A stretch of 64,000 nucleotides of DNA, taken from Soonwooa buanensis. GTDB taxonomy: Bacteria; Bacteroidota; Bacteroidia; Flavobacteriales; Weeksellaceae. Shown piece after piece: positions 1 to 64,000 of this stretch. The position numbers and the translations under genes are program-made. The notes beneath the pieces are model-generated. The model saw only the letters and a list, made by a program, of their open reading frames with translations, was not told where the DNA came from and made no database searches. The stretch is from the NCBI RefSeq assembly GCF_900167905.1, contig NZ_FUYZ01000001.1, forward strand, positions 62,001-126,000. Direction: 5' to 3'. The stretch's first letter is position 1. Every line of letters begins with the position of its first letter.

Positions 1-1686
1 GGAACTAACAATAGTTCGACAGAAATTGTTGTTCATGATAAAGCGACACAACGTTTGTTCACAATTAGCGCATTGTCTGATGTTTTTGATATTATTGATT
101 TTAGTAATCCAACGACGCCAAACGTCATCAAAACAGTTGATATGAAATCCTACGGTGGAATTACCAGTATTGCTGTTAAAAACGGAATATTAGCCGTTGC
201 TTCACCAAACGCAAATCCTCAATTAAACGGAAGTGTCGTATTTTTTGACATCAACGGGAATTTCTTAAAACAAGTTGAAGTTGGCGCTTTACCAGATATG
301 GTGACCTTTACGCATGATGGAACTAAAATCTTGACAGCAAATGAAGGCGAACCGAATAACGACTATAGCGTAGATCCAGAAGGTTCTATAAGTATTATCG
401 ACATATCGAACGGTATTGCAAATCTTACTCAAAATCAGGTTAAAACTTTAGGTTTTACACAATATAATAGTCAAGAAACACAACTGTTAGCATCAGGAAT
501 TAGAAAAGTAAAATCTACAAGCACACTATCGCAAGATTTTGAACCTGAATATATTAGTATTTCAGAAGATTCTAAAAAAGCTTTTGTTTCACTTCAAGAG
601 AATAATGCCATTGTAGAAGTAGATTTATCAACACTAGAAATTTCGAAACTGTGGCCTCTTGGCAAAAAAGATATGAGTCTTCCAGGAAATGGTTTTGATG
701 CTTCGGACAATAACGGCGAAATACTTATCGCAAATTGGCCTGTGAAAAGTTACTACACGCCAGACGCTATCCAAACTTACAACATCAACGGAACCAATTA
801 TATTGTAACAGCTAATGAAGGTGATGAGAGAGATTTATCAGGTTTTAGCGAAAGAACGACGGTTGGCGCAAACAATTATGCTTTGGATACCGATATTTTC
901 CCGAATGCTTCTGTCCTGAAATTATCGCACAACTTAGGTAGATTCCGTACAACCAGCGTTAACGGAAACCTAGATAGCGACGCTGCTTATGAAGAAATCA
1001 ATTCTATGGGAGCAAGATCTTTCTCAATCTTCAATGCAGATACGCAAAGTTTGGTATTTGACAGTGGCGACCATTTCGAACGTTATACAGCGCAGTACAA
1101 ACCAGAACTTTTCAATTCTGATAATGAAAGTAACTCGCCAAAGTCGAGAAGTCGCGCAAAAGGTCCAGAACCTGAAGGCGTAACTTTGGCTAAAATTGGA
1201 AACGAAACATTTGCATTCATTACTTTAGAAAGAACAGGTGGCGTTATGGTCTATAACATTTCTAATCCTCAAGCGCCACAATTCGTAGATTATAAAAATC
1301 CACGTTCTAGTTCTGCTTTCGCAGGTGATAACGGTCCAGAAGGCATCACTTTTATCCCAGCTGAAAATACAACAACTGGAAAAGCTTATGTGATTGTTGC
1401 AAACGAAATCAGCGGAACTTTGTCTATCTACGAAGTTCTAAATACTGCAACTTTGGATAACAATGAGATTTCAAAATCGAAAACATTTGTCGCTTTCCCA
1501 AATCCCGTAACTAAAGGTCAAACGATGTATTTCAACAGAAAAGCAGATTTCAAAATTTATAATATGTCTGGACAACTTGTTAAAGAAGGACAATCTGCAT
1601 TAACCGTAGATACAACAAATTTTGCAACTGGCGTTTATGTTTTGAAAACTAACGAAGGCGATGTTACACGTTTTATCGTAAAATAA
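1..1686 (+). CDS. Choice-of-anchor I family secreted beta-propeller protein with T9SS type A sorting domain (5'-truncated by window edge)
   Basis: The frame is open from base 1 with no stop, so the true start lies upstream; the TTG at 55 is only an internal codon. The protein is a secreted beta-propeller of the choice-of-anchor I type. Diagnostic stretches are TANEGEPNNDYSVDPEG, GPEPEGVTLAKIG and a late GPEGITFIPAENTTTGKAY followed by VIVANEISGTLSIYEV. The last ~70 residues (AFPNPVTKGQ, IYNMSGQLVKEG, FATGVYVLKT) form a T9SS type A sorting domain, which directs export across the outer membrane and cell-surface attachment or release. A rho-independent terminator follows directly. Family members are often near phosphatase-like genes, but the substrate is unknown. 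Family assignment is firm; function is not. Confidence 0.9.
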   Translation, partial: GTNNSSTEIVVHDKATQRLFTISALSDVFDIIDFSNPTTPNVIKTVDMKSYGGITSIAVKNGILAVASPNANPQLNGSVVFFDINGNFLKQVEVGALPDMVTFTHDGTKILTANEGEPNNDYSVDPEGSISIIDISNGIANLTQNQVKTLGFTQYNSQETQLLASGIRKVKSTSTLSQDFEPEYISISEDSKKAFVSLQENNAIVEVDLSTLEISKLWPLGKKDMSLPGNGFDASDNNGEILIANWPVKSYYTPDAIQTYNINGTNYIVTANEGDERDLSGFSERTTVGANNYALDTDIFPNASVLKLSHNLGRFRTTSVNGNLDSDAAYEEINSMGARSFSIFNADTQSLVFDSGDHFERYTAQYKPELFNSDNESNSPKSRSRAKGPEPEGVTLAKIGNETFAFITLERTGGVMVYNISNPQAPQFVDYKNPRSSSAFAGDNGPEGITFIPAENTTTGKAYVIVANEISGTLSIYEVLNTATLDNNEISKSKTFVAFPNPVTKGQTMYFNRKADFKIYNMSGQLVKEGQSALTVDTTNFATGVYVLKTNEGDVTRFIVK

Positions 1687-1708
1687 TATTATAAAATTTT
1701 AAATAATC

Positions 1709-1740
1709 AAAGCCCGCCTTTTGGTGGGCTTTTCGTTTTT
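1709..1740 (+). terminator. Rho-independent terminator
   Basis: GC-rich hairpin AGCCCGCC-TTTT-GGTGGGCT followed by a T-rich tract, 20 bp after the stop of the choice-of-anchor gene. Confidence 0.85.
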
Positions 1741-1841
1741 AAATATGAATATCAAGCGATATCCTTACATCTTAAAGAATAATATTTTTAAGTCAAAAAA
1801 ATATTAAAGAATATTTTAAAACGATTAATTAAAAAAAGATT

Positions 1842-2303
1842 TCAAATCATTAATCCATGGATATTTTTGACTTCGGCCATCACAAAAGTACTGTGTGTGC
1901 TGCCAATCGAATCCACCGAACCCAGCTTATTAAAAACAAAATCTTGGTAATGCTTCATATCTCTGACTTGGACTTTTAGCAAGAAATCGTAATCACCAGA
2001 AATATTATAACATTCGGCGACTTCATCGATTTCTCGTATTTCGTTGACAAAGTCATTTCCGACAGATTTATCATGGATTTTTAGTTTCACTTGACAGAAA
2101 ACAGTGAAACCTCGATTGAGTTTTTCGGCATCCAAAACCGCTGCATATCGGTTGATAAATCCCTCCTGCTCCAACCTTTTTACTCTTTCGAATACGGGTG
2201 AAGCCGAAAGGTTAACTTCCTTAGCAAGCTCTTTTATGGTAAGTTTTGCATCATTTTGTAACAGTCGCAAGATGTTAAAATCCTTGTCATCCAGTTGATC
2301 CAT
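1842..2303 (-). CDS. Lrp/AsnC family transcriptional regulator
   Basis: A 153-residue protein with the two-part Lrp/AsnC architecture: an N-terminal winged helix-turn-helix (about residues 4-60; TIKELAKEVNLSASPVFERV is the recognition region) and a C-terminal RAM ligand-binding/oligomerisation domain (about 65-145, with a predicted alpha-beta pattern). Such proteins sense amino acids and regulate amino-acid metabolism. It is divergent from the riboswitch-metE unit, but no operator is visible that would tie them together. The start MDQLDDKDFNIL is the usual one for the family, with a TATATTTG -7 element on the minus strand about 33 bp upstream. Confidence 0.92.
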   Translation of the reverse strand: MDQLDDKDFNILRLLQNDAKLTIKELAKEVNLSASPVFERVKRLEQEGFINRYAAVLDAEKLNRGFTVFCQVKLKIHDKSVGNDFVNEIREIDEVAECYNISGDYDFLLKVQVRDMKHYQDFVFNKLGSVDSIGSTHSTFVMAEVKNIHGLMI

Positions 2304-2335
2304 AGAATAATATTCTTTTGGTTAATAATTTTAAA

Positions 2336-2343
2336 CAAATATA
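2336..2343 (-). promoter_or_regulatory. Bacteroidota -7 promoter element for the Lrp/AsnC gene
   Basis: Minus-strand TATATTTG fits the TAnnTTTG consensus 33 bp before the start codon. I see no perfect TTG 19 bp further upstream. Confidence 0.5.
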
Positions 2344-2492
2344 AAGGATATTAAACTTTAAAAACACACAATAAAAGTTTTATTTTCTTATTTATTATAT
2401 TTAATGTAATATAAAATTCTGTTTATCTATTTTTACAAAGACTTAAATACTGTTAATAAAAATTGATCAATTTTATCAACCGCATCTAAACA

Positions 2493-2660
2493 ATATCGGT
2501 TTTACGTAAAGTAAATTAATAGGGAATCGTGTGCAAATCACGAGCTGTCGCGCAACTGTAAGTAATGCGAACGTTTTGTTAAATAAATCCACTGTTTCTT
2601 CAACGAAATGGGAAGGAAAATAAAACGGTTACAAGCCAGGAGACCTGCCTTTATTGCAAT
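2493..2660 (+). promoter_or_regulatory. Cobalamin (adenosyl/methylcobalamin) riboswitch
   Basis: The 515-bp gap between the Lrp gene and metE holds this element. The conserved features are in order: GGTTTTACGTAAAGTAAATTAATAGGGAA near 2498 (given here only as a landmark for the P3 entry), the core GCGCAACTGTAA at 2550-2561, and the B12 box AAGCCAGGAGACCTGCC at 2633-2649. About 170 bp of AU-rich leader with possible anti-/terminator pairings separates it from metE. B12 binding is expected to repress metE when cobalamin is available to a B12-dependent MetH. Bases 2344-2490 are AT-rich and I see nothing definite in them. Confidence 0.93.
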
Positions 2661-2817
2661 GTCAATGCTTTCGCGATTAGAAGCTTTTGATCCTTTAAGA
2701 TGCAATCTCTCTTGGTTTCTCTACAGAAATCGAATGTTTGATTGTGTTTTGCAATTCAATAGACTCTTCGTGTAGCGTTATTTAAAATTTAAAAATAAAT
2801 AATTAAAGTTAAATACA

Positions 2818-5127
2818 ATGCAAACACACATCCTTGGCTATCCGCGTATTGGTAGCAAACGTGAACTAAAAAAAGCTTGCGAACAATATTGGTCCGGCAA
2901 GATTATTCTTCAGGAACTTCTTAATGTTGGTCGAAAAATATGCAACGACAATTGGAAAATCCAACAGGAAGCAGGCATAGACCTTATTCCATGTAATGAT
3001 TTTTCGTATTACGATCAAGTTTTGGACATGACTTTGACGCTTGGTGCAGTCCCAAAACGTTATCAAAAAATATTATTAAATAAATCCAATACAGAATTGG
3101 ATCTTTATTTTGCAATGGCGCGAGGTTACCAAAAAGACGACCTCGACATCACCGCAATGGAAATGACAAAATGGTTTGATACTAACTACCATTATATCGT
3201 TCCAGAATTTCATGAAAATCAAAAATTCCAGTTATTTTCTAACAAAATCATAAATGAATTTGCTGGTGCAAAACAAGCTGGAATTAATGCAAAACCTGTA
3301 ATTATCGGATTGGTCTCTTATCTTTTGTTGGGTAAAGAAAAAGAAGTAGGTTTTGACAAATTGGATTTAGTCCAAAATTTACTTCCTATTTATACAGAAA
3401 TTTTGTCAAAACTTCAGGAGCAAGGCGCGGAATACATTCAGTTTGATGAAGCTTTCTTGGCTTTGGATTTATCAGAAAAGGCAAAAGCCGCTTTCCAATT
3501 GGTTTATGCTGAACTTCGCAAAAAATTCCCAAAACTTAAATTGATTGTCGCTACATATTTTGATGGTTTGAAAGACAATCTTTTGTTGGCTACTTCCCTA
3601 CCAATCGACGTTTTGCATATTGACCTTGTACGAAACCCCGAGCAATTGGAAGATGTTTTGGAAGTTATTCCAGATTCGCTTCAGCTTTCGTTGGGAATTA
3701 TCGATGGACGAAATATTTGGAAAAATAATTATGAAACTTCGTTAAGATTGATTGACAAAGCGGTCCAAAAAATCGGTAGCGAAAGAATCTTTTTAGCACC
3801 ATCTTGCTCATTATTGCATTCGCCATGCGATTTGGATTTTGAAACCGAGTTAAATCCTGAAATCAAAAACTGGATGGCTTTTGCCAAACAAAAGGTTAAT
3901 GAACTTGCAAGCCTAAAAGCTTTGGCTATTGGAAGTGATGACGAAAAATTGCTTTTAGAATTTAATGAAAATAAAAAAGCAGCCGAACTAAAACGCAGTT
4001 CTCGTTTGATTCATGACGAATCAGTAAAACATCGCGTCGGAAATTACACTAAGCAAGATGCCGAAAGAAAAAACAATTTTGACGTTCGTAAACGTGCGCA
4101 ACAAGACCTTCTAAAGCTTCCGTTATTTCCCACAACAACAATTGGATCGTTTCCGCAAACGACAGAGGTTAGAAATTGGCGTTCGAAATTCAAGAAAAAA
4201 GAAATTAGCGAGCAGGAATATGATACTTTATTAAAGGAAGAAACAAAACGTACAATCGAATGGCAAGAAAAAATTGGCATCGATGTTCTTGTTCATGGTG
4301 AATACGAAAGAAATGACATGGTCGAATATTTTGGCGAACAATTGAATGGTTTTACGTTTACAAAAAACGCTTGGGTACAAAGCTACGGAAGCCGTTGTGT
4401 GAAACCTCCGATTATTTTTGGCGATGTTTCGCGACCGACGCCAATGACGGTTTATTGGTCAAAATATGCACAATCGCAAACCTCAAAATGGGTGAAAGGA
4501 ATGTTGACAGGTCCGGTAACCATTTTGCAGTGGTCATTTGTACGTGACGACCAACCGAGATCCGAAACTTGCAAGCAAATTGCCTTTGCGATTCGCGATG
4601 AAGTTCAGGATTTGGAAGAAGCTGGAATTAAAATTATTCAAATCGACGAACCTGCCATTAGAGAAGGATTACCACTTCGAAAAGAAGATTGGAACCAATA
4701 TCTGAAGTGGGCAATTGAATGTTTCCGAATTTCGGCAAGTGGCGTTGAAGATTCGACGCAGATTCATACACATATGTGTTATTCCGAGTTTAATGATATT
4801 ATCCAAAACATTGCTGATATGGACGCAGATGTTATCACCATCGAATGTTCGCGCTCGCAGATGGATTTGCTTGGTGCTTTTGCAGACTTCAAATATCCAA
4901 ACGAAATTGGTCCTGGTGTTTACGATATCCACTCGCCAAGAGTTCCTTCAAAAGAGGAAATGTTACATTTATTAAAGAAAGCCGAAGCGGTGATTCCGGC
5001 AAAGCAATTATGGGTAAATCCCGATTGTGGACTAAAAACCAGACATTGGCCAGAAACAGAAAAAGCTTTGATAGCGATGGTAGAAGCAGCAAAAGAATGT
5101 GCTGCAAGTTTCGAAACTGTTAATTAA
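2818..5127 (+). CDS. metE: Cobalamin-independent methionine synthase
   Basis: MetE transfers the methyl group of 5-methyltetrahydropteroyl-triglutamate to homocysteine in the cytoplasm, the last step of methionine synthesis. Its 769 residues match the usual 750-770, with duplicated N- and C-terminal barrels. The catalytic zinc ligands are visible as His652 and Cys654 (IHTHMCYSEF), Glu676 (ITIECSRS) and Cys737 (NPDCGL). The N-terminal start THILGYPRIGSKRELKKA is typical. The gene follows a cobalamin riboswitch, which explains its control: expression should fall when B12 is plentiful. It is a monocistronic unit closed by a terminator. Confidence 0.98.
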   Translation: MQTHILGYPRIGSKRELKKACEQYWSGKIILQELLNVGRKICNDNWKIQQEAGIDLIPCNDFSYYDQVLDMTLTLGAVPKRYQKILLNKSNTELDLYFAMARGYQKDDLDITAMEMTKWFDTNYHYIVPEFHENQKFQLFSNKIINEFAGAKQAGINAKPVIIGLVSYLLLGKEKEVGFDKLDLVQNLLPIYTEILSKLQEQGAEYIQFDEAFLALDLSEKAKAAFQLVYAELRKKFPKLKLIVATYFDGLKDNLLLATSLPIDVLHIDLVRNPEQLEDVLEVIPDSLQLSLGIIDGRNIWKNNYETSLRLIDKAVQKIGSERIFLAPSCSLLHSPCDLDFETELNPEIKNWMAFAKQKVNELASLKALAIGSDDEKLLLEFNENKKAAELKRSSRLIHDESVKHRVGNYTKQDAERKNNFDVRKRAQQDLLKLPLFPTTTIGSFPQTTEVRNWRSKFKKKEISEQEYDTLLKEETKRTIEWQEKIGIDVLVHGEYERNDMVEYFGEQLNGFTFTKNAWVQSYGSRCVKPPIIFGDVSRPTPMTVYWSKYAQSQTSKWVKGMLTGPVTILQWSFVRDDQPRSETCKQIAFAIRDEVQDLEEAGIKIIQIDEPAIREGLPLRKEDWNQYLKWAIECFRISASGVEDSTQIHTHMCYSEFNDIIQNIADMDADVITIECSRSQMDLLGAFADFKYPNEIGPGVYDIHSPRVPSKEEMLHLLKKAEAVIPAKQLWVNPDCGLKTRHWPETEKALIAMVEAAKECAASFETVN

Positions 5128-5141
5128 AAAAATTCCAATAT

Positions 5142-5170
5142 AAAGTCCGTCATTTGGCGGACTTTTTTGT
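5142..5170 (+). terminator. Terminator of metE
   Basis: AGTCCGTC/GGCGGACT hairpin followed by TTTTTTGTTTT, 15 bp after the metE stop. Confidence 0.85.
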
Positions 5171-5193
5171 TTTCAAATTTAAACTTCAAACAA

Positions 5194-5201
5194 TATCTTT
5201 G
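5194..5201 (+). promoter_or_regulatory. Bacteroidota -7 promoter element
   Basis: TATCTTTG matches TAnnTTTG, 18 bp before the next start codon and just after the metE terminator. Confidence 0.55.
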
Positions 5202-5218
5202 CGCTTCGTAAAAATAGA

Positions 5219-5893
5219 ATGGTCAATCGCAAAGTTTTAGAAAAATTATCGAATCAGGAGCTTAACAACTATTTGAAACCAGAAAGTCGTTATGTGGCCG
5301 AAGCCATTGAAATGGCTTTCGAAATTCTAAAACAACGCAATGCTACTTTTGACATTTCTGAAACTGAGCGTGTAAAATCTTTAATCAAAAATCGTCGCGA
5401 AGAAGAGATTAAAATCCAGGAAGAGAAAGCGCTAGAACACAAAGATTACATCACAGAAAATCCTGATGCTTTTCCGTTGCAAAGCCGTTATTTAGTAACA
5501 ATGTTTGCTTTGGTATTTGGTGCTTTTTCTGGAAGTATTTTATTAGCTTATAACTGTTTCAAACTCAAGAAAACATCGAGTGTTATTGGCGTTTTAATAT
5601 TTGGATTGACTTTTAACATCTTGCAAATTTTAGCTTTTCCATATCTAAAACCAATGTCAGATCACAACAATTTTTCCTTACGAAAAAGTCCCGAAATGTT
5701 GTTTGCTGCAATTGGTTTCCTTATGTTATTATTTGCTTGGAGCGAAGTTATTCCAAAGAAATTCGAGTACCGCCAAGCCTCGTTTTTAGTTCCATTTTTA
5801 GTTGCAGCAATAATGCTTTCACTTATTTTATGGAATTATAACAATTGGTTTTCAAGCTTTTTAATTCATCGATTGTTGCAAGGTTTATTTTAA
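5219..5893 (+). CDS. Hypothetical four-helix membrane protein
   Basis: A 224-residue protein that I cannot assign to a named family. Residues 1-85 are a charged cytoplasmic region with a predicted helix (ISETERVKSLIKNRREEEIK). Four hydrophobic segments follow: about 95-118 (LVTMFALVFGAFSGSILLAY), 122-145, 158-178 (MLFAAIGFLMLLFAWSEVIP) and 188-208. The N-terminal half resembles cytoplasmic regions of other uncharacterised flavobacterial membrane proteins. It has its own -7 element at 5194, so it probably starts a transcription unit that may run into the small exported-protein genes downstream. Confidence 0.75.
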   Translation: MVNRKVLEKLSNQELNNYLKPESRYVAEAIEMAFEILKQRNATFDISETERVKSLIKNRREEEIKIQEEKALEHKDYITENPDAFPLQSRYLVTMFALVFGAFSGSILLAYNCFKLKKTSSVIGVLIFGLTFNILQILAFPYLKPMSDHNNFSLRKSPEMLFAAIGFLMLLFAWSEVIPKKFEYRQASFLVPFLVAAIMLSLILWNYNNWFSSFLIHRLLQGLF

Positions 5894-5949
5894 AACAAAT
5901 TATACAGATTAGGCTTTTTTTGAGTATTTTTAAATTCACAATTAATTGA

Positions 5950-6768
5950 ATGAAAAAAATACTTCTTAGTCTTGGTGGCATTTTTATTATAGCCATTATT
6001 GGATTAATTTATCTTTCGGGTTACAAAATTCCCAATACTAACAAACATCCTGAAATTCCGTATTTTCCAAAAACAACCAACTCAGATCAATTTGTTAACC
6101 AACAAGTTGATAGTCTTTATATTAACAACTATTATTTAATTCCGAAGACCGATTATATTTTAATTAATTATAAAAAAAGCGACAACAATAATGACGAAAC
6201 CAGAATCGCTGTAATTAAAAAAAATCTAAAGCCTATCTACGATTTTTATTCTAAAGGCAGTGTATCTTATGGTTACGACGCACAAAAAAATTGGGTTTAT
6301 TTTAGTTCTGCATCAAGCGAAAATAAAGATTTGAAGCCTTTCGTCTTAGATATTAATACATTAAAAACTCATGATATATCAGAAACTAAATTTAAAAACA
6401 AAAAATTAAGTTTTGACGGAAATCTCATCGCAATAAAAATGGCTGGTGATAATGGCATCAATGTGCATAATATTCAACTTTTTGATAAAGCAGTTACTGG
6501 TAACAGTCTTGGTCGAATAAGCTACGGGACACCATCTTCTGGTGTTGAAGGGCGCGGAAAAGTTTACGAAAAAGACAGAGGCATTTTCACACAAAGTCGA
6601 GATTATTTCTTTAAAATGAAATTAAAAAATGAAGAAGTCGAGTTCAAAACCAATTTGTTTTACAATTCGGATAATTATTTTGATGAGTTAAATTCACCAA
6701 AAACTGACCAAGACACGTTACTATATTATTCGGATAAAAGATTCTATCAATTTTATAAAAAGAAATAG
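5950..6768 (+). CDS. Hypothetical membrane-anchored protein with a K(H/Y)P-IP-FPK motif
   Basis: A 272-residue protein with one N-terminal anchor (IFIIAIIGLIYLSGY, about residues 11-25) and no lipobox cysteine, so probably an uncleaved signal anchor with a periplasmic body. Just after the anchor it carries KHPEIPYFPK, which resembles KYPNIPKFPK at the same place in the lipoprotein at 8562. The two are probably distant paralogues. The rest is polar and beta-rich. No enzyme motif is visible. It heads a same-strand run of small exported proteins through 10193. Confidence 0.7.
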   Translation: MKKILLSLGGIFIIAIIGLIYLSGYKIPNTNKHPEIPYFPKTTNSDQFVNQQVDSLYINNYYLIPKTDYILINYKKSDNNNDETRIAVIKKNLKPIYDFYSKGSVSYGYDAQKNWVYFSSASSENKDLKPFVLDINTLKTHDISETKFKNKKLSFDGNLIAIKMAGDNGINVHNIQLFDKAVTGNSLGRISYGTPSSGVEGRGKVYEKDRGIFTQSRDYFFKMKLKNEEVEFKTNLFYNSDNYFDELNSPKTDQDTLLYYSDKRFYQFYKKK

Positions 6769-6772
6769 CGTG

Positions 6773-7422
6773 ATGAGTTTTAATTCAATTTATATAACTA
6801 TCATCATTTTTACGTTATTGGGTTGCAAATCTCCTAACGAAAAAAAGAAGATTGAAAAAGTAGAAGCTTCGAGAACGGAAAATATAAACAACTATAAAAA
6901 ACAATAGACAGCATCAACCAAAGTTTAGCTTGGACTAAAACCAGTTTTGGACTTTATAAATCTAAAAATGGGGATTTGGCTTTAAAAACCAACGAAGGCA
7001 CCGAAGAAGGTATTATCATCGAAAAATATATTACTGAAATGGCTGATGGTCAACCACTAAAATCCGTAATCGATTCTGCAACTTTTTCCTATATTGGAAG
7101 TTCGTTCTATAAAGACAAAAACCATGTCTACACGCATTATGTGATGGTGGATGGTGGTAATTTTTGGATTGTTGACAATGCTGATGTCAAAACTTTTCAG
7201 GTTTTGGGAAATTGCTACGCAAAAGACAAAAACAAAATCTTTACAGAACGAAATATGGACACAGATACTATTTTCGATTATCGAAGCTTCCGAACTTGTG
7301 ATGATTGCGGTTGTTTTGCAAAAGATAAAAATGGATACTACTTTTGGGATGAAAAAATTGACATCAAAACTATCGATAATAAAGAAACAGAAAGCATTAT
7401 CAATAGATTAAAAAAATTGTAA
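6773..7422 (+). pseudogene. DKNYY-like lipoprotein gene split by a one-base frameshift
   Basis: An ATG at 6773 opens a lipoprotein signal sequence with lipobox LLGC (Cys18), then ends at TAG 6905 after 44 codons. The continuation lies in another frame: from 6898 it reads TIDSINQSLAWTKTSFGLYK and runs without a stop to 7422. This gives a body with spaced YKDKN/YAKDKN/FAKDKNGYY units typical of DKNYY-family proteins. Adding one A to the A6 run at 6896-6901 would join the two frames exactly. The downstream body lacks its own ATG near its start. Either a recent frameshift, homopolymer phase variation, or a sequencing error explains this. About 215 residues would be restored. Confidence 0.82.
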
Positions 7423-7443
7423 ATACACCTAATAAAACACAAT

Positions 7444-7938
7444 ATGAAACTGACTTGGAAAAAAAATATTGCTAGTGACTATTCAATTTTTAATGATGCG
7501 CAAAAAATTGGAAGCTTACGCAAGGAAGATCTATTTACCGATAAAATCATTGGAAAGATAGATACAGAAGAATTTTTATTCTATAAAAAGAGCATTTTTG
7601 ATAGTTCTGTAAGTTTTAAAAATACGGAGGATTCTAGCCAAATAGGAAACATTAATTTCAATATTTGGAACAACAAAGCGAACATAGAATTTGGAGGTAA
7701 ACGTTACACTTGGCGATACAACAATTTTCTCAACAATAAATGGATTATTGAAAGTACGACAGGTAACAAAGCCGAGTATACATCGAGATTTAGCAATGGA
7801 GAAATCAACATTAAAGAAGATGATCAACTGATGATTCTTTTAGGATTATATGTTAAAAAATATTATCAACGGAATACTTTCATCATATTTTTCGTTCTTT
7901 TTTTACCAATAATTTTACGAAGCATTCTTAATAATTAA
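7444..7938 (+). CDS. Hypothetical protein, LOR/tubby-like beta protein with C-terminal membrane anchor
   Basis: A 164-residue protein without a signal peptide. Residues 1-135 are beta-rich with repeated lysine/glycine turns (KIGSLRKEDLFTDKIIGKI, WRYNNFLNNKWIIESTTGNK), reminiscent of a LURP-one-related/tubby-like fold. That is inference from pattern only. Residues 145-160 (FIIFFVLFLPIILRSIL) form a C-terminal tail anchor. It lies 21 bp after the frameshifted DKNYY gene and 28 bp before the next exported protein, consistent with co-transcription. Confidence 0.65.
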   Translation: MKLTWKKNIASDYSIFNDAQKIGSLRKEDLFTDKIIGKIDTEEFLFYKKSIFDSSVSFKNTEDSSQIGNINFNIWNNKANIEFGGKRYTWRYNNFLNNKWIIESTTGNKAEYTSRFSNGEINIKEDDQLMILLGLYVKKYYQRNTFIIFFVLFLPIILRSILNN

Positions 7939-7966
7939 AAGTAATTTCTGACACAAAAACACAACA

Positions 7967-8554
7967 ATGAAATTAAAAATTACAGCTATTCTTTTACTAA
8001 TTTTTGTCTCACACAAAAGCTTTGGTCAAGCTTCTGACGAGCAATATCGCAACATTGTATATGACATAAAAGGTGATCTTAACAAAGATGGACTTGCTGA
8101 CAAAGTTGTAGTTAGAGAAAATGCTGAAGATTCAAAACATCCTTATTTGTTGGAAATCTTTTTTAAAAATGTTGATGGTTCTTATAAAAAAGTTTTGAGA
8201 TCTACGAAAGCTGTTACGCCAAAATTTCCAGCTGGAGGAGAAATTTCTGATGTTAATTTAGAAAATTTGGAAATAAAAAACGGACTTTTAATTTTCACCA
8301 ATCAACTTATCAGAGGAAATTACGTACATAAATTTCGGTTTCAGAACGGAAATTTTGAGTTGATCGGCTTTACAGAAAATAATGCTTCTGCGGGTTATAT
8401 AGAATATGTGGATTACAATCTCTCAACAGGCGTTAAAATCAACAAACACATTGATTATCAAACAGATAAAGTATTAATGTATAAAAAATCGATTGACAAA
8501 ATGAAGTCACTCCCAAAACTTCAAGATTTCGAAGCTTTAGAATACGTTTATTAA
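7967..8554 (+). CDS. Secreted hypothetical protein with a calcium-loop-like repeat
   Basis: A 195-residue protein with a Sec signal peptide (MKLKITAILLLIFVSHKSFGQ, cleaved around residue 20). Soon after, residues 36-45 contain GDLNKDGLADKVVV, a DxNxDGxxD loop like those in FG-GAP or EF-hand-type calcium sites. The rest alternates short beta strands. It is likely periplasmic. It overlaps no neighbour and is 7 bp from the next gene, so they are probably co-transcribed. No enzymatic motif is seen. Confidence 0.68.
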   Translation: MKLKITAILLLIFVSHKSFGQASDEQYRNIVYDIKGDLNKDGLADKVVVRENAEDSKHPYLLEIFFKNVDGSYKKVLRSTKAVTPKFPAGGEISDVNLENLEIKNGLLIFTNQLIRGNYVHKFRFQNGNFELIGFTENNASAGYIEYVDYNLSTGVKINKHIDYQTDKVLMYKKSIDKMKSLPKLQDFEALEYVY

Positions 8555-8561
8555 AAAAAAT

Positions 8562-9344
8562 ATGTTGAAAAATATTCTACTTTTATTATCGGTAACATTT
8601 ACGCTTTTCTCTTGCGGGAAAAGCTATCATGTTGAAAAAGATAAATACCCCAACATTCCAAAATTTCCAAAATTTGAAAACAATCAACTAAAGCTCACCA
8701 AAATCGATGAAGTTATTTTTGATCTTGAACCCAATCATATGGGAGCATATTTTCAGAAAAGATTTATCATTAAAGATTCCATGCTTGCTGTTGTTATTTT
8801 TATTACAGATCAAGGCAACACTCGAGATCCCCAAAAGAATGATCCTTATCTTATCAACCTTAGCGTGATAAATGGTGACAAAATTATAAGTACGCAACGA
8901 AGTGATTATGATTTTCGATTAAATTTTAAAATCGATTCTTTAACCAACGACATCATCATCGGAAAAACAAAGTATTTTACGAAATCAAATTATCTAAAAA
9001 ACGATTCTATTCCGAATCTTAAAAGTGATGATTTCTTCGATCCTTATGGCAAATTTGAGTATGATGACACTGTATTTTACAAAGCTGAACTTCTTGATAA
9101 AATCGTCTATGATACCGAAACAAAAATTGATGGCGTACAAAACAGCCCGATTTTTGGTTTAAAAAATGTGCCTTCTTTTCTTTATTATTACAAAATTAAA
9201 ACGAAAGGCAAGGAAGGTTTAACAAAAATGGACAACAAGCTTTTGCCAGAAATTGTTACGGTTAAAGATAACTTATATTATGTCGAAGATCCCGTTAAAC
9301 TATCTGACAATCAATATAAAATCAACATTTATAAAATCGAATAA
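8562..9344 (+). CDS. Hypothetical lipoprotein, distant paralogue of the protein at 5950
   Basis: A 260-residue lipoprotein with signal LLLSVTFTLFSC (lipidated Cys18). Mature protein begins GKSYHVEKDKYPNIPKFPKF, sharing the K-P-IP-FPK motif with the anchored protein at 5950. The body is beta-rich and polar and ends in a strand-turn-strand region. No known domain recognised. Lies 7 bp after the secreted protein and 18 bp before the DUF4349 lipoprotein, in one likely operon of envelope proteins. Confidence 0.7.
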   Translation: MLKNILLLLSVTFTLFSCGKSYHVEKDKYPNIPKFPKFENNQLKLTKIDEVIFDLEPNHMGAYFQKRFIIKDSMLAVVIFITDQGNTRDPQKNDPYLINLSVINGDKIISTQRSDYDFRLNFKIDSLTNDIIIGKTKYFTKSNYLKNDSIPNLKSDDFFDPYGKFEYDDTVFYKAELLDKIVYDTETKIDGVQNSPIFGLKNVPSFLYYYKIKTKGKEGLTKMDNKLLPEIVTVKDNLYYVEDPVKLSDNQYKINIYKIE

Positions 9345-9362
9345 CACCAAATTTTTCTAAAT

Positions 9363-10193
9363 ATGCGCAATTTATATATTCTATTTGCTCTCATTTTTCT
9401 TCTATCTTGTGGACAAAACTCGCACGAAATAACGAGTGCTAATGCTTCCTTGATGGAGGTTATGCCAGAAGCCAAAGCTGTCGATTTCGCGAATAGCAAC
9501 ACATCAACACCTACAGATTCTGTCGCAGTTAGTATTGATAAAAAAATCATCAAAAGTGCAAATCTCGATATCGAAGTTTCGAATCTAGAAAAAGCCAAAC
9601 AAAACATACAAGAAGGTCTAAAAAAGAACAAAGGCTACATCCAAAACGAAACTTTTAGTTCACAACCTGACCGAGATGTTGTTTCGTTTTTCATAAAAGT
9701 TCCGAATGAAAATTTTGATGCGTTGATTAATTCGTTTTCGACAGGTTTGGGAGATTTGATTTCTAAAAATGTAAAATCCGATGACGTCACCGAAGAATAT
9801 ACGGATGTTTCAATTCGATTAAATAATAAATTAGCTTTCCTCGACAAGTATCGTGATCTTCTAAAACAAACCAATTCTACAAAAGATATTCTCGAAATTC
9901 AGGAGAAAATAAGAGCTTTGGAAGAGGAAATTGACTCAGCGAAAGGCCGACTAAAATTCATTGATGATCGTGTTAAATACAGTACAATCGACATGACAAT
10001 TGCGAAAATAAAACCTCAAAACTCGGTAACTTCCAAAATAGGATTCGGAACTAAATTCGTGGATTCTATATCTCAAGGTTGGAATAATTTTGTTGATTTC
10101 GTTTTAGGATTGGTTTCATTCTGGCCATTTTTATTGATTATTCCTGTATTAATATTTCTTTGGAAAAAATGGAAAGCAAGGAGAAAGAAATAA
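9363..10193 (+). CDS. DUF4349 domain lipoprotein
   Basis: A 276-residue lipoprotein with lipobox IFLLSC (Cys16). The DUF4349 domain spans about residues 58-270. It starts IIKSANLDIEVSNLEKAKQN, has a central coiled coil (ILEIQEKIRALEEEIDSAKG), and ends with a transmembrane helix (WPFLLIIPVLIFLWKKW) and a basic tail, which is the family's usual layout. The molecular function of DUF4349 is not established; it is anchored in the envelope and may act as a scaffold. Last clearly intact gene of the small exported-protein run. Confidence 0.9.
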   Translation: MRNLYILFALIFLLSCGQNSHEITSANASLMEVMPEAKAVDFANSNTSTPTDSVAVSIDKKIIKSANLDIEVSNLEKAKQNIQEGLKKNKGYIQNETFSSQPDRDVVSFFIKVPNENFDALINSFSTGLGDLISKNVKSDDVTEEYTDVSIRLNNKLAFLDKYRDLLKQTNSTKDILEIQEKIRALEEEIDSAKGRLKFIDDRVKYSTIDMTIAKIKPQNSVTSKIGFGTKFVDSISQGWNNFVDFVLGLVSFWPFLLIIPVLIFLWKKWKARRKK

Positions 10194-10289
10194 CAATGAT
10201 CAAGTTATAATTGTCAAGTTTTTAAAAGTAAACTGAACGAATTAACCACAAAAGGAAAACCTGAAATAAAAGGAAATCCTTTTGCTATT

Positions 10290-10691
10290 TTGTCGTTCAA
10301 TAATTCAAAATGTCCTTTTTATGGCTTGATTAACGAAGGTGAATTTAGAATAACTAGAAACTCAAACTATTTTTCTATTCCATTTTTAATTGAGGGAAAC
10401 TTTTCTGAGAACAAATACAATACAGATGTTAATTATCAAGTAAAACCGATAGCTTTCGGATATTATTGGCTGAGAATTTTTCCAGCTTTAATCAACTTTG
10501 TTTTAATTATTTCATTCATTATCAATGACAAACAACTTGAAATAGATTCATTTAACCCGTATAAAATAATAGTTGCCATTTTATTGTTTGAAATTTTCAT
10601 CTTCGCCCCATTATTTTTTTCTGAATTAGGAAAAAGAAGATTTGAAACGAAATTTTTAGAGGAATTAAAAATCTTAAATAAAAACAACTAG
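10290..10691 (+). CDS. Hypothetical two-helix membrane protein, probably 5'-degraded
   Basis: The frame is open from 10200 to 10691 but has no ATG; the first plausible start is TTG at 10290, giving 133 residues. Codons upstream of 10290 read sensibly (ELTTKGKPEIKGNPFAIL), which suggests the original protein was longer and lost its start. Two hydrophobic helices lie at about 58-76 (IFPALINFVLIISFIIN) and 88-108 (IIVAILLFEIFIFAPLFF). No family recognised. It is followed immediately by a structured repeat, so it may be a remnant left by a rearrangement at that repeat. Confidence 0.45.
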   Translation: MSFNNSKCPFYGLINEGEFRITRNSNYFSIPFLIEGNFSENKYNTDVNYQVKPIAFGYYWLRIFPALINFVLIISFIINDKQLEIDSFNPYKIIVAILLFEIFIFAPLFFSELGKRRFETKFLEELKILNKNN

Positions 10692-10696
10692 TAGTC

Positions 10697-10800
10697 ACTA
10701 GCCCCGATAGGAACGGCATCCTTTTGTGGTGGCGTGAGGCGACGGAGCGTAGCGGAGTCGTCCGAGCGACACTACAAAAGATATAGTGGATAGCGGGAAA
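10697..10800 (+). repeat. Structured GC-rich intergenic repeat element (copy A)
   Basis: A GC-rich block in AT-rich surroundings. A 10-bp stem pairs 10721-10730 (CTTTTGTGGT) with 10771-10780 (ACTACAAAAG). An inner arm lies at about 10736-10765 (GGCGAC against GTCGTC). An outer CCCG (10703-10706) pairs with CGGG (10794-10797). From memory, similar stem-loop elements are scattered between genes in Chryseobacterium and Flavobacterium genomes. It does not code for protein in any convincing frame. Whether it is a small RNA, a terminator-like element or a mobile mini-repeat is unknown. Confidence 0.7.
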
Positions 10801-10810
10801 AAGCTTCAAA

Positions 10811-10847
10811 AAAAAATCCTAACTAAAATTTTAGTTAGGATTTTTAT
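10811..10847. terminator. Bidirectional terminator between convergent genes
   Basis: AAAATCCTAACTAAAA hairpinned with TTTTAGTTAGGATTTTT: a long perfect inverted repeat with A-run and T-run flanks. It serves the plus-strand gene ending at 10691 and the RND operon ending at 10864. Confidence 0.88.
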
Positions 10848-10863
10848 TATGTTTTTTAAAATT

Positions 10864-12267
10864 CTAAAATTGTCCGCCACCAAGTGCACGATAGAATTCG
10901 GTCATGGCTTGCAATTGTTGCAACTTGTCATTAACTGCAGATAATTGTGCCTGTAACAAGGCTTGTTCTGCCGTCAAAACATTAACGTAATTAACTTTGG
11001 ATGAGTAAGTTAACAACTCATTACTAAAATCAACCGTCTTTTGTAAAGATTCGATTTGTAGTTGACGCGTTGTCTCTTTGGATTTTGCTTTTTCGTAAGT
11101 TACCAAAGCATCCGAAACCTCTGCACCAGCTGTTAACAAAGTCTTTTCAAAATTGAGATAAGCTTGTTCTTTACGAGCTTCCGTTATTTTGACTTGCGCC
11201 TTGCGATTGCCTTGTTGGAAGATATTTTGGGTTAAAGTTCCGCCAACGGTATAGAATAATGACTCTTTGAAAAAGTCTTTAATATTCTTCGACGAAAGAC
11301 CTAATGCTGCCGTAATATTAAGTGATGGATAAACCTGCGCCAAAGCTACATTTTTGTTTTCGAAAGCTTGACGAAATGCCATCTCAGCCGACAAAACATC
11401 TGGACGATTCTGCAACAACGATGCTGGAAGTCCAGTTCTGAAATCTGACGAAACAACTTGCGAGTCAATGCTATTTCTTTCAATATCTTTTGGTGCTTCA
11501 CCCATTAAAAGATTAAGTGCATTTTCGGTTTGTTGAATTTGAATTTCCAAATCTGGAATCATCAACTGCGCCGAATATAAATTGGCTTTACTTTGCTCAA
11601 CATCCGCACCCGTCAAATAGGCTGCATCCATCAACAACTGCACAGCTTCAACATTTTTGGTACGAAGATCGACCGTTTGCTTTGTAATTGCTAACTGTTT
11701 GTCCAAAGACAACAACTGATAATACAAACTTGCAGCTTGCGCCACCAATTGTGTTTGTACCGCTCTTCTAGCCGCTTCAGTTTGTAAAAAGCCAGCGTAA
11801 GCAGAACGCTTCATTGCAGCCATTTTTCCCCAGATATCAACTTCCCAACCTGCAGAAACGCCCAATTGGAAGTTCATGATGTCTGGCATTCTAAAATTAC
11901 TACCTTGCGCCGCCGCACTATTTTTGGTGTCTTTTATAGAAGCAATTCCGTCAAGAGTTGGCAAATTGTTGAGTTGCGATTGTTTGAAAACCGCATCCGC
12001 TTCATTAATTCTCGTTACAGCGATTTTTAAATCATAATTATTCTCAATCGTTTTTTTGATAACACTTTGTAGTTTGTCATCCGCAAAAATTTGATTCCAA
12101 GCGACTTTCGCCATAGACAACGAATCGGCGTTGGTTTGCTTTCTAAACAACGACTTATCCCAATCGGCTTTTACACTTGGTTTTTGATAGGTTTCCGTGA
12201 CTTTACAAGACTGCATTAATCCCGCTAAAGCTATTGTGGAAACTATATGTGAAGTTTTAATTTTCAT
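10864..12267 (-). CDS. RND efflux outer-membrane factor, TolC/NodT family lipoprotein
   Basis: Outer-membrane channel of a tripartite drug/solute efflux pump. I place the start at 12267 (467 residues), because there it begins with a lipoprotein signal, SHIVSTIALAGLMQSC (Cys21); a longer open frame upstream overlaps the pump gene and has no signal. The body holds two OEP repeats (about 60-260 and 275-460) with long helices and the LPASLLQNRPDVLSAEMAFR segment characteristic of NodT-type factors. It sits 22 bp downstream of the pump gene, and all three efflux parts are in one operon. Confidence 0.93.
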   Translation of the reverse strand: MKIKTSHIVSTIALAGLMQSCKVTETYQKPSVKADWDKSLFRKQTNADSLSMAKVAWNQIFADDKLQSVIKKTIENNYDLKIAVTRINEADAVFKQSQLNNLPTLDGIASIKDTKNSAAAQGSNFRMPDIMNFQLGVSAGWEVDIWGKMAAMKRSAYAGFLQTEAARRAVQTQLVAQAASLYYQLLSLDKQLAITKQTVDLRTKNVEAVQLLMDAAYLTGADVEQSKANLYSAQLMIPDLEIQIQQTENALNLLMGEAPKDIERNSIDSQVVSSDFRTGLPASLLQNRPDVLSAEMAFRQAFENKNVALAQVYPSLNITAALGLSSKNIKDFFKESLFYTVGGTLTQNIFQQGNRKAQVKITEARKEQAYLNFEKTLLTAGAEVSDALVTYEKAKSKETTRQLQIESLQKTVDFSNELLTYSSKVNYVNVLTAEQALLQAQLSAVNDKLQQLQAMTEFYRALGGGQF

Positions 12268-12289
12268 TGTAATAGATTTTCTTGTGAGA

Positions 12290-15200
12290 TTATTCGCTAA
12301 GTCTGTTTCCATAATCTTCTTCGAAAACTTTCTTGTTAGACACACGTTCTTGTAAATATTGGAAGATTGCAAACAATGCTGGAATAAATAATACCCCAAA
12401 TATTGTCCCAACCAACATACCGCCAATCGCACCAATACCAATCGATTGGTTACCAATCGCACCAGCGCCACTTGCAGACGCTAACGGAATTAATCCAAAT
12501 ATAAATGCAAACGAGGTCATCAAAATCGGACGAATCCTTTGTTTAGCTCCAGAAATAGCAGCTCTACCAATACTGTAACCCATTTTACGCGCATCCAAAG
12601 CAAATTCAACAATAAGAATTGCATTTTTTGCCAAGAGTCCAATCAACATAATCAAGGAAATCTGCGTGTAAATATTGTTTGACTTACCAATCCAGCTTGA
12701 GAACATCATCGCTCCAGCCAAACCAACTGGCAATGACAACATTACAGCAAATGGAAGTAAATAACTTTCGTATTGCGCTGCCAACAAGAAATAAACGAAT
12801 ACACAACAAAGCATAAAGATAAATACGGTCTGACTTCCAGAGTTAACCTCTTCTCTTGTTAAACCAGAAAATTCGTACCCATAACCTGTTGGAAGTGTTT
12901 CTGCCGCAACTTGTTTTACAACTTCAATCGCGTCACCAGAACTGTAACCCGCATTTGGCGTACCATTAACTGACACAGAAGTAAAGAGATTAAAACGTCC
13001 AATTGCTTGCGGACCATATACCTTTTTAGTGGTTACAAAACGGCTAACTGGTGCCATAACCCCAGCACTATTTCTCACCATCATCGAGTTCAGATTTTCT
13101 AAACTTTGACGTTGATCTGCTGGTGCTTGGTAGATGACACGATATTGTTTTCCAAACAAATTAACATTGGAAGAATATACTCCACCAAAATAACCTTGCA
13201 TCACCGATAAGATATCATTAACTGTAAAACCAGCAGCTTTAGCCGTCGGCACATCAATATCAATCATATATTGCGGATAGTTTGGATTAAATGACGTAAA
13301 TGCATTTTGTACTTCTGGACGCTCTTTCAATGCGTTTATAAAGTCGTTACTTACCTTCGTTAAATCTTCAATACTCCCACCTTTTTGATCCTGAACTTGA
13401 AATTCGAAACCAGCCGCATTACCAAAACCTTGAAGCGTTGGTCGACCAAAGAATACCAATTTTGCATCTTTAATACCTGCAGTTTTTTGGTATAACCTTG
13501 CTAAAAGTGCTTGTGTACTTTCTTCTTTACTTTTACGTTCAGACCAAGGTTTTAATTTCAGAATTAACATACCATTGTTACTTCCCGATCCCGACATCAT
13601 ACCACGACCAGACACTTTAAGAATGTGCGCCACTTCTGGCTCTTGTTTAACAATAGCTTCTACTTCATCAAGAACAGCCTGTGTTCTAACTTCATTTGCA
13701 CCCAACGGCAACGAAATATCAGCCATTACACCACCCATATCTTCTGACGGAACAAAAGACTTAGGCGTTGTATTCATCAACCAAATAAATATTCCTGTAA
13801 AAGCAACAAGTCCTAAACCTGCAACCCATTTTTTTCTTAATAAAAATAATACCCAAGTTGAATAACGTTTAACAAATGCATCAAAAATGGTATTAAAATA
13901 CATGAAAAATCGTTGCATCACATTCATTTTCTTAGCTTCATGCGAATGTGGTTTTAGGAAAATCGCACACAAAGCCGGACTCAATGTCAAAGCGTTAACC
14001 GCCGAAAGTGCAATCGAAATTGCTAAAGTTAAACCAAATTGCTTATAAAATACACCCGCCGAACCTGTAATAAAACTTACGGGTACGAATACAGCGGACA
14101 TAACTAACGTAATACTGATAATCGCTCCACTAATCTCGCCCATCGCATTAACCGATGCACGAAGTGGCGATTTTTCACCTTGTTCCAATTTACTATGGAC
14201 CGCTTCAACAACAACAATAGCGTCATCCACAACAATACCAACTGCGAGAATCAAAGCGAAAAGCGTTAGTAAGTTGATTGTAAATCCGAAAATATTTAGG
14301 AAAAAGAATGTACCAATAATCGCAACAGGAACCGCAATTGCAGGAATTAATGTTGAACGCCAATCTTGTAAGAACAAAAATACCACCAAGAAAACCAAGA
14401 TAAATGCCTCAATCAAAGTATGCACAACCTTCTCAATAGAAGCATCTAGGAAGTCATTCGCGTTAACGAGTGTTGTCCATTTAATACCATTTGGGAAACC
14501 TTTTTCGGCATTGGTTAATACTGCTAAAGTTTGATCAATAACATCTTGCGCGTTAGATCCAGCCGTTTGCGAAATCGCAATACCAATACTCGGATTACCA
14601 TCTGTAAAACTCTTCCCAGTGTAATCTTGCGCACCTAATTCTATTTTAGCAACATCTTTCAGACGAAGAATTTGTCCGTTTTCAGTTCCTTTCAAAACGA
14701 TTTCTTCGAACTGAGGAATCTCTGTTAAACGACCTTTGTATTTTAAAGTATATCTAAAACTTGTATTAGCCTCGTCACCAACACTTCCTGGCGCAGCTTC
14801 AATATTTTGTTCTGCTAAAACGGCATTAATATCCGAAGGAACTAAGCCATAAGCCGCCATCTTTTGCGGATCCAACCAAATCCTAACCGAATAATCTTTA
14901 GTACCGAAAACCGTGGCATCACCAACACCTGCTACCCTTTTAATCTGTGGAATAATGTTGATGTTCGCGTAGTTTTGGATAAAAGTTTGATCAAATTGCG
15001 GGTTTTCACTATACAATGAAAATATTAAAACATTGGAACTCTGACGTTTAACAACCGTAACCCCAGCTTGTGTCACCTCACGAGGTAACAAACTGTTGGC
15101 TCTAGAAACTCTGTTCTGTACGTTAACCGCTGCAATATCAGGATTTATCCCTTGTTTGAAATAGACTGTAACCGATCCAGATCCATCATTGGTTGCTGAT

Positions 15201-15439
15201 GATGTCATGTACGTCATACCTTCCACCCCGTTGATTTGCTCTTCCAGAGGGACAATGACACTTTTTAAGATAACATCAGCATTGGCTCCCATATAGTTGG
15301 CATTAACTACAACTGTCGGTGGCGCAATATCTGGATACTGCGCTACGGGAAGCGTAAAGATGCCCAAGACTCCCAAAATGACGATAATGATGGAAATTAC
15401 CGTCGAAAGTACTGGACGTTCTATAAATTTTTTAAACAT
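12290..15439 (-). CDS. RND multidrug efflux pump, HAE1 family inner-membrane transporter
   Basis: A 1049-residue AcrB-like proton antiporter in the inner membrane. It begins MFKKFIERPVLSTVISIIIV, the standard RND start, with twelve predicted membrane helices in two halves. The first TM cluster includes FALILAVGIVVDDAIVVVEA, with the adjacent aspartates of the proton relay in TM4. The porter domains (PN1/PN2, PC1/PC2) lie in the two large periplasmic loops. Length and order match HAE1 pumps that export hydrophobic drugs. It sits between adaptor and outer-membrane factor. Substrate range cannot be read from the sequence. Confidence 0.97.
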   Translation of the reverse strand: MFKKFIERPVLSTVISIIIVILGVLGIFTLPVAQYPDIAPPTVVVNANYMGANADVILKSVIVPLEEQINGVEGMTYMTSSATNDGSGSVTVYFKQGINPDIAAVNVQNRVSRANSLLPREVTQAGVTVVKRQSSNVLIFSLYSENPQFDQTFIQNYANINIIPQIKRVAGVGDATVFGTKDYSVRIWLDPQKMAAYGLVPSDINAVLAEQNIEAAPGSVGDEANTSFRYTLKYKGRLTEIPQFEEIVLKGTENGQILRLKDVAKIELGAQDYTGKSFTDGNPSIGIAISQTAGSNAQDVIDQTLAVLTNAEKGFPNGIKWTTLVNANDFLDASIEKVVHTLIEAFILVFLVVFLFLQDWRSTLIPAIAVPVAIIGTFFFLNIFGFTINLLTLFALILAVGIVVDDAIVVVEAVHSKLEQGEKSPLRASVNAMGEISGAIISITLVMSAVFVPVSFITGSAGVFYKQFGLTLAISIALSAVNALTLSPALCAIFLKPHSHEAKKMNVMQRFFMYFNTIFDAFVKRYSTWVLFLLRKKWVAGLGLVAFTGIFIWLMNTTPKSFVPSEDMGGVMADISLPLGANEVRTQAVLDEVEAIVKQEPEVAHILKVSGRGMMSGSGSNNGMLILKLKPWSERKSKEESTQALLARLYQKTAGIKDAKLVFFGRPTLQGFGNAAGFEFQVQDQKGGSIEDLTKVSNDFINALKERPEVQNAFTSFNPNYPQYMIDIDVPTAKAAGFTVNDILSVMQGYFGGVYSSNVNLFGKQYRVIYQAPADQRQSLENLNSMMVRNSAGVMAPVSRFVTTKKVYGPQAIGRFNLFTSVSVNGTPNAGYSSGDAIEVVKQVAAETLPTGYGYEFSGLTREEVNSGSQTVFIFMLCCVFVYFLLAAQYESYLLPFAVMLSLPVGLAGAMMFSSWIGKSNNIYTQISLIMLIGLLAKNAILIVEFALDARKMGYSIGRAAISGAKQRIRPILMTSFAFIFGLIPLASASGAGAIGNQSIGIGAIGGMLVGTIFGVLFIPALFAIFQYLQERVSNKKVFEEDYGNRLSE

Positions 15440-15474
15440 AAATCTTATTTAAAATTCAGAAAATTCTCAAATAA

Positions 15475-16620
15475 TTAGTTCTTCAAAGTTGCTTGAAGAG
15501 TGGTTTCTTTAGGTACAATTTCGGTGTCATCTTTTAGTAAACCAACACCTTGCACGACAATTTTATCACCAGCTTTTAGACCAGAATCTACGGCGTAAGT
15601 TATACCATCTGGAAGCTCTGTGATTTTGATTTCTTGAGATTTTACTTTATTGTTAGCTCCTACAACATATACAAAAACCTTCCCTTGAAGTTCGTAAGTT
15701 GCTTTTTGTGGAATAACAATGATATTTTCTAAATTGTTCGGTAGTAAAATCGTTGCGCTATAACCACTTCTCAACAAGCCTTGAGGATTAGTAAATGCTG
15801 CACGCATACTAAAAGATCCTGTACTTGGATCTACCAAACCACTTATAGATTCTAGCTTTCCTTTTTCGTTATACATTGTTCCGTCAGAAAGACGAAGACT
15901 TATCAAAGGTGTATTTTTAATTTTTTCTTGAATTGAAGCGCCAGGAGAATGTTTCAAAAAGTTAAGCTGATCTTTTTCATTAATAGAAAAATATGCAAAT
16001 ATTTTTGAGATATTTGAAACTGTTGTCAAAGCCTGTGAAGTACTGGCACTCACATAACTACCAGCCTTTAACGGAAGTGTTCCTACAACTCCAGACACAG
16101 GACTTGTAATTACCGTGTACCCTTGGTTAACTTTCGCATTAGTCAATTGCGCTTGTTGTTCAGCGAGGCTTGCTTGTGCCGCTTTTAGATTAAGTTGTGC
16201 TGCTTGCAATTCGTAAGCAGAAATAATCTTGCGATCAACCAAAGGTTTGGTTTTAGTTACTTGCATTTGCGCTGTTGCAACCGCAGCTTGTGCACTGTTA
16301 ACAGAAGCTTGTGCCACACGAACCATTTGTTCATATTGAGGATTACGAATTCGGAACATAGACTGTCCTCTGCTTACCATTTGTCCCTCATCCACATAAA
16401 GATTCTCGATAAAGCCATCAATCTTCGGTCGTATTTCTACATTTTCCACACCTTCTAATCTTGCTGGATATTCGGTATGATTATCTGCTGCTCCGGCTTT
16501 CGCAACGATATATTCATAAGGTTGCGGTTTGGCATCCTTCTGCGCATCAGGCTTCTTATCTTGTGAACAAGAGACTGCAATAAGCGCTGAAGCCGCCATC
16601 AGTATCGATATTCTTCTCAT
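15475..16620 (-). CDS. RND efflux periplasmic adaptor subunit (lipoprotein)
   Basis: A 381-residue MexA/AcrA-type membrane fusion protein linking the pump to the outer-membrane channel. Lipobox ALIAVSC (Cys18). A split lipoyl domain (RPKIDGFIENLYVDEGQMV on one side, INQGYTVITSPVSGVVG-type strand on the other) flanks a helical hairpin rich in alanine and glutamine (about 95-165). Beta-barrel and membrane-proximal domains follow to the end. First gene of the three-gene efflux operon; 35 bp separates it from the pump. No local TetR or two-component regulator accompanies it. Confidence 0.95.
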   Translation of the reverse strand: MRRISILMAASALIAVSCSQDKKPDAQKDAKPQPYEYIVAKAGAADNHTEYPARLEGVENVEIRPKIDGFIENLYVDEGQMVSRGQSMFRIRNPQYEQMVRVAQASVNSAQAAVATAQMQVTKTKPLVDRKIISAYELQAAQLNLKAAQASLAEQQAQLTNAKVNQGYTVITSPVSGVVGTLPLKAGSYVSASTSQALTTVSNISKIFAYFSINEKDQLNFLKHSPGASIQEKIKNTPLISLRLSDGTMYNEKGKLESISGLVDPSTGSFSMRAAFTNPQGLLRSGYSATILLPNNLENIIVIPQKATYELQGKVFVYVVGANNKVKSQEIKITELPDGITYAVDSGLKAGDKIVVQGVGLLKDDTEIVPKETTLQATLKN

Positions 16621-16761
16621 AAATATTAAAAAAATTAAATGATTTGCTAAAATAAAGTTTTAAAATCAAACAATCGATTGATTTACATCAATAAAAACGA
16701 TTAAAGATAATAGATAATATGTATCGAAGAGCATTGTCACACTATGTTTAACGTTTACTTA

Positions 16762-16794
16762 ACAAAAAAATCCGAAAGCTATAACTTTCGGATT
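16762..16794 (-). terminator. Terminator overlapping the stop of the methyltransferase gene
   Basis: AATCCGAAAG-CTATAA-CTTTCGGATT inverted repeat followed on the minus strand by TTTTTTTG. The TAG stop codon of the methyltransferase lies within the loop. Confidence 0.8.
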
Positions 16795-17546
16795 ATCGGT
16801 AATATTTCATTTTTTTGAAGAGCAAAACGTTTTTGATCGTTTTCTGAAAAATTTTGTGAATAATAATTAATATCAACCTCAAAACCAACACTTTTTAATC
16901 GATCAAAATAATCCATCCCATACCATCTCACATGGTCGTACTGTCCAAAATGCTTCTGCCTCTCTTTAGGATCAGTAATGCTAAAATCTTCATAAGTCTC
17001 GGCTAAACTATTTTTCATTGGGACTTGCACAATTCCCCATCCGTCTTTTCTCATCACACGATACAATTCAGACATGGCTTTTCTATCATCCACAATATGT
17101 TCTAAAACATGATTACAAATAATAACATCAAAACTTGCATCCTCAAACGGCAAATCCAAAATATCGGCTTTAACATCAACAATCGGCGAATACAAATCCG
17201 CAGAAGTATAGTCAAGATTTTTCATCTTTTTGAAACGACGAAGAAACTCTTGTTCGGGCGCAATATGAAGTACTTTAATATTCTTTGAAAAAAAATCTGT
17301 TTCATTCTTAAGATACAACCACATTTGACGGTGTCTCTCCAAAGATAAAGTTCCTGGTGACAATGCATTTTCGCGTTGTTTACCATAACCATACGGAAGA
17401 AATTTCCTATAAGATTTACCATCAATAGGATCCGTAAATCGGTCACCCTTAAAGATTTGATAAATCACAGGACGCGCCAAAATACTTAATTGGATAAGCA
17501 TTGGTCTTGACACTTTATTAAGAAGAAATTTTGCTATTTTTTTCAA
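16779..17546 (-). CDS. Class I SAM-dependent methyltransferase
   Basis: A 255-residue protein. Residues 90-200 form the Rossmann methyltransferase core of the Methyltransf_11 kind. KVLHIAPEQEFLRRFKK is the degenerate motif I, VDVKADILDLPFEDASFDVI covers motifs II and III, and ICNHVLEHIVDDRKAMSELY is the conserved post-motif. An N-terminal basic stretch with a weak hydrophobic patch (LLNKVSRPMLIQLSILARPV) could bind membrane. The substrate is unknown. The gene is single, with its own terminator. Confidence 0.88.
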   Translation of the reverse strand: MKKIAKFLLNKVSRPMLIQLSILARPVIYQIFKGDRFTDPIDGKSYRKFLPYGYGKQRENALSPGTLSLERHRQMWLYLKNETDFFSKNIKVLHIAPEQEFLRRFKKMKNLDYTSADLYSPIVDVKADILDLPFEDASFDVIICNHVLEHIVDDRKAMSELYRVMRKDGWGIVQVPMKNSLAETYEDFSITDPKERQKHFGQYDHVRWYGMDYFDRLKSVGFEVDINYYSQNFSENDQKRFALQKNEILPIIRKL

Positions 17547-17637
17547 ATGAAATAAATTATATTCTACTTTAAATAAAATTTACAACAATTTAAATATTAA
17601 AAGGTTATAAACTTTAATTAAAGTTATTTTTACAAAA

Positions 17638-18447
17638 TTAAAAATCTAACTGAAATGCTTTTTCTTCATCCGAAACAATTCCTAAAGCATCATAAATATA
17701 TTGGTAAGTTGATAGTAAAACCGGCTTACCTTTGATGATACAAACATCATGTTCAAAGTGTGCAGAAGGAAGCATGTCCAAAGTTGTAACCGTCCAACCA
17801 TCATTATGGAATTTCACTTTTTCTGTTCCCATATTTGTCATTGGTTCGATGGCTAAAGCAATACCATCTTTTAAGACCTTACCACTTCCTTTTTTACCAT
17901 AATTGGGCACTTGCGGATCTTCATGCATTTTGCGTCCCAAACCATGCCCTACAAGCTCTCTAACAACGCCATAACCTTCCTTCTCACAATGTACTTGGAT
18001 TGCATTTGCAATATCTCCAACACGTTTACCACGAATACATTGTTCAATACCTTTATAAAGCGATTCTTTGGTCACACGAAGCAGTTTTTTAACTTCTGGC
18101 GTCACTTCTCCAACTTCAAAAGTATAGGCGTGATCACCATAAAAGTCGTTCATATAAACGCCACAATCTACGGACAAAATATCACCTTCCTTCAAAGGTT
18201 CATCATTCGGAATCCCATGCACAACTTGCTCGTTGGGAGAAATACAAAGATTTTTCGGGAAATCGTACATTCCTAAAAATGCTGGATAACCGCCATGATC
18301 ACGAATAAATTCGCCACCCAATTTATCTAAATAGTTAGTTGTAACACCAGGTTTAATTTCCTTCGCAAGCATACCCAAAGTTTTAGAAACCAATTGAGCG
18401 CTTTCTTTCATCAAGCGAAGTTCTTCTATTGTTTTTAACTGTATCAT
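17638..18447 (-). CDS. map: Type I methionyl aminopeptidase
   Basis: Removes the initiator methionine from nascent proteins in the cytoplasm. The 269-residue pita-bread fold carries all expected residues: His78, metal ligands Asp94 and Asp105 (SVDCGVYMNDFYGDHA), His168 (VGHGLGRKMHE), Glu201 (IEPM) and Glu232 (HFEHDVCI). The start MIQLKTIEELRLMKESA is standard. In many bacteria map is near ribosomal or infB genes; here it stands with unrelated genes, separated from the upstream HAD gene by a hairpin terminator. Confidence 0.97.
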   Translation of the reverse strand: MIQLKTIEELRLMKESAQLVSKTLGMLAKEIKPGVTTNYLDKLGGEFIRDHGGYPAFLGMYDFPKNLCISPNEQVVHGIPNDEPLKEGDILSVDCGVYMNDFYGDHAYTFEVGEVTPEVKKLLRVTKESLYKGIEQCIRGKRVGDIANAIQVHCEKEGYGVVRELVGHGLGRKMHEDPQVPNYGKKGSGKVLKDGIALAIEPMTNMGTEKVKFHNDGWTVTTLDMLPSAHFEHDVCIIKGKPVLLSTYQYIYDALGIVSDEEKAFQLDF

Positions 18448-18457
18448 TGTATTAAAA

Positions 18458-18490
18458 AATTAAAATGCTGATTAAAAAACCAGCATTAAA
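18458..18490 (-). terminator. Terminator downstream of the HAD-like gene
   Basis: AATGCTG / CAGCATT stem (18464-18470 with 18481-18487) and a T-rich tail on the minus strand, between the HAD-like gene and map. Confidence 0.65.
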
Positions 18491-18508
18491 AATGTTTGTC
18501 TAAATATT

Positions 18509-18943
18509 TTACCAAAAAAGACCTCTCTTTTTTTCCTTTTTCATTTTTGAATAAGCGTGTACTTCTCCTCCAGCAACCTGAAACTCGATACGCTCTTTTA
18601 CGATTTGATAAACTTCGCCCCAACCTGGGAAACCTCCTAGATTACGATCGTCAATGAATAGATCGGCATCAATTTTACGACTTTGCGTTTCATTATCAAA
18701 AACTTCACCTTCAAAACTTGAATTAACAGCGTAAAATTCTAACCCATTTTTGCGACAAAACTCAACAGCATCGTTAAGTTCTTTACCATGACGGTATGTC
18801 CATAAAATTAGTCTGTAACCTTCTGACTGTAACTTCTTTAAGGTATCAAAAGCGAAAATTTTAGCCTTTCCAATTCCTGGGTAAGCATCATCTACAATTG
18901 TACCATCAAAATCAATAGCCAATTTTTTGTTGTTGATCATCAT
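18509..18943 (-). CDS. BT0820-type HAD-superfamily hydrolase
   Basis: A 144-residue compact HAD protein. Motif I is AIDFDGTIVDD (nucleophile Asp11, acid/base Asp13); LILWTYRHGKELNDAV is the region of motif II; FIDDRNLGG is motif IV with the metal-binding aspartates. Length and layout match the small BT0820-like phosphatase group of Bacteroidota. Substrate unknown. Either of two adjacent ATGs could start it. A TATATTTG -7 element stands 24 bp upstream on the minus strand. Confidence 0.88.
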   Translation of the reverse strand: MMINNKKLAIDFDGTIVDDAYPGIGKAKIFAFDTLKKLQSEGYRLILWTYRHGKELNDAVEFCRKNGLEFYAVNSSFEGEVFDNETQSRKIDADLFIDDRNLGGFPGWGEVYQIVKERIEFQVAGGEVHAYSKMKKEKKRGLFW

Positions 18944-18966
18944 TATTTTAAAGCTTAAAAAGTATG

Positions 18967-18974
18967 CAAATATA
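18967..18974 (-). promoter_or_regulatory. Bacteroidota -7 promoter element for the HAD-like gene
   Basis: Minus-strand TATATTTG, consensus TAnnTTTG, 24 bp before the start codon. Confidence 0.55.
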
Positions 18975-19010
18975 CGAAAAATAAAAGACTCGATAGTTTA
19001 ATCCAAAAAC

Positions 19011-19040
19011 AAAATCCAACACGTTATCATGCTGGATTTG
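19011..19040 (-). terminator. Terminator of the acyl-ACP desaturase gene
   Basis: AATCCAGCA/TGTTGGATT hairpin (one G-T pair) followed on the minus strand by TTTTG-rich sequence, about 30 bp after the stop. Confidence 0.7.
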
Positions 19041-19067
19041 TAATATTTAAACGTTATGAATTAAAAT

Positions 19068-20048
19068 CTAACTTTTAACCCATTTGAAGTTGTATTCTCT
19101 ATCTGGCGTCGCTAGACGATCTGTAATACGCTGTAATCTAGAAGGTAATTTCATTAGATAATCTCTAGCTTTTTCTGCAGACTCGTTAAGTCCACCGATG
19201 TTATCAATCTTCCAATCTACCAAAAGATCTTTTAAGATATCAATATAATCTTGCGCTGTATACACCATGCAACGTTGTGCAGCATCTGAGAAATGTTCCC
19301 AAAGTTCGCCCGCCTTTTGACCAGATTCTCTCATCAAATGCGCTGGCATAACGATTTTTTTACGCATCATATCTTCGAAAGCCAACATCATTTCGCTTGG
19401 ATCCAATTCGAAAATCTTTTCCACGAAATGCTTGTAAGCCTTAGCATGTCTCGCTTCATCCGCAGCAATAACACCACACATTTTAGCCAATTTGGTATTC
19501 CCCGTTTGTTTAGCTAAAGTCCCAACACGACGGTGCGAAATATTAGTCGCTGTCTCTTGGAAACTCGTATATACGAAGTTTTTATAAGGATCCATACTTG
19601 TTTGCAAATCAAAACCATCATTAATTAAATAATGGGTTGTAATTTCCATTTCGCGCATGTTAACACGTCCGCATAGATAAAGATATTTACCCAACAAATC
19701 GCCATGACGGTTTTCTTCAGCTGTCCAAGCTCTCACCCATTCTGCCCAACCAACTCGTTCTTCTTGGTTGATGCCATCGATCCCCATGATCCACGATTCG
19801 TAGCTAGGAAGTGCTTCTTCTGTAATACAATCGCCAATTAAAGTTACAAAAAGATCATAAGGCATCTCGTGCGCAAATGTCTGTAACTCATCCAATTGAT
19901 CTTTAAAATCGGCACTAGATGTATCTGGCAAAAAGTCCGAGGGTTGCCATATCTTTTCAATAGGTGTGAGAAACTTCGATATGAAACTTGACATTTCAGT
20001 TTCTAAATTTTTCATCACCTCCTTCCTTACCAGTTTGTTATACATCAA
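19068..20048 (-). CDS. Acyl-ACP desaturase (fatty acid desaturase type 2)
   Basis: A soluble di-iron enzyme that introduces a double bond into acyl chains carried on ACP. The 326 residues carry the two iron motifs TAEENRHGDLLGKYL and IAADEARHAKAYKHF, each EExxH-like, in the four-helix bundle. It is the plant-stearoyl-ACP-desaturase type. I chose the upstream ATG (20048 or the adjacent 20045) because MYNKLVRKEVMKNLE aligns with the usual N-terminus. A strong Shine-Dalgarno-like AAGGAGGT lies inside this frame just before codon 12. A TAACTTTG -7 element is about 20 bp upstream. Confidence 0.93.
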   Translation of the reverse strand: MMYNKLVRKEVMKNLETEMSSFISKFLTPIEKIWQPSDFLPDTSSADFKDQLDELQTFAHEMPYDLFVTLIGDCITEEALPSYESWIMGIDGINQEERVGWAEWVRAWTAEENRHGDLLGKYLYLCGRVNMREMEITTHYLINDGFDLQTSMDPYKNFVYTSFQETATNISHRRVGTLAKQTGNTKLAKMCGVIAADEARHAKAYKHFVEKIFELDPSEMMLAFEDMMRKKIVMPAHLMRESGQKAGELWEHFSDAAQRCMVYTAQDYIDILKDLLVDWKIDNIGGLNESAEKARDYLMKLPSRLQRITDRLATPDREYNFKWVKS

Positions 20049-20068
20049 TATTTAATTTTAAGTTTTTG

Positions 20069-20076
20069 CAAAGTTA
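20069..20076 (-). promoter_or_regulatory. Bacteroidota -7 promoter element for the desaturase gene
   Basis: Minus-strand TAACTTTG fits TAnnTTTG, about 20 bp before the start codon. Confidence 0.55.
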
Positions 20077-20124
20077 ATAATATTATGCGTAGGATAGCAT
20101 CTAATTTTGTATTTTATAACGAAA

Positions 20125-21657
20125 TTAAGTTAAAGATACTAAACTCTCACCAGTCATAATTTCTGGTTTAGCAACGTTCATCACACTTAATATTGTTGGT
20201 GCAACATCTCCCAATTTACCAGGCTTTAATGTCCAAGTATGATCTTTGTCCATTACAATAAACGGAACTAAGTTGGTTGTATGTTGCGTATTAGGCGATC
20301 CGTCTTCGTTTTTCATAATATCAGAATTACCATGATCCGCCAAAATAAATACAGCATAGCCATGTTCGTAAGCCATTGTAGCAACTTTTTCGATGCAAGA
20401 ATCCACAACTTCCGCAGCTTTAACTGCTGCATCAAAAACACCTGTGTGCCCCACCATATCTGTGTTAGCAAAATTTAAACATACAAAATCTGCAGTCTCA
20501 AGCTCCAGCTCTGGAAGTATCGCATTAGTAATATCATAAGCCGACATTTCTGGTTTTAAATCATAAGTTGCCACATCTTTTGGACTTGGACAAAGCAAAC
20601 GTTTTTCACCATTAAATTCCGCTTCGCGACCACCAGAAAAGAAGAATGTAACGTGTGGATATTTCTCTGTTTCTGCAATTCTAATTTGGGATTTTCCGTT
20701 TCTTTCTAAAACTTCGCCCATTGTATTTTCTAGAACATTTTCGTCAAAAACAACCTCAACATTTTGGAAAGTTTTATCATAATTGGTCAACGTGATATAT
20801 TTAAGATTCAACTTATGCATATCGTAATCTGGGAAATCTTGTTGAGAAAGAACCTCTGTAATTTCGCGACCTCTATCTGTCCTGAAATTAAAACAAATCA
20901 CAACATCTTCTTCCTCTATAATAGCGATTGGCAGACCATTTTGGATACAAACAATCGGTTTGATAAACTCATCCGAAACATCATTTTGATATGATTTTTC
21001 AATAGCTTCCAAAGGATTTTTGGTTTCTTGTCCCTTTCCTTTCACCAATAGATCGTAAGCTAATTTGACACGTTCCCAACGCTTGTCACGATCCATCGCG
21101 TAATAACGACCAATAATGGAAGCCAAACGTCCTGTCGACTGCTTCATATGATCCAAAAGTTCTTCAATAAAGCCTAATCCAGAGTGTGGATCGCAATCGC
21201 GTCCATCGGTAAAAGCATGTACAAATACATTTTTTTCTAAACCAAAATCGTGCGCAGCAGTTAACAAAGCTTTAAGGTGATTGATATGCGAATGCACGCC
21301 TCCGTTAGAAACTAGACCAATAAAATGAACTTTTTTATGGTTTAATTTTGCATATTCGAAGGCATCTTGAATTTCTTTTTGACTTCCCAAAGTGCCATTT
21401 TCGGCTGCCATATTTAGTTTAACAAGGTTTTGATACACCACACGTCCCGCACCAAGATTCATATGTCCGACTTCTGAATTCCCCATCTGTCCCGCAGGCA
21501 AACCAACAGCTAAACCACTAGCTTCCAATGTTGTATTAGGAAAATTTTTGAGACAACTATCTATAAAAGGTGTATTGGCTTTTGCAAGTGCAGAAACTTC
21601 TGGATTAGTACCCAAACCCCAACCATCTAAGATGGCTAGTATCGCTTTTTTTGACAT
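20125..21657 (-). CDS. gpmI: 2,3-bisphosphoglycerate-independent phosphoglycerate mutase
   Basis: Interconverts 3- and 2-phosphoglycerate in glycolysis and gluconeogenesis, in the cytoplasm. The 510 residues begin KKAILAILDGWGLG (metal ligand Asp11). The phosphoserine is Ser61 in AGQMGNSEVGHMNLGAGR. Further conserved blocks are HAFTDGRDCDPHSG, RYYAMDRDKRWER and the C-terminal FILADHGNSDIM metal-binding segment. Length fits the family exactly. It is a stand-alone gene, divergent from the SUI1-like gene. Confidence 0.98.
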   Translation of the reverse strand: MSKKAILAILDGWGLGTNPEVSALAKANTPFIDSCLKNFPNTTLEASGLAVGLPAGQMGNSEVGHMNLGAGRVVYQNLVKLNMAAENGTLGSQKEIQDAFEYAKLNHKKVHFIGLVSNGGVHSHINHLKALLTAAHDFGLEKNVFVHAFTDGRDCDPHSGLGFIEELLDHMKQSTGRLASIIGRYYAMDRDKRWERVKLAYDLLVKGKGQETKNPLEAIEKSYQNDVSDEFIKPIVCIQNGLPIAIIEEEDVVICFNFRTDRGREITEVLSQQDFPDYDMHKLNLKYITLTNYDKTFQNVEVVFDENVLENTMGEVLERNGKSQIRIAETEKYPHVTFFFSGGREAEFNGEKRLLCPSPKDVATYDLKPEMSAYDITNAILPELELETADFVCLNFANTDMVGHTGVFDAAVKAAEVVDSCIEKVATMAYEHGYAVFILADHGNSDIMKNEDGSPNTQHTTNLVPFIVMDKDHTWTLKPGKLGDVAPTILSVMNVAKPEIMTGESLVSLT

Positions 21658-21679
21658 GATTTTGGAAATTTTTCTTCTA

Positions 21680-21687
21680 CAAATTTA
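21680..21687 (-). promoter_or_regulatory. Bacteroidota -7 promoter element for gpmI
   Basis: Minus-strand TAAATTTG, 22 bp before the gpmI start codon. Confidence 0.5.
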
Positions 21688-21780
21688 AAAAATAAGGCTT
21701 AAGAATTCTAGTAAAATTAATGTTTTTAGTTTCGATATTTTATTTATCTTTAAATTCTTTTTCAAAACATAAAAAATACA

Positions 21781-22104
21781 ATGGACTTAAGAGACCAATT
21801 GAAAAACCTTTTCCCCGATCATGAAGAGCAAGATTTTGAAATGCCCGAGGAAAAGTTTCAACAAAAAGAAGCGCTCGTGTGCAAATTCGAAAAGAAAGGT
21901 CGCAACGGAAAACCCGTTACTTTAATAGAAGGTTTCGAAGGTAGCGAAGATGAGCTAAAAGCGATTTCTAAAAAGATAAAAACAACGCTAGGCATCGGTG
22001 GATCCGAGAAAGATGGCGTTATCGTCATCCAAGGTGACAACCGTGATAAGATTATGACTATTCTGAAAGATATGGGTTATAAAACCAAACGTGTCGGCGG
22101 ATAA
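21781..22104 (+). CDS. SUI1/eIF1-like translation factor (YciH family)
   Basis: A 107-residue bacterial SUI1-domain protein. The domain covers about residues 35-105: KGRNGKPVTLIEGF, the basic-aromatic stretch, then DRDKIMTILKDMGYKTKRVGG-type end (here DNRDKIMTILKDMGYKTKR). The N-terminal 30 residues are acidic. In bacteria these eIF1 homologues bind the small ribosomal subunit and are thought to check start-codon selection or subunit joining, but they are not essential. The gene is convergent with the LRR gene, and their stops abut. Confidence 0.9.
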   Translation: MDLRDQLKNLFPDHEEQDFEMPEEKFQQKEALVCKFEKKGRNGKPVTLIEGFEGSEDELKAISKKIKTTLGIGGSEKDGVIVIQGDNRDKIMTILKDMGYKTKRVGG

Positions 22105-23004
22105 TTAAAAATATATTTGTGTTTGAGGCATTGAAGATTTAAGATTTTCAATGCTTTTTTTATCAATTGGATTTCCTGTTAGGATTAAAGTTTTTAAATT
22201 TTTAAGCGAACTAATCTCTGCAGGAATCAGACTTAACTTATTGTTAGCCAAATTGATACTTTCAACATTTTCTAGTTGACGTATGTAAGATGGTAAGCTT
22301 TCGATATTGTTGTTACTAAGATTAAGAAATTCTAATTTTTTTAGCTTTAATAAGCTTTTAGGAAGGTTGATAATGGTGTTTTCTTGAAGTTCTACATATT
22401 TCAGTTTCTTAGGAAAGTTGACGTTTTCTAAATCATTAATCTGATTCATGGATAAATTCAAGTATTTCAACTCTTTTATTTTGTCAAGATTTTCAGGAAT
22501 AAAACTAATCTGGTTGCCTTGCAAATTGATTTCCTTCAGATTTTTAATCTCGATTAAAGCTTCTGGAAAAACCGACAAATTGTTAGCATCGAGATGTATA
22601 ACTTCCAAGTTTTGAAGTTTTGAAAGATTAGGATTAACTTCTGTTAAAGCATTTAGGTTCATAAAAAACTCCTTCAACTGTGTCAATTCTGCAATATTAT
22701 CGGGTATATATTTAATTCCATTTTTATTCAAATAAAGATACTCGAGTTTTTTAAGACTGAATATTTTTTCATCCATTTTCTCTAAATTATTTCCCATAAA
22801 ATTTAGAAAAAACACCTCTTGAAAATTAGTGATTTCAGGCGGAACATTAAAGAGTCCTTTTTCGCGAAAACTTAAACTAAATATTTTTTCTTTCGCCTTT
22901 TTTGCATCTTCAACAGATGTGTAAGTCGGAAATTTGATAGGATCTATCTGCGCATTAAAAGCATGAAAACTTAAAACAAAAAGGAAAAGTTGAATCTTTT
23001 TCAT
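22105..23004 (-). CDS. Secreted leucine-rich repeat protein
   Basis: A 299-residue protein with a Sec signal peptide (IQLFLFVLSFHAFNAQ) and about nine 23-residue leucine-rich repeats from residue 65 to 290, each of the L-x-x-L-x-L-x-x-N form (LKELKYLNLSMNQINDLENV, LEFLNLSNNNIESLPSYI). LRRs bind proteins; the partner is unknown. No lipobox, no T9SS tail. It ends exactly against the SUI1-like gene from the other side. A hairpin in front of its start is the terminator of the preceding PhoX gene, so it has separate transcription. Confidence 0.9.
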   Translation of the reverse strand: MKKIQLFLFVLSFHAFNAQIDPIKFPTYTSVEDAKKAKEKIFSLSFREKGLFNVPPEITNFQEVFFLNFMGNNLEKMDEKIFSLKKLEYLYLNKNGIKYIPDNIAELTQLKEFFMNLNALTEVNPNLSKLQNLEVIHLDANNLSVFPEALIEIKNLKEINLQGNQISFIPENLDKIKELKYLNLSMNQINDLENVNFPKKLKYVELQENTIINLPKSLLKLKKLEFLNLSNNNIESLPSYIRQLENVESINLANNKLSLIPAEISSLKNLKTLILTGNPIDKKSIENLKSSMPQTQIYF

Positions 23005-23043
23005 AAAAAATAAAAGCTCCTGATAACAAAGTATCAGGAGCTA
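23005..23043 (-). terminator. Terminator of the PhoX-like gene
   Basis: AGCTCCTGAT (23014-23023) pairs with ATCAGGAGCT (23032-23041), with a TTTTATTTTTT tail on the minus strand. Confidence 0.85.
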
Positions 23044-23057
23044 AATTGCATTAATAA

Positions 23058-24695
23058 TTATTTTTTCAAAAGTTTAACCGTTTTTTGGAAAGCTTCAGCT
23101 TCGATGTTAAGAATTAAAGATTTTGAAGCATCTAAAGCTTTTGTTAAATCTAATTCTACATTCTTCTGTACACCCGAAATTTGTTTTGTGTAAACAATTT
23201 TTCCGTCGATGCTATAAGCAGTTAAGTTGATATCTTTAAGACCTTTATCCGAGGTAATCTTCACCAAACCTGACGTAGGATTTGGAGAAACTGTAATGTT
23301 ATTATCAACATTTTGAGTTCCTAAACTTCCTGACGATCCCAAATTATCTTTAAGCGCAATAACGATTGTTGCAGATTTCCCTCTATAGTCAATTGTATTA
23401 CCAGTCGCATCAACATCTGTAGAAATTGATGAATCTGGATGCTGAATCGAGAAGAAGCCAAACTTGTGATCTGGTGTAAAAGTAAGTCCTGTAGGCTCCG
23501 ATCCTGAAGGCATCGACGCAAACAATCTTACTTTCGGGTTAGCTTGTGTATGATCTGGTGCAATTACCCAAATGTAATTTTTACCACCATCTTGTAATAC
23601 CCAAAGATTTCCTAACTCATCAAATGTTAAATTATCGTTACCATCTCCCCATTTTTCTGACATTGTCCCGTTTGCAGTTTCGAAAGAGTACATCGTGTTA
23701 AGACCTCCAACAAAAGTTTCTAGCTCAGAAGCTGTTGTACCATCATCTTTGAAACGATAGACTTTGTTAAGTCCTTTTGCTGTAAAATAGATTTTACCAT
23801 CCAATGGATTAATTTCTGCATCTTCGATCCCGTTGAATGCTGTACCACCTAGCGATTTTGCAAGATTCTGTGTATTATTTTGATCTGCTTTCGTTTTGTT
23901 AGGCACTTGGATCCATTGCGCAGTTGTAACCACCGGATCGCCATTGCTAAGACCTTGATCAGCTTTTAAAACAAATAAATCTCCAGAAGACAGGTCATTA
24001 GGTGTATCCATCACAAACTTATAGAATAGATTAGTTCCACCATCTTCACCGTAATAAGCTATTGTCCCAGCATTATTAATTACCACATTTTCGTGATTCA
24101 TAATACCCATTTGCCAAAGCTTACCTTGAGAACCATCTTGGTTTTTAGAAATAACTTGTGCTGTTGCAGGATCAATCTCTACTAACCAACCATAATCTTT
24201 GTAACCATCACCATTGGTATCATTAGATGTTACAGATTCTTCAGCCGTTACTATTGTTCCCCATGGTGTAACACCACCAGAACAGTTTCGGATTGTTTGT
24301 ACTAGACTTGGAGTAGAAAAATTAACACCTCTAGATTTTGTAAGCTCCCACAACTTCTTTGTCGCATTGTAGTTAATCTCAGCCATTGTAACTCCTCCTG
24401 GATTAGTCTCATGGTTAACTGAAAGATAACCATCAACGCTACTTCCATTTTTTGCAACATAACCTGTAAAGTCGTTTTGACCACCAACTTTACCACCACC
24501 TTCGGTATAGTTATCACCTTCTTTAAGGATGAGCTGATACTTGTGTTCTGCTGGGATAATAAGTTTTCCAGTTTGTGAAGTTGGCGCGATGGACTTAAAG
24601 CAACTAATGTGCGTTCCTGTGCAAGAAGACTGGGCATTCGCCAATTGAGACATCATCAATGCTAAAGCAGCAACTGATAGTAATTTTGTTTTCAT
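23058..24695 (-). CDS. PhoX-like (DUF839) phosphatase-family protein with T9SS type A sorting domain
   Basis: A 545-residue secreted protein with signal SVAALALMMSQLANAQ. Residues 40-430 match the PhoX/DUF839 propeller: DGYLSVNHETNPGG, GGVTPWGTIVTAEES, MNHENVVINNAGTIAYYGED and EDAEINPLDGKIYFTA. PhoX enzymes are Ca/Fe-dependent alkaline phosphatases, and the conserved glutamates and asparagines of that pattern are visible, though activity here is unproven. The last ~80 residues (VSPNPTSGLVKITSDKG to VKLLKK) are a T9SS type A sorting domain. A hairpin terminator follows. It may be induced by phosphate starvation, but no Pho box is evident. Confidence 0.9.
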   Translation of the reverse strand: MKTKLLSVAALALMMSQLANAQSSCTGTHISCFKSIAPTSQTGKLIIPAEHKYQLILKEGDNYTEGGGKVGGQNDFTGYVAKNGSSVDGYLSVNHETNPGGVTMAEINYNATKKLWELTKSRGVNFSTPSLVQTIRNCSGGVTPWGTIVTAEESVTSNDTNGDGYKDYGWLVEIDPATAQVISKNQDGSQGKLWQMGIMNHENVVINNAGTIAYYGEDGGTNLFYKFVMDTPNDLSSGDLFVLKADQGLSNGDPVVTTAQWIQVPNKTKADQNNTQNLAKSLGGTAFNGIEDAEINPLDGKIYFTAKGLNKVYRFKDDGTTASELETFVGGLNTMYSFETANGTMSEKWGDGNDNLTFDELGNLWVLQDGGKNYIWVIAPDHTQANPKVRLFASMPSGSEPTGLTFTPDHKFGFFSIQHPDSSISTDVDATGNTIDYRGKSATIVIALKDNLGSSGSLGTQNVDNNITVSPNPTSGLVKITSDKGLKDINLTAYSIDGKIVYTKQISGVQKNVELDLTKALDASKSLILNIEAEAFQKTVKLLKK

Positions 24696-24823
24696 TTTTA
24701 ACTTTTATTTTATTTCGAAACAAAATTATTTCTTCTGCTAAAGCTTTCTGTTACGAGGATTTTAAGAATCTGAAACTAAATTTTACTAAATCTAAAACTC
24801 AATGTTAACGTATGAATTTAACA

Positions 24824-26653
24824 TTAATTCTTGTTTTTACTAATATCCGTAAGACTTTTCAGGAAAATGACAAGTTGCTTTTTTTCAGCATCATTTAGGT
24901 TTAATTTATCAGAAGGAAGCGTTTGATTATTAACCTTAAGACCAAGTCCTTCGCCTCCACCTTCGTTATAAAAATCGACAACTTCTTCCAAAGTATTGAA
25001 AGCACCATTATGAAAATAAGGTTTTGTCAATTCGATATTACGAACTGTAGTTGTCTTAAAAGAGTTTTCGTAGATCCAAGAACTTTCTTTTTTAACAATA
25101 CTATTTGCTCTTCCCTTGTCTGTATCCAGTTCTAATGGTTTTTTATTAATAGGAGCTTTTGTAACACCTAAAATTTCGGATTCATTTTCATTAAAAAATG
25201 GTGGAACTAATCCTGAAAAATGTGGCACAAAATGGCAAGTCGCACAATTGGCTTTCCCCATAAAAAGATTAAAGCCTTTTTTAGCATCATCAGAAATGTC
25301 TTTTTCATTCCTCATAAAACGGTCAAAATCGCTATCGAAAGAGTAAAGTGATGCCACATAAGAACTCAAAGCTTTAGAAAAATTCATCTTATCAACTTTC
25401 CCATTTTTAAAAGCCTTTCTAAAAGCTTGTTTGTATTTAGAATCGGATTTCAGTTTCTTCAAAATACTTTCGTAGCTTGTATTAAATTCTTGTTCGTTAT
25501 AAATAACATGCTCTACTTGTTGCTCCAAATAAAAAGCTCGCATGTCATAGAAAAATCGTTTTGCAAAAACAGCATTATAAAGTGACGGCGAATTCCTCAA
25601 AACCGTTTTGCCTTCTACATTACTTGGCGACTTGGCTTTAAGATCTGTGAATGCATTCTCGGGAAGATGACAAGTAGCGCAACTCATTCTTCCGTTGTCG
25701 CTAAGATTTTGATCATAGAAAATAGCTTTCCCAAGACTTCGCAAATCCTTATTATCTTCAGATTCTTTTAATAATGTAAAAAAATACGGGTTAAGAAAAT
25801 CGCTACTAAAAAAGTTTTTGTTACCAACATTCCAACCAGAAAATTCTTTTAGATCGTCAGGATTTCCATCCCAACCTTCCAATTCTTCATACAAAGGCTG
25901 AACTATTTTTTTATAAAATTCGATTCGGTCAAAGCTTTCAAAATCGGTATTTTTAGAAAGATAAACATCAGCCAAATCAAAAAATTCATTGGCTTTTTTA
26001 ACATCAAAATTTTTGAAATAAGCATCATCATTCACGTATTTTTTCATTCCTAAAAAAGCATGACGCGCTTCTTCTGCTATATTCAAAGAGCCTGGCGTAT
26101 CAAATCCTGTAACACCAAGACTGTAGATTCTTATCAGTTCTATCCTCAAAGGTAAGGTTTTGTTAGCGCCTTTGCTGATGCCATTAGTAGTGGCACTTAG
26201 ATAAAAATTATTGTACTTATTAAACAACAAACCTGTTATTTCTTTGATTTGCTCTTTATTGTCTCTAATTTCATCTGAAAAAATAAGCTCATCCAAAACC
26301 TGCAATCCTTCTGGTGGCAATGTATAAGACGTTGTACCAGCGCCTTCTAGACGATACAATGGCGCACTATTAATATTGGTTTTTACAAATTCGGGATAAT
26401 GGTATGCGATATAGAATTCAATTTCTTTAAAACTATTTCTTGTGTTTTTTAAAGATTGTTGAAGTGCTTCAGTAGAGATTTTATCTTCACCAAATAACTG
26501 AACATCTGTTTTTAATTTCTCTAAAGCTTTTTTAAAATTGGAAAGTCCAATATTAATTGAGTTATTTTCTGCTTTTTTGCCATTATAACTCTTATCAAAC
26601 GACATTGCAGAAAATCCAATAACAATCACCAAAACATAGATAAAATACTTCAT
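24824..26653 (-). CDS. Di-haem cytochrome c peroxidase family protein with imelysin-like N-terminal extension
   Basis: A 609-residue exported protein. Residues 30-280 form an all-helical extension of the kind seen before peroxidase domains in Bacteroidota, resembling imelysin (FKEIEFYIAYHYPEF). The C-terminal part is a MauG/CcpA-like domain with two c-type haem sites: C325-A-T-C328-H329 and C470-A-T-C473-H474. The signal anchor is IYVLVIVIGFSAMSF. Bacterial cytochrome c peroxidases reduce hydrogen peroxide in the periplasm using electrons from small cytochromes. The extension could add metal or partner binding; this is inference. Not operonic with the neighbouring PhoX gene (128 bp gap). Confidence 0.9.
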   Translation of the reverse strand: MKYFIYVLVIVIGFSAMSFDKSYNGKKAENNSINIGLSNFKKALEKLKTDVQLFGEDKISTEALQQSLKNTRNSFKEIEFYIAYHYPEFVKTNINSAPLYRLEGAGTTSYTLPPEGLQVLDELIFSDEIRDNKEQIKEITGLLFNKYNNFYLSATTNGISKGANKTLPLRIELIRIYSLGVTGFDTPGSLNIAEEARHAFLGMKKYVNDDAYFKNFDVKKANEFFDLADVYLSKNTDFESFDRIEFYKKIVQPLYEELEGWDGNPDDLKEFSGWNVGNKNFFSSDFLNPYFFTLLKESEDNKDLRSLGKAIFYDQNLSDNGRMSCATCHLPENAFTDLKAKSPSNVEGKTVLRNSPSLYNAVFAKRFFYDMRAFYLEQQVEHVIYNEQEFNTSYESILKKLKSDSKYKQAFRKAFKNGKVDKMNFSKALSSYVASLYSFDSDFDRFMRNEKDISDDAKKGFNLFMGKANCATCHFVPHFSGLVPPFFNENESEILGVTKAPINKKPLELDTDKGRANSIVKKESSWIYENSFKTTTVRNIELTKPYFHNGAFNTLEEVVDFYNEGGGEGLGLKVNNQTLPSDKLNLNDAEKKQLVIFLKSLTDISKNKN

Positions 26654-26920
26654 GAAAAATTTTTCCTACAAAACTATTGTTACCATATTATCTAGAGCTT
26701 AATCTTATGTTATGATATGTTTACGTTTTTTTGATTAAATCAAGAAATTCTAAATATGACAAACGCAAGATTAATATATTAGTGAATATGTGAGAATATT
26801 TACTAAATTAGCACCTCTAAAAATTTTTAGACTTAAAAATTACCGAACGAATGCTGACTTCAATCCGTTCCAAAAGCTTCTAAAACAGAGGTTTTTCATT
26901 AATTAAAAAAACAATAAAAT

Positions 26921-27775
26921 ATGCTTAATAAACTTGCAGCTTCGGAGCTGGTTCTTAACGACGACGGAAGTGTTTATCACCTTAACCTTTTACCAGAAGA
27001 TATTGCTGACAAAATCTTGTTAGTTGGCGATCCTGACCGTGTACCACGTGTTTCAAAATATTTTGACACCGTAGAAATAAAGAAAAACAAACGCGAATTC
27101 TATACGCATACTGGGACACTTCGTGGCGAAAGAATTACTGTGATGTCAACAGGTATCGGTACCGAAAATATCGATATCGTAATGAACGAATTGGATGCGT
27201 TGGTGAACATCGATCTTAAGAATAAAGAGTTCAAAACAGAACATAAGTCTTTGGATCTTTTCCGTATGGGGACTTGTGGCAGCGTTAATCCTGACATCCA
27301 AGTTGACAATCTTTTGGTGAGCGAAAATGTTGTTGGTCTTGACGGACTAATGCATTTCTATAGCGATTATAAATTTGAAAACGAATTCAGTAAGTCATTT
27401 TTAGACAACTTCCCTTACGCTAACATTAAGCCAATGTTGTACTTTTCGGATTGTGCGCCAGAATTGCTAGATCTTTACAAGGATGCAAAATACCACGGTA
27501 ATACGGCGACCTTCCCTGGATTCTATGCGCCGCAAGGACGTCAATTGAGACTAAAAGCTTTGGATGATCAATTCTTAGAAAAACTAAATGATTTAGGGAT
27601 TTCAAACTTCGAAATGGAAACTTCGGCAATCTATGGACTTTCAAAATTATTAGGACACAAAGCTATTACTGTTAACTGCGTTATCGCGAACAGAAGACGT
27701 GGCGAATTTGCTGCAGATCACCATGCTTCAGAAAAAATGATGATCGAATGGGTGCTAGAACGTGTTATTAAATAA
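26921..27775 (+). CDS. Nucleoside phosphorylase (uridine phosphorylase-like)
   Basis: A 284-residue PNP/UDP-type phosphorylase that splits nucleosides with phosphate for salvage. The phosphate-binding loop is LLVGDPDRVPRVSKYF, then STGIGTENIDIVMNEL, RMGTCGSVNP and the nucleoside pocket FEMETSAIYGLSKLLG with the metal/ribose-binding Glu-Met-Glu. Close to uridine phosphorylase in general form, but slightly longer; base preference is not decidable from sequence. Preceded by a 267-bp AT-rich gap in which I see nothing definite, and closed by a strong terminator. Confidence 0.9.
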   Translation: MLNKLAASELVLNDDGSVYHLNLLPEDIADKILLVGDPDRVPRVSKYFDTVEIKKNKREFYTHTGTLRGERITVMSTGIGTENIDIVMNELDALVNIDLKNKEFKTEHKSLDLFRMGTCGSVNPDIQVDNLLVSENVVGLDGLMHFYSDYKFENEFSKSFLDNFPYANIKPMLYFSDCAPELLDLYKDAKYHGNTATFPGFYAPQGRQLRLKALDDQFLEKLNDLGISNFEMETSAIYGLSKLLGHKAITVNCVIANRRRGEFAADHHASEKMMIEWVLERVIK

Positions 27776-27802
27776 GTTCGAAACTCTCATTTAATCCAAA
27801 TA

Positions 27803-27840
27803 AAAAAGCCTAGATTTATGTCTAGGCTTTCTTTTTTTTC
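27803..27840. terminator. Bidirectional terminator between phosphorylase and tag
   Basis: AAAGCCTAGA-TTTATG-TCTAGGCTTT with A and T runs on both sides, between convergent genes. Confidence 0.88.
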
Positions 27841-27856
27841 GGTTTTAAAATAAAAA

Positions 27857-28411
27857 CTATCTCGCATGACAATCCAAAATATGGTCATTAACCATACCTG
27901 TCGCTTGCATGTGCGCATAGACAACCGTCGATCCAAGAAATTTAAATCCTCTTTTTTTCAAATCTTTTGCTAAAGCATCAGAAATATCAGTGGTTGCAGG
28001 TACGTCTTTCAGAGTTGAAGGTTGATTAATAATGGGTTGATTATCGACAAATCCCCAAATATATTTTGAAAAACTTCCAAATTCTTTTTGGACTTCCATA
28101 AAGCGTTTAGCATTATTTATCGTTGCTAAAACTTTTAATCGATTTCTAACAATACCAGTATCAGCCATCAACTCTTCCACTTTCGCATCATTATATTCAG
28201 CTATAATTTTATAATTAAAATTGTCAAAAGCTTTTCTAAAATTTTCTCTTTTTCTTAAAATCGTAATCCAACTAAGTCCAGCTTGGAAGCTTTCTAAAAC
28301 CAAAAACTCAAAAAGTATCTCGTCATCATAGACTGGTTTTCCCCATTCGTTATCGTGATAGTCCATGTAAAGCTCGTCTTTACCACACCAACCACATCTT
28401 ATTTTTTCCAT
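27857..28411 (-). CDS. tag: DNA-3-methyladenine glycosylase I
   Basis: Excises 3-methyladenine from alkylated DNA, starting base-excision repair. I start it at 28411 (184 residues), where IRCGWCGKDELYMDYHDNEW begins; that is the usual Tag start, and three extra residues upstream are unnecessary. The Zn-binding pattern (CGWC near the start and the C-terminal His/Cys in GMVNDHILDCHAR) is present. SFQAGLSWITILRKRENFRK is the characteristic HhH-like recognition segment. Convergent with the phosphorylase gene through a shared terminator. Confidence 0.95.
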   Translation of the reverse strand: MEKIRCGWCGKDELYMDYHDNEWGKPVYDDEILFEFLVLESFQAGLSWITILRKRENFRKAFDNFNYKIIAEYNDAKVEELMADTGIVRNRLKVLATINNAKRFMEVQKEFGSFSKYIWGFVDNQPIINQPSTLKDVPATTDISDALAKDLKKRGFKFLGSTVVYAHMQATGMVNDHILDCHAR

Positions 28412-28534
28412 TTTTGTCAAATTTTAGTTAAGAAAAGTTTGTGAAAAAATAAGAAATATTTTAACATCCATTATAACTATGATGGAATATATTTTGAAAA
28501 TACTATTAACATCAAACATTAAATATTTAAAACA

Positions 28535-28882
28535 ATGGACAATCAAGATTATAACAAAGCAAAAGAAGTTGTTAACGATGCAAAAGAATCTCTTAATAGC
28601 TTTGCAAACAACTCTCAAGAGAAAATTACAGAATTAGCGAATAAAGCTAAAAACTATATTGACGAGCAAAAGAGAAATAACCAAGAACCTAGCAAAGAAG
28701 GCTTTTTTGATCAAATAAAAAACTCGGTTGCTAATGCTTGGGACGATACCAAAGATTTCGCAGAAGAAGCTTGGCAAACGACAAAAAATACAACATCAGA
28801 ACTTTACGAAAAAGCGGCTGATAAAACTGAAGAAATTAAAGATAATATCGCTGACAAGCTAGATTCTAATAAAGAAGAATAA
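28535..28882 (+). CDS. Small amphipathic stress-like protein (YtxH/LEA-like)
   Basis: A 115-residue, highly charged, cysteine-free protein predicted to be almost entirely amphipathic helix, with repeating patterns such as NDAKESLNSFANNSQEKI and AWQTTKNTTSELYEKAADK. That composition resembles LEA-type or YtxH-like stress proteins. No catalytic motif. I do not know its role; membrane surface or desiccation/osmotic protection is a guess. It has its own terminator and no partner in an operon. Confidence 0.7.
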   Translation: MDNQDYNKAKEVVNDAKESLNSFANNSQEKITELANKAKNYIDEQKRNNQEPSKEGFFDQIKNSVANAWDDTKDFAEEAWQTTKNTTSELYEKAADKTEEIKDNIADKLDSNKEE

Positions 28883-28918
28883 GCTAAAAGCGCTTTCATA
28901 TTAACGCACTATCATTTA

Positions 28919-28950
28919 CTTAAGAGGAATTTATAATTCCTCTTTTTTAT
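28919..28950 (+). terminator. Terminator
   Basis: AAGAGGAATT-TAT-AATTCCTCTTTTTT: perfect stem with T-run after the amphipathic protein gene. Confidence 0.88.
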
Positions 28951-28965
28951 GTTTAAGAATAAAAT

Positions 28966-28973
28966 TATCTTTG
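28966..28973 (+). promoter_or_regulatory. Bacteroidota -7 promoter element for the M28 peptidase gene
   Basis: TATCTTTG, 18 bp before the start codon and between a terminator and the gene. Confidence 0.6.
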
Positions 28974-28991
28974 GAAACCTAAACTTTTAAA

Positions 28992-30164
28992 ATGACACTA
29001 AAATCTTCTTTGTTAATCGCTGCCACTTTTATAACCAATTTGTACTTTAGTCAAACTGCAAATCCTTATTATGCGTCGATTAGTAATCAAGTGACACAAA
29101 GTAATATTACAACCAATCTTCAAGAATTTGAAAATATTGGTATCAAAACTACTGGAAGTACAAAATTGACAGAAGCATTAACTTGGCTTAAAACTAAATA
29201 CACAGGCTTTGGTTACAGTGCTTCAGAAATGCAAGAACATAGTTTTAATTACCAAGGTACAACCTCCAAAAATTTAATCATAACAAAAACTGGGACTAAA
29301 TATCCTGATACTTTTGTGATTATCTGCGGGCATTATGACACGATTAACGGTCCTGGGACTAATGACAACGGAAGTGGTGTTTCTGTGATTTTGGAAGTAG
29401 CTCGACTTTTAAAAAATATCGAAACCGAATATTCTATCAAATTCATCAATTTTGCAGGTGAAGAACAAGGTCTTATCGGAAGTTCGGCTTATGTCAATAA
29501 TGTTGTTAATGGCACAAATCCAAAAATGAATATTAAACTGGTTTTTAATATTGATGAAGTTGGCGGCGTAGCTGGTAAAGTCAACAACCAAATCATGTGT
29601 GAGCGTGATGAGAGTAACTATGTTAGTTCTAACAATGCAGCATCCAATACGGTTACGCAGCAGTTGATGTCTTATGTAAGTCTATATTCGCCATTGCAAC
29701 CAAAGTTGTCTCACGCTTACAATTCCGATTATATGCCGTTTGAAAATAATGGTGAAGTGATTACTGGTTTCTACGAAGCTAATGAAAGCGATCAACCGCA
29801 CTCTTCTGGCGATACATTCGCAAAGTTAGATCCTGTATATATTTTTAATGTTGCTAAAGCTGCAACTGGCGCAATGATGCACTTTGCTGGTGCAAAAAAC
29901 CAAACGATGGCAGTTTGTACACCCGAAGATCAAGTCAAAAGTCTAAAGATTTCTCCAAATCCCGCTAACGATTATATTACTTTAGAATTTTTAAATAAAA
30001 AACTTAAAGAATATAATTTTAGTATCGTTGATGCTTTGGGAAAAACAGTTTTAAATATTAAAAATGAAGACCGCATTAACATTCAATCCTTAAGAAAAGG
30101 AGTCTATTTTGGGACTTTATCGATAGACGGAATTTCTCACACCAAAAAAATATTGGTAGATTAA
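28992..30164 (+). CDS. M28 family metallopeptidase with T9SS type A sorting domain
   Basis: A 390-residue secreted aminopeptidase-type protein (Zn-dependent, M28). Signal peptide SLLIAATFITNLYFSQT. Metal and catalytic residues visible: His114 (CGHYDT), bridging Asp125 (GTNDNGSGV), catalytic Glu157 and ligand Glu158 (AGEEQGLIGSSAYV), Asp188 (NIDEV), and a later His in the DQPHSSGDTF segment. About residues 320-390 (ISPNPANDYITLEF to KKILVD) form the T9SS type A domain. Likely degrades peptides outside the cell. Confidence 0.93.
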   Translation: MTLKSSLLIAATFITNLYFSQTANPYYASISNQVTQSNITTNLQEFENIGIKTTGSTKLTEALTWLKTKYTGFGYSASEMQEHSFNYQGTTSKNLIITKTGTKYPDTFVIICGHYDTINGPGTNDNGSGVSVILEVARLLKNIETEYSIKFINFAGEEQGLIGSSAYVNNVVNGTNPKMNIKLVFNIDEVGGVAGKVNNQIMCERDESNYVSSNNAASNTVTQQLMSYVSLYSPLQPKLSHAYNSDYMPFENNGEVITGFYEANESDQPHSSGDTFAKLDPVYIFNVAKAATGAMMHFAGAKNQTMAVCTPEDQVKSLKISPNPANDYITLEFLNKKLKEYNFSIVDALGKTVLNIKNEDRINIQSLRKGVYFGTLSIDGISHTKKILVD

Positions 30165-30214
30165 GAGAACATTTCATAATTAAATGATTAATTAATAATT
30201 AGTACAATTTTTGT

Positions 30215-30222
30215 TACCTTTG
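30215..30222 (+). promoter_or_regulatory. Bacteroidota -7 promoter element, near-leaderless
   Basis: TACCTTTG ends 4 bp before the ATG of the response regulator, so transcription would start at or next to the start codon. No clear TTG at the expected -33 place. Confidence 0.5.
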
Positions 30223-30226
30223 CCCT

Positions 30227-31411
30227 ATGCAAAAAATTCTTATTGTAGAAGACGAAAAAGCCATTTCAGGCGTTCTTCATAGTATTTTATCAGAAGAGCT
30301 TACAGATTACGAATTCGAAATCGCTAACGACGGGCTCGAAGCCTTAAAAATTCTTGAAAAAGAAGATTTCTCGTTGGTTATTTCTGATATCAAAATGCCA
30401 AAACTTTCTGGTACCGAATTACTAAAAGAAACCATGCAAATAAAACCAGAAACTACTTTTGTAATGATTTCTGGTCATGCCGATATCGACACAGCTGTTA
30501 ATTGTCTTAAAGATGGCGCTTATGATTTCATATCAAAACCTATCGACATTAACAGATTGATTACCAGCGTTAAAAATGCTTTAGACAAAGGTAATCTACA
30601 GAAAGATAATAAAAGTTTAAAATCAGAAAACAACCAACTTAAAAAGAAAGTCAACAAAAAATATCAAATGATTGGTAATTCTCCAGCTTTGAAGATGATC
30701 CAAGATATGATAGAAAAAGTGGCAGCTTCTGACGCTAGAGTTTTGATTACAGGTCCTAACGGTGCTGGTAAAGAATTGGTTGCGCACGCGATCCACGCAC
30801 AAAGTGAAAGATCGAAAGGTCCAATGGTTGAAGTTAACTGTGCGGCAATCCCGTCAGAACTTATTGAAAGTGAATTATTTGGACACGTTAAAGGTTCTTT
30901 CACAGGAGCTATTAAAGATAAATCTGGAAAATTTGAACAAGCTAATGGCGGAACAATTTTCTTGGATGAAATAGGTGATATGAGTTTGGTAGCACAAGCT
31001 AAAGTGCTTCGTGCTTTACAAGAAAGCAAAGTATCTCCTGTTGGTAGCGATAAAGAAATAAAAGTTGACGTTAGAGTTGTAGCAGCGACTAACAAAGATT
31101 TGCATAAAGAAATTGCGGACGGAAAATTCCGTGAAGACTTGTTCCACAGACTTTCTGTTATCGAAATCCATGTTCCGGCTTTGGATGATCGTAAAGATGA
31201 CATTCCTCTTTTGGTGGAGCATTTTGCAAAAAACATCGCTGATGAGCAAGGAAATGCTGCGAAAAAATTTGATGATAAAGCCATTGCGGCTCTTAAACAA
31301 TTCAGTTGGACTGGTAACATCCGTGAGCTTAGAAACGTTGTAGAACGTTTGGTTATTTTGGGTGCAAATCCTGTTTCGGCGGAAGATGTTGCTAATTTTG
31401 TGAGAAAGTAA
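30227..31411 (+). CDS. Sigma-54-interacting-type response regulator (NtrC-like) without a C-terminal DNA-binding domain
   Basis: A 394-residue protein of two parts. Receiver domain, residues 1-120, with phosphoacceptor Asp54 in LVISDIKMPKLSG and Lys104 in SKP. AAA+ central domain, 145-385, with Walker A GPNGAGKE (176-183, unlike the common GESGTGKE), Walker B TIFLDEIGDM (243-252), the sigma-54-contact loop GSFTGA (223-228; consensus GAFTGA) and the arginine-rich end WTGNIRELRNVVERLVIL. It ends at FVRK, before the Fis-type helix-turn-helix that most NtrC proteins carry. It may act without specific DNA binding, or recruit a partner. No sensor kinase is adjacent. Confidence 0.9.
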   Translation: MQKILIVEDEKAISGVLHSILSEELTDYEFEIANDGLEALKILEKEDFSLVISDIKMPKLSGTELLKETMQIKPETTFVMISGHADIDTAVNCLKDGAYDFISKPIDINRLITSVKNALDKGNLQKDNKSLKSENNQLKKKVNKKYQMIGNSPALKMIQDMIEKVAASDARVLITGPNGAGKELVAHAIHAQSERSKGPMVEVNCAAIPSELIESELFGHVKGSFTGAIKDKSGKFEQANGGTIFLDEIGDMSLVAQAKVLRALQESKVSPVGSDKEIKVDVRVVAATNKDLHKEIADGKFREDLFHRLSVIEIHVPALDDRKDDIPLLVEHFAKNIADEQGNAAKKFDDKAIAALKQFSWTGNIRELRNVVERLVILGANPVSAEDVANFVRK

Positions 31412-31431
31412 ACGATTTTAATATTCTATGG

Positions 31432-31464
31432 AAACCGCAGAACTTTAAAATCTGCGGTTTTTTG
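31432..31464 (+). terminator. Terminator of the response regulator gene
   Basis: AACCGCAGA-ACTTTAAAA-TCTGCGGTT followed by TTTTG-T-rich sequence. Confidence 0.85.
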
Positions 31465-31484
31465 TTTTAAAAATTTAATAATAT

Positions 31485-32852
31485 ATGAAGTTTCTTGACT
31501 TAAAATATACTCGCGAATCTCTAACCTTAGCATTGCCAGTAATGTTGACGCAAGTTGGACAAGTTTCCGTTAACTTGTTCGACAACATTATTGTCGGCAA
31601 GTTGCTTGGCTCGCAAGCTCTAGCTTCGGTGTCATTGGGAAATGCAGTGTTCTTTTCGATTTTTGTTTTAGCATTAGGATTTTCTTTTGCAATTCCGCCT
31701 TTGGTTTCGGAAGCGAAAACTCAAGAAAAACATTCGATTATTAATAATGTTTTTCGTCACGGTTTCGTCATTAATATGACCGTTGGGATTATACTGATGT
31801 TAGCTTTAATGTTAGCACTTCCACTACTCTATCATATGGATCAACCAAAGGAAATTATCCCCGATACCATTGACTTTTTGCACATTATGGCGATTAGTAT
31901 GATACCTTTTATGATGTTCCAAACTTTGCGCGAGGTTTCGGAAGGTCTTAGCTATACAATTGGTGTAACAAAAGCAACAATTCTTGCCAATATCATTAAT
32001 GTAGTTCTCAATTATATTTTCATAAAAGGTATGTTTGGACTTCCAGCAATGGGCGTACAAGGATCGGCTTTAGCCACTTTAATTGCGAGAATTTTCATGG
32101 TAGTTTTCCTTTATTTTGTGATGGTTAAGGAGCCAAAAACAAAACGTTATATTAAAGAATTTAGTCTTAAAATATCGGAGTTTAGCAAGTCAATGTTTAA
32201 TAAAATGATTAAACTTGGGCTTCCAACAGCTTTACAGATGTTTTTTGAAGTAACGGCTTTTGCTGGTGCGGCTTTTATTTGCGGATTAATAAGTGCAAAA
32301 GACATTGCATCACACCAAATCGCTTTGTCCATGGCATCGTTTACTTTTAATCTTTGTATTGGTTTTAGCGTTGCATCAACAGTTATGATTGGTAATCGAC
32401 TCGGAAATCATGATTTTATAGGTTTAAGAAAAGTCGGAATCAACAATCTTAAAATGGCATTTCTATTTATGATATTTTGTGGTTTAATCTTTATTACATT
32501 TAGAGATATTTTACCACATTTCTTCACGAAAGAAAGCGATGTTGAAGTCATTACTTTAGCATCAAAATTATTGATAATCGCAGCACTTTTCCAATTGTCA
32601 GATGGCATACAAGTAGCAGCATTAGGCGCATTGAGAGGCATACAAGATGTTAAAATCCCAAGTATTATTACCTTTATTGCGTACTGGATTTTCACAATTC
32701 CACTGGGTTATTATTTATGTTATATTCAGAAAATGGGCGCACTCGGTATGTGGATTGCATTAGGAATTGGACTGACGATCTCAGCTGTACTTTTGGTGAC
32801 AAGATTTTTAAAACTTTCGTCAAGATTAATTCATTCAAAATCAAACATTTAA
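31485..32852 (+). CDS. MATE family efflux transporter
   Basis: A 455-residue inner-membrane antiporter of the MATE (NorM/DinF-like) family with twelve predicted helices in two pseudo-symmetric halves. The start region SLTLALPVMLTQVGQVSVNL and NAVFFSIFVLALGFSFAIPP are typical, as is FDNIIVGKLLGSQALASVSL. It exports cationic drugs or metabolites using a sodium or proton gradient; the substrate is unknown. The GNAT-nitrilase gene begins 9 bp after its stop, so the two are probably co-transcribed, though a functional link is not obvious. Confidence 0.94.
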   Translation: MKFLDLKYTRESLTLALPVMLTQVGQVSVNLFDNIIVGKLLGSQALASVSLGNAVFFSIFVLALGFSFAIPPLVSEAKTQEKHSIINNVFRHGFVINMTVGIILMLALMLALPLLYHMDQPKEIIPDTIDFLHIMAISMIPFMMFQTLREVSEGLSYTIGVTKATILANIINVVLNYIFIKGMFGLPAMGVQGSALATLIARIFMVVFLYFVMVKEPKTKRYIKEFSLKISEFSKSMFNKMIKLGLPTALQMFFEVTAFAGAAFICGLISAKDIASHQIALSMASFTFNLCIGFSVASTVMIGNRLGNHDFIGLRKVGINNLKMAFLFMIFCGLIFITFRDILPHFFTKESDVEVITLASKLLIIAALFQLSDGIQVAALGALRGIQDVKIPSIITFIAYWIFTIPLGYYLCYIQKMGALGMWIALGIGLTISAVLLVTRFLKLSSRLIHSKSNI

Positions 32853-32861
32853 AAACACAAT

Positions 32862-34373
32862 ATGCAAGTAGATATTAGAAAACTTTCGATAGACGATTAC
32901 GACGAACTGGCAACAGCCATGCAAAATGCTTATCCCGATATTGAAGATAATGTTTGGGCAAAACGAAATATTCAAAAATTAACTTCTATTTTTCCTGAAG
33001 GTCAGTTGTGTATTACAGTTGACGGAAAATTGGTTGCTGCAGCACTTTCGATCGTTGTACAGTACGAAATATTTGGAGATCAACATACTTACGACGAAAT
33101 TACAGGACAAGAGAGCTTTAACACGCACAGTAATATCGGTAATACACTTTATGGCATCGAGGTTTTTGTCGATCCAGAATATCGTACGTTAAGACTGGGA
33201 CGAAGATTATACGATGCGCGTAAAGAATTATGCGAAATTAAAAATCTAAAATCCATCATCATAGGTGGAAGAATCCCAAATTATCACCTGTATAGCAATG
33301 AGTTAACTCCTCGAGAATACATCAAAAAAGTTAGATTAAAAGAAATCTACGATCCAGTTCTTAGTTTCCAATTATCGAATAACTTTTCTCCTCTAAAAAT
33401 ATTAAAAGGTTATCTAAAAGGCGATGTGGAATCCGAAGAATACGCAGTTCTTCTACAATGGAATAACATCTACTATACCTCCAAAAAGAATACGATGCAA
33501 GACAGCGTCATCAGACTTGGTTTGGTACAATGGCAAATGCGTCACTTCAAAGATATTGACGCTTTTTATCAACAAGTTGAATTCTTTGTTGATGTTTTAG
33601 GAAGTTATGAATCCGATTTCTGTGTATTCCCAGAATTGTTTAACACGCCTTTGTTGGCGCAGTTTAATCACATGCACGAGCGCGAAGCGATGGAAAAGCT
33701 TGCCGAAATGACGGAAAAAATTCGAAATAAAATTTCGGAATATGCTGTTAGCTACAACGTGAATATTATTTCGGGCAGTATGCCGATCATGGAAGATGGC
33801 AAAATGTTTAATGCTAGTTATCTTTGCCACCGCGATGGGAAAATCGACGAATATCGAAAAATCCATATTACACCTAACGAAAGACGTTATTACGGGATGC
33901 AAGGTGGTAACGACATCAAAGTTATTGACACCGATTGCGGAAAAATTGGTATTGTAATTTGTTATGATGTCGAGTTCCCAGAATTACCTAGAATCTTAGC
34001 AGATCAAGGCATGAAGATTTTGTTTGTTCCTTACTTGACGGACACACAAAACGCATACACAAGAGTTAGAAATTGTGCAGCTGCGCGCGCCATCGAAAAC
34101 GAATGTTATGTTGCTATAACGGGTTGCGTTGGTAACTTGCCAGGTGTTAGCAATATGGATATACAGTTTGGACAAGCGGCAGTTTTCACGCCGTCAGACT
34201 TTGCGTTTCCGTCCAATGCTACAAAAGGTGAAGCGACGCCAAATACCGAAATGACTTTAATCGTCGATGTAGATCTTAATCTTTTAAAAGAATTACATTA
34301 CAATGGCGCAGTACAAGTCATGAACGATCGTCGAAAAGACCTTTATGAAACCGTTAATCTATTAAATAAGTAA
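32862..34373 (+). CDS. Fusion protein: GNAT acetyltransferase plus carbon-nitrogen hydrolase
   Basis: A 503-residue cytoplasmic fusion. Residues 1-165 form a GNAT acetyltransferase (ending with the acetyl-CoA region YGIEVFVDPEYRTLRLGRRL). Residues 215-500 form a nitrilase-superfamily amidohydrolase. Its catalytic triad is Glu258 (CVFPELFN), Lys333 (EYRKIHITP) and Cys367 (IVICYDVEFPE). Such fusions are known across Bacteroidota and other phyla and are annotated as bifunctional, but the substrate has not, to my knowledge, been settled. The gene follows the MATE gene by 9 bp. Confidence 0.92.
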   Translation: MQVDIRKLSIDDYDELATAMQNAYPDIEDNVWAKRNIQKLTSIFPEGQLCITVDGKLVAAALSIVVQYEIFGDQHTYDEITGQESFNTHSNIGNTLYGIEVFVDPEYRTLRLGRRLYDARKELCEIKNLKSIIIGGRIPNYHLYSNELTPREYIKKVRLKEIYDPVLSFQLSNNFSPLKILKGYLKGDVESEEYAVLLQWNNIYYTSKKNTMQDSVIRLGLVQWQMRHFKDIDAFYQQVEFFVDVLGSYESDFCVFPELFNTPLLAQFNHMHEREAMEKLAEMTEKIRNKISEYAVSYNVNIISGSMPIMEDGKMFNASYLCHRDGKIDEYRKIHITPNERRYYGMQGGNDIKVIDTDCGKIGIVICYDVEFPELPRILADQGMKILFVPYLTDTQNAYTRVRNCAAARAIENECYVAITGCVGNLPGVSNMDIQFGQAAVFTPSDFAFPSNATKGEATPNTEMTLIVDVDLNLLKELHYNGAVQVMNDRRKDLYETVNLLNK

Positions 34374-34376
34374 ATA

Positions 34377-34450
34377 GGTTTTAGGTTTTAGGTTTTAGCA
34401 AAATTAATTCATAATTCATAACTCATAACTCATAACTCATAATTCATAAT
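34377..34450 (+). repeat. Tandem heptamer repeats
   Basis: Two kinds of 7-bp tandem repeat in an intergenic gap. TTTTAGG occurs about three times at 34377-34399, and AAYTCAT six times at 34406-34447. They separate the GNAT-nitrilase and YggS genes. Slipped-strand length variation is possible, and distance to the YggS start (34466) would change with it. Confidence 0.9.
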
Positions 34451-34465
34451 TAACAATTAAGAAAA

Positions 34466-35119
34466 ATGTCTATTAAAGAACAATATCAACATATTAAATC
34501 TCAACTTCCAGAGGATGTAACTTTGGTTGCAGTTTCTAAAAATCACCCGATTGAAAAAATTCAAGAAGTTTATAATTTCGGACAACGCATTTTTGGAGAA
34601 AATAAAGTCCAAGAAATGATGGAGAAACAACCCAATCTTCCGTCGGATATCGAGTGGCATTTGATTGGGCATTTACAAACCAACAAGGTGAAATATATTG
34701 CACCTTTCGTAGCGATGATACAAAGTGTTGACAGCGAAAAATTACTTAGTGAAATCAACAAACAAGCTGAGAAAAACGAACGCACAATAAAAGTTCTTCT
34801 TCAAGTTAAAATCGCTGAAGAAGACACCAAAACAGGTCTTGAAGTTTCAGAAGCTAAAGAATTATTTCTAAAATATCTTCAAGGTGAATTTCCAAATATT
34901 GAAATTGTAGGCTTGATGGGAATGGCAAGTTTTGTCGATGATAAAGTACAAGTCAAAAGAGAATTTTCGTTCTTGAAAAGATTGTTTGACCAATTGTCGA
35001 TGCAGAAAAAATTAGACGTTTTGTCAATGGGAATGAGTGATGACTTCCATCTCGCCATCGAATGTGGCGCCAATTCTGTTCGTGTTGGTTCTGCGATATT
35101 TGGACAACGGGTTTATTAG
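34466..35119 (+). CDS. YggS family pyridoxal-phosphate homeostasis protein
   Basis: A 217-residue single-domain alanine-racemase-like barrel that binds PLP through Lys25 (LVAVSKNHPIEKIQEVY). Conserved blocks FGENKVQEMMEK, WHLIGHLQTNKVK and GMSDDFHLAIECGANSVRVG are present. Family members (YggS/PLPBP) have no enzymatic activity known and buffer cellular PLP. Length is normal. It lies just after the AT-rich tandem repeats and may be separately transcribed. Confidence 0.95.
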   Translation: MSIKEQYQHIKSQLPEDVTLVAVSKNHPIEKIQEVYNFGQRIFGENKVQEMMEKQPNLPSDIEWHLIGHLQTNKVKYIAPFVAMIQSVDSEKLLSEINKQAEKNERTIKVLLQVKIAEEDTKTGLEVSEAKELFLKYLQGEFPNIEIVGLMGMASFVDDKVQVKREFSFLKRLFDQLSMQKKLDVLSMGMSDDFHLAIECGANSVRVGSAIFGQRVY

Positions 35120-35202
35120 AATTTTGTAAAATATAAAAACGCTTTGGCATTACAAGATACTAAGCCGTTTTTTTTATTTTAGTTTTAAAAAAAACGCATT
35201 TA

Positions 35203-35877
35203 TTACAAATTCCAGTAATTATAAATTTTATTAAAACTCATTTTTAAATCCTCAAAATTTTCTCCATTTATAATGTATAAATCCGAATAATAATATTTTG
35301 GAACATCTTTTTCTGTTTCAATTTTAAGGCTCAAAATGTAGACAAAGTCCTTTGTCTTCCATAGAAAATATTCTTTCTCAGCAAAATTATCAGAATCTAT
35401 TTTTTGAGGATTTCCAAACTTCTTGACTAGAATATTTTTTAGATGTTCATAATTCTTCTTATTATCTTTATAAGAAAATGATACAGCTCGTAAAGACTGA
35501 AACTCATTTTTTTGATTGCTAATCATTTCAAGTTTTTGAAACTTCACATTTCCAAAAAAAGCCAAAGTATCTTTTGTATTAATGCTTTTCATCTCATATA
35601 ACAGCAACTTTTTGGTATCAGAAACGTCAATTGTTTTAATGCCTTCAACAAATTTATATTGTTTCAAAAGCTTGTCATAAGCAGGTGTGTCCATTTTGTC
35701 TTGTTCAAGAAGTTCAGTCGTTTTTTTATTTAATTCTAACTGTTTTTTGTAAAAACTATTGACATCAAAAGGCATTTTGAAGTTTTCCAAGTTTATCTTA
35801 TCCTTTCCCAATTCCAAATGCTGGGCAGAAAACATCACCGAAGCAAAAACTACAATAATCCGAATTATGTTTTTCAT
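35203..35877 (-). CDS. Hypothetical secreted protein
   Basis: A 224-residue protein with a signal peptide (IIRIIVVFASVMFSAQHL). The mature part is lysine-rich, with alternating helices and beta strands and no recognisable motif. It is the last gene of a minus-strand cluster of small exported proteins (35203-38409). Gap of 24 bp to the upstream lipoprotein, so probably one operon. Function unknown. Confidence 0.68.
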   Translation of the reverse strand: MKNIIRIIVVFASVMFSAQHLELGKDKINLENFKMPFDVNSFYKKQLELNKKTTELLEQDKMDTPAYDKLLKQYKFVEGIKTIDVSDTKKLLLYEMKSINTKDTLAFFGNVKFQKLEMISNQKNEFQSLRAVSFSYKDNKKNYEHLKNILVKKFGNPQKIDSDNFAEKEYFLWKTKDFVYILSLKIETEKDVPKYYYSDLYIINGENFEDLKMSFNKIYNYWNL

Positions 35878-35901
35878 AACATTATTATTTATAAGAAAAT
35901 A

Positions 35902-36519
35902 TTATTCTTCAGCATATTCCGGATTTAGAAATGTTAAATTTTGAGGCACTTTTATTTCAACAAATTTTTCTACATCAAAATCGATTTTCCAAATTTTGTA
36001 AATCCTTGTAATACTTTCTTTTCCGCTATCCTCATACTCTGCCAAATACACTTTTTCGGAACCGTCTAATGTCAAGTGAACAGCATTAAAATAAGTTTTG
36101 GGATGATTAGTTATTACATTTAGTTCATCAACAATTTTAAAATTAGCTTTACCATTATCATAGTAATTCATAAATTTTTCGAAAAGAATTTTGTTCTTTC
36201 CTTTGAAGCAATCGTCTACAACATTTGAATATTTTGCTATTGCAAATTTTTGTTCATTATCTTCAAGCAACATCCCAAAACATTCATGAATATTTAATTT
36301 ATTGATTTCGATAGTTGTTTTCCCAATAAAAGAGGTATCCAAAATATCATGAGGATCTTGAGGTATTTCTTTTAATTCTATTGGTTGAGCCAATGTATCT
36401 TTTACAATATTTTTTGAAATTGTTGTTGAATCTGAATTCTGAAGATTCGAAACCGACTCTTCTTTTTTACAAGAAGTAAAAGCTAACAGAATAGAGAGAA
36501 TTATAATATTTTTTGTCAT
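35902..36519 (-). CDS. Hypothetical lipoprotein
   Basis: I start it at 36519 (205 residues), where IIILSILLAFTSCKKEES gives a clean lipobox with Cys17; the longer frame upstream adds 12 residues with no signal character. After lipidation, KKEE and a serine/threonine-rich linker (about 20-55) hold the protein at the membrane. The rest has two Cys (HECFGML and DDCFKGK) that could form a disulphide. No family recognised. Same cluster as the paralogous pair upstream. Confidence 0.7.
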   Translation of the reverse strand: MTKNIIILSILLAFTSCKKEESVSNLQNSDSTTISKNIVKDTLAQPIELKEIPQDPHDILDTSFIGKTTIEINKLNIHECFGMLLEDNEQKFAIAKYSNVVDDCFKGKNKILFEKFMNYYDNGKANFKIVDELNVITNHPKTYFNAVHLTLDGSEKVYLAEYEDSGKESITRIYKIWKIDFDVEKFVEIKVPQNLTFLNPEYAEE

Positions 36520-36595
36520 TTTGCTTAAGAACTTAGATTGAAAGTAAAATTTCATTTCTTTAAAACTAAAATACGGAAATTATTAATTTTAAAAA

Positions 36596-36698
36596 CAAAA
36601 GCAGCCAAAATTGACTGCTTTTTTGTATATCTAAAAATAGTTTATTTTGTTCTTACCTCACCAAAATCAAATGCTTTAGTAAATATTAAATCTTTAGT
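36596..36698 (+). repeat. Direct repeat, copy 1 (103 bp identical to 37251-37353)
   Basis: Holds the terminator hairpin and the last ~18 codons of the downstream paralogue (protein end TKDLIFTKAFDFGEVRTK). It equals 37251-37353 base for base, with the copies 655 bp apart. Confidence 0.95.
36597..36626 (-). terminator. Terminator of the first duplicated lipoprotein gene
   Basis: AGCAGTCAATTTTGGCTGCT hairpin followed on the minus strand by TTTGTTTTT. Part of a 103-bp block repeated exactly at 37251. Confidence 0.8.
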
Positions 36699-37229
36699 CT
36701 CTGGTAGATATATTGTAAGGTCTATACCTGGAGGACAAGTGGCATCGTCCAATATAATATCATTAGGACGATATTCCCAGGATAACTGATTAGCATTAAG
36801 CTTTTTTAGTATTACAACACCCCAACCAACTGAACAGTTAGTGCCAGAGTACAATAATGTTACCTCATTTTGAGCAGCTCGGGTAGCTATACTATAGAGT
36901 TGATTATTATTACTTGTAATATTTTTTGTATCCTGAAGAACGCTATCTGATGCATTTTTAACAACATACTTAACGACAAGTGCATCCATAAAATAAGTCT
37001 TATTAATACTTTTTTCAATTTTATTTTCTTGCTTTGTAAGATATAATGTTATCTTTTTATTCTCAAAGCTTGCTTCATAGACACCTGTATAAGCTTTTAA
37101 CTCATTATCTAAATCTTTAACATACGCATTATTAGGAATATCGTCTAAGTAAGTATTAAGAGGAAGTGTTTGTGCTGTACATGATACAGAAGCTATAAAT
37201 AAGCTAAATAAAACTGCAGTTTTCTTCAT
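36642..37229 (-). CDS. DUF6705-like lipoprotein, paralogue 1
   Basis: A 195-residue lipoprotein. I start it at 37229, where KKTAVLFSLFIASVSCTAQ gives a lipobox (Cys17); the in-frame ATGs upstream give a poor N-terminus. The body resembles the gene just upstream: YVKDLDNELKAYTGVYEASF near residues 30-50, a Cys-containing YSGTNCSVGWGVVILKKLNA centre, ATCPPGIDLTIYLP, and the shared end TKDLIFTKAFDFGEVRTK. It looks like a small uncharacterised lipoprotein family common in flavobacteria (DUF6705-like; name from memory). Only the end of the gene is identical to its paralogue, the rest is diverged. Confidence 0.75.
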   Translation of the reverse strand: MKKTAVLFSLFIASVSCTAQTLPLNTYLDDIPNNAYVKDLDNELKAYTGVYEASFENKKITLYLTKQENKIEKSINKTYFMDALVVKYVVKNASDSVLQDTKNITSNNNQLYSIATRAAQNEVTLLYSGTNCSVGWGVVILKKLNANQLSWEYRPNDIILDDATCPPGIDLTIYLPETKDLIFTKAFDFGEVRTK

Positions 37230-37250
37230 TATAAATATTGTCATATGATC

Positions 37251-37353
37251 CAAAAGCAGCCAAAATTGACTGCTTTTTTGTATATCTAAAAATAGTTTAT
37301 TTTGTTCTTACCTCACCAAAATCAAATGCTTTAGTAAATATTAAATCTTTAGT
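37251..37353 (+). repeat. Direct repeat, copy 2 (identical to 36596-36698)
   Basis: Same terminator and gene-end block as copy 1. Sequence diverges right after 37353. Confidence 0.95.
37252..37281 (-). terminator. Terminator of the second duplicated lipoprotein gene
   Basis: Same AGCAG...CTGCT hairpin as at 36597, directly downstream of the gene at 37297. Confidence 0.8.
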
Positions 37354-37893
37354 TTTGGGAAGATATACTTTAATATCTGTACCTGGAGGACAAGTTTTAT
37401 CTGTTAATATCGTAACCCCTGATACATACTCCCATGATAGTTGTGTTGCATTAAGCTTCGTTAGATTGACTATCCCGTTGCCAACGCCACAATTAGTCCC
37501 ACCATAGGTTGCGAATAGCTTTTGTCCATTATCATCTACCCAATGACTAATAATAAAGTCTTTAGTAAGATTTGAGTTGAAAGTAATACTCCTACTATCT
37601 ATTAATATATTCCCATTATAATCTTTTATCAAATAATTTACAATTAAGATATCTTTATAAAAAAGATTTATTCTATCAAGTAGCTTTTTATTATGTTTTG
37701 TAATAAATAATGTAATGCTTTTACCTTCATAATTAGCAGTATAAGTCCCTGTAAAACCAGAAAGCTCATTATTAGTATCTTTTAGATACACATAGTTGGG
37801 TAATTCTGTATAGAGCGTTTTAAGCGGATATACATCTTGTGCTTTACATGATATTGCAAAAATTACAATAAATAATAATAGTATTTTTTTCAT
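37297..37893 (-). CDS. DUF6705-like lipoprotein, paralogue 2
   Basis: A 198-residue lipoprotein with signal ILLLFIVIFAISC (Cys16). Order of conserved parts is as in the paralogue downstream: YVYLKDTNNELSGFTGTY, the central YGGTNCGVGNGIVNLTKLNA, KTCPPGTDIKVYLPKTKD and the identical C-terminus. Sequence identity elsewhere is only moderate, so this is an old tandem duplication with recent homogenisation of the 3' end. Probably surface or periplasmic; function unknown. Confidence 0.75.
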   Translation of the reverse strand: MKKILLLFIVIFAISCKAQDVYPLKTLYTELPNYVYLKDTNNELSGFTGTYTANYEGKSITLFITKHNKKLLDRINLFYKDILIVNYLIKDYNGNILIDSRSITFNSNLTKDFIISHWVDDNGQKLFATYGGTNCGVGNGIVNLTKLNATQLSWEYVSGVTILTDKTCPPGTDIKVYLPKTKDLIFTKAFDFGEVRTK

Positions 37894-37905
37894 ATTGTCA
37901 TAATA

Positions 37906-37931
37906 TAAAAACAGCCAAAATTGGCTGTTTC
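37906..37931 (-). terminator. Terminator related to the duplicated hairpins
   Basis: AAACAGCCAATTTTGGCTGTTT with a T-rich tail on the minus strand, following the gene at 37939. It resembles the two duplicated hairpins. Confidence 0.78.
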
Positions 37932-37938
37932 ATTTATT

Positions 37939-38409
37939 TTACTTAACAAGGATAATCTCTTTGTGCGACTTTTCTCTTTCGGAATATCGTTCGCCATAAA
38001 GTTTAATAAAATTATTGACAGCTCCTTCGTTAATCTGTTGATTGACAATGAAATTATTCTTAACAATCGTTTGGGCAATGGATTTTTTTAAATTAAGCCA
38101 AGTAGCATCCATCTCTGCAGCTTTGTCCAAATCCGAAAAAACAAATCGTAAATAAAGTTCTATTGAAGGTTTTCCATCTGCATCTTTTTTCAAAGGATTA
38201 ACACTTTCTAAAAGAGCGATTGACATCAATGGCTTATCATCCAAACTGCTTATATGATACACGCAATTACTTGAAAACACACCGCAACCTTCTGCTTCTA
38301 CTTTTGCTATTTCTTTTTTTCCATTATATAACATGTTATTTTTCATACTCTGCGATATCGCAAAACTAGAAAACAAAACACAAAAACCTATAAAATATTT
38401 TTTTTTCAT
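37939..38409 (-). CDS. Hypothetical secreted protein
   Basis: Start chosen at 38409 (156 residues) because KKKYFIGFCVLFSSFAISQS is a proper signal peptide there; the ten residues upstream overlap the glycosyltransferase gene. The mature part has two cysteines (EGCGVFSSNCVYH) and a basic end. No family recognised. The start codon sits 2 bp from the stop of the glycosyltransferase at 38411, so it may be translationally coupled to the glycan operon. Its terminator resembles those of the duplicated lipoproteins. Confidence 0.65.
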   Translation of the reverse strand: MKKKYFIGFCVLFSSFAISQSMKNNMLYNGKKEIAKVEAEGCGVFSSNCVYHISSLDDKPLMSIALLESVNPLKKDADGKPSIELYLRFVFSDLDKAAEMDATWLNLKKSIAQTIVKNNFIVNQQINEGAVNNFIKLYGERYSEREKSHKEIILVK

Positions 38410-38410
38410 A

Positions 38411-39517
38411 TTATGTTGAATAAATTTGTTCATACACACGAATCAAATTTTGTGCTATCAACTTATCATTAAATTTTAATTGAGCAAACTCGTAAGATTT
38501 TTCGGCGCGGCGTTGTCTTTCGGATTCGTTGTCCCAAAGGAAACTTATTTTAGCCTTAACATCCTTAACATTAAGTGGATTAACATAGACCGCATCTTTT
38601 CCGCCAGCCTCGGGCAGACAACTTAGGTTACTGGTGATAACAGCAGTTTTAGAAAAATGAGCTTCGATAACGGGAATCCCAAAACCTTCGAACAAGCTTG
38701 GATACACAAAAATATCTGCCATTTGATAGATACAGGCCAATTCCTCCATCGATACGCCTTCCAAAAACTGAACTTGCGCTTCCAATTTTTCTTTTTTAAT
38801 AAAGCTTAAAATCTGATCGGCGTATTTGGTTTTTCGACCAACCACAACCAACGGAATATCAGTATTTTGCAAAGCTTTAATCACCGTAAAAAGATTTTTG
38901 CGCTCTTCTATTGTACCAACATTTAACACAAATCGTTCTGGTAAATTATATTTTGATTTGACTGTATTAAGCTCTTCTTGTGACTTTTCGGTTTTGAAAG
39001 CCGCATGACAACCTTGGTACACAACAACCACTTTTTCGGCTGGGACTTTTAGCATTTCGATGACATCCTTTTTTGTTTGTTCCGAAATGGCGATAATTTT
39101 GTCAGCAGAATGTGCTGCTTTCTTAAATTTCCAAAAGTGAATTTTACGATCAAAAAATGAATAGAATTTAGGATAATGAACAAAAATCAAATCATGAATG
39201 GTTACAATTTTTTTGATTGTTTTTTTATTCCATTTTAAAGGTAATTCGCCCGATAATCCATGAAAAATATCCGCATCGAGATTCTGCGCATCCTTCCCCA
39301 TTTTGAATTGTCGCGCCATATTTCCTTTCGAAATTGGACTAAAACTTACCGATGGATTTTCAAGAATCGTTTTACCACGTTCGTTTTCACGTTTTGCAAG
39401 AAGCATGTATTTGTTTTCAGGAAAAAACTCTGACAACATCCTCACAAGATCGCGCGAGTAATTGCCCAATCCCGAAGTGTTATTAAAAAAACGTTTGGCG
39501 TCGTATGCGATTTTCAA
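38411..39517 (-). CDS. Glycosyltransferase family 4 (GT-B fold)
   Basis: A 368-residue retaining GT-B transferase. The N-terminal half starts KIAYDAKRFFNNTSGLGNYS, and the C-terminal donor-binding half carries RFVLNVGTIEERKNLFTVIK and the E-x7-E signature SLFEGFGIPVIEAHFSKTA. Adds a sugar from a nucleotide donor to a glycan acceptor at the cytoplasmic face. It is the last glycan gene of a tight minus-strand operon (7 bp from the deacetylase). Donor and linkage cannot be told from the sequence. Confidence 0.93.
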   Translation of the reverse strand: MKIAYDAKRFFNNTSGLGNYSRDLVRMLSEFFPENKYMLLAKRENERGKTILENPSVSFSPISKGNMARQFKMGKDAQNLDADIFHGLSGELPLKWNKKTIKKIVTIHDLIFVHYPKFYSFFDRKIHFWKFKKAAHSADKIIAISEQTKKDVIEMLKVPAEKVVVVYQGCHAAFKTEKSQEELNTVKSKYNLPERFVLNVGTIEERKNLFTVIKALQNTDIPLVVVGRKTKYADQILSFIKKEKLEAQVQFLEGVSMEELACIYQMADIFVYPSLFEGFGIPVIEAHFSKTAVITSNLSCLPEAGGKDAVYVNPLNVKDVKAKISFLWDNESERQRRAEKSYEFAQLKFNDKLIAQNLIRVYEQIYST

Positions 39518-39524
39518 AATCTGA

Positions 39525-40298
39525 TTAATTTATAATATCAACAAAATCCTTTATTGTACAGTATTTTCGCTTGTTTTTGTCAAGCCAAGTGAGAAAAGAA
39601 TCAAACTTTTCGATCATTGCTTTTCCTGTATCTTTTGTCGTAAAGTTAGGCAATTTAAATTCAGGATTCTTGATATCCGCAAATTCCCAAGGATGAAAAT
39701 AAATATTGAGATAGCCATTATCCTTCCAACTTCTCTTAGCTAAATAACGGTAGATAAACTCTGGAAAATTATGAAAACTCAACCAAAACAAAGGCACTCG
39801 AAAATTGGGAGACACCGAAGCAGGCAGTTGTACAACACCTTTTTTAGTAAAATAACGTTTGCTAATGCCAAGATTATTGTAACGTCCTGGCAAATAGGTC
39901 GGATTAATCGACGAGTTGTAAGTATAACCCGCCGCACGCACTTCCTCTTCGTCAACTGGACTCATGCGTGGCATACGAAGACCAACAACCTCGGTATTGA
40001 AAAGCTCTAACAGTCGTTCTCGAGAACTTTTAAGATGTTCATTTTTATAATCGGAATGGTACCAAGTGTGGCTCGCCAACTCGTGTCCCTCATCCAAAAG
40101 TCGTTTGATAAGATCTTGATTATTCTCTGCAAAAACAACCGTCGAGAAAAAGGTTGCTTTGGCATTATGTTTTTTTAATAGATCCAAAATGGCGATAGTA
40201 CCACCTCTGGAAATTTGAATTTGTTGTTCGAATGAAATTTCACCTTTATACTCTAAAGGCATGTCGAACTCTTCAATATCGAAACTAAGTAAAACCAT
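39525..40298 (-). CDS. Polysaccharide deacetylase family protein
   Basis: A 257-residue NodB-type protein. The metal-binding motifs are present: VLLSFDIEEFDMP (Asp pair) and GHELASHTWYHSDY (His-x3-His). Later RMPRMSPVDEEEVRAAGY and FHPWEFADI match the same family, of the type found with exopolysaccharide or PEP-CTERM clusters. It should remove N-acetyl groups from a glycan. No signal peptide, so it may act on lipid-linked precursors in the cytoplasm. Two bases separate it from the GT2 gene. Confidence 0.9.
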   Translation of the reverse strand: MVLLSFDIEEFDMPLEYKGEISFEQQIQISRGGTIAILDLLKKHNAKATFFSTVVFAENNQDLIKRLLDEGHELASHTWYHSDYKNEHLKSSRERLLELFNTEVVGLRMPRMSPVDEEEVRAAGYTYNSSINPTYLPGRYNNLGISKRYFTKKGVVQLPASVSPNFRVPLFWLSFHNFPEFIYRYLAKRSWKDNGYLNIYFHPWEFADIKNPEFKLPNFTTKDTGKAMIEKFDSFLTWLDKNKRKYCTIKDFVDIIN

Positions 40299-40300
40299 GG

Positions 40301-41224
40301 TTAAAAGTTTTTTGACCGAATAATATAGGTCGGTCTATGTTTTAGTTGTTTGAACATCTTACCGAGATAGCTCCCGATGATGCCAAGGATAATAAGCTGT
40401 ACACCACCGAAAAACACGATGGTCATAATGAGCGATGCCCAACCAGAGATTTCGGTTTTTGCAATAAAAGCATAAATGACATACGGAATATAAAGCAAAG
40501 AAATTCCTGAGAAGAAAAATCCAAGATAAGCCGCCATGTATAAAGGTTTTACACTAAAAGATGTTATCCCTGTAAATGCAAATTTTAGCATTTTATTAAG
40601 GTCGTACTTACTGCTACCAGAAAAGCGTTGATCCGCCTCGAAGTGGATAGCATATTGTCGAAAGCCCATCCATTTGACCATCCCACGAAGAAAAACATCG
40701 GATTCGCTCATGGTTTTCATATTGTCAACCACTTTGCGGTCCATCAATCGAAAATCCGAACTTCCTTTTTCTAGTTCGACGTCCGATAAAGAGCTTAAAA
40801 TTTTATAGAAAAAATTAGAAGTTTTCTTTTTAAAAAATGAAATTTCTTTGGGATATTTTCTAATTGTATACACCAAGTCATAACCTTCTTCCCATTTTTT
40901 AATCATTTCAGGAATGAGTCTTGGCGGATGTTGTAGGTCAGCATCCATAGAAATCACCAATTGTCCTTCGGCTTCATCTAGTCCAGCTTTAACAGCAAAC
41001 TGATGTCCAAAATTTCGAGAAAATTCGATGTATTTGACCTCAGCATGTTTGGATGCTAAATCTTCTAAAACGGCTTGCGTATTATCACGACTTCCGTCAT
41101 TTACAAAGACAATTTCGAAGTTATAATCTTCTAAGTTGTTAAAAACCAAATCAATTTCATGGAAAATCTTTTCGAGATTTCCTTCTTCATTATAGGCGGG
41201 TATTACGATGCTAACCTGCTTCAT
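40301..41224 (-). CDS. Glycosyltransferase family 2 (dolichol-phosphate mannose synthase-like)
   Basis: A 307-residue GT-A transferase. SIVIPAYNEEGNLEKIFHEI, FVNDGSRDNTQAVLEDLA and ISMDADLQHPPRLIPEMI carry the DxD metal site and the donor-binding motifs; RNFGHQFAVKAGLDEAEG is typical of GtrB/DPM1-like enzymes. Two C-terminal helices (MAAYLGFFFSGISLLYIPYV and LIMTIVFFGGVQLIILGI) anchor it. Likely makes undecaprenyl-phosphate-sugar for the neighbouring GT87-like enzyme. The ATG overlaps the upstream stop by 4 bp. Confidence 0.94.
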   Translation of the reverse strand: MKQVSIVIPAYNEEGNLEKIFHEIDLVFNNLEDYNFEIVFVNDGSRDNTQAVLEDLASKHAEVKYIEFSRNFGHQFAVKAGLDEAEGQLVISMDADLQHPPRLIPEMIKKWEEGYDLVYTIRKYPKEISFFKKKTSNFFYKILSSLSDVELEKGSSDFRLMDRKVVDNMKTMSESDVFLRGMVKWMGFRQYAIHFEADQRFSGSSKYDLNKMLKFAFTGITSFSVKPLYMAAYLGFFFSGISLLYIPYVIYAFIAKTEISGWASLIMTIVFFGGVQLIILGIIGSYLGKMFKQLKHRPTYIIRSKNF

Positions 41225-42393
41225 GATGTTACTTTATAATCGGTTTCAAAATTTTTGGTCATCAACTCGTAAATAATTCTCAGCCAAACAACGGTACACG
41301 GTAAAGCCTTTAAAGAATATTTAAAAATATAATTCTCTTTTATAAACTTTGGAAACAAATCTGAATTTGAAAAACACGTCAATAACAAAACAAAAACGAG
41401 CAATGCAATATCAATCGGCTTTTTCTCTTTCTGAATTAAAAACCAAATCATAACACCTGGAACTGCAATAATGTAAGTCGGCGACTCTGATCCCGAACTA
41501 AATAACACCGTAAACAAAAGTGTTGAAGCTAAAATTAAAAGTTTAAAAGCAAGATGCTGATATTGTTTAATTCTGATATAAGGCAGCGCAAACAACGGCA
41601 AACCTACCGCCATAAATGTTAGGTTAGAGATGCTAGCATCTTGTAAAAGTCTGCGCACCAATCCCATAACAGAAATATCTTGATAACTGTCAAGGACTTG
41701 GTTATGACCATTTTTAAGTTTAAGCTCTGTAAACCAATCTATGTAAGCTTGCACCCCAAAATGTGGTGACGAATATACCATCGGAATCAGAAAAAATAAA
41801 ATACAAAACACCGCCAAAGCGACAATGAATTTCACTTTGTTTTTAATAAAGAAAAAAGCGGAAAGTCCCACAATACCATATATTTTAACAAAGATACCAA
41901 GCGCAATTGCTAAAGCAGATTTCACTTCTTTTTCTTTATAAATATAGGTTGCAGAAAGTATCAAAAGTCCTGTCAATGCAACATTAAACTGCAAACTAAC
42001 CGAAGCTGTAATAAATTCTTGTAAACAAAGCCACAGAAAAAAAGCTTTATTTTTTGAAGCAAATGGTAAGCTTTTGACAGCAAAAAGAAAGACCAAAGTA
42101 TTGGCGACATTCCACAAGGTGATGCCCATCCAATCTGGCATAATTGCAAAAGGCGCAATCAACGCACTAAAAATAATCCCATAATGATTGCAATCAAAAT
42201 ACAAGTCGGGATAATGGGCATAAAGATTTCGCTCTTTTAACGTATTGAAAAACACGTTTTTAAAAATCAAATAGTTATTGTAAGCGCCAGGTCCTCTTTT
42301 GTATTTTGACAAAGCAGACGCAGCACTTACAATAATATAGATAATCCCAATATACTTAGGATTTGAGATAAAATTTAGGAATTTGGTTTTCAA
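41221..42393 (-). CDS. GT87/DUF2029-like membrane glycosyltransferase
   Basis: A 390-residue multi-helix membrane protein, about nine to ten helices, of the GT87 (DUF2029) type that uses polyprenyl-phosphate sugars on the periplasmic side. The first loop has the conserved region GAYNNYLIFKNVFFNTLKER and NLYAHYPDLYFDCNHYGIIF, with the family aspartate and histidine. First gene of the four-gene glycan operon; it overlaps the GT2 gene by 4 bp, which argues for coupling: the GT2 protein would supply its lipid-linked donor. Confidence 0.85.
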   Translation of the reverse strand: MKTKFLNFISNPKYIGIIYIIVSAASALSKYKRGPGAYNNYLIFKNVFFNTLKERNLYAHYPDLYFDCNHYGIIFSALIAPFAIMPDWMGITLWNVANTLVFLFAVKSLPFASKNKAFFLWLCLQEFITASVSLQFNVALTGLLILSATYIYKEKEVKSALAIALGIFVKIYGIVGLSAFFFIKNKVKFIVALAVFCILFFLIPMVYSSPHFGVQAYIDWFTELKLKNGHNQVLDSYQDISVMGLVRRLLQDASISNLTFMAVGLPLFALPYIRIKQYQHLAFKLLILASTLLFTVLFSSGSESPTYIIAVPGVMIWFLIQKEKKPIDIALLVFVLLLTCFSNSDLFPKFIKENYIFKYSLKALPCTVVWLRIIYELMTKNFETDYKVTS

Positions 42394-42427
42394 GATTTGG
42401 TTATTAGTTTTTCAAAAAAATCAAATT

Positions 42428-43249
42428 CTAAACAGCGACATTGTTCTCACGCAATGCATCGTTAAGAGACGTCTTCTTATCTGTCGACTCTTTTCTTTGA
42501 CCGATGATTAATGCGCAAGGCACTTGATATTCTCCTGCTGGATATTGCTTTGTATAACTTCCAGGAATCACCACCGAACGTGCAGGCACACGACCTTTTA
42601 TTTCGATTGGTTCTGGACCAGTCACATCAATAATTTTAGTAGAAGCCGTTAATACAACATTTGCTCCCAAAACCGCTTCCTTCTCCACATGTACACCTTC
42701 TACTACAATACATCTAGAACCGATAAAACAATCGTCCTCGATGATAACTGGTGCAGCTTGCAAAGGTTCTAGAACGCCACCAATACCAACACCACCAGAA
42801 AGGTGAACATTCTTACCAATTTGCGCACAACTACCAACTGTAGCCCAAGTGTCCACCATCGTTCCGCTATCTACATAAGCGCCGATGTTAACGTAAGACG
42901 GCATCATAATAACGCCACTCGCCACAAAACTTCCGTGTCTTGCAATCGCGTGAGGTACTACTCTAACACCTTTTTCAGCGTAATTTTTCTTTAAAGGGAT
43001 TTTATCATGGAATTCGAATGGTCCAACCTCGATGGTTTCCATCGTTTGGATTGGGAAATAAAGCACCACTGCTTTTTTCACCCATTCGTTAACTTGCCAT
43101 CCGTTGTCAGTCGGTTCTGCAACACGAAGCTCGCCTAAGTCTAGTTTTTCAACAACATTTCTAATCGCATCGGTGTATTGAGACTCTTTTAGAAGTTCTC
43201 TATTTTCCCATACTTTTTCAATCGTTTCTTTTAATTCCTGTAAAGACAT
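42428..43249 (-). CDS. dapD: 2,3,4,5-tetrahydropyridine-2,6-dicarboxylate N-succinyltransferase
   Basis: DapD succinylates tetrahydrodipicolinate on the succinylase branch of the lysine/meso-diaminopimelate pathway. The 273 residues have an N-terminal helical domain (about 1-90) and a left-handed beta-helix of hexapeptide repeats (VVPHAIARHGSFVASGVIMM, MPSYVNIGAYVDSGTMVDT, GVGIGGVLEPLQAAPVIIED). The trimeric family length is 270-280. Upstream of the glycan operon by 34 bp; it could be co-transcribed with it. A structured repeat lies in its upstream region. Confidence 0.97.
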   Translation of the reverse strand: MSLQELKETIEKVWENRELLKESQYTDAIRNVVEKLDLGELRVAEPTDNGWQVNEWVKKAVVLYFPIQTMETIEVGPFEFHDKIPLKKNYAEKGVRVVPHAIARHGSFVASGVIMMPSYVNIGAYVDSGTMVDTWATVGSCAQIGKNVHLSGGVGIGGVLEPLQAAPVIIEDDCFIGSRCIVVEGVHVEKEAVLGANVVLTASTKIIDVTGPEPIEIKGRVPARSVVIPGSYTKQYPAGEYQVPCALIIGQRKESTDKKTSLNDALRENNVAV

Positions 43250-43281
43250 AGTTTTATATTTACTTTATTTAATACAATTTT

Positions 43282-43430
43282 GGGCGTGCCCCTATGTTTT
43301 TGCCAACAGCAAATGCAATCGCCAAAAAACAAGCGGGTCGGTCTACGCACAGTCGCTTTTCTTGTGCTAGCTTCGGCTTCGCTCAGCCACCACAAGAAAG
43401 AGCTCCGACAATGTGCTTCGCCCTCACGCT
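43282..43430 (-). repeat. Structured GC-rich intergenic repeat element (copy B)
   Basis: A GC-rich block between dapD and the NlpC/P60 gene. GCGTG at 43284-43288 pairs with CACGC near 43424-43428; TTTCTTGTG (43358-43366) pairs with CACAAGAAA (43391-43399). Between the arms is a GCTTCGGCTTCGCTCAGC-type hairpin (minus strand GCTGAGCGAAGCCGAAGC). The general plan, an outer short pair and an inner long stem with a GC-rich arm, resembles the element at 10697. No protein coding is credible. From memory, elements of this look are common in Chryseobacterium intergenic DNA. Confidence 0.65.
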
Positions 43431-43454
43431 AAGATAATCGCAAAAATAGTAAAT

Positions 43455-43994
43455 TTAAAGTACGCTACGCGCAAAAAGAAAAGCTTTATTCCAATAAGCT
43501 TCATTAAGGGACGAAATTATCACACCTTTACTTGTAGAAGCATGAATAAACTTAATTTCGCCACTGTTTTCGATATTATTGACAATCCCAACATGCGAAA
43601 CATTTCTGCCACCTGCGGTTGCAAAAAACAGCAAATCTCCAGGTTTAACTTCCTCCACACGAATCGAAGATCCAGTGTCAGCTTGGTCAGAAGAACGACG
43701 TGGTAATTTGTAACTATTATCTTCAAAAACTTTAGTTACAAGTCCAGAACAATCGAAACCAGTTTTGGTATTACCGCCATATTTATAAGGCACTCCAAGA
43801 TATTGTTGTGCATCTTTAACAACATCATTACGGTCACCAGAGACTTTAGAAGTATTGTTAGAGGTATATTTTTTTAGATTAACATTAGACTTGGAAGAAG
43901 CAGACGATTTGTATTTGGATCGACTTACATTTTTCGAAGTCGAACAAGAATACAAAGTCACAGAAGCAATAAAAATATAGACTAACCTTTTCAT
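43455..43994 (-). CDS. NlpC/P60 (C40) cell-wall hydrolase, lipoprotein
   Basis: Murein D,L-endopeptidase type. I start it at 43994 (179 residues) so that KRLVYIFIASVTLYSC forms a lipobox (Cys17). A serine/lysine-rich linker (19-55) precedes the NlpC/P60 domain (55-179). The catalytic residues are Cys82 (GFDCSGLV), His134 (VSHVGIV) and His151 (FIHAST). Cuts peptidoglycan cross-links or short stems. The end of the gene runs into the repeat region. Confidence 0.94.
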   Translation of the reverse strand: MKRLVYIFIASVTLYSCSTSKNVSRSKYKSSASSKSNVNLKKYTSNNTSKVSGDRNDVVKDAQQYLGVPYKYGGNTKTGFDCSGLVTKVFEDNSYKLPRRSSDQADTGSSIRVEEVKPGDLLFFATAGGRNVSHVGIVNNIENSGEIKFIHASTSKGVIISSLNEAYWNKAFLFARSVL

Positions 43995-44115
43995 TAAAAA
44001 TCTTTTACACATCCCAAATATAACGAAAAAAGCTTATGTTTAGTTTGTTGAGCCCACTTTTTTATGTTAATCTTGTGAAAAATTCGACGTTAATTTAAAT
44101 TTACATTTAAGCATT

Positions 44116-44685
44116 ATGCAATTCAAAAAAATTACACCAATATTAATTATATTTTTAATTATTTCTTGTCAAAGTAAAAAAGTAGTAATTAATGAAGATA
44201 ATAGAATTAAAACTGGACATCTGAAAAATAATCTAAAACAAGGAAAATGGAAAATCTATAAAGACAAGCATCTATTGGCAGTAGGAAAATTTTCAGATAA
44301 TAAAATGACTGGTATTTGGAAACATTATCATGCAAATGGAAAACTTCATCAGATTGGAGAATTTAAAGATGATAAACAAAATGGTGTTTGGAAATTTTAT
44401 TATGATACAGGAGAATTTATGGGAACTGGAGCTTTGGAAAATGATAAAATGATTGGATTATGGAAATGGTATCATAAAAATGCTAGTCTCTATACCGAGA
44501 GATTATATGAAAATGGAAAACTAATGAATATACAATCATGTTTTGACAAAAATAATTTACCACAAAATTGTGGCGAAATAATAAAAGGTAATGGCTATTT
44601 ATTAAATCATGATTTGTATAACGAAACTGATAAAGTAGAAAAACACGAGTACAAAGAGGGTTTATTTATAAAAGCCATTCAGTAA
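44116..44685 (+). CDS. MORN/YwqK-like repeat lipoprotein
   Basis: A 189-residue lipoprotein (signal PILIIFLIISC, Cys18). It then holds about five 20-residue repeats of the MORN/YwqK antitoxin-like kind, each ending in a W-K-x-Y-x-x-G pattern (QGKWKIYKDKHLLAVGKF, TGIWKHYHANGKLHQIGEF, NGVWKFYYDTGEFMG). Such repeats are beta strand pairs that bind proteins or lipids. Whether it protects against a toxin, as the YwqK name suggests for some relatives, cannot be told. It precedes the tRNA gene. Confidence 0.85.
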   Translation: MQFKKITPILIIFLIISCQSKKVVINEDNRIKTGHLKNNLKQGKWKIYKDKHLLAVGKFSDNKMTGIWKHYHANGKLHQIGEFKDDKQNGVWKFYYDTGEFMGTGALENDKMIGLWKWYHKNASLYTERLYENGKLMNIQSCFDKNNLPQNCGEIIKGNGYLLNHDLYNETDKVEKHEYKEGLFIKAIQ

Positions 44686-44757
44686 AATTGAACTGGAAAT
44701 CGTTCAGCTGTATATTAATCAAAAATTGCTTACTTTAGCGTCCAATATTTTCAACTT

Positions 44758-44831
44758 GGGGGATTGGCGCAGTTGGCTAGCGCGTTTGACTGGCAGTCAA
44801 AAGGTCACGGGTTCGAATCCCGTATTCTCCA
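44758..44831 (+). tRNA. tRNA-Ala (anticodon GGC)
   Basis: A 74-nt cloverleaf. Acceptor GGGGGAT pairs with ATTCTCC, including G3-T70 (the G3-U70 alanine identity pair). D stem GCGC/GCGC; anticodon stem TTTGA/TCAAA with loop CTGGCAG, so anticodon GGC; T stem ACGGG/CCCGT with loop TTCGAAT. Discriminator A at 44831; the CCA end is not encoded. It reads GCC, alanine. Confidence 0.95.
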
Positions 44832-44836
44832 CAAAA

Positions 44837-44871
44837 AAATCCCTAAACATTTTAGTTTAGGGATTTTTATT
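44837..44871. terminator. Bidirectional terminator after tRNA and T9SS type B gene
   Basis: AAATCCCTAAAC-ATTTTA-GTTTAGGGATTTT with runs on both sides. It terminates the tRNA on the plus strand and the giant gene at 44889 on the minus strand. Confidence 0.88.
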
Positions 44872-44888
44872 TAAGGTTTAATAATTCA

Positions 44889-47800
44889 CTATTCGCTATG
44901 TTTTACCATTATCCAACCTTTCAATTCGTTACCATCGGGTAATTTCATAATGAACCAATAGGTTGTTGACGGCACAGGTCTACCATTGGTGCGGCCATCC
45001 CAGATTAAGGTATCAGTACTAGATTTCTCAAAAACAATTTTATTAAATCTATCAAATATCTGGACAGTAGTTGGTTTTCCTTCGTAAAAATCTAAGTCTG
45101 TAACTTTCCAAACATCGTTAACGCCATCACCATTCGGAGTAATTACATTGCTAATACTTAGGATATAAGCTTCCTTAGGTGTCGATGTACAACCATTTTC
45201 TACACCATTATCTGCATATCTAACGACAAAACTTCTGACGCCTTTTGGTACATTAAAGAAAACATTACTTGCTTGCCAAGATCCCAAACCATCATAACTA
45301 TATTCAATAGGACGATTTGGACTTTTAGAAATGGTGTTAATCATTACTCTATCGCTTTCCACGATGATGCTCGTTATTTGTGGCACATCGAACTGTCTCA
45401 AGACAACTGGTGCTGCTGTGTAAGAACATGCGTTATCCGCCGTTATTGTTACTGTATACTCTCCTGGAATGTTAGTCGTATAAATAGTTTTCCCTGCATA
45501 AGCTCCAGTTTCTACAAAGGCATTTGGTCCTTTTATAGTATAAGAAACAGGTTTCAAGCCTAAGCTAATAATGTTGGAAGGATCAATATTAATATCAACT
45601 TTTTGTGAAATTTCACAAAAGTCAATAAGATTAGTTTCCATTGTAAATTCAGGAACGAGCTTAGGATGTAGACTAATTATGCCTTTTCTAGGACATGCTG
45701 TTCCTGGGAAAATAATTTTTACGTAAACTTCTGTTAAGGCGCCTGCATCGAATTGCGTTTCGTTGGTTATTTGTCCCGAACCGGCGATTAAGTCCGCATC
45801 ACTTCTGTAGAACTTTAGTTCTGTGGCACCAGCAATTCTCGGATCAGATTTTATTTGCGTTAAATCCACCGTTTCGTTAGCACAAAAATCGCCAATGTTG
45901 AAATTTAGAACTGATATATCTCCAAAATCAAAAGTCAACTTCATAATAGCATTACAATCTCCTCCAGCAGATGCTTTGATCCATACAAAATTCTGAGACA
46001 CTGGATCGGGATGAAAATTCTTTTCTTCTTGGCTTGTTAAGTCAGTGCCTCCGGAACTTAATTGAAAACTGTAATCTGCACCAAGTGTATTTTCGTAATC
46101 ATTTAAGAAACTACTTCCTGGTACACTACTATCTATTTTTGCATTAACCCAAGCACGAAGATCAAAGGTGTATTTACCATCCAAATTGTCATCACAAATG
46201 ATTATTGGAGGTTCTGGTTGATTAGTAAATTTGATATCCGCTGGATTAATAACCTTAATCGTGAAGACTTCTATAGATTTGCAACCTGTTTTCGACTCAA
46301 AACGCACCCAAATTTGCTTTCTACTTTCTGTTACAGGAATGGAATAGTTATCTGGATTAGGGATTCTATTTTTATCATTTTTAGCATCAACTTCATCTAC
46401 ATAAAAATAGACATTATCAACTAAGCTTGAATACTCAGGATTAGATGGATCATAAATTCTAGAGATAATGTCATTAAGATTAAAAATTGCACTTTGTCCA
46501 ACAATATTACATCTTAACAAAAAACGATTTGATCTTAGTTTTATCGGCGTATTTGTTATGTTAACATTAATAATAATCTTAGCCATTGCGGTACAAGTTG
46601 ATCCTGTCTGGCTAAATCTTATATAGATGATTTGTTGTCCAGATGAAACAGTCTCAAAATTTTCAAGCTCTGCAGCTGGTATTGGGTTTGTAAAAGAACC
46701 ATTTGCTGGATTGTAATTTCTATAATATTGTTTTATCAAACTTGGATCAGAAGCAAACTCTGTTTCGTATTTTTTTAGATTAACATATATCTTACCATCC
46801 GCGTCATCATCACAAGTAATATTAAGTGTGACCTCATTTTTTAGAAGTTCTATGCCTTTTAGCACAAATTTATACTCAATCAAATCTGATATACAGCTAG
46901 GATTATAGCCTGAGGTTATTCTAACATAGACAGATTTGCTAGGTGTTGTGGCATCCAAGTCCAAAGTTGTTATTTCTGTAGTGCCACCTGGGTCGAGATA
47001 AAACTTAACCTCTGGTTTTGGATTTTGTGATTGCATACCCGCAAGAATCCTATTTATATAATCTGACAATTTAATCGTGATCAATTGATTGTTAGGACTA
47101 CAAACTTGGAAAGGTGCTGCATTGCTCAAGACTTGGAAGTTCTCTACATTATAAACAAACTGCTTGATAACATAGCAATGATTAGCATTAGGTGTCGGAT
47201 CTACTCCAAGACTGTATTTAACAAAATAAGTTTTTATTTTGTCTGTTGACAATAATACCTCATGGGGTAATGACGACTCTAGAATTGGTATTGCCAATGA
47301 GTCAGTAGCATCTTTCAATGTTCTGTAAAAATATCGATAAATCCCTGCTCCAGCTGTTGGTTTCGTAATCTGTACAAAGCTATTAAAATCTGTTCCTGGA
47401 TCTATCGTACGGTCAACTGTTGATTTACAAAGATAGAGGTTGACATCTTCCACATCAAATACTTCTGGATCATCAGGTTTTGCATCTTTATCTGCGTCAT
47501 CAACATTAATAATAATTTTACTAAATTCTACTCTTACTGTAATTTCTGTTGACGAGGAACATTCGTTCTTACATAGAGTAGGATCAACTGTACTAGGCGT
47601 TACACGGACACCAAGAGTATAAGTATAGTCCTTACTTGGCAACGGTGACCCTTCGTCGATATAGTTCATTGCATTTTTGCCATCAGCTGCTAATTCTTTA
47701 GTTGGATGTACTGTGATAATAGCATCAGGATCATTGCTAAAAACAATACCATTCTTTTTAAAATACTTCTGCCAGTCAAAATCTGTTTCTTTCAGCGGTG

Positions 47801-49448
47801 GATTTTTCCCTGGTATAACAATATCGCAAAGGTTAATATTAATAGGATTAGGTACTGGTAAAAGTGGTGCACCAGTTGTTATATTAATCGTAATAGGTCC
47901 ATAAATAATCTCCCCGCACGAAGTCGTCGCATATACATAGATTTTGGAAGCTGCTGTAAGATTAGCTGTTGTCACAAATGGACCACTTGTATTATCAATT
48001 TTATATTTAATGCTTGTAGGTTTGAAGCTTGCGTCAAAAAGTTGACATCTCAATTTACTAAGTGTAATACCAACCAAATTATCACTACATATATCAACAA
48101 CATTGGCAAGCAAGACATTATTAACATCTTCAATTTTAAAAGCAATAACTGTAAAACAAGTAGTAGGATTACTTTTGTTTTCAACCCTTACATAGTAGAT
48201 TTTATTATTTTGCAATGCTAGTGCAGGATCAATAGGGGCAGTGGCTCCTGATTGCGCAAGCGGCCTTGTATCATAAAATTTAAAATTAAAATTAGAGACC
48301 GATCTAGGTCCATAAGGATTACTTGGCGTTGTTGGACTAAGTATTTTACTATAATAATTACTTTGATAATAGACTCCAGTTGAGCCACTACAAATGATAT
48401 CAGTCACATCTGTTGCAATCGGAAAATCACCAGAAAAAAAATAATTAATCTCTTTTTCAGCTTTGATCACATCACCATTGGCTAATGTATATACAGCAAT
48501 CGCTTTATACTGCTCGACATCTAGTTTGGGACATACATTAATCCTTAACTTATTATTATAAGCTGCCGCCATCCTAACGCCATTGTTATACCATTGGATT
48601 TCTCTAGTCATATTCGGACCATTTGGAGAAAAATGCCAGCCTTCATTACTAGCTGACCAAATACCAGTATTTCTTGTAGCTGGCGCAACGCCATCGCCCG
48701 TATTATCGCTAACACCAATTACCGACGACTTTCTTCTAGCCGAGTTATCAGGCAAAGGTTTATCTTTAACATAAACATAGATATCACCAGTCAGCTCTTC
48801 TAATACAATTTGTGAAGTTGTGTATTGATTAGTACCAACAATTCTAGCTCTATAAAAATTAACCACAAGTTTTCTACAAGGATAAGCACCTTCAACTTTT
48901 ATAGAAATTGTACTTTCTCCTTTCACAAATTCTACATCTTGATAGACACCAAAAACTGACAATGTTGGTACCATTGTAGTGGGAATTGTCTGACCACCAA
49001 AATCACTAGAACTGAAATCGCCTTCTGCAATATCACTTCTAAAGCTAATAAATCCGTTACTACTTATAATAAACGAATCATACTTTTTTCCGTAAAATGA
49101 AAACTCAAAACTTTTTGAACTAAAAAAACTCGGGTTATTAAAACTAATCCTTTTAAGATAGTCTTCATCTCTAACCGGCTCAACAGGATATATATCGAGC
49201 TGTGTCCCGTCATTATAATCGCCGTAAGGCGTGTACGGCGTGGAAGATACAGCATAACTATCAGTACTTGCTAAAGTAGGAAAGCTTGCTATTAGGTCTA
49301 TACAATTAGTCCCACTCAGATAGCCACAATCTACCTTCACATTGCCTTCACCATTTTTCTGATCTACAAGACTTGGGCAGACTTGGGCATACATGAGGCA
49401 TTGTATACCAAAAATGGTATAAATTAAAAAGCTGTAAAAATTTCTCAC
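44889..49448 (-). CDS. Very large secreted protein with T9SS type B (gliding-motility type) sorting domain
   Basis: A 1519-residue surface protein with a signal peptide (IYTIFGIQCLMYAQ). Residues 100-260 include a motif like those at the beginning of flavobacterial adhesin-like proteins (FEFSFYGKKYDSFIISSNGF). Residues 270-1420 are many beta-sandwich repeats, Thr/Asn-rich, with paired cysteines in several units. The end has ISNVITPNGDGVNDVWKV and TTVQIFDRFNKIVFEK, which mark the T9SS type B (CHU_C) sorting domain. Proteins of this type are adhesin or gliding-motility-related. It is transcribed towards the tRNA and shares its terminator. Confidence 0.92.
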   Translation of the reverse strand: MRNFYSFLIYTIFGIQCLMYAQVCPSLVDQKNGEGNVKVDCGYLSGTNCIDLIASFPTLASTDSYAVSSTPYTPYGDYNDGTQLDIYPVEPVRDEDYLKRISFNNPSFFSSKSFEFSFYGKKYDSFIISSNGFISFRSDIAEGDFSSSDFGGQTIPTTMVPTLSVFGVYQDVEFVKGESTISIKVEGAYPCRKLVVNFYRARIVGTNQYTTSQIVLEELTGDIYVYVKDKPLPDNSARRKSSVIGVSDNTGDGVAPATRNTGIWSASNEGWHFSPNGPNMTREIQWYNNGVRMAAAYNNKLRINVCPKLDVEQYKAIAVYTLANGDVIKAEKEINYFFSGDFPIATDVTDIICSGSTGVYYQSNYYSKILSPTTPSNPYGPRSVSNFNFKFYDTRPLAQSGATAPIDPALALQNNKIYYVRVENKSNPTTCFTVIAFKIEDVNNVLLANVVDICSDNLVGITLSKLRCQLFDASFKPTSIKYKIDNTSGPFVTTANLTAASKIYVYATTSCGEIIYGPITINITTGAPLLPVPNPININLCDIVIPGKNPPLKETDFDWQKYFKKNGIVFSNDPDAIITVHPTKELAADGKNAMNYIDEGSPLPSKDYTYTLGVRVTPSTVDPTLCKNECSSSTEITVRVEFSKIIINVDDADKDAKPDDPEVFDVEDVNLYLCKSTVDRTIDPGTDFNSFVQITKPTAGAGIYRYFYRTLKDATDSLAIPILESSLPHEVLLSTDKIKTYFVKYSLGVDPTPNANHCYVIKQFVYNVENFQVLSNAAPFQVCSPNNQLITIKLSDYINRILAGMQSQNPKPEVKFYLDPGGTTEITTLDLDATTPSKSVYVRITSGYNPSCISDLIEYKFVLKGIELLKNEVTLNITCDDDADGKIYVNLKKYETEFASDPSLIKQYYRNYNPANGSFTNPIPAAELENFETVSSGQQIIYIRFSQTGSTCTAMAKIIINVNITNTPIKLRSNRFLLRCNIVGQSAIFNLNDIISRIYDPSNPEYSSLVDNVYFYVDEVDAKNDKNRIPNPDNYSIPVTESRKQIWVRFESKTGCKSIEVFTIKVINPADIKFTNQPEPPIIICDDNLDGKYTFDLRAWVNAKIDSSVPGSSFLNDYENTLGADYSFQLSSGGTDLTSQEEKNFHPDPVSQNFVWIKASAGGDCNAIMKLTFDFGDISVLNFNIGDFCANETVDLTQIKSDPRIAGATELKFYRSDADLIAGSGQITNETQFDAGALTEVYVKIIFPGTACPRKGIISLHPKLVPEFTMETNLIDFCEISQKVDINIDPSNIISLGLKPVSYTIKGPNAFVETGAYAGKTIYTTNIPGEYTVTITADNACSYTAAPVVLRQFDVPQITSIIVESDRVMINTISKSPNRPIEYSYDGLGSWQASNVFFNVPKGVRSFVVRYADNGVENGCTSTPKEAYILSISNVITPNGDGVNDVWKVTDLDFYEGKPTTVQIFDRFNKIVFEKSSTDTLIWDGRTNGRPVPSTTYWFIMKLPDGNELKGWIMVKHSE

Positions 49449-49549
49449 CTTGTTGTATTTTTAACAAATTTAAGAAATATTAATAAATCAATTCTCGCTT
49501 TTAGTATTAATATAAACAGTCACTTTTTTTTCAAAAAATGATTATACAG

Positions 49550-49876
49550 TTATTTGTTTAATTTTCTTGGCATTAGACTTACGACAATCAAGATTACAAT
49601 TTGCATAACAATCACAAACATAGCGAAAACTTGCTTTTCAAAAGTGTGTGCTGCAACTTCTCTTCTTAAAGCTCTGCCAGCATCTATTTGGTTTATTAAA
49701 ACAGTTTTTTCACACTTATCAATATCTGTTCGTTCATTAATTTCCCATTTTTGTTGTGCGGCATACTGATCATTTTTATTCGATGGAATGTCCAAAGATC
49801 CCATTTGGTTAACTACAAACCAACCTGAGATAATAATTGTTATCAAACAAAAAATAATAGCAATCCATTTTTTCAT
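49550..49876 (-). CDS. Hypothetical small membrane protein
   Basis: A 108-residue protein with two hydrophobic segments: residues 4-22 (IAIIFCLITIIISGWFV) and 81-101 (QVFAMFVIVMQIVILIVVSL). The loop between them is periplasmic, contains one Cys and is rich in charged residues (WEINERTDIDKCEKT). I recognise no family. It is divergent from the esterase gene at 49941, with 64 bp between them. Confidence 0.65.
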   Translation of the reverse strand: MKKWIAIIFCLITIIISGWFVVNQMGSLDIPSNKNDQYAAQQKWEINERTDIDKCEKTVLINQIDAGRALRREVAAHTFEKQVFAMFVIVMQIVILIVVSLMPRKLNK

Positions 49877-49940
49877 AACAGAAATTTTTAATTATATTAT
49901 GAATTTGACTAAATTTACAAATCTTTTTATAAAAATTCTC

Positions 49941-50744
49941 ATGAAAATTAATTTTTCCATATTATCGCTTTTGTTTTGTTTTTTTATCAGTTTTAATAAC
50001 ATTAAAGCACAAACTGGTGATGCAATACCTCAACATGATAGCTTGCGAATCAATTCAAAAATCCTTAACGAAAGTCGTCGCATCAACGTTTGGATTCCTG
50101 AAGAGTATCGCAATTCAACTAAAGCACTTCCTGTACTTTATATGCCCGATGGTGGTCTTAAAGAAGATTTTCCACATATCGCAAATACACTATCTAAACT
50201 TATTTCTGATAAAAAAGTTCCTGCATATATATTAGTTGGGATAGAAAACACGCAACGTCGACGAGATTTGACACCTCCTACGCAAGTGAAATCGGATATG
50301 AAAATCGCATCTATTGTTGGTGGTGCCGAAAATTTTCAGAAATTTATTAATGATGAATTATTTTCTGTTATCAATAAAAAATATCCAACGACAAGCTACA
50401 AAGCCATTATTGGAGAATCTGCTGCCGGACTTTTTATTGTTGAAACTTTAATGAAAAAGCCTGACATGTTTGATGCTTATATTGCCATTGATCCGTCGAT
50501 ATGGTGGAATAACCAATCTTTAACCAAGAATACTCCTGAATTTTTAAAAAATATAAAAACCTCTAAAAAGCTTTGGATGGCTAGTTCTTCGGATACTTTG
50601 AAAGAAGTTAATAAACTCGATAAACAAATAAAATCTGCCAATCAAACACTGCTAAAATATTTCTATAATGAGCAACCGAAAGAACAACATAATACAATCT
50701 ATCGTGCTGTTAAAGAAGATGCTATGATCTGGGCATTGAATTAA
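49941..50744 (+). CDS. Secreted alpha/beta hydrolase, esterase D/enterobactin-esterase-like
   Basis: I start it at 49941 (267 residues), since KINFSILSLLFCFFISFNN followed by IKAQ is a proper signal peptide; 49899 is a possible alternative. The fold is an alpha/beta hydrolase of the esterase D type (PF00756): ALPVLYMPDGGLKED, VGIENTQRRRDLTPP, and the nucleophile Ser160 in IIGESAAGLFIVETL. Later DAYIAIDPSIWWNNQ carries the conserved Asp region. Probably hydrolyses esters or siderophore-type substrates in the periplasm. Confidence 0.88.
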   Translation: MKINFSILSLLFCFFISFNNIKAQTGDAIPQHDSLRINSKILNESRRINVWIPEEYRNSTKALPVLYMPDGGLKEDFPHIANTLSKLISDKKVPAYILVGIENTQRRRDLTPPTQVKSDMKIASIVGGAENFQKFINDELFSVINKKYPTTSYKAIIGESAAGLFIVETLMKKPDMFDAYIAIDPSIWWNNQSLTKNTPEFLKNIKTSKKLWMASSSDTLKEVNKLDKQIKSANQTLLKYFYNEQPKEQHNTIYRAVKEDAMIWALN

Positions 50745-50768
50745 AGAATTATATTTTAGAAACAAAAA

Positions 50769-50799
50769 AAAACTTCCCAATCCGAGGAAGTTTTTTTAT
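50769..50799 (+). terminator. Terminator of the esterase gene
   Basis: AACTTCC-CAATCC-GAGGAAGTT followed by TTTTTATTT. Confidence 0.85.
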
Positions 50800-50810
50800 T
50801 TAAAAATTAA

Positions 50811-50848
50811 TCAAAAAAAATCGAGACCCATAAAGGACCTCGATTTCT
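50811..50848 (-). terminator. Terminator of the DUF2007 gene
   Basis: ATCGAGGTCC-TTTAT-GGGTCTCGAT hairpin on the minus strand with an eight-T tail, after the stop of the gene at 50876. Confidence 0.78.
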
Positions 50849-50875
50849 GTAAAACGTAAAATTTAAAATATGAAA

Positions 50876-51103
50876 TTATTTTTGGTTCTCTTGTAAATAA
50901 GCATCAATTATTTCGAAAGCTTTGGGTTCTTCTCTCAGATCCACTTTCAACATCATATTGGTTGCAGTTGGTGTACTCATAAAAGACAAATAACTGTTAT
51001 CAACCTCACTCTCTATACCAGCAGCTTCTAGTTTGGATTTTATTAGCTGTATCTCCTGCTGATTACTACTTTCGAATACCGACACTTTTGTTATAACATT
51101 CAT
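50876..51103 (-). CDS. DUF2007 domain protein
   Basis: A 75-residue protein, all DUF2007 (about residues 5-68; IQLIKSKLEAAGIESEVDN). Small beta-alpha-beta unit, related to the PII-like signalling proteins in annotation. No signal peptide. Ends just before a terminator. Function unproven. Confidence 0.85.
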   Translation of the reverse strand: MNVITKVSVFESSNQQEIQLIKSKLEAAGIESEVDNSYLSFMSTPTATNMMLKVDLREEPKAFEIIDAYLQENQK

Positions 51104-51186
51104 AAAATGTAATTTTTATTCAACTTCATTTAATTTTCTGTTCTTAAAATTACAAAATTAGAGACAAAACAACAAATATTTTACAA

Positions 51187-52503
51187 TTATTTTTTTGTTA
51201 AAATTTTCTCAATTTTATCTAAAACAATTTGTAACTCCTCTACTTTAACGTTAAGATGCGGTCTAAAGCGCAAAGATTGATCGCCACAAGTTAAGATAAT
51301 TACACCTTCATCATAAAGTTTTGACTGTAACCAACTTCTCGTTTCACCATCTTTAAGATCGAATGCACACATTAATCCTTTACCTCTTGCTGCAAAAACG
51401 TCTTCTGGGAATTTTTGTTCCAAAGCTTTAAGGCCATTTAATAAATAATCTCCAGCTTTCTTAGAATACTCGATCAAATTTTCTTGCTCAATAACTTCCA
51501 AAACCAATTGGAAACGTAGCATATCAATAAAGTTACCGCCAAAAGTTGAATTAATACGGGAGCTTTCTGTAAAAACATTGTGCTCTACCATATTCATTTT
51601 GTCCTTATTAGCAAGGATTCCGCAAACTTGCGTTTTCTTCCCGAACGTGATAATATCTGGATTGATGCTAGATTGTTGGAAAGCCCACATTGTCCCCGTC
51701 ATTCCGATACCAGTTTGCACTTCATCAAAAATTAAAAGAATGTCATTATCATCACAGATTCTTCTTAATTCAATAAAGAACTCATCACGGAAATGGTTGT
51801 CGCCGCCTTCCGCTTGGATTGGTTCAATAATGATACAAGCCACTTTATCAGGATTTGTTAAAATCGCTTCTTCAATATTTAACAATGCTAAACTTTCGTT
51901 TCTCATTGTCTCCTCCATGCCTTCGTCAGTTATCGGATAATTGATTTTCGGATTGATTATTCTTGGCCACTCAAACTTCGGGAAATATTGATATTTACGT
52001 GGATCCGACGTATTTGTCAAACATAACGTATAACCACTTCTACCGTGAAAAGCTTGTTTGAAATGGATTGCAATACTTCCTTCTGTCTTAATATCTTTTT
52101 GCCAGTTACGTCTCGTTTTCCAGTCAAAAGCCGCTTTAAGGGCATTTTCAACAGCCAAAGCGCCACCTTCGATGAAGAAACAATATTCTAACTCTTTCGG
52201 AATGGCAACACGCTCAAAAACCTCCATAAAGTCAGCATATTCTTGCAAATACACGTCACTAAGTGTTGGTTTGTAAACAGCCATTTTTCCCAACCATTCT
52301 GCTCTTTGCAAAACATAAGGATGGTTGTATCCGATAGACGCCGAAGCAAACATCGAAAACATATCGAGATACTCTTTTCCTGTCAAACGGTCAACAATCC
52401 AAGAGCCATGAGATTTTTCGTAATCCATTACAAAATCGAAGCCGTCAGCCAAAATATGCCTTCCCAAAACTTCTTTCACTTCGTTAGCTGTAATTGTACT
52501 CAT
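51187..52503 (-). CDS. lat: L-lysine 6-transaminase
   Basis: Moves the epsilon-amino group of lysine to 2-oxoglutarate, giving 2-aminoadipate 6-semialdehyde. The 438-residue class III PLP aminotransferase starts TITANEVKEVLGRHILADGF. LLIFDEVQTGIGMTGTMW carries the PLP-aspartate, and FGKKTQVCG holds the Schiff-base lysine (Lys289 or Lys290). The dehydrogenase for its product is next to it (53 bp upstream), which makes the substrate assignment more secure. Same-strand pair, likely one operon. Confidence 0.94.
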   Translation of the reverse strand: MSTITANEVKEVLGRHILADGFDFVMDYEKSHGSWIVDRLTGKEYLDMFSMFASASIGYNHPYVLQRAEWLGKMAVYKPTLSDVYLQEYADFMEVFERVAIPKELEYCFFIEGGALAVENALKAAFDWKTRRNWQKDIKTEGSIAIHFKQAFHGRSGYTLCLTNTSDPRKYQYFPKFEWPRIINPKINYPITDEGMEETMRNESLALLNIEEAILTNPDKVACIIIEPIQAEGGDNHFRDEFFIELRRICDDNDILLIFDEVQTGIGMTGTMWAFQQSSINPDIITFGKKTQVCGILANKDKMNMVEHNVFTESSRINSTFGGNFIDMLRFQLVLEVIEQENLIEYSKKAGDYLLNGLKALEQKFPEDVFAARGKGLMCAFDLKDGETRSWLQSKLYDEGVIILTCGDQSLRFRPHLNVKVEELQIVLDKIEKILTKK

Positions 52504-52556
52504 ATTAATTTTTGTATTTTGATTTGGTAATATTTTTAAGTTTAGGTGTGGTGTTT

Positions 52557-54104
52557 TTACAAGTCGAATTTAATGCCTTGCGCTAATGGAAGACCTGTAG
52601 AATAGTTGATGGTATTCGTTTGGCGTCTCATATAATACTTCCAAGCGTCAGAACCACTTTCGCGTCCGCCACCAGTTTCTTTTTCGCCACCGAAAGCACC
52701 ACCGATTTCTGCTCCAGAAGTTCCGATATTAACGTTTGCAATACCACAGTCAGATCCCGCTTGTGACAAGAATAATTCGGACTCACGAAGACTTTGCGTC
52801 ATAATCGCAGAACTCAATCCTTGCGGAACATCATTTTGAAGTGCAATCGCTTCTTCTAAAGTTTTGTATTTAATTAAATAAAGAATCGGCGCAAAAGTCT
52901 CATGCTGAACGATTTTATAAGAATTTTGAACCTCAGCAATACAAGGTTTCACATAACAACCACTTTCATAGTCCGCTCCTTCTAATACGCCACCTTCAAC
53001 AACAAAGTTGCCGCCTTCAGCTTTACATTTTTCAATCGATTCTAAATATTGATTAACCGCATGCTTGTCAATAAGTGGTCCAACGTGATTATGTTGATCC
53101 AATGGATTTCCGATTTTTAATTGTCCATAAGCTTTTACCAATCTGTCTTTAACCGCATCATAAACATCTTCGTGAATAATCAAACGACGTGTCGATGTAC
53201 AACGTTGTCCAGCGGTACCAACAGCACCAAATACAGCACCAATAATGCTCATATCCAAATCAGCTTTATCCGAAATGATAATTGCGTTATTTCCCCCTAG
53301 TTCTAAAATGCTTTTTCCGAAACGCGCCGCAACATTTTTGTTAACTTCACGACCAACTCTCGTCGAACCTGTGAAAGAAATAAGCGCCACTTTTTTATCA
53401 TTTACCATTTTGTCCCCGATAACGTGATCCGCAACTAAAAGGTTAGAAATACCTTCTGGTAAATTATTTTCTTTGATAACTTCTGCAATAATATTTTGAC
53501 AAGCAATTGCACACAAAGGTGTCTTCTCAGACGGTTTCCAAATACAAACATTACCAGCAATCCATGCTAGTGTTACATTCCAGCTCCAAACGGCTACTGG
53601 AAAATTAAAAGCTGAGATAACACCAACAATTCCTAATGGATGATATTGCTCGTACATACGATGACCAGGTCTTTCTGAGTGCATCGTAAAACCATGAAGT
53701 TGTCTCGAAAGTCCTACTGCAAAGTCGCAGATGTCAATCATCTCTTGTACTTCGCCCAAACCTTCTTGTAAAGATTTACCCATTTCGTAAGAAACAAGTT
53801 TTCCTAAATCGTCTTTGTAATGTCTTAGTTTTTCTCCAAATTGACGAACAATCTCGCCTCTTTTAGGAGCAGGAATCATTCTAAATTCTAAAAATGCCTT
53901 CTCTGCTTTTTCGATAACTTTATTATAATCTGCTTCAGAACTTGTTGTGATACTCGCAATCTCTTGACCATCTGTCGGCGATTGACTTTTAATAACTTCT
54001 CCTGTTGCAAAAAAATCAACACCTGTAGAACTTCCTAAGTTAGTAGCATTGATTCCTAAATTTTCCAATGATTTCTGAATTGAAAATTGGTCTCTTGTAT
54101 TCAT
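52557..54104 (-). CDS. amaB: L-aminoadipate-semialdehyde dehydrogenase (ALDH7 type)
   Basis: Oxidises aminoadipate semialdehyde to L-2-aminoadipate with NAD(P). I start it at 54104 (515 residues), where NTRDQFSIQKSLENLGINA begins as in other ALDH7 proteins; 19 upstream residues in the longer frame look spurious. Catalytic Cys302 (AGQRCTSTRR) and Glu268 (LELGGNNA) have exactly the classic ALDH numbering; the nucleotide-binding FTGSTRVGREV is present. Next to lat, its probable supplier of substrate. Gene name by analogy. Confidence 0.92.
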   Translation of the reverse strand: MNTRDQFSIQKSLENLGINATNLGSSTGVDFFATGEVIKSQSPTDGQEIASITTSSEADYNKVIEKAEKAFLEFRMIPAPKRGEIVRQFGEKLRHYKDDLGKLVSYEMGKSLQEGLGEVQEMIDICDFAVGLSRQLHGFTMHSERPGHRMYEQYHPLGIVGVISAFNFPVAVWSWNVTLAWIAGNVCIWKPSEKTPLCAIACQNIIAEVIKENNLPEGISNLLVADHVIGDKMVNDKKVALISFTGSTRVGREVNKNVAARFGKSILELGGNNAIIISDKADLDMSIIGAVFGAVGTAGQRCTSTRRLIIHEDVYDAVKDRLVKAYGQLKIGNPLDQHNHVGPLIDKHAVNQYLESIEKCKAEGGNFVVEGGVLEGADYESGCYVKPCIAEVQNSYKIVQHETFAPILYLIKYKTLEEAIALQNDVPQGLSSAIMTQSLRESELFLSQAGSDCGIANVNIGTSGAEIGGAFGGEKETGGGRESGSDAWKYYMRRQTNTINYSTGLPLAQGIKFDL

Positions 54105-54279
54105 TATATATTTTGATTTGTCTGATGCTAAAGATAGACAATAATTTTCAAATCCTAACAAATATCATGTTTGGAAAGACTGAAATTAAATTTAAAAATG
54201 TTCAAAAACTCAATAATGATGGGATTAAACCTAAACTAACAAGCGTTTGTTAAATTATTTATAATAAATCTAAATAATA

Positions 54280-54310
54280 TTGTTTAAATGAAAATCATCT
54301 TATAAATTTG
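54280..54310 (+). promoter_or_regulatory. Promoter of the miniprotein gene at 54325
   Basis: TTG at 54280-54282 and TAAATTTG at 54303-54310, spacer 20 bp, nearly the TTG-N19-TAnnTTTG consensus; the ATG follows 14 bp later. Confidence 0.7.
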
Positions 54311-54324
54311 CAGAAATTAATGTG

Positions 54325-54477
54325 ATGGAAAACGAGAACAAAAATTCTAAACTAAAACTTTGGTTCAAAAGAGTTGGTATTGGTGGTTTGATATTTTTTA
54401 CAGCGAAAGGTCTCGTTTGGCTAGCCGTTTTCTATTATGGCGCCGATGCTGTTTTTGGAAGTTGTGCCCAAAAATAA
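54325..54477 (+). CDS. Small one-helix membrane protein (50 residues)
   Basis: A short reading frame with a good promoter in front and a terminator at its end. The 50-residue product has a charged start (ENENKNSKLKLWFKR) and one hydrophobic segment (VGIGGLIFFTAKGLVWLAVF, residues 17-36), ending with a single Cys (FGSCAQK). I recall similar short proteins in related genomes but cannot give a name or function. Confidence 0.7.
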   Translation: MENENKNSKLKLWFKRVGIGGLIFFTAKGLVWLAVFYYGADAVFGSCAQK

Positions 54478-54511
54478 AAAATTCGTTACCTGATTAGTAA
54501 CGAATTTCTTT
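54478..54511. terminator. Bidirectional terminator overlapping the DoxX stop codon
   Basis: AATTCGTTAC-CTGATTA-GTAACGAATT with T- and A-runs. The TAA stop of the DoxX gene (54494-54496) lies at the edge of the right arm. Confidence 0.82.
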
Positions 54512-54916
54512 TTTTGTAAATAATTCATCTATTGAGAACTTGCCTGGTCCTATGAGAAGGATGACAAGAAACATAACCAAATAAAGTACCGCCATTTCTT
54601 TAACAGCGTACGGATCGGCACCATGTGCCACAAAGATTGCAACTAGCATTGTAACTATTAATATAAGACTAGCAGCTCTTGTTAAAAGCCCCAGAATTAG
54701 CAAAACAGAACATATAACTTCTGCAAATACTACTAGCACCAAAGTTATGATTGGACCAAGTCCCAAAAAATCCATAAACTGAATGTCAGCATTAGACATC
54801 AGTTTTTCTAATTTTGGATAACCATGCGACAACATCGAAGCTCCTGCAAAAACACGCAAAATTAATGCTGCTATATTTATTAAGCTTGGATTATTTTCGG
54901 AAGAAATCAGTTTCAT
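54494..54916 (-). CDS. DoxX family membrane protein
   Basis: A 140-residue protein with four transmembrane helices of the DoxX type: NIAALILRVFAGASMLSHGY, IITLVLVVFAEVICSVLLIL, AASLILIVTMLVAIFVAHGA and VLYLVMFLVILLIGPGKFSI. The SHGYPKLEKL loop and GPGKFSID near the end are typical. DoxX-type proteins take part in quinone-linked or redox-stress functions; the specific role here is unclear. Gene alone, just upstream of era in the other order of transcription. Confidence 0.9.
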   Translation of the reverse strand: MKLISSENNPSLINIAALILRVFAGASMLSHGYPKLEKLMSNADIQFMDFLGLGPIITLVLVVFAEVICSVLLILGLLTRAASLILIVTMLVAIFVAHGADPYAVKEMAVLYLVMFLVILLIGPGKFSIDELFTKKEIRY

Positions 54917-54960
54917 TAGTATGTGTTTAGTTCAAATCTACAAAATAAGTTTCAAAAAGC

Positions 54961-55836
54961 CTATCTATAACCGAAATTTTTGAGATCGCGTTCGTTTTTG
55001 CGCCAATCTTTTTTAACTTTTACAAAAAGATTAAGATGGATTTTTTTACCGAAAAACTTCTCCAAATCAACACGTGCTTCTGTCCCAACTTTCTTTATTG
55101 CATCACCTTTGTGACCAATGATAATACCTTTTTGAGAATCACGCTCAACATAGATTATTGAATCGATCAAGATAACACCTTCTTTTTCTTTAAAAATCTC
55201 AGTCACCACTTCCACAGAATATGGAATTTCTTTATCGTAGTTCAAAAGGATTTTTTCACGGATACATTCATTAACGAAAAAACGCTCCGATTTATCTGTA
55301 AATTGATCTTTATAGTAATACGGTGGATTTTCTGGTAAAAGCGATTTTAATTTAGGAAGAATATATTCCGTATTATAAGCTTTAAGCGCTGACACTGGCA
55401 AAATCTCCGCTTTCGGGATTTTATTATGCCAATATTCTACTTTTGCTTCCAATTCGGCTTGGTTACTAAGGTCAACTTTATTTAACAATAATAAAACAGG
55501 AACCGGAATTTTATTTAATTTATCAATCAAAAATTCTGATGGTTCTTCTTTATCCATCGCATCTACAATGAAAAGGAAAACATCGGCATCTTGAAGACTT
55601 TCTTTTACAAAATCCATCATCTTCTCCTGAAGCCCATATTTAGGATCAAGAACACCTGGCGTGTCCGAGAAAACGATTTGCAAATCGTCTTCATTATAAA
55701 TTCCGAAAATTCTATGTCTGGTGGTTTGCGCCTTTTGCGTTACAATCGCCAACTTCTCTCCCATCAATTGATTAAGAAGTGTAGATTTACCAGCATTTGG
55801 CTTACCAACTATATTTACAAAACCTGCTCTATGCAT
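54961..55836 (-). CDS. era: GTPase Era
   Basis: Essential ribosome-associated GTPase, acting in 16S rRNA maturation of the 30S subunit. The 291 residues have the P-loop GKPNAGKST (11-19), SDTPG switch region, LNKVD (G4) and a SALKAYNT G5, then the KH RNA-binding domain with GIIIGHKGDAIKKVG at about 245-260. Starts MHRAGFVNIVGKPNAGKST, the standard N-terminus. A TAACTTTG -7 element lies 24 bp upstream; the divergent nrnA promoter is close. Confidence 0.98.
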   Translation of the reverse strand: MHRAGFVNIVGKPNAGKSTLLNQLMGEKLAIVTQKAQTTRHRIFGIYNEDDLQIVFSDTPGVLDPKYGLQEKMMDFVKESLQDADVFLFIVDAMDKEEPSEFLIDKLNKIPVPVLLLLNKVDLSNQAELEAKVEYWHNKIPKAEILPVSALKAYNTEYILPKLKSLLPENPPYYYKDQFTDKSERFFVNECIREKILLNYDKEIPYSVEVVTEIFKEKEGVILIDSIIYVERDSQKGIIIGHKGDAIKKVGTEARVDLEKFFGKKIHLNLFVKVKKDWRKNERDLKNFGYR

Positions 55837-55859
55837 TTATTTAATTCTTTAAAGATTTG

Positions 55860-55867
55860 CAAAGTTA
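55860..55867 (-). promoter_or_regulatory. Bacteroidota -7 promoter element for era
   Basis: Minus-strand TAACTTTG, 24 bp before the era start. Confidence 0.55.
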
Positions 55868-55939
55868 AGGATATTAAAATGTAAATTCTAATTTTAAATT
55901 CTAAACCAATCTGACTTCTGACATCCCATCAAATTTCCT

Positions 55940-55947
55940 TACATTTG
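55940..55947 (+). promoter_or_regulatory. Bacteroidota -7 promoter element for the nrnA-like gene
   Basis: TACATTTG, 28 bp before the start codon. Confidence 0.55.
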
Positions 55948-55975
55948 AGCCTTCAAAAAAATAGAATTTTAAAAC

Positions 55976-56980
55976 ATGTTTAGTCCTCAAGAACTTTCTG
56001 AAATCACAAAACTATTAACACCAGACCACAACATCGTTATCACGACGCATCATAATCCTGACGGCGACGCGGTGGGTTCTAGCCTTGGACTTTATCATTT
56101 TTTAAAAACTAAAGGTATCGAAGCAACGGTTCTTACACCCAACGATTTTCCAAAATTCCTAAAATGGATGCCCGACGCAAAGAAAATTGTTATCAGCGAG
56201 TATAAGCGAAAAATAGCTGGAGAAGCTCTGTACAACGCAGATGTTGTATTTTGTCTTGATTATAATGCTACTGCGCGAGCTGGCGTTATTGGAGAATGGG
56301 TAAGAAAATCACACGCTAAAAAAATCCTTATCGATCATCATCAAATGCCAGAGAATTTTGATTATGTATATTCTGATACTAGCGTCCCTGCAACTTGCCA
56401 GATGGTTTATCATTTCATCGAAGCTTTAGGAGAAGAAAATGCCGTTAATCAAGATATCGCGGAATGTCTTTACACAGGAATTATGACAGACACTGGCGGT
56501 TTTAGATTCCGATCTACAAGTGCTACGACACACCGAATTGTTGCCAACCTCATCGAAAAAGGTGCAGATCCTGCAAAAATTACGAGTAACACTTGGGACA
56601 ACAATACCATTTCGAGGCTTAATCTTTTGTCTCTAGTTTTGGGACGCATCGAAGTTGTAAAAGATGGCAAAGTTGCAATACTTTGGCTAAAACGCGAAGA
56701 GTTAAAATCTCTAGGTTTCGAAAAAGGCGATACAGAAGGTTTCGTTAATTATGGTTTAAGCATCGCTGGAACCAAAATGGCGGCTTTCTTTATGGAAGAT
56801 TTGTATGAAGATTTTATTAAAATTTCGTTCCGTTCTAAAGATGATGTTGACACCAATCAGTTTGCTAGAAAGTATTTTAATGGTGGTGGTCACATTAACG
56901 CATCAGGCGGCAAGTATCTCAAAAATATTGAAGACACAATCGAAGATTTTAAAAACATAATAGAAAAAGAGGATTTTTAG
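55976..56980 (+). CDS. nrnA: DHH-DHHA1 phosphoesterase, NrnA-like nanoRNase / pAp phosphatase
   Basis: A 334-residue two-domain phosphoesterase that degrades short RNA oligomers and 3'-phosphoadenosine 5'-phosphate. The DHH domain (about 1-185) carries TTHHNPDGDAVGSSLGL, VFCLDYNATARAG, LIDHHQMPENFDYV and TGIMTDTGGFRF, which make up the Mn-binding motifs. The DHHA1 domain (215-330) ends with the substrate-binding glycine motif NGGGHINASGG. Length is right for the family. The stop codon lies inside a terminator hairpin. Confidence 0.95.
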   Translation: MFSPQELSEITKLLTPDHNIVITTHHNPDGDAVGSSLGLYHFLKTKGIEATVLTPNDFPKFLKWMPDAKKIVISEYKRKIAGEALYNADVVFCLDYNATARAGVIGEWVRKSHAKKILIDHHQMPENFDYVYSDTSVPATCQMVYHFIEALGEENAVNQDIAECLYTGIMTDTGGFRFRSTSATTHRIVANLIEKGADPAKITSNTWDNNTISRLNLLSLVLGRIEVVKDGKVAILWLKREELKSLGFEKGDTEGFVNYGLSIAGTKMAAFFMEDLYEDFIKISFRSKDDVDTNQFARKYFNGGGHINASGGKYLKNIEDTIEDFKNIIEKEDF

Positions 56981-56991
56981 TCCTCTTTTTT
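56966..56991 (+). terminator. Terminator overlapping the nrnA stop codon
   Basis: AGAGGA-TTTTTAG-TCCTCT followed by TTTTTATT. The stop codon TAG (56978-56980) forms part of the loop. Confidence 0.8.
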
Positions 56992-57095
56992 ATTGCCTAG
57001 TTTTAAAAAAAAATTCAATAACGAAATGCTGTAAAAAATTCGATAAAAAGTCAATCTAATTTTTAAAACATTTAATTTTATAAAAAATATTAAAG

Positions 57096-57761
57096 ATGGA
57101 AAACCAGATTAAAACCACGACTTTAAATTTTCTTTCAAAGCTTGAAATCAATAACAACCGCGATTGGTTTAATGAAAATAAAAATTTGTACGTTGAAGCG
57201 CAACAGAATTTCATTACAGTTGTTGATGATATTATTCAAGGGATTTCAAATTTTGACAGTAGCGTTCAAAAATTGGAAGCTAAAAGTTGTGTTTTCAGAA
57301 TATACAAAGACACGCGATTTTCGAAAGATAAAACACCTTACAAAACCAATATGGGCGCTTCTTTAGCAGAAAAAGGAACTAAAACGCTGAGTCACGCTGG
57401 TTATTATATCCATCTACAACCTGGTCAATCTTTTTTAGCTGGCGGCGTTTACATGACCGAAACGGCTAATCTTAAATTACTTAGACAAAAAATAAGTGGC
57501 GAATCCGAGGAATTTTTGAATATTTTAAATAACAAAAGCTTTAAGAAAAATCTAGAACTTCGTGGTGATCGATTGGTTAAGGCTCCACAAGGATTTGACA
57601 AAGAAGATCCGATGGCGGATTATCTTAAATACAAGCAGTTCACGGTTTTTCATCAATTGACGGATGAAGAAGTTTTAGATAAAAATTTTGTTGGGAAAGC
57701 TGTTAAGATTTTTAAAGAAATTTATCCATTTAATCAGTTTTTGAATGAGGCTTTGGCTTAA
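57096..57761 (+). CDS. DUF2461 domain protein
   Basis: A 221-residue DUF2461 (TIGR02453) protein. The pattern NNRDWFNENKNLYVEAQQNF near the start, CVFRIYKDTRFSKDKTPYKT and YYIHLQPGQSFLAGGVYMT mark the family. The function is not established; it is cytoplasmic, with no signal. It ends 2 bp from the convergent membrane-protein gene. Confidence 0.93.
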   Translation: MENQIKTTTLNFLSKLEINNNRDWFNENKNLYVEAQQNFITVVDDIIQGISNFDSSVQKLEAKSCVFRIYKDTRFSKDKTPYKTNMGASLAEKGTKTLSHAGYYIHLQPGQSFLAGGVYMTETANLKLLRQKISGESEEFLNILNNKSFKKNLELRGDRLVKAPQGFDKEDPMADYLKYKQFTVFHQLTDEEVLDKNFVGKAVKIFKEIYPFNQFLNEALA

Positions 57762-57763
57762 AA

Positions 57764-58426
57764 TTAAACTTCATTTTCCTCTTCCATATTTTCCCAATAT
57801 TTAGGATTTGAAAGGATAAAACTAATAATATCGCCGACAACTTTCATTACCAAAATATAACCAGACAACATTGCGAACAACGGAATATAAAACTTAAAAA
57901 ACGGTATTGCAATAAGATCTGAAGCGCTTGCATTAGAATATGTTAAGCGTTTTTTGTTGTTTTGATAATACAAAATTCCGTTTGCGATTGCCCAAAATGA
58001 AGACAATAAATCGGACCATTGAAAAACAAACTCCCCTTCATTTTTCCAAAGATTAAATGCATAAAAAATGGCTAACATGAAAACACTGACAAAGCATCCC
58101 ATTATTAAAAAAATTGCAGCAAAAATCGAATCTCCCGTTTCGTCTTTGTCGATGTAAGATCCAAATTCTTTTCTGTTCTTGTCAGTTTTCTTACGGGTTC
58201 TGTTGAGTCTGTATTTCTTTTTGAGATACTTAATCGGTGTATTTCGGATTAAAAAATAATGCGCAACAATCAAACAAAAAGTTTGGATAATCTGAATAAC
58301 AACAAGATTGTACAGAAACTCAATATTACTTCCATAACGAAAAACGACGAAAAGATTCAATAGTAAAATGCTCCAAAATAGTGGATCTTTTAGGAGCTTA
58401 TCAAGTGAAAAATTTCGTTTTAGCAT
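57764..58426 (-). CDS. Hypothetical membrane protein
   Basis: A 220-residue integral membrane protein with about five predicted helices: near residues 17-30, 36-56, 102-126 (FAAIFLIMGCFVSVFMLAIF), 137-152 and 174-205. A basic cytoplasmic loop (about 62-92) with KKKYRLNRTRKKTDKNRKEF separates helices 2 and 3. No family recognised and no partner in an operon. Confidence 0.7.
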   Translation of the reverse strand: MLKRNFSLDKLLKDPLFWSILLLNLFVVFRYGSNIEFLYNLVVIQIIQTFCLIVAHYFLIRNTPIKYLKKKYRLNRTRKKTDKNRKEFGSYIDKDETGDSIFAAIFLIMGCFVSVFMLAIFYAFNLWKNEGEFVFQWSDLLSSFWAIANGILYYQNNKKRLTYSNASASDLIAIPFFKFYIPLFAMLSGYILVMKVVGDIISFILSNPKYWENMEEENEV

Positions 58427-58462
58427 TTATTACAATAATTGATTTTAAAGATAATATTTAAT

Positions 58463-58502
58463 CATAAAAAAACAGCAGCAAAACTAAATTTGCTGCTGTT
58501 AA
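58463..58502 (-). terminator. Terminator of gcvP
   Basis: AACAGCAGCAAA (58471-58482) pairs with TTTGCTGCTGTT (58489-58500); the minus-strand tail is T7. Confidence 0.85.
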
Positions 58503-58531
58503 TATCTAAATTTTTCGTTGAGAAAAATTAA

Positions 58532-61390
58532 TTACATATAAGCTTCGATTGGCTCACAAGTACAAACTAAATTTCTGTCTCCGTAAGCTTCATCAATTCT
58601 AGAAACTGTTGCGAAGAATTTGTGATCGCGTACCCAATCTAATGGATAAGCTGCTTTTTCTCTTCCGTAAGGTTTGTCCCAAGCGTCAGAAATAATCACT
58701 TGCTCTGTGTGAGGCGCATTTTTCAACACGTTATTTTCTTTATCAGCTTCACCATTTGCAATCTCGTCAATCTCTTGTTTAATAGAGATTAAAGCTTCGG
58801 CAAATCTGTCAATTTCCGACTTAGATTCAGATTCTGTTGGTTCGATCATCAAAGTTCCAGCAACTGGGAAACTCACTGTTGGCGCGTGGAATCCGTAATC
58901 CATCAATCGTTTTGCAACATCTGCCACTTCAATTCCTAAAGCTTTGAACTGACGGAAATCTACGATACACTCATGCGCTACTCTTCCGTGCTCATTTGAA
59001 TATAAAATTGGGAAGTGATCTGCAAGAATTTCTTTAAGATAATTAGCGTTAAGAATCGCGTGTTCAGTCGCTTTCATAAGCCCTGAAGTTCCTAACAATT
59101 TGATGTAAGCATACGAAATGTTTAGGATTAAACCTGATCCGTAAGGTGCTGCAGAAATTGCGTCAATAGCCTCTTTACCACCAGTTTGGATGTTCGCATT
59201 GCTTGGCAAGAATCGTACTAAATGCTCAGCAACACAGATTGGACCAACACCAGGACCACCACCACCGTGAGGAATAGCGAAAGTCTTGTGCAAGTTAAGG
59301 TGGCAAACGTCAGCACCAATATTACCTGGACTTGTGTAGCCAACTTGCGCATTCATGTTTGCACCATCCATATAGACTTGTCCACCGTGTTGGTGAATAA
59401 GATCTGTAATTTCTTTTACGTTTTTATCAAAGAAACCATAAGTCGATGGATACGTAATCATAATCGCAGAAAGGTTTTCTGAATGTTGCTCTACTTTAGC
59501 TTTTAGATCTTCGAAATCGATTTCTCCGTTTTCTAAATTTTTAACAACAACGATTTTCATTCCTGCCATTGCAGCCGATGCTGGGTTAGTACCGTGTGCA
59601 GATTGAGGGATAACCACAACATTTCTGTGAAGTTCACCTCTAGATTTATGATATTCGCGAATTACCATTAATCCTGCATATTCACCTTGCGCACCAGAGT
59701 TTGGTTGAAGAGAAGTTCCTGCAAAACCTGTAATTTCTGCTAAATCTTTTTCTAATTCTTTAATTAATTTTTGATAACCTCCAGCTTGCTCTCTTGGTAC
59801 AAATGGATGAACACTTCCCCATTCTCCCCAAGATAAAGGAATCATTTGCGTCGCTGCATTTAACTTCATTGTACAAGAACCTAAAGAAATCATCGAATGC
59901 GTCAATGATAAATCTTTACGCTCTAGACGCTTAATGTAACGCATCAATTCTGTCTCTGTATGATATTTATTGAAAACCTCTTCTTTAAGGATTTCATCAT
60001 TTCTAAGCATATCAGCAGGAATCGTGATTTCCTCTTTTAATTCTAATTGGTAAGCTTGTTTACCTTTAAAACTAGCAAAAGCTTCTACCAATTTTTGAAG
60101 TTTATCAATTGTAGAAGTTTCGTTGATTGAAATACTGATGAAACCTTGTGTAAAGTAGTTAAGGTTAATTTTTTGATCAAGCATTAACATCTTTAAAGAT
60201 GCTTTCTCTTCCTCATGAATTCTAAATTTAACCGTATCAAATACTGGTTCAGCAACAACATCATAACCTAAAACTTTAAGCGCATCGCGAAGAGCATTTG
60301 CTTTGTAATGAATTTGATTTGCGATAAAATCTAAACCTTTTGGACCATGATACACAGCGTACATACCAGCCATAACCGCTAGCAATACTTGTGCTGTACA
60401 AATGTTAGATGTTGCTTTTTCTCTTTTAATATGTTGCTCTCTCGTTTGTAAAGCCATACGAAGCGCACGTCTTCCGTACATATCTTGAGAAACCCCAATA
60501 ATACGTCCAGGAATATCTCTTTTATAATCTTCTTTACAAGCAAAGAAAGCGGCGTGTGGACCACCATAACCCATCGGAATTCCGAAACGTTGTGTCGTAC
60601 CAACCGCACAATCTGCGCCCATAGAAGCAGGAGATTTTAGTTTCACCAAAGCCATTGGATCACAAGCAACAACCACTTGAAGATCTAAGTTTTTGTATTC
60701 AGCAATTTTTTCTGTGTAATCGATAACAACTCCATTTTTTCCTGGATATTGTAAAAGCACACCGTAATAAGAGTCGTTAAGTTGGTGCTCTTCAAAATTA
60801 CCAACGATAAGCTCAATTTCTAAACCTTCTGCTTTAGTTTTAAGAACCGAGATCGTTTGTGGTAACACCAAATCCGAAACAAAAAACTTGTTAGCATTGG
60901 CTTTCTTTTGATCTTTAGTTCTGTTGTTATAGAACATGTGCATCGCTTCAGCAGCGGCAGTTGACTCATCCAATAATGATGCATTTGCCAATTGGAACCC
61001 TGTTAAATCGCAAACAACCGTTTGGAAATTAAGCAAAGCTTCTAGACGTCCTTGTGCGATCTCAGCTTGGTATGGCGTGTAAGCTGTGTACCAAGACGGA
61101 TTTTCCAAAATGTTTCTTTGGATAGCCGATGGCAAAATTGTATTAAAATATCCAAATCCAATGTAATTGTCAAACATTGTATTTTGAGATGCCAAATCTT
61201 TAGAATGCAATAACATTTCGTACTCCGAAAGTGGCGCCGAAATATCAAGGTCTTTTTCTAGTCTAATAGCATCTGGAATGGTTTGCGAAATAAGTTGTTC
61301 TACAGAATCAACGCCTATTCTTTTTAACATTGCCGCTTTATCAGCGTCGTTCAGGCTTATGTGACGGTTCACAAACTGCTGTGTATTCAT
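58532..61390 (-). CDS. gcvP: Glycine dehydrogenase (aminomethyl-transferring), P protein
   Basis: Decarboxylates glycine and passes the aminomethyl group to the lipoylated H protein in the glycine cleavage system. The single-chain 952-residue type, with duplicated PLP-fold halves. The Schiff-base lysine is Lys702 in LNLHKTFAIPHGGGGPG. GSCTMKLNAATQMIPLSW, QPNSGAQGEYAGLMVI and GFHAPTVSFPVAGTLMIEPT are family blocks. The gcvT and gcvH partners are not in the window. No gcvA/glycine riboswitch is visible upstream. Confidence 0.98.
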   Translation of the reverse strand: MNTQQFVNRHISLNDADKAAMLKRIGVDSVEQLISQTIPDAIRLEKDLDISAPLSEYEMLLHSKDLASQNTMFDNYIGFGYFNTILPSAIQRNILENPSWYTAYTPYQAEIAQGRLEALLNFQTVVCDLTGFQLANASLLDESTAAAEAMHMFYNNRTKDQKKANANKFFVSDLVLPQTISVLKTKAEGLEIELIVGNFEEHQLNDSYYGVLLQYPGKNGVVIDYTEKIAEYKNLDLQVVVACDPMALVKLKSPASMGADCAVGTTQRFGIPMGYGGPHAAFFACKEDYKRDIPGRIIGVSQDMYGRRALRMALQTREQHIKREKATSNICTAQVLLAVMAGMYAVYHGPKGLDFIANQIHYKANALRDALKVLGYDVVAEPVFDTVKFRIHEEEKASLKMLMLDQKINLNYFTQGFISISINETSTIDKLQKLVEAFASFKGKQAYQLELKEEITIPADMLRNDEILKEEVFNKYHTETELMRYIKRLERKDLSLTHSMISLGSCTMKLNAATQMIPLSWGEWGSVHPFVPREQAGGYQKLIKELEKDLAEITGFAGTSLQPNSGAQGEYAGLMVIREYHKSRGELHRNVVVIPQSAHGTNPASAAMAGMKIVVVKNLENGEIDFEDLKAKVEQHSENLSAIMITYPSTYGFFDKNVKEITDLIHQHGGQVYMDGANMNAQVGYTSPGNIGADVCHLNLHKTFAIPHGGGGPGVGPICVAEHLVRFLPSNANIQTGGKEAIDAISAAPYGSGLILNISYAYIKLLGTSGLMKATEHAILNANYLKEILADHFPILYSNEHGRVAHECIVDFRQFKALGIEVADVAKRLMDYGFHAPTVSFPVAGTLMIEPTESESKSEIDRFAEALISIKQEIDEIANGEADKENNVLKNAPHTEQVIISDAWDKPYGREKAAYPLDWVRDHKFFATVSRIDEAYGDRNLVCTCEPIEAYM

Positions 61391-61557
61391 TTATACTTTT
61401 TATTAGGAATTATCAAATATTAATGAGCGTAAATTTACGATAAATAACAGAAATTACAAAGCCTATTATTCATGACATATTAGCAATCGCAACAATTGAT
61501 AAAACTTATAAAATATTCAAATCCGAAAGACTAATTTAGAATTATTAAAAATATTGT

Positions 61558-61587
61558 TTGTAATTATTCTAAATTAATTTATATTTG
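61558..61587 (+). promoter_or_regulatory. Consensus Bacteroidota promoter of the Cys-rich miniprotein
   Basis: TTG at 61558-61560 and TATATTTG at 61580-61587, spacer exactly 19 bp. The ATG starts 4 bp later, so the mRNA would be leaderless or nearly so. Confidence 0.78.
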
Positions 61588-61591
61588 CAGT

Positions 61592-61744
61592 ATGAATCAG
61601 CCAATTATTGCTTTTAAAATTCCAGCTTTGACGCCAGCATTTTCTAACAATACCGAATTGTATTGCGAAAAAAAGAATTGTTGCAAAAAATTTAAAAAAG
61701 GGAAACGTTGCAAAAAATGCCCTGGTAGAGCCAAAATGGCTTAG
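61592..61744 (+). CDS. Cys-rich basic miniprotein (50 residues)
   Basis: A 50-residue product with N-terminal [17 protein letters not shown] and a C-terminal basic half with five cysteines in a CxxxxCC-x8-CxxC-like array ([20 protein letters not shown], residues 24-43). That looks like a small zinc-binding or disulphide unit. It has the best promoter of the window. Its stop overlaps by a few bases the stop of the convergent DnaJ-like gene. I know of short proteins like this in related genomes, but no function. Confidence 0.72.
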
Positions 61745-62427
61745 AACAAAGCAAAAACTTTTTTTAGTACCAACAGAATAAAAGCAATTAACAGAACAAT
61801 TGTTACAACTTTAATTCTATAAGCTAAAAACCGCTTATCTCTTCTAAATAACGGAGAACTCGTTGGTCTAGGATGATGTTCTTCTCTCCTATTATTAAGA
61901 CGTTCTTTAACCTGAGGTTCTTCATCAAGCTCTCCAACTTCTAATTGTGTAATAGTAATGGCTTGCACAACAGTTTTATGAATCGCCGTATTGGTCGCAT
62001 GTAACAACAACTGGAACTTTCCTTGGCTATCAAATTGTGTAATCTTAAAACGTCTTTCTCCATTAACTTTTTCTAGTCCAAATGGAATAATCTTCACCAA
62101 GTCAGCATCGTAAGTCTGCCAATATAATCTAATCTCATCACCAACACGCGCACGAATTTTATCTGAATGAAACTTCTGAATCTTCGGAGGTAGCGTCGAC
62201 TTTATATTTCTTTGAACTGAATTAAATTGGTTGTCGTAAGATTTGCGTCTATCCACATCAATCAAAACTTCGTAAGCTTCCTGAACTTCGCGAAAACGCA
62301 ATTCAAAAAACTCATCATTATCATTTTTATCAGGATGATACTTCATCGACAATTTTCGATAAGCCTTTTTAATGTCCTCTGCGGAAGCATCTTCGCTAAC
62401 ACCTAAAAAATAATAATAGTTCTTCAT
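61741..62427 (-). CDS. J-domain protein with C-terminal membrane anchor
   Basis: A 228-residue protein. Residues 1-68 form a J domain with the essential HPD motif ([13 protein letters not shown], His31-Asp33 approximately) that stimulates Hsp70 (DnaK) ATPase. No G/F or zinc-finger regions follow. Residues 75-185 are beta-rich, then a basic linker and one hydrophobic helix ([19 protein letters not shown], about 207-225). So a membrane-tethered co-chaperone (type III). Its stop codon overlaps the convergent miniprotein gene. Confidence 0.88.
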
Positions 62428-62502
62428 TTTAATTCTAGTACAAAAATAAAAAAACGAAGAGAGATTTCCCTTCGTTTCTAGATATTTTTAATTTTTGTAA
62501 TG

Positions 62503-62904
62503 TTACTTCAAAGAATGAAGTCCCACCATATTTCCTTCTGTATCGGTAATCAAAGACATAAATCCGAATTCACCGATTCCCATTTTTGGTTTAAAAACTT
62601 TTCCTCCTGCAGCTTCTACTCTACTTTCTTCCATACTGCAATCTTAACAAGTAAAATATACAATTGTGCTATTTCCGCCGCTTGGCACGCCTTGCATTTG
62701 GACTAAAGCGCCAGAACAACCAGGAAGCAACTCATCGTTATCGCCTTCCATTGGGAAGCCAACCATATTCATACTTTCGTCTGTAGGATCTGTCATTTGC
62801 ATCATTTTCTTTTGCAAAATTTCCTCATAAAATTTTTGAGCTCTGCTCATATCTTGAACATAAATCTCGAACCAGCATACTGGATTTGTTTTTATAATTT
62901 CCAT
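62503..62904 (-). pseudogene. VOC family (glyoxalase-like) gene interrupted by a nonsense codon
   Basis: A glyoxalase/bleomycin-resistance fold protein. The first 86 codons (IIKTNPVCWFEIYVQDMSRA onward) end at TAA 62644-62646. The same frame then continues without a break for 46 codons (DCSMEESRVEAAGGKVFKPK, GIGEFGFMSLITDTEGNMVG) to a natural stop at 62503-62505, giving the full-length 133-residue VOC architecture. A single substitution, for example GAA to TAA, explains the loss. The truncated product would lack the last part of the metal/active-site fold. A tolerated sequencing error is the alternative. Confidence 0.88.
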
Positions 62905-62912
62905 ATTAAAAT

Positions 62913-63344
62913 TTATTTTAGGTTTTCGTCATTATAATTTATCATCCAACCGATTCCGAATTTATCTTGGAAACATCCAAAATAATCGCCCCAGAATTGG
63001 TCTTCCAATGGCATTTCTATTGTTCCGCCAGCTGAAAGTCCTTTGAAAAGGCGATCTGCATCTTCTCGAGAATCTGGGAAAATAGAAATATAATTGTTAT
63101 TTCCCTTCGCTAACGTTTGTCCGAATTCTGGAATAATATCCGAACCCATCAAAAGGTCGCCACCAATCGGCAACGCAATGTGCATCACACGTTTTTTAGA
63201 ATCTTCTGATAAATTTTCTGTTCCTGGAGCGTTTCCCATTCTGTGAATTTCACCTGCGAACTCTCCTCCGAAAACTGATTTATAAAAATTGAATGCTTCT
63301 TCAGCTTGACCATCAAAATTGAGGTATGAATTTAATTTTGGCAT
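62913..63344 (-). CDS. VOC family protein, PhnB/YjdN-like
   Basis: A 143-residue single-domain VOC (glyoxalase-like) protein with the PhnB/YjdN pattern: LNSYLNFDGQAEEAFNFYKS at the start, GGEFAGEIHRMG, HIALPIGGDLLMGSDIIPEF and the ending FWGDYFGCFQDKFGIGWMIN. No catalytic assignment. It is 8 bp upstream of the interrupted VOC gene in the direction of transcription, so the two form a related pair. Confidence 0.92.
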   Translation of the reverse strand: MPKLNSYLNFDGQAEEAFNFYKSVFGGEFAGEIHRMGNAPGTENLSEDSKKRVMHIALPIGGDLLMGSDIIPEFGQTLAKGNNNYISIFPDSREDADRLFKGLSAGGTIEMPLEDQFWGDYFGCFQDKFGIGWMINYNDENLK

Positions 63345-63354
63345 AATTGATTTT

Positions 63355-63512
63355 GTTTTTGGTGTTTTGTTTTTTTGTTTCTTTTGTTTTTTGTTGAAAG
63401 TTTGAGGTTTAAAGTTAAAATCTTGGTTCTTTCTCCTTTTTACTTGTCTCTTTTTTCTTTTTCCTTGGTTCTTGATTCTTGGCTCTCGAATCTAACTTCT
63501 AATTTCTAACTT
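63355..63512 (+). repeat. Pyrimidine-rich low-complexity spacer with short repeats
   Basis: About 160 bp with strong strand bias towards T and C. It has runs such as TTTTGTTTTT, many TTCTT and CTTGG/TTGGTTCTT words, and at the end the repeated words TAACTTCTAA and TAATTTCTAA (63485-63512). No coding frame. Resembles the short-repeat spacer at 34377 in being a degenerate tandem region next to a gene. Confidence 0.7.
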
Positions 63513-64000
63513 CTAATACCTAATATTTTCATCAACATCGTACTTCATTCCTTCGTAGCCAAGAAGTTTTCGCATTAATCCCATTTGTCCGCAGAGATAA
63601 TCTTCTCTACCGATGCACATTCCGATGAAATTGAGTTTGTTTTCTGTGATGAACGGTATTTTCATTCCGATTTCAAAAATTTCGTCTAATTCTTCGTCTG
63701 AAGCCTCTAGCAATTTATTGTACAACAAAGGCGAAATATGATGGAAATTCTTTTTTAATTCTTCTAATGTTGGGTATTTTGCTTCTGGATTCAAAGCTTT
63801 TCCTTGAAAAAACAAATCGCTGTTCGGATCTTCTTCTCTAATTCCAAGAACCCAAGCGGTGCTGTATCTCATGTTTACGAAATTACCTGCCATCCAAATA
63901 AAATGGTTTGTTTTATCATCGATTCTCTTCAAAGCATCTTCTTCAGAAATTCCGTCTAGAAGATTCAAAAAACTTTGAGAATGCATTCTGTAAGCAGGAA
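63513..64000 (-). CDS. DinB-like family protein (5' end cut by window edge)
   Basis: Open to the end of the window. The visible ATG at 63986 may be internal, because the frame continues upstream (PAYRMHS...) to base 64000 without a stop. At least 162 residues. The pattern IDDKTNHFIWMAGNFVNMRY and ENKLNFIGMCIGREDYLCGQ fits the DinB/DUF664 four-helix type with histidine metal sites (HFIWMAGN, and PITENKLNFIG region), where members are thiol or redox-linked transferases. Assignment to the superfamily is probable, not certain. Confidence 0.7.
   Translation of the reverse strand, partial: PAYRMHSQSFLNLLDGISEEDALKRIDDKTNHFIWMAGNFVNMRYSTAWVLGIREEDPNSDLFFQGKALNPEAKYPTLEELKKNFHHISPLLYNKLLEASDEELDEIFEIGMKIPFITENKLNFIGMCIGREDYLCGQMGLMRKLLGYEGMKYDVDENIRY

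Follow-up and report, generated by a model that had tools for sequence, protein, structure and literature searches.

The locus analysed here raises the question of how two tandem lipoprotein genes, whose proteins are only 49% identical in amino acid sequence, come to have exactly the same end, and what such genes are for. They lie in a 64-kb window (the whole stretch of 64,000 nucleotides under analysis) from a genome of the Weeksellaceae, to which Chryseobacterium and Epilithonimonas also belong. The initial annotation had described a 103-bp perfect repeat at the ends of the two diverged genes, and an exact-match scan of the window confirms it as a maximal direct repeat whose copies are spaced 655 bp apart (Table 1). 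Apart from this pair, the window has no exact direct repeat of at least 25 bp.

The repeat and the genes that share it

As first described, the identical segment takes in the last 18 or so codons and the terminator of each gene. It consists of 57 coding nucleotides (18 codons and the stop) followed by 46 non-coding bases, made up of the 3′ UTR and a terminator hairpin. Outside the perfect repeat, identity is lost in two steps: the adjoining 40 nt still agree at about 80%, and farther on the figure is 45–65%. Because unrelated copies of the same gene family use the same codon for identical residues only about half the time, 18 identical codons together with 46 identical non-coding bases can be ascribed neither to chance nor to constraint at the protein level. 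Both proteins terminate in AFDFGEVRTK, while their relatives terminate in FTKQ followed by the stop codon. The 33 nt encoding this tail occur exactly twice in the genome, and a search for a source elsewhere in the genome, allowing up to three mismatches, found none. When the full 103 bp are searched as DNA against 320 Weeksellaceae genomes, they match only themselves. All other hits are short or look like terminators, and terminators throughout these genomes resemble the hairpin part. A third, imperfect copy of the hairpin (81%) is seen at 37900–37930, exactly 655 bp further on and behind an unrelated gene (37939–38439). This copy could be an older version of the repeat junction, or a terminator that happens to look similar.

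Table 1. Coordinates in the window of the two DUF6705 genes and of the features of their shared end.
Feature	Position	Strand	Basis
Repeat, copy 1: last 18 codons, stop, 3′ UTR and terminator of the upstream DUF6705 gene	37251..37353	-	exact match
Repeat, copy 2: last 18 codons, stop, 3′ UTR and terminator of the downstream DUF6705 gene	36596..36698	-	exact match
DUF6705 lipoprotein gene 1 (upstream), 198 aa; beta-barrel model, pLDDT 92	37297..37893	-	PF20448, 28.4 bits (cut-off 24.4)
DUF6705 lipoprotein gene 2 (downstream), 194 aa; mosaic, core nearest the L029/L027 type, 3′ part of ‘NDIILDD’ type	36642..37226	-	PF20448, 26.2 bits (cut-off 24.4)
Private C-terminal extension AFDFGEVRTK-stop, gene 1	37297..37329	-	
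Private C-terminal extension AFDFGEVRTK-stop, gene 2 (Q-stop in the rest of the family)	36642..36674	-	
Terminator-like hairpin in the repeat, behind gene 1 (same as behind gene 2)	37253..37280	-	sequence
Terminator-like hairpin in the repeat, behind gene 2	36598..36625	-	sequence

Both proteins score above the gathering threshold of PF20448 (DUF6705), and 100 of 110 relatives match the profile at E ≤ 0.1. Each has a lipobox (SCKAQ and SCTAQ), and C16 is kept in at least 90% of 110 DUF6705 sequences; this lipoprotein signal with its cysteine is a feature of the present members and lies outside the Pfam definition of the family. The literature that was searched holds no paper mentioning DUF6705. 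Relatives are found in 144 of the 320 Weeksellaceae genomes, often in tandem rows, and the two window genes are the only copies in their own genome. One other genome of the same genus carries no DUF6705 gene. Synteny between the two genomes is lost near 38484, where the neighboring glycosyltransferase gene has its 3′ end, and in the other genome the opposite flank lies 27 kb away; the segment from 35 to 38.4 kb of the window varies between the species of the two genomes compared. Beyond the DUF6705 pair, at 35203–36555, the same strand carries two further small secreted or lipoprotein genes, with products of 224 and 217 aa that belong to no family. A short tandem repeat with a 14-bp unit (TAATTCATAACTCA-like) is present at 34405–34460, between nitrilase-like and YggS-like genes.

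Recombination homogenises the 3′ ends of DUF6705 arrays

The window pair can be set within its family by placing 136 distinct DUF6705 genes from 64 loci on one profile. For pairs of genes from the same array with core amino acid identities of 35–60%, the identity at 4-fold sites is 0.27–0.49 at columns 12–156, as it is for pairs from different genomes. At columns 156–188 it reaches 0.59, 0.68, and 0.75 within arrays, compared to 0.34–0.42 between genomes. The 3′ end is more alike than the divergence of the cores predicts in 29 of 37 Weeksellaceae arrays (median excess 0.13; Wilcoxon P = 5e-6), the other 8 showing no such excess, and windows of the same length placed in the core give an excess of about 0 across the 37 arrays. 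The nearest neighbor of a gene is in its own array for 59 of 110 genes when judged by the 3′ end, but for only 24 of 110 when judged by the core. The shared segment covers the last 35 or so codons, often extends through the intergenic DNA, and sometimes reaches the signal peptide of the next gene. Recombination, in the form of gene conversion or of unequal crossing-over, therefore holds the ends of the genes in an array nearly identical; the cores, by contrast, are old and separate lineages. The 103-bp repeat of the window is a recent tract of this 3′ homogenisation. The initial proposal of gene conversion, or of replaceable 5′ parts joined to a constant 3′ end, is thereby supported and becomes general for the family. 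Its agent is presumably homologous recombination of the RecA type, and conversion of the 3′ ends may follow from the arrangement without being selected itself.

Identical 3′ ends might also arise if purifying selection acted on both the C-terminus and the terminator, or if a very recent tandem duplication were followed by fast evolution of the cores. The C-terminus is indeed among the best conserved parts of DUF6705 proteins. Purifying selection nevertheless fails as an explanation because genes share synonymous and non-coding sites only when they stand in the same array, these sites being saturated between genomes. In the family-wide alignment, synonymous identity jumps at the 3′ end within arrays, and the smooth rise in synonymous divergence that would have spoken against the initial proposal is not observed. 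As for duplication, the cores of the two window genes appear to come from different lineages. They are not sisters in the tree, and joining them costs 30 log units, with a borderline p-AU of 0.0498. Gene 36642 has a core closest to that of locus L029 and a 3′ part from another gene set. Because its cores sit in different parts of the tree and one of its genes is a mosaic, the window pair probably represents two old lineages that share an end, rather than the product of a simple recent duplication. Selection on the C-terminus or recent duplication is thus highly improbable as the source of the identical ends.

Three close species show how such rows change. At one locus with syntenic flanks (86–93%), five DUF6705 genes are present in genome G080, two in G223, and one in G081. 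G223 carries the first and fifth genes of the G080 row, and within the last 30 or so codons of its first gene, the sequence switches from that of the first G080 gene to that of the fourth. G081 preserves the core of the second gene; it also retains a scar where the upstream, toxin-like lipoprotein gene began, and a 3′ end left over from the first gene. The switch points at this locus fall in the constant 3′ end. The arrays of close species thus differ in entire cores, and it is in the constant end that the breakpoints lie, whether genes were gained or lost. The changes in copy number and the mosaic breakpoints anticipated by the initial annotation are therefore both seen, in relatives of the window species. 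G081 is in an orphan state like that of the window, with the parent locus still recognisable. Neither site-specific recombination nor a mobile element provides a better account: all array genes examined are on one strand and no recombinase family recurs beside the arrays in the 49 loci whose neighborhoods were surveyed, and the repeat is ordinary coding sequence plus a terminator, unlike mobile-element, CRISPR-like, or attC-like repeats.

A JAMM lipoprotein as the predicted partner

In relatives, DUF6705 genes have a regular companion. The gene for a lipoprotein of 350–550 aa, or a fragment of it, adjoins DUF6705 in 45 of 49 loci, a partly redundant set retrieved through DUF6705 matches. This protein has several unlike N-terminal parts, in many cases a low-complexity linker, and a conserved C-terminal domain of about 205 aa for which Pfam, NCBIfam, and PADLOC hold no family. 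Three residues of this domain (H65, H67, and D79) are invariant and two more (E30 and S76) are kept in at least 90% of sequences; together they make up the E…HxH…S..D motif of JAMM proteases. Eight residues separate HxH from the serine, the usual JAMM spacing being seven. The AlphaFold model of the domain is confident (pLDDT 94.6), and its VIA-align rows are dominated by JAMM/MPN domains (AMSH, Sst2, Rpn11, and others), with Z up to 8.4 at low sequence identity. The motif and the model suggest that the domain is of the JAMM/MPN metalloprotease type. For DUF6705, the model (pLDDT 92) shows a small lipocalin-like barrel with middling fold scores (Z up to 9), and small beta-barrels of this kind are common; such a fold agrees with an inhibitor role without proving it. 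Neither model had a significant match by Foldseek alone (no E below 0.001 for the JAMM domain), NCBIfam and PADLOC searches with both proteins returned no useful match, and a PDB sequence search with both profiles returned nothing.

The two genes are tightly coupled. For 47 JAMM C-terminal domains, the DUF6705 gene lies downstream and starts between −31 and +31 nt from the end of the domain. Fragments consisting of the JAMM C-terminal domain only, each followed by DUF6705, are found within the arrays of loci L022, L034, L047, and L087. Across the 320 Weeksellaceae genomes, both families occur in 138, DUF6705 only in 6, the JAMM lipoprotein only in 29 (as detected by a single-protein query, which may miss diverged DUF6705 copies), and neither in 147 (Fisher P = 2e-52), so that the JAMM lipoprotein is present in 167 genomes. 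The window genome is one of the six with DUF6705 only: the JAMM protein is absent from it, and a search for a toxin remnant in the window found none (best E 0.78). Because its genome lacks the JAMM protein, the window pair looks like orphan immunity genes. Other genes recur at these loci. A Cro/C1-type HTH regulator gene stands by JAMM/DUF6705 loci in 11 cases (for example, L025, 2165–2539), and a family of uncharacterised 381-aa proteins with a weak RHS-repeat-like match (E 0.08) follows the arrays at L043 (5229–6371) and 5 other loci. In the seven full-length JAMM proteins scanned, no RHS match was found.

The variable parts of the two genes also match each other. Within one subgroup, the distance between JAMM C-terminal tails correlates with that between the adjacent DUF6705 cores (r = 0.71) far better than with that between the cores of the next copies (r = 0.28), part of the correlation being due to the shared ancestry of the loci; a Mantel test on the whole set was set aside, as it is dominated by two subfamilies. 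The L087 locus places the pieces in order. Among its three modules, all in one genome, the JAMM cores are about 100% identical, the C-tails and DUF6705 cores 30–80%, and the DUF6705 3′ ends 86–100%, and past these ends identity drops again in two of the three module pairs. This pattern argues that the variable unit consists of the toxin tail and the immunity core, set between two constant arms.

DUF6705 would accordingly be a lipoprotein immunity protein, an inhibitor directed against the JAMM lipoprotein encoded just upstream in relatives. What is exchanged would be the variable JAMM C-terminal tail together with the DUF6705 core, with the JAMM core serving as the upstream arm and the DUF6705 3′ end as the downstream one, and old immunity genes would be left behind in a row. 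In the window genome, the toxin-like gene would have gone or never have arrived, leaving two orphan immunity genes that could guard against foreign toxins; the purpose of the whole would be competition between cells. The window genes are thus probably spare antidotes from a so far undescribed weapon-and-antidote system. Judged from the sequences, we find it quite probable that this full account is correct, with the window pair as a two-gene remnant of a DUF6705 array, recombination at the 3′ ends, JAMM-directed immunity, and an orphan pair.

Two other functions have to be weighed against it. The DUF6705 protein could be an inhibitor or chaperone of the cell's own JAMM lipoprotein without any part in competition, the arrays then being the product of neutral duplication and conversion. 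The operon-like spacing, the covariation, and the small lipocalin-like barrel would all agree with this, but the many unlike cores per array beside one full-length JAMM gene are better explained by an immunity repertoire, as are the C-terminal-only fragments and the genomes with orphan DUF6705 genes, and we regard a regulatory pair as unlikely. The locus could otherwise diversify an antigen or adhesin, as the initial annotation supposed in calling it a diversifying surface-protein locus: tandem lipoproteins with variable cores and constant ends are what is expected if cores are swapped to vary an exposed surface. That idea does not account for a DUF6705 gene fixed directly behind the JAMM lipoprotein, for orphan JAMM fragments, or for the strong co-occurrence of the two families, and an antigen locus predicts no tracking of the JAMM C-tail by the core of the first gene rather than the second. 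With the arrays tied in this way to the JAMM lipoprotein, surface variation is less likely than an immunity array, and on the whole quite unlikely. For the immunity array, we lean slightly towards a broader statement: that the Weeksellaceae possess an undescribed contact-competition system in which JAMM lipoprotein toxins and DUF6705 immunity barrels have two built-in recombination arms, matched tail and core cassettes are swapped together, and old immunities are stored in arrays or as orphans. Such a reading offers a testable function for DUF6705 and for an unannotated JAMM lipoprotein.

Comparison with known systems

The layout would be that of a polymorphic toxin and its immunity protein, related in kind to Tox-JAB-1/Imm65. 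Tox-JAB-1 toxins were predicted in Bacteroidetes together with Imm65, then the sole lipoprotein immunity family in the collection (Zhang et al., 2012; PMC3482391). Both systems have a JAB/JAMM-type C-terminal domain with HxH, S, and D, a lipobox immunity lipoprotein, and Bacteroidetes hosts (PMC3482391). Here, however, the carrier is a lipoprotein rather than an RHS protein, and there are long DUF6705 arrays with homogenised 3′ ends. The Pfam models for Tox-JAB-1 and Imm65 are absent among the matches listed for the JAMM-domain and DUF6705 members, and a remote kinship may exist. SitA/SitI of myxobacteria is similar in that the polymorphic toxin is itself a lipoprotein with its immunity gene directly downstream, but its delivery is by TraA/B outer-membrane exchange and its toxin domains are different (PMC5562445).

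For the arrays, the closest parallels are the EsaG and TipC immunity arrays of the firmicute T7SS, which recombine through homology blocks (Garrett et al., 2022; PMC9484751). They too are made up of tandem, non-identical immunity paralogues with homology blocks, one of which is at the 3′ end and in EsaG takes in the intergenic DNA that follows the gene. In TipC a block at either end encloses a variable middle part, and there is probably a lipoprotein signal. Loss and expansion occur via recombination at the blocks (PMC9484751). The proteins are unrelated, the hosts Gram-positive, and the toxins those of the T7SS. Arrays of the EsaG/TipC type are marked by a constant block that is more alike than expected and at which copy number changes; all of this is found in DUF6705 relatives, and the window shows the identical block. 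The T6SS immunity arrays of V. cholerae, formed by sequential effector displacement, likewise consist of one effector with a series of old immunity genes kept behind it (Kirchberger et al., 2017; PMC5361080). They have no preferred breakpoint site (PMC5361080), whereas the breakpoints mapped here are in the DUF6705 3′ end. The lpl genes of S. aureus are also tandem lipoprotein genes that recombine via a common block, but this block is central and about 130 nt long, and PMC9484751 mentions no adjacent toxin-like gene.

The kind of system is already known, while our searches found no description of the DUF6705 family, of the lipoprotein carrier, or of a 3′ arm within the immunity gene. If the proposed reading is true, recombining immunity arrays, described in the firmicute T7SS, extend to the lipoproteins of Bacteroidota, and a downstream homology arm inside the antidote gene suggests a simple rule by which toxin and antidote could change together.
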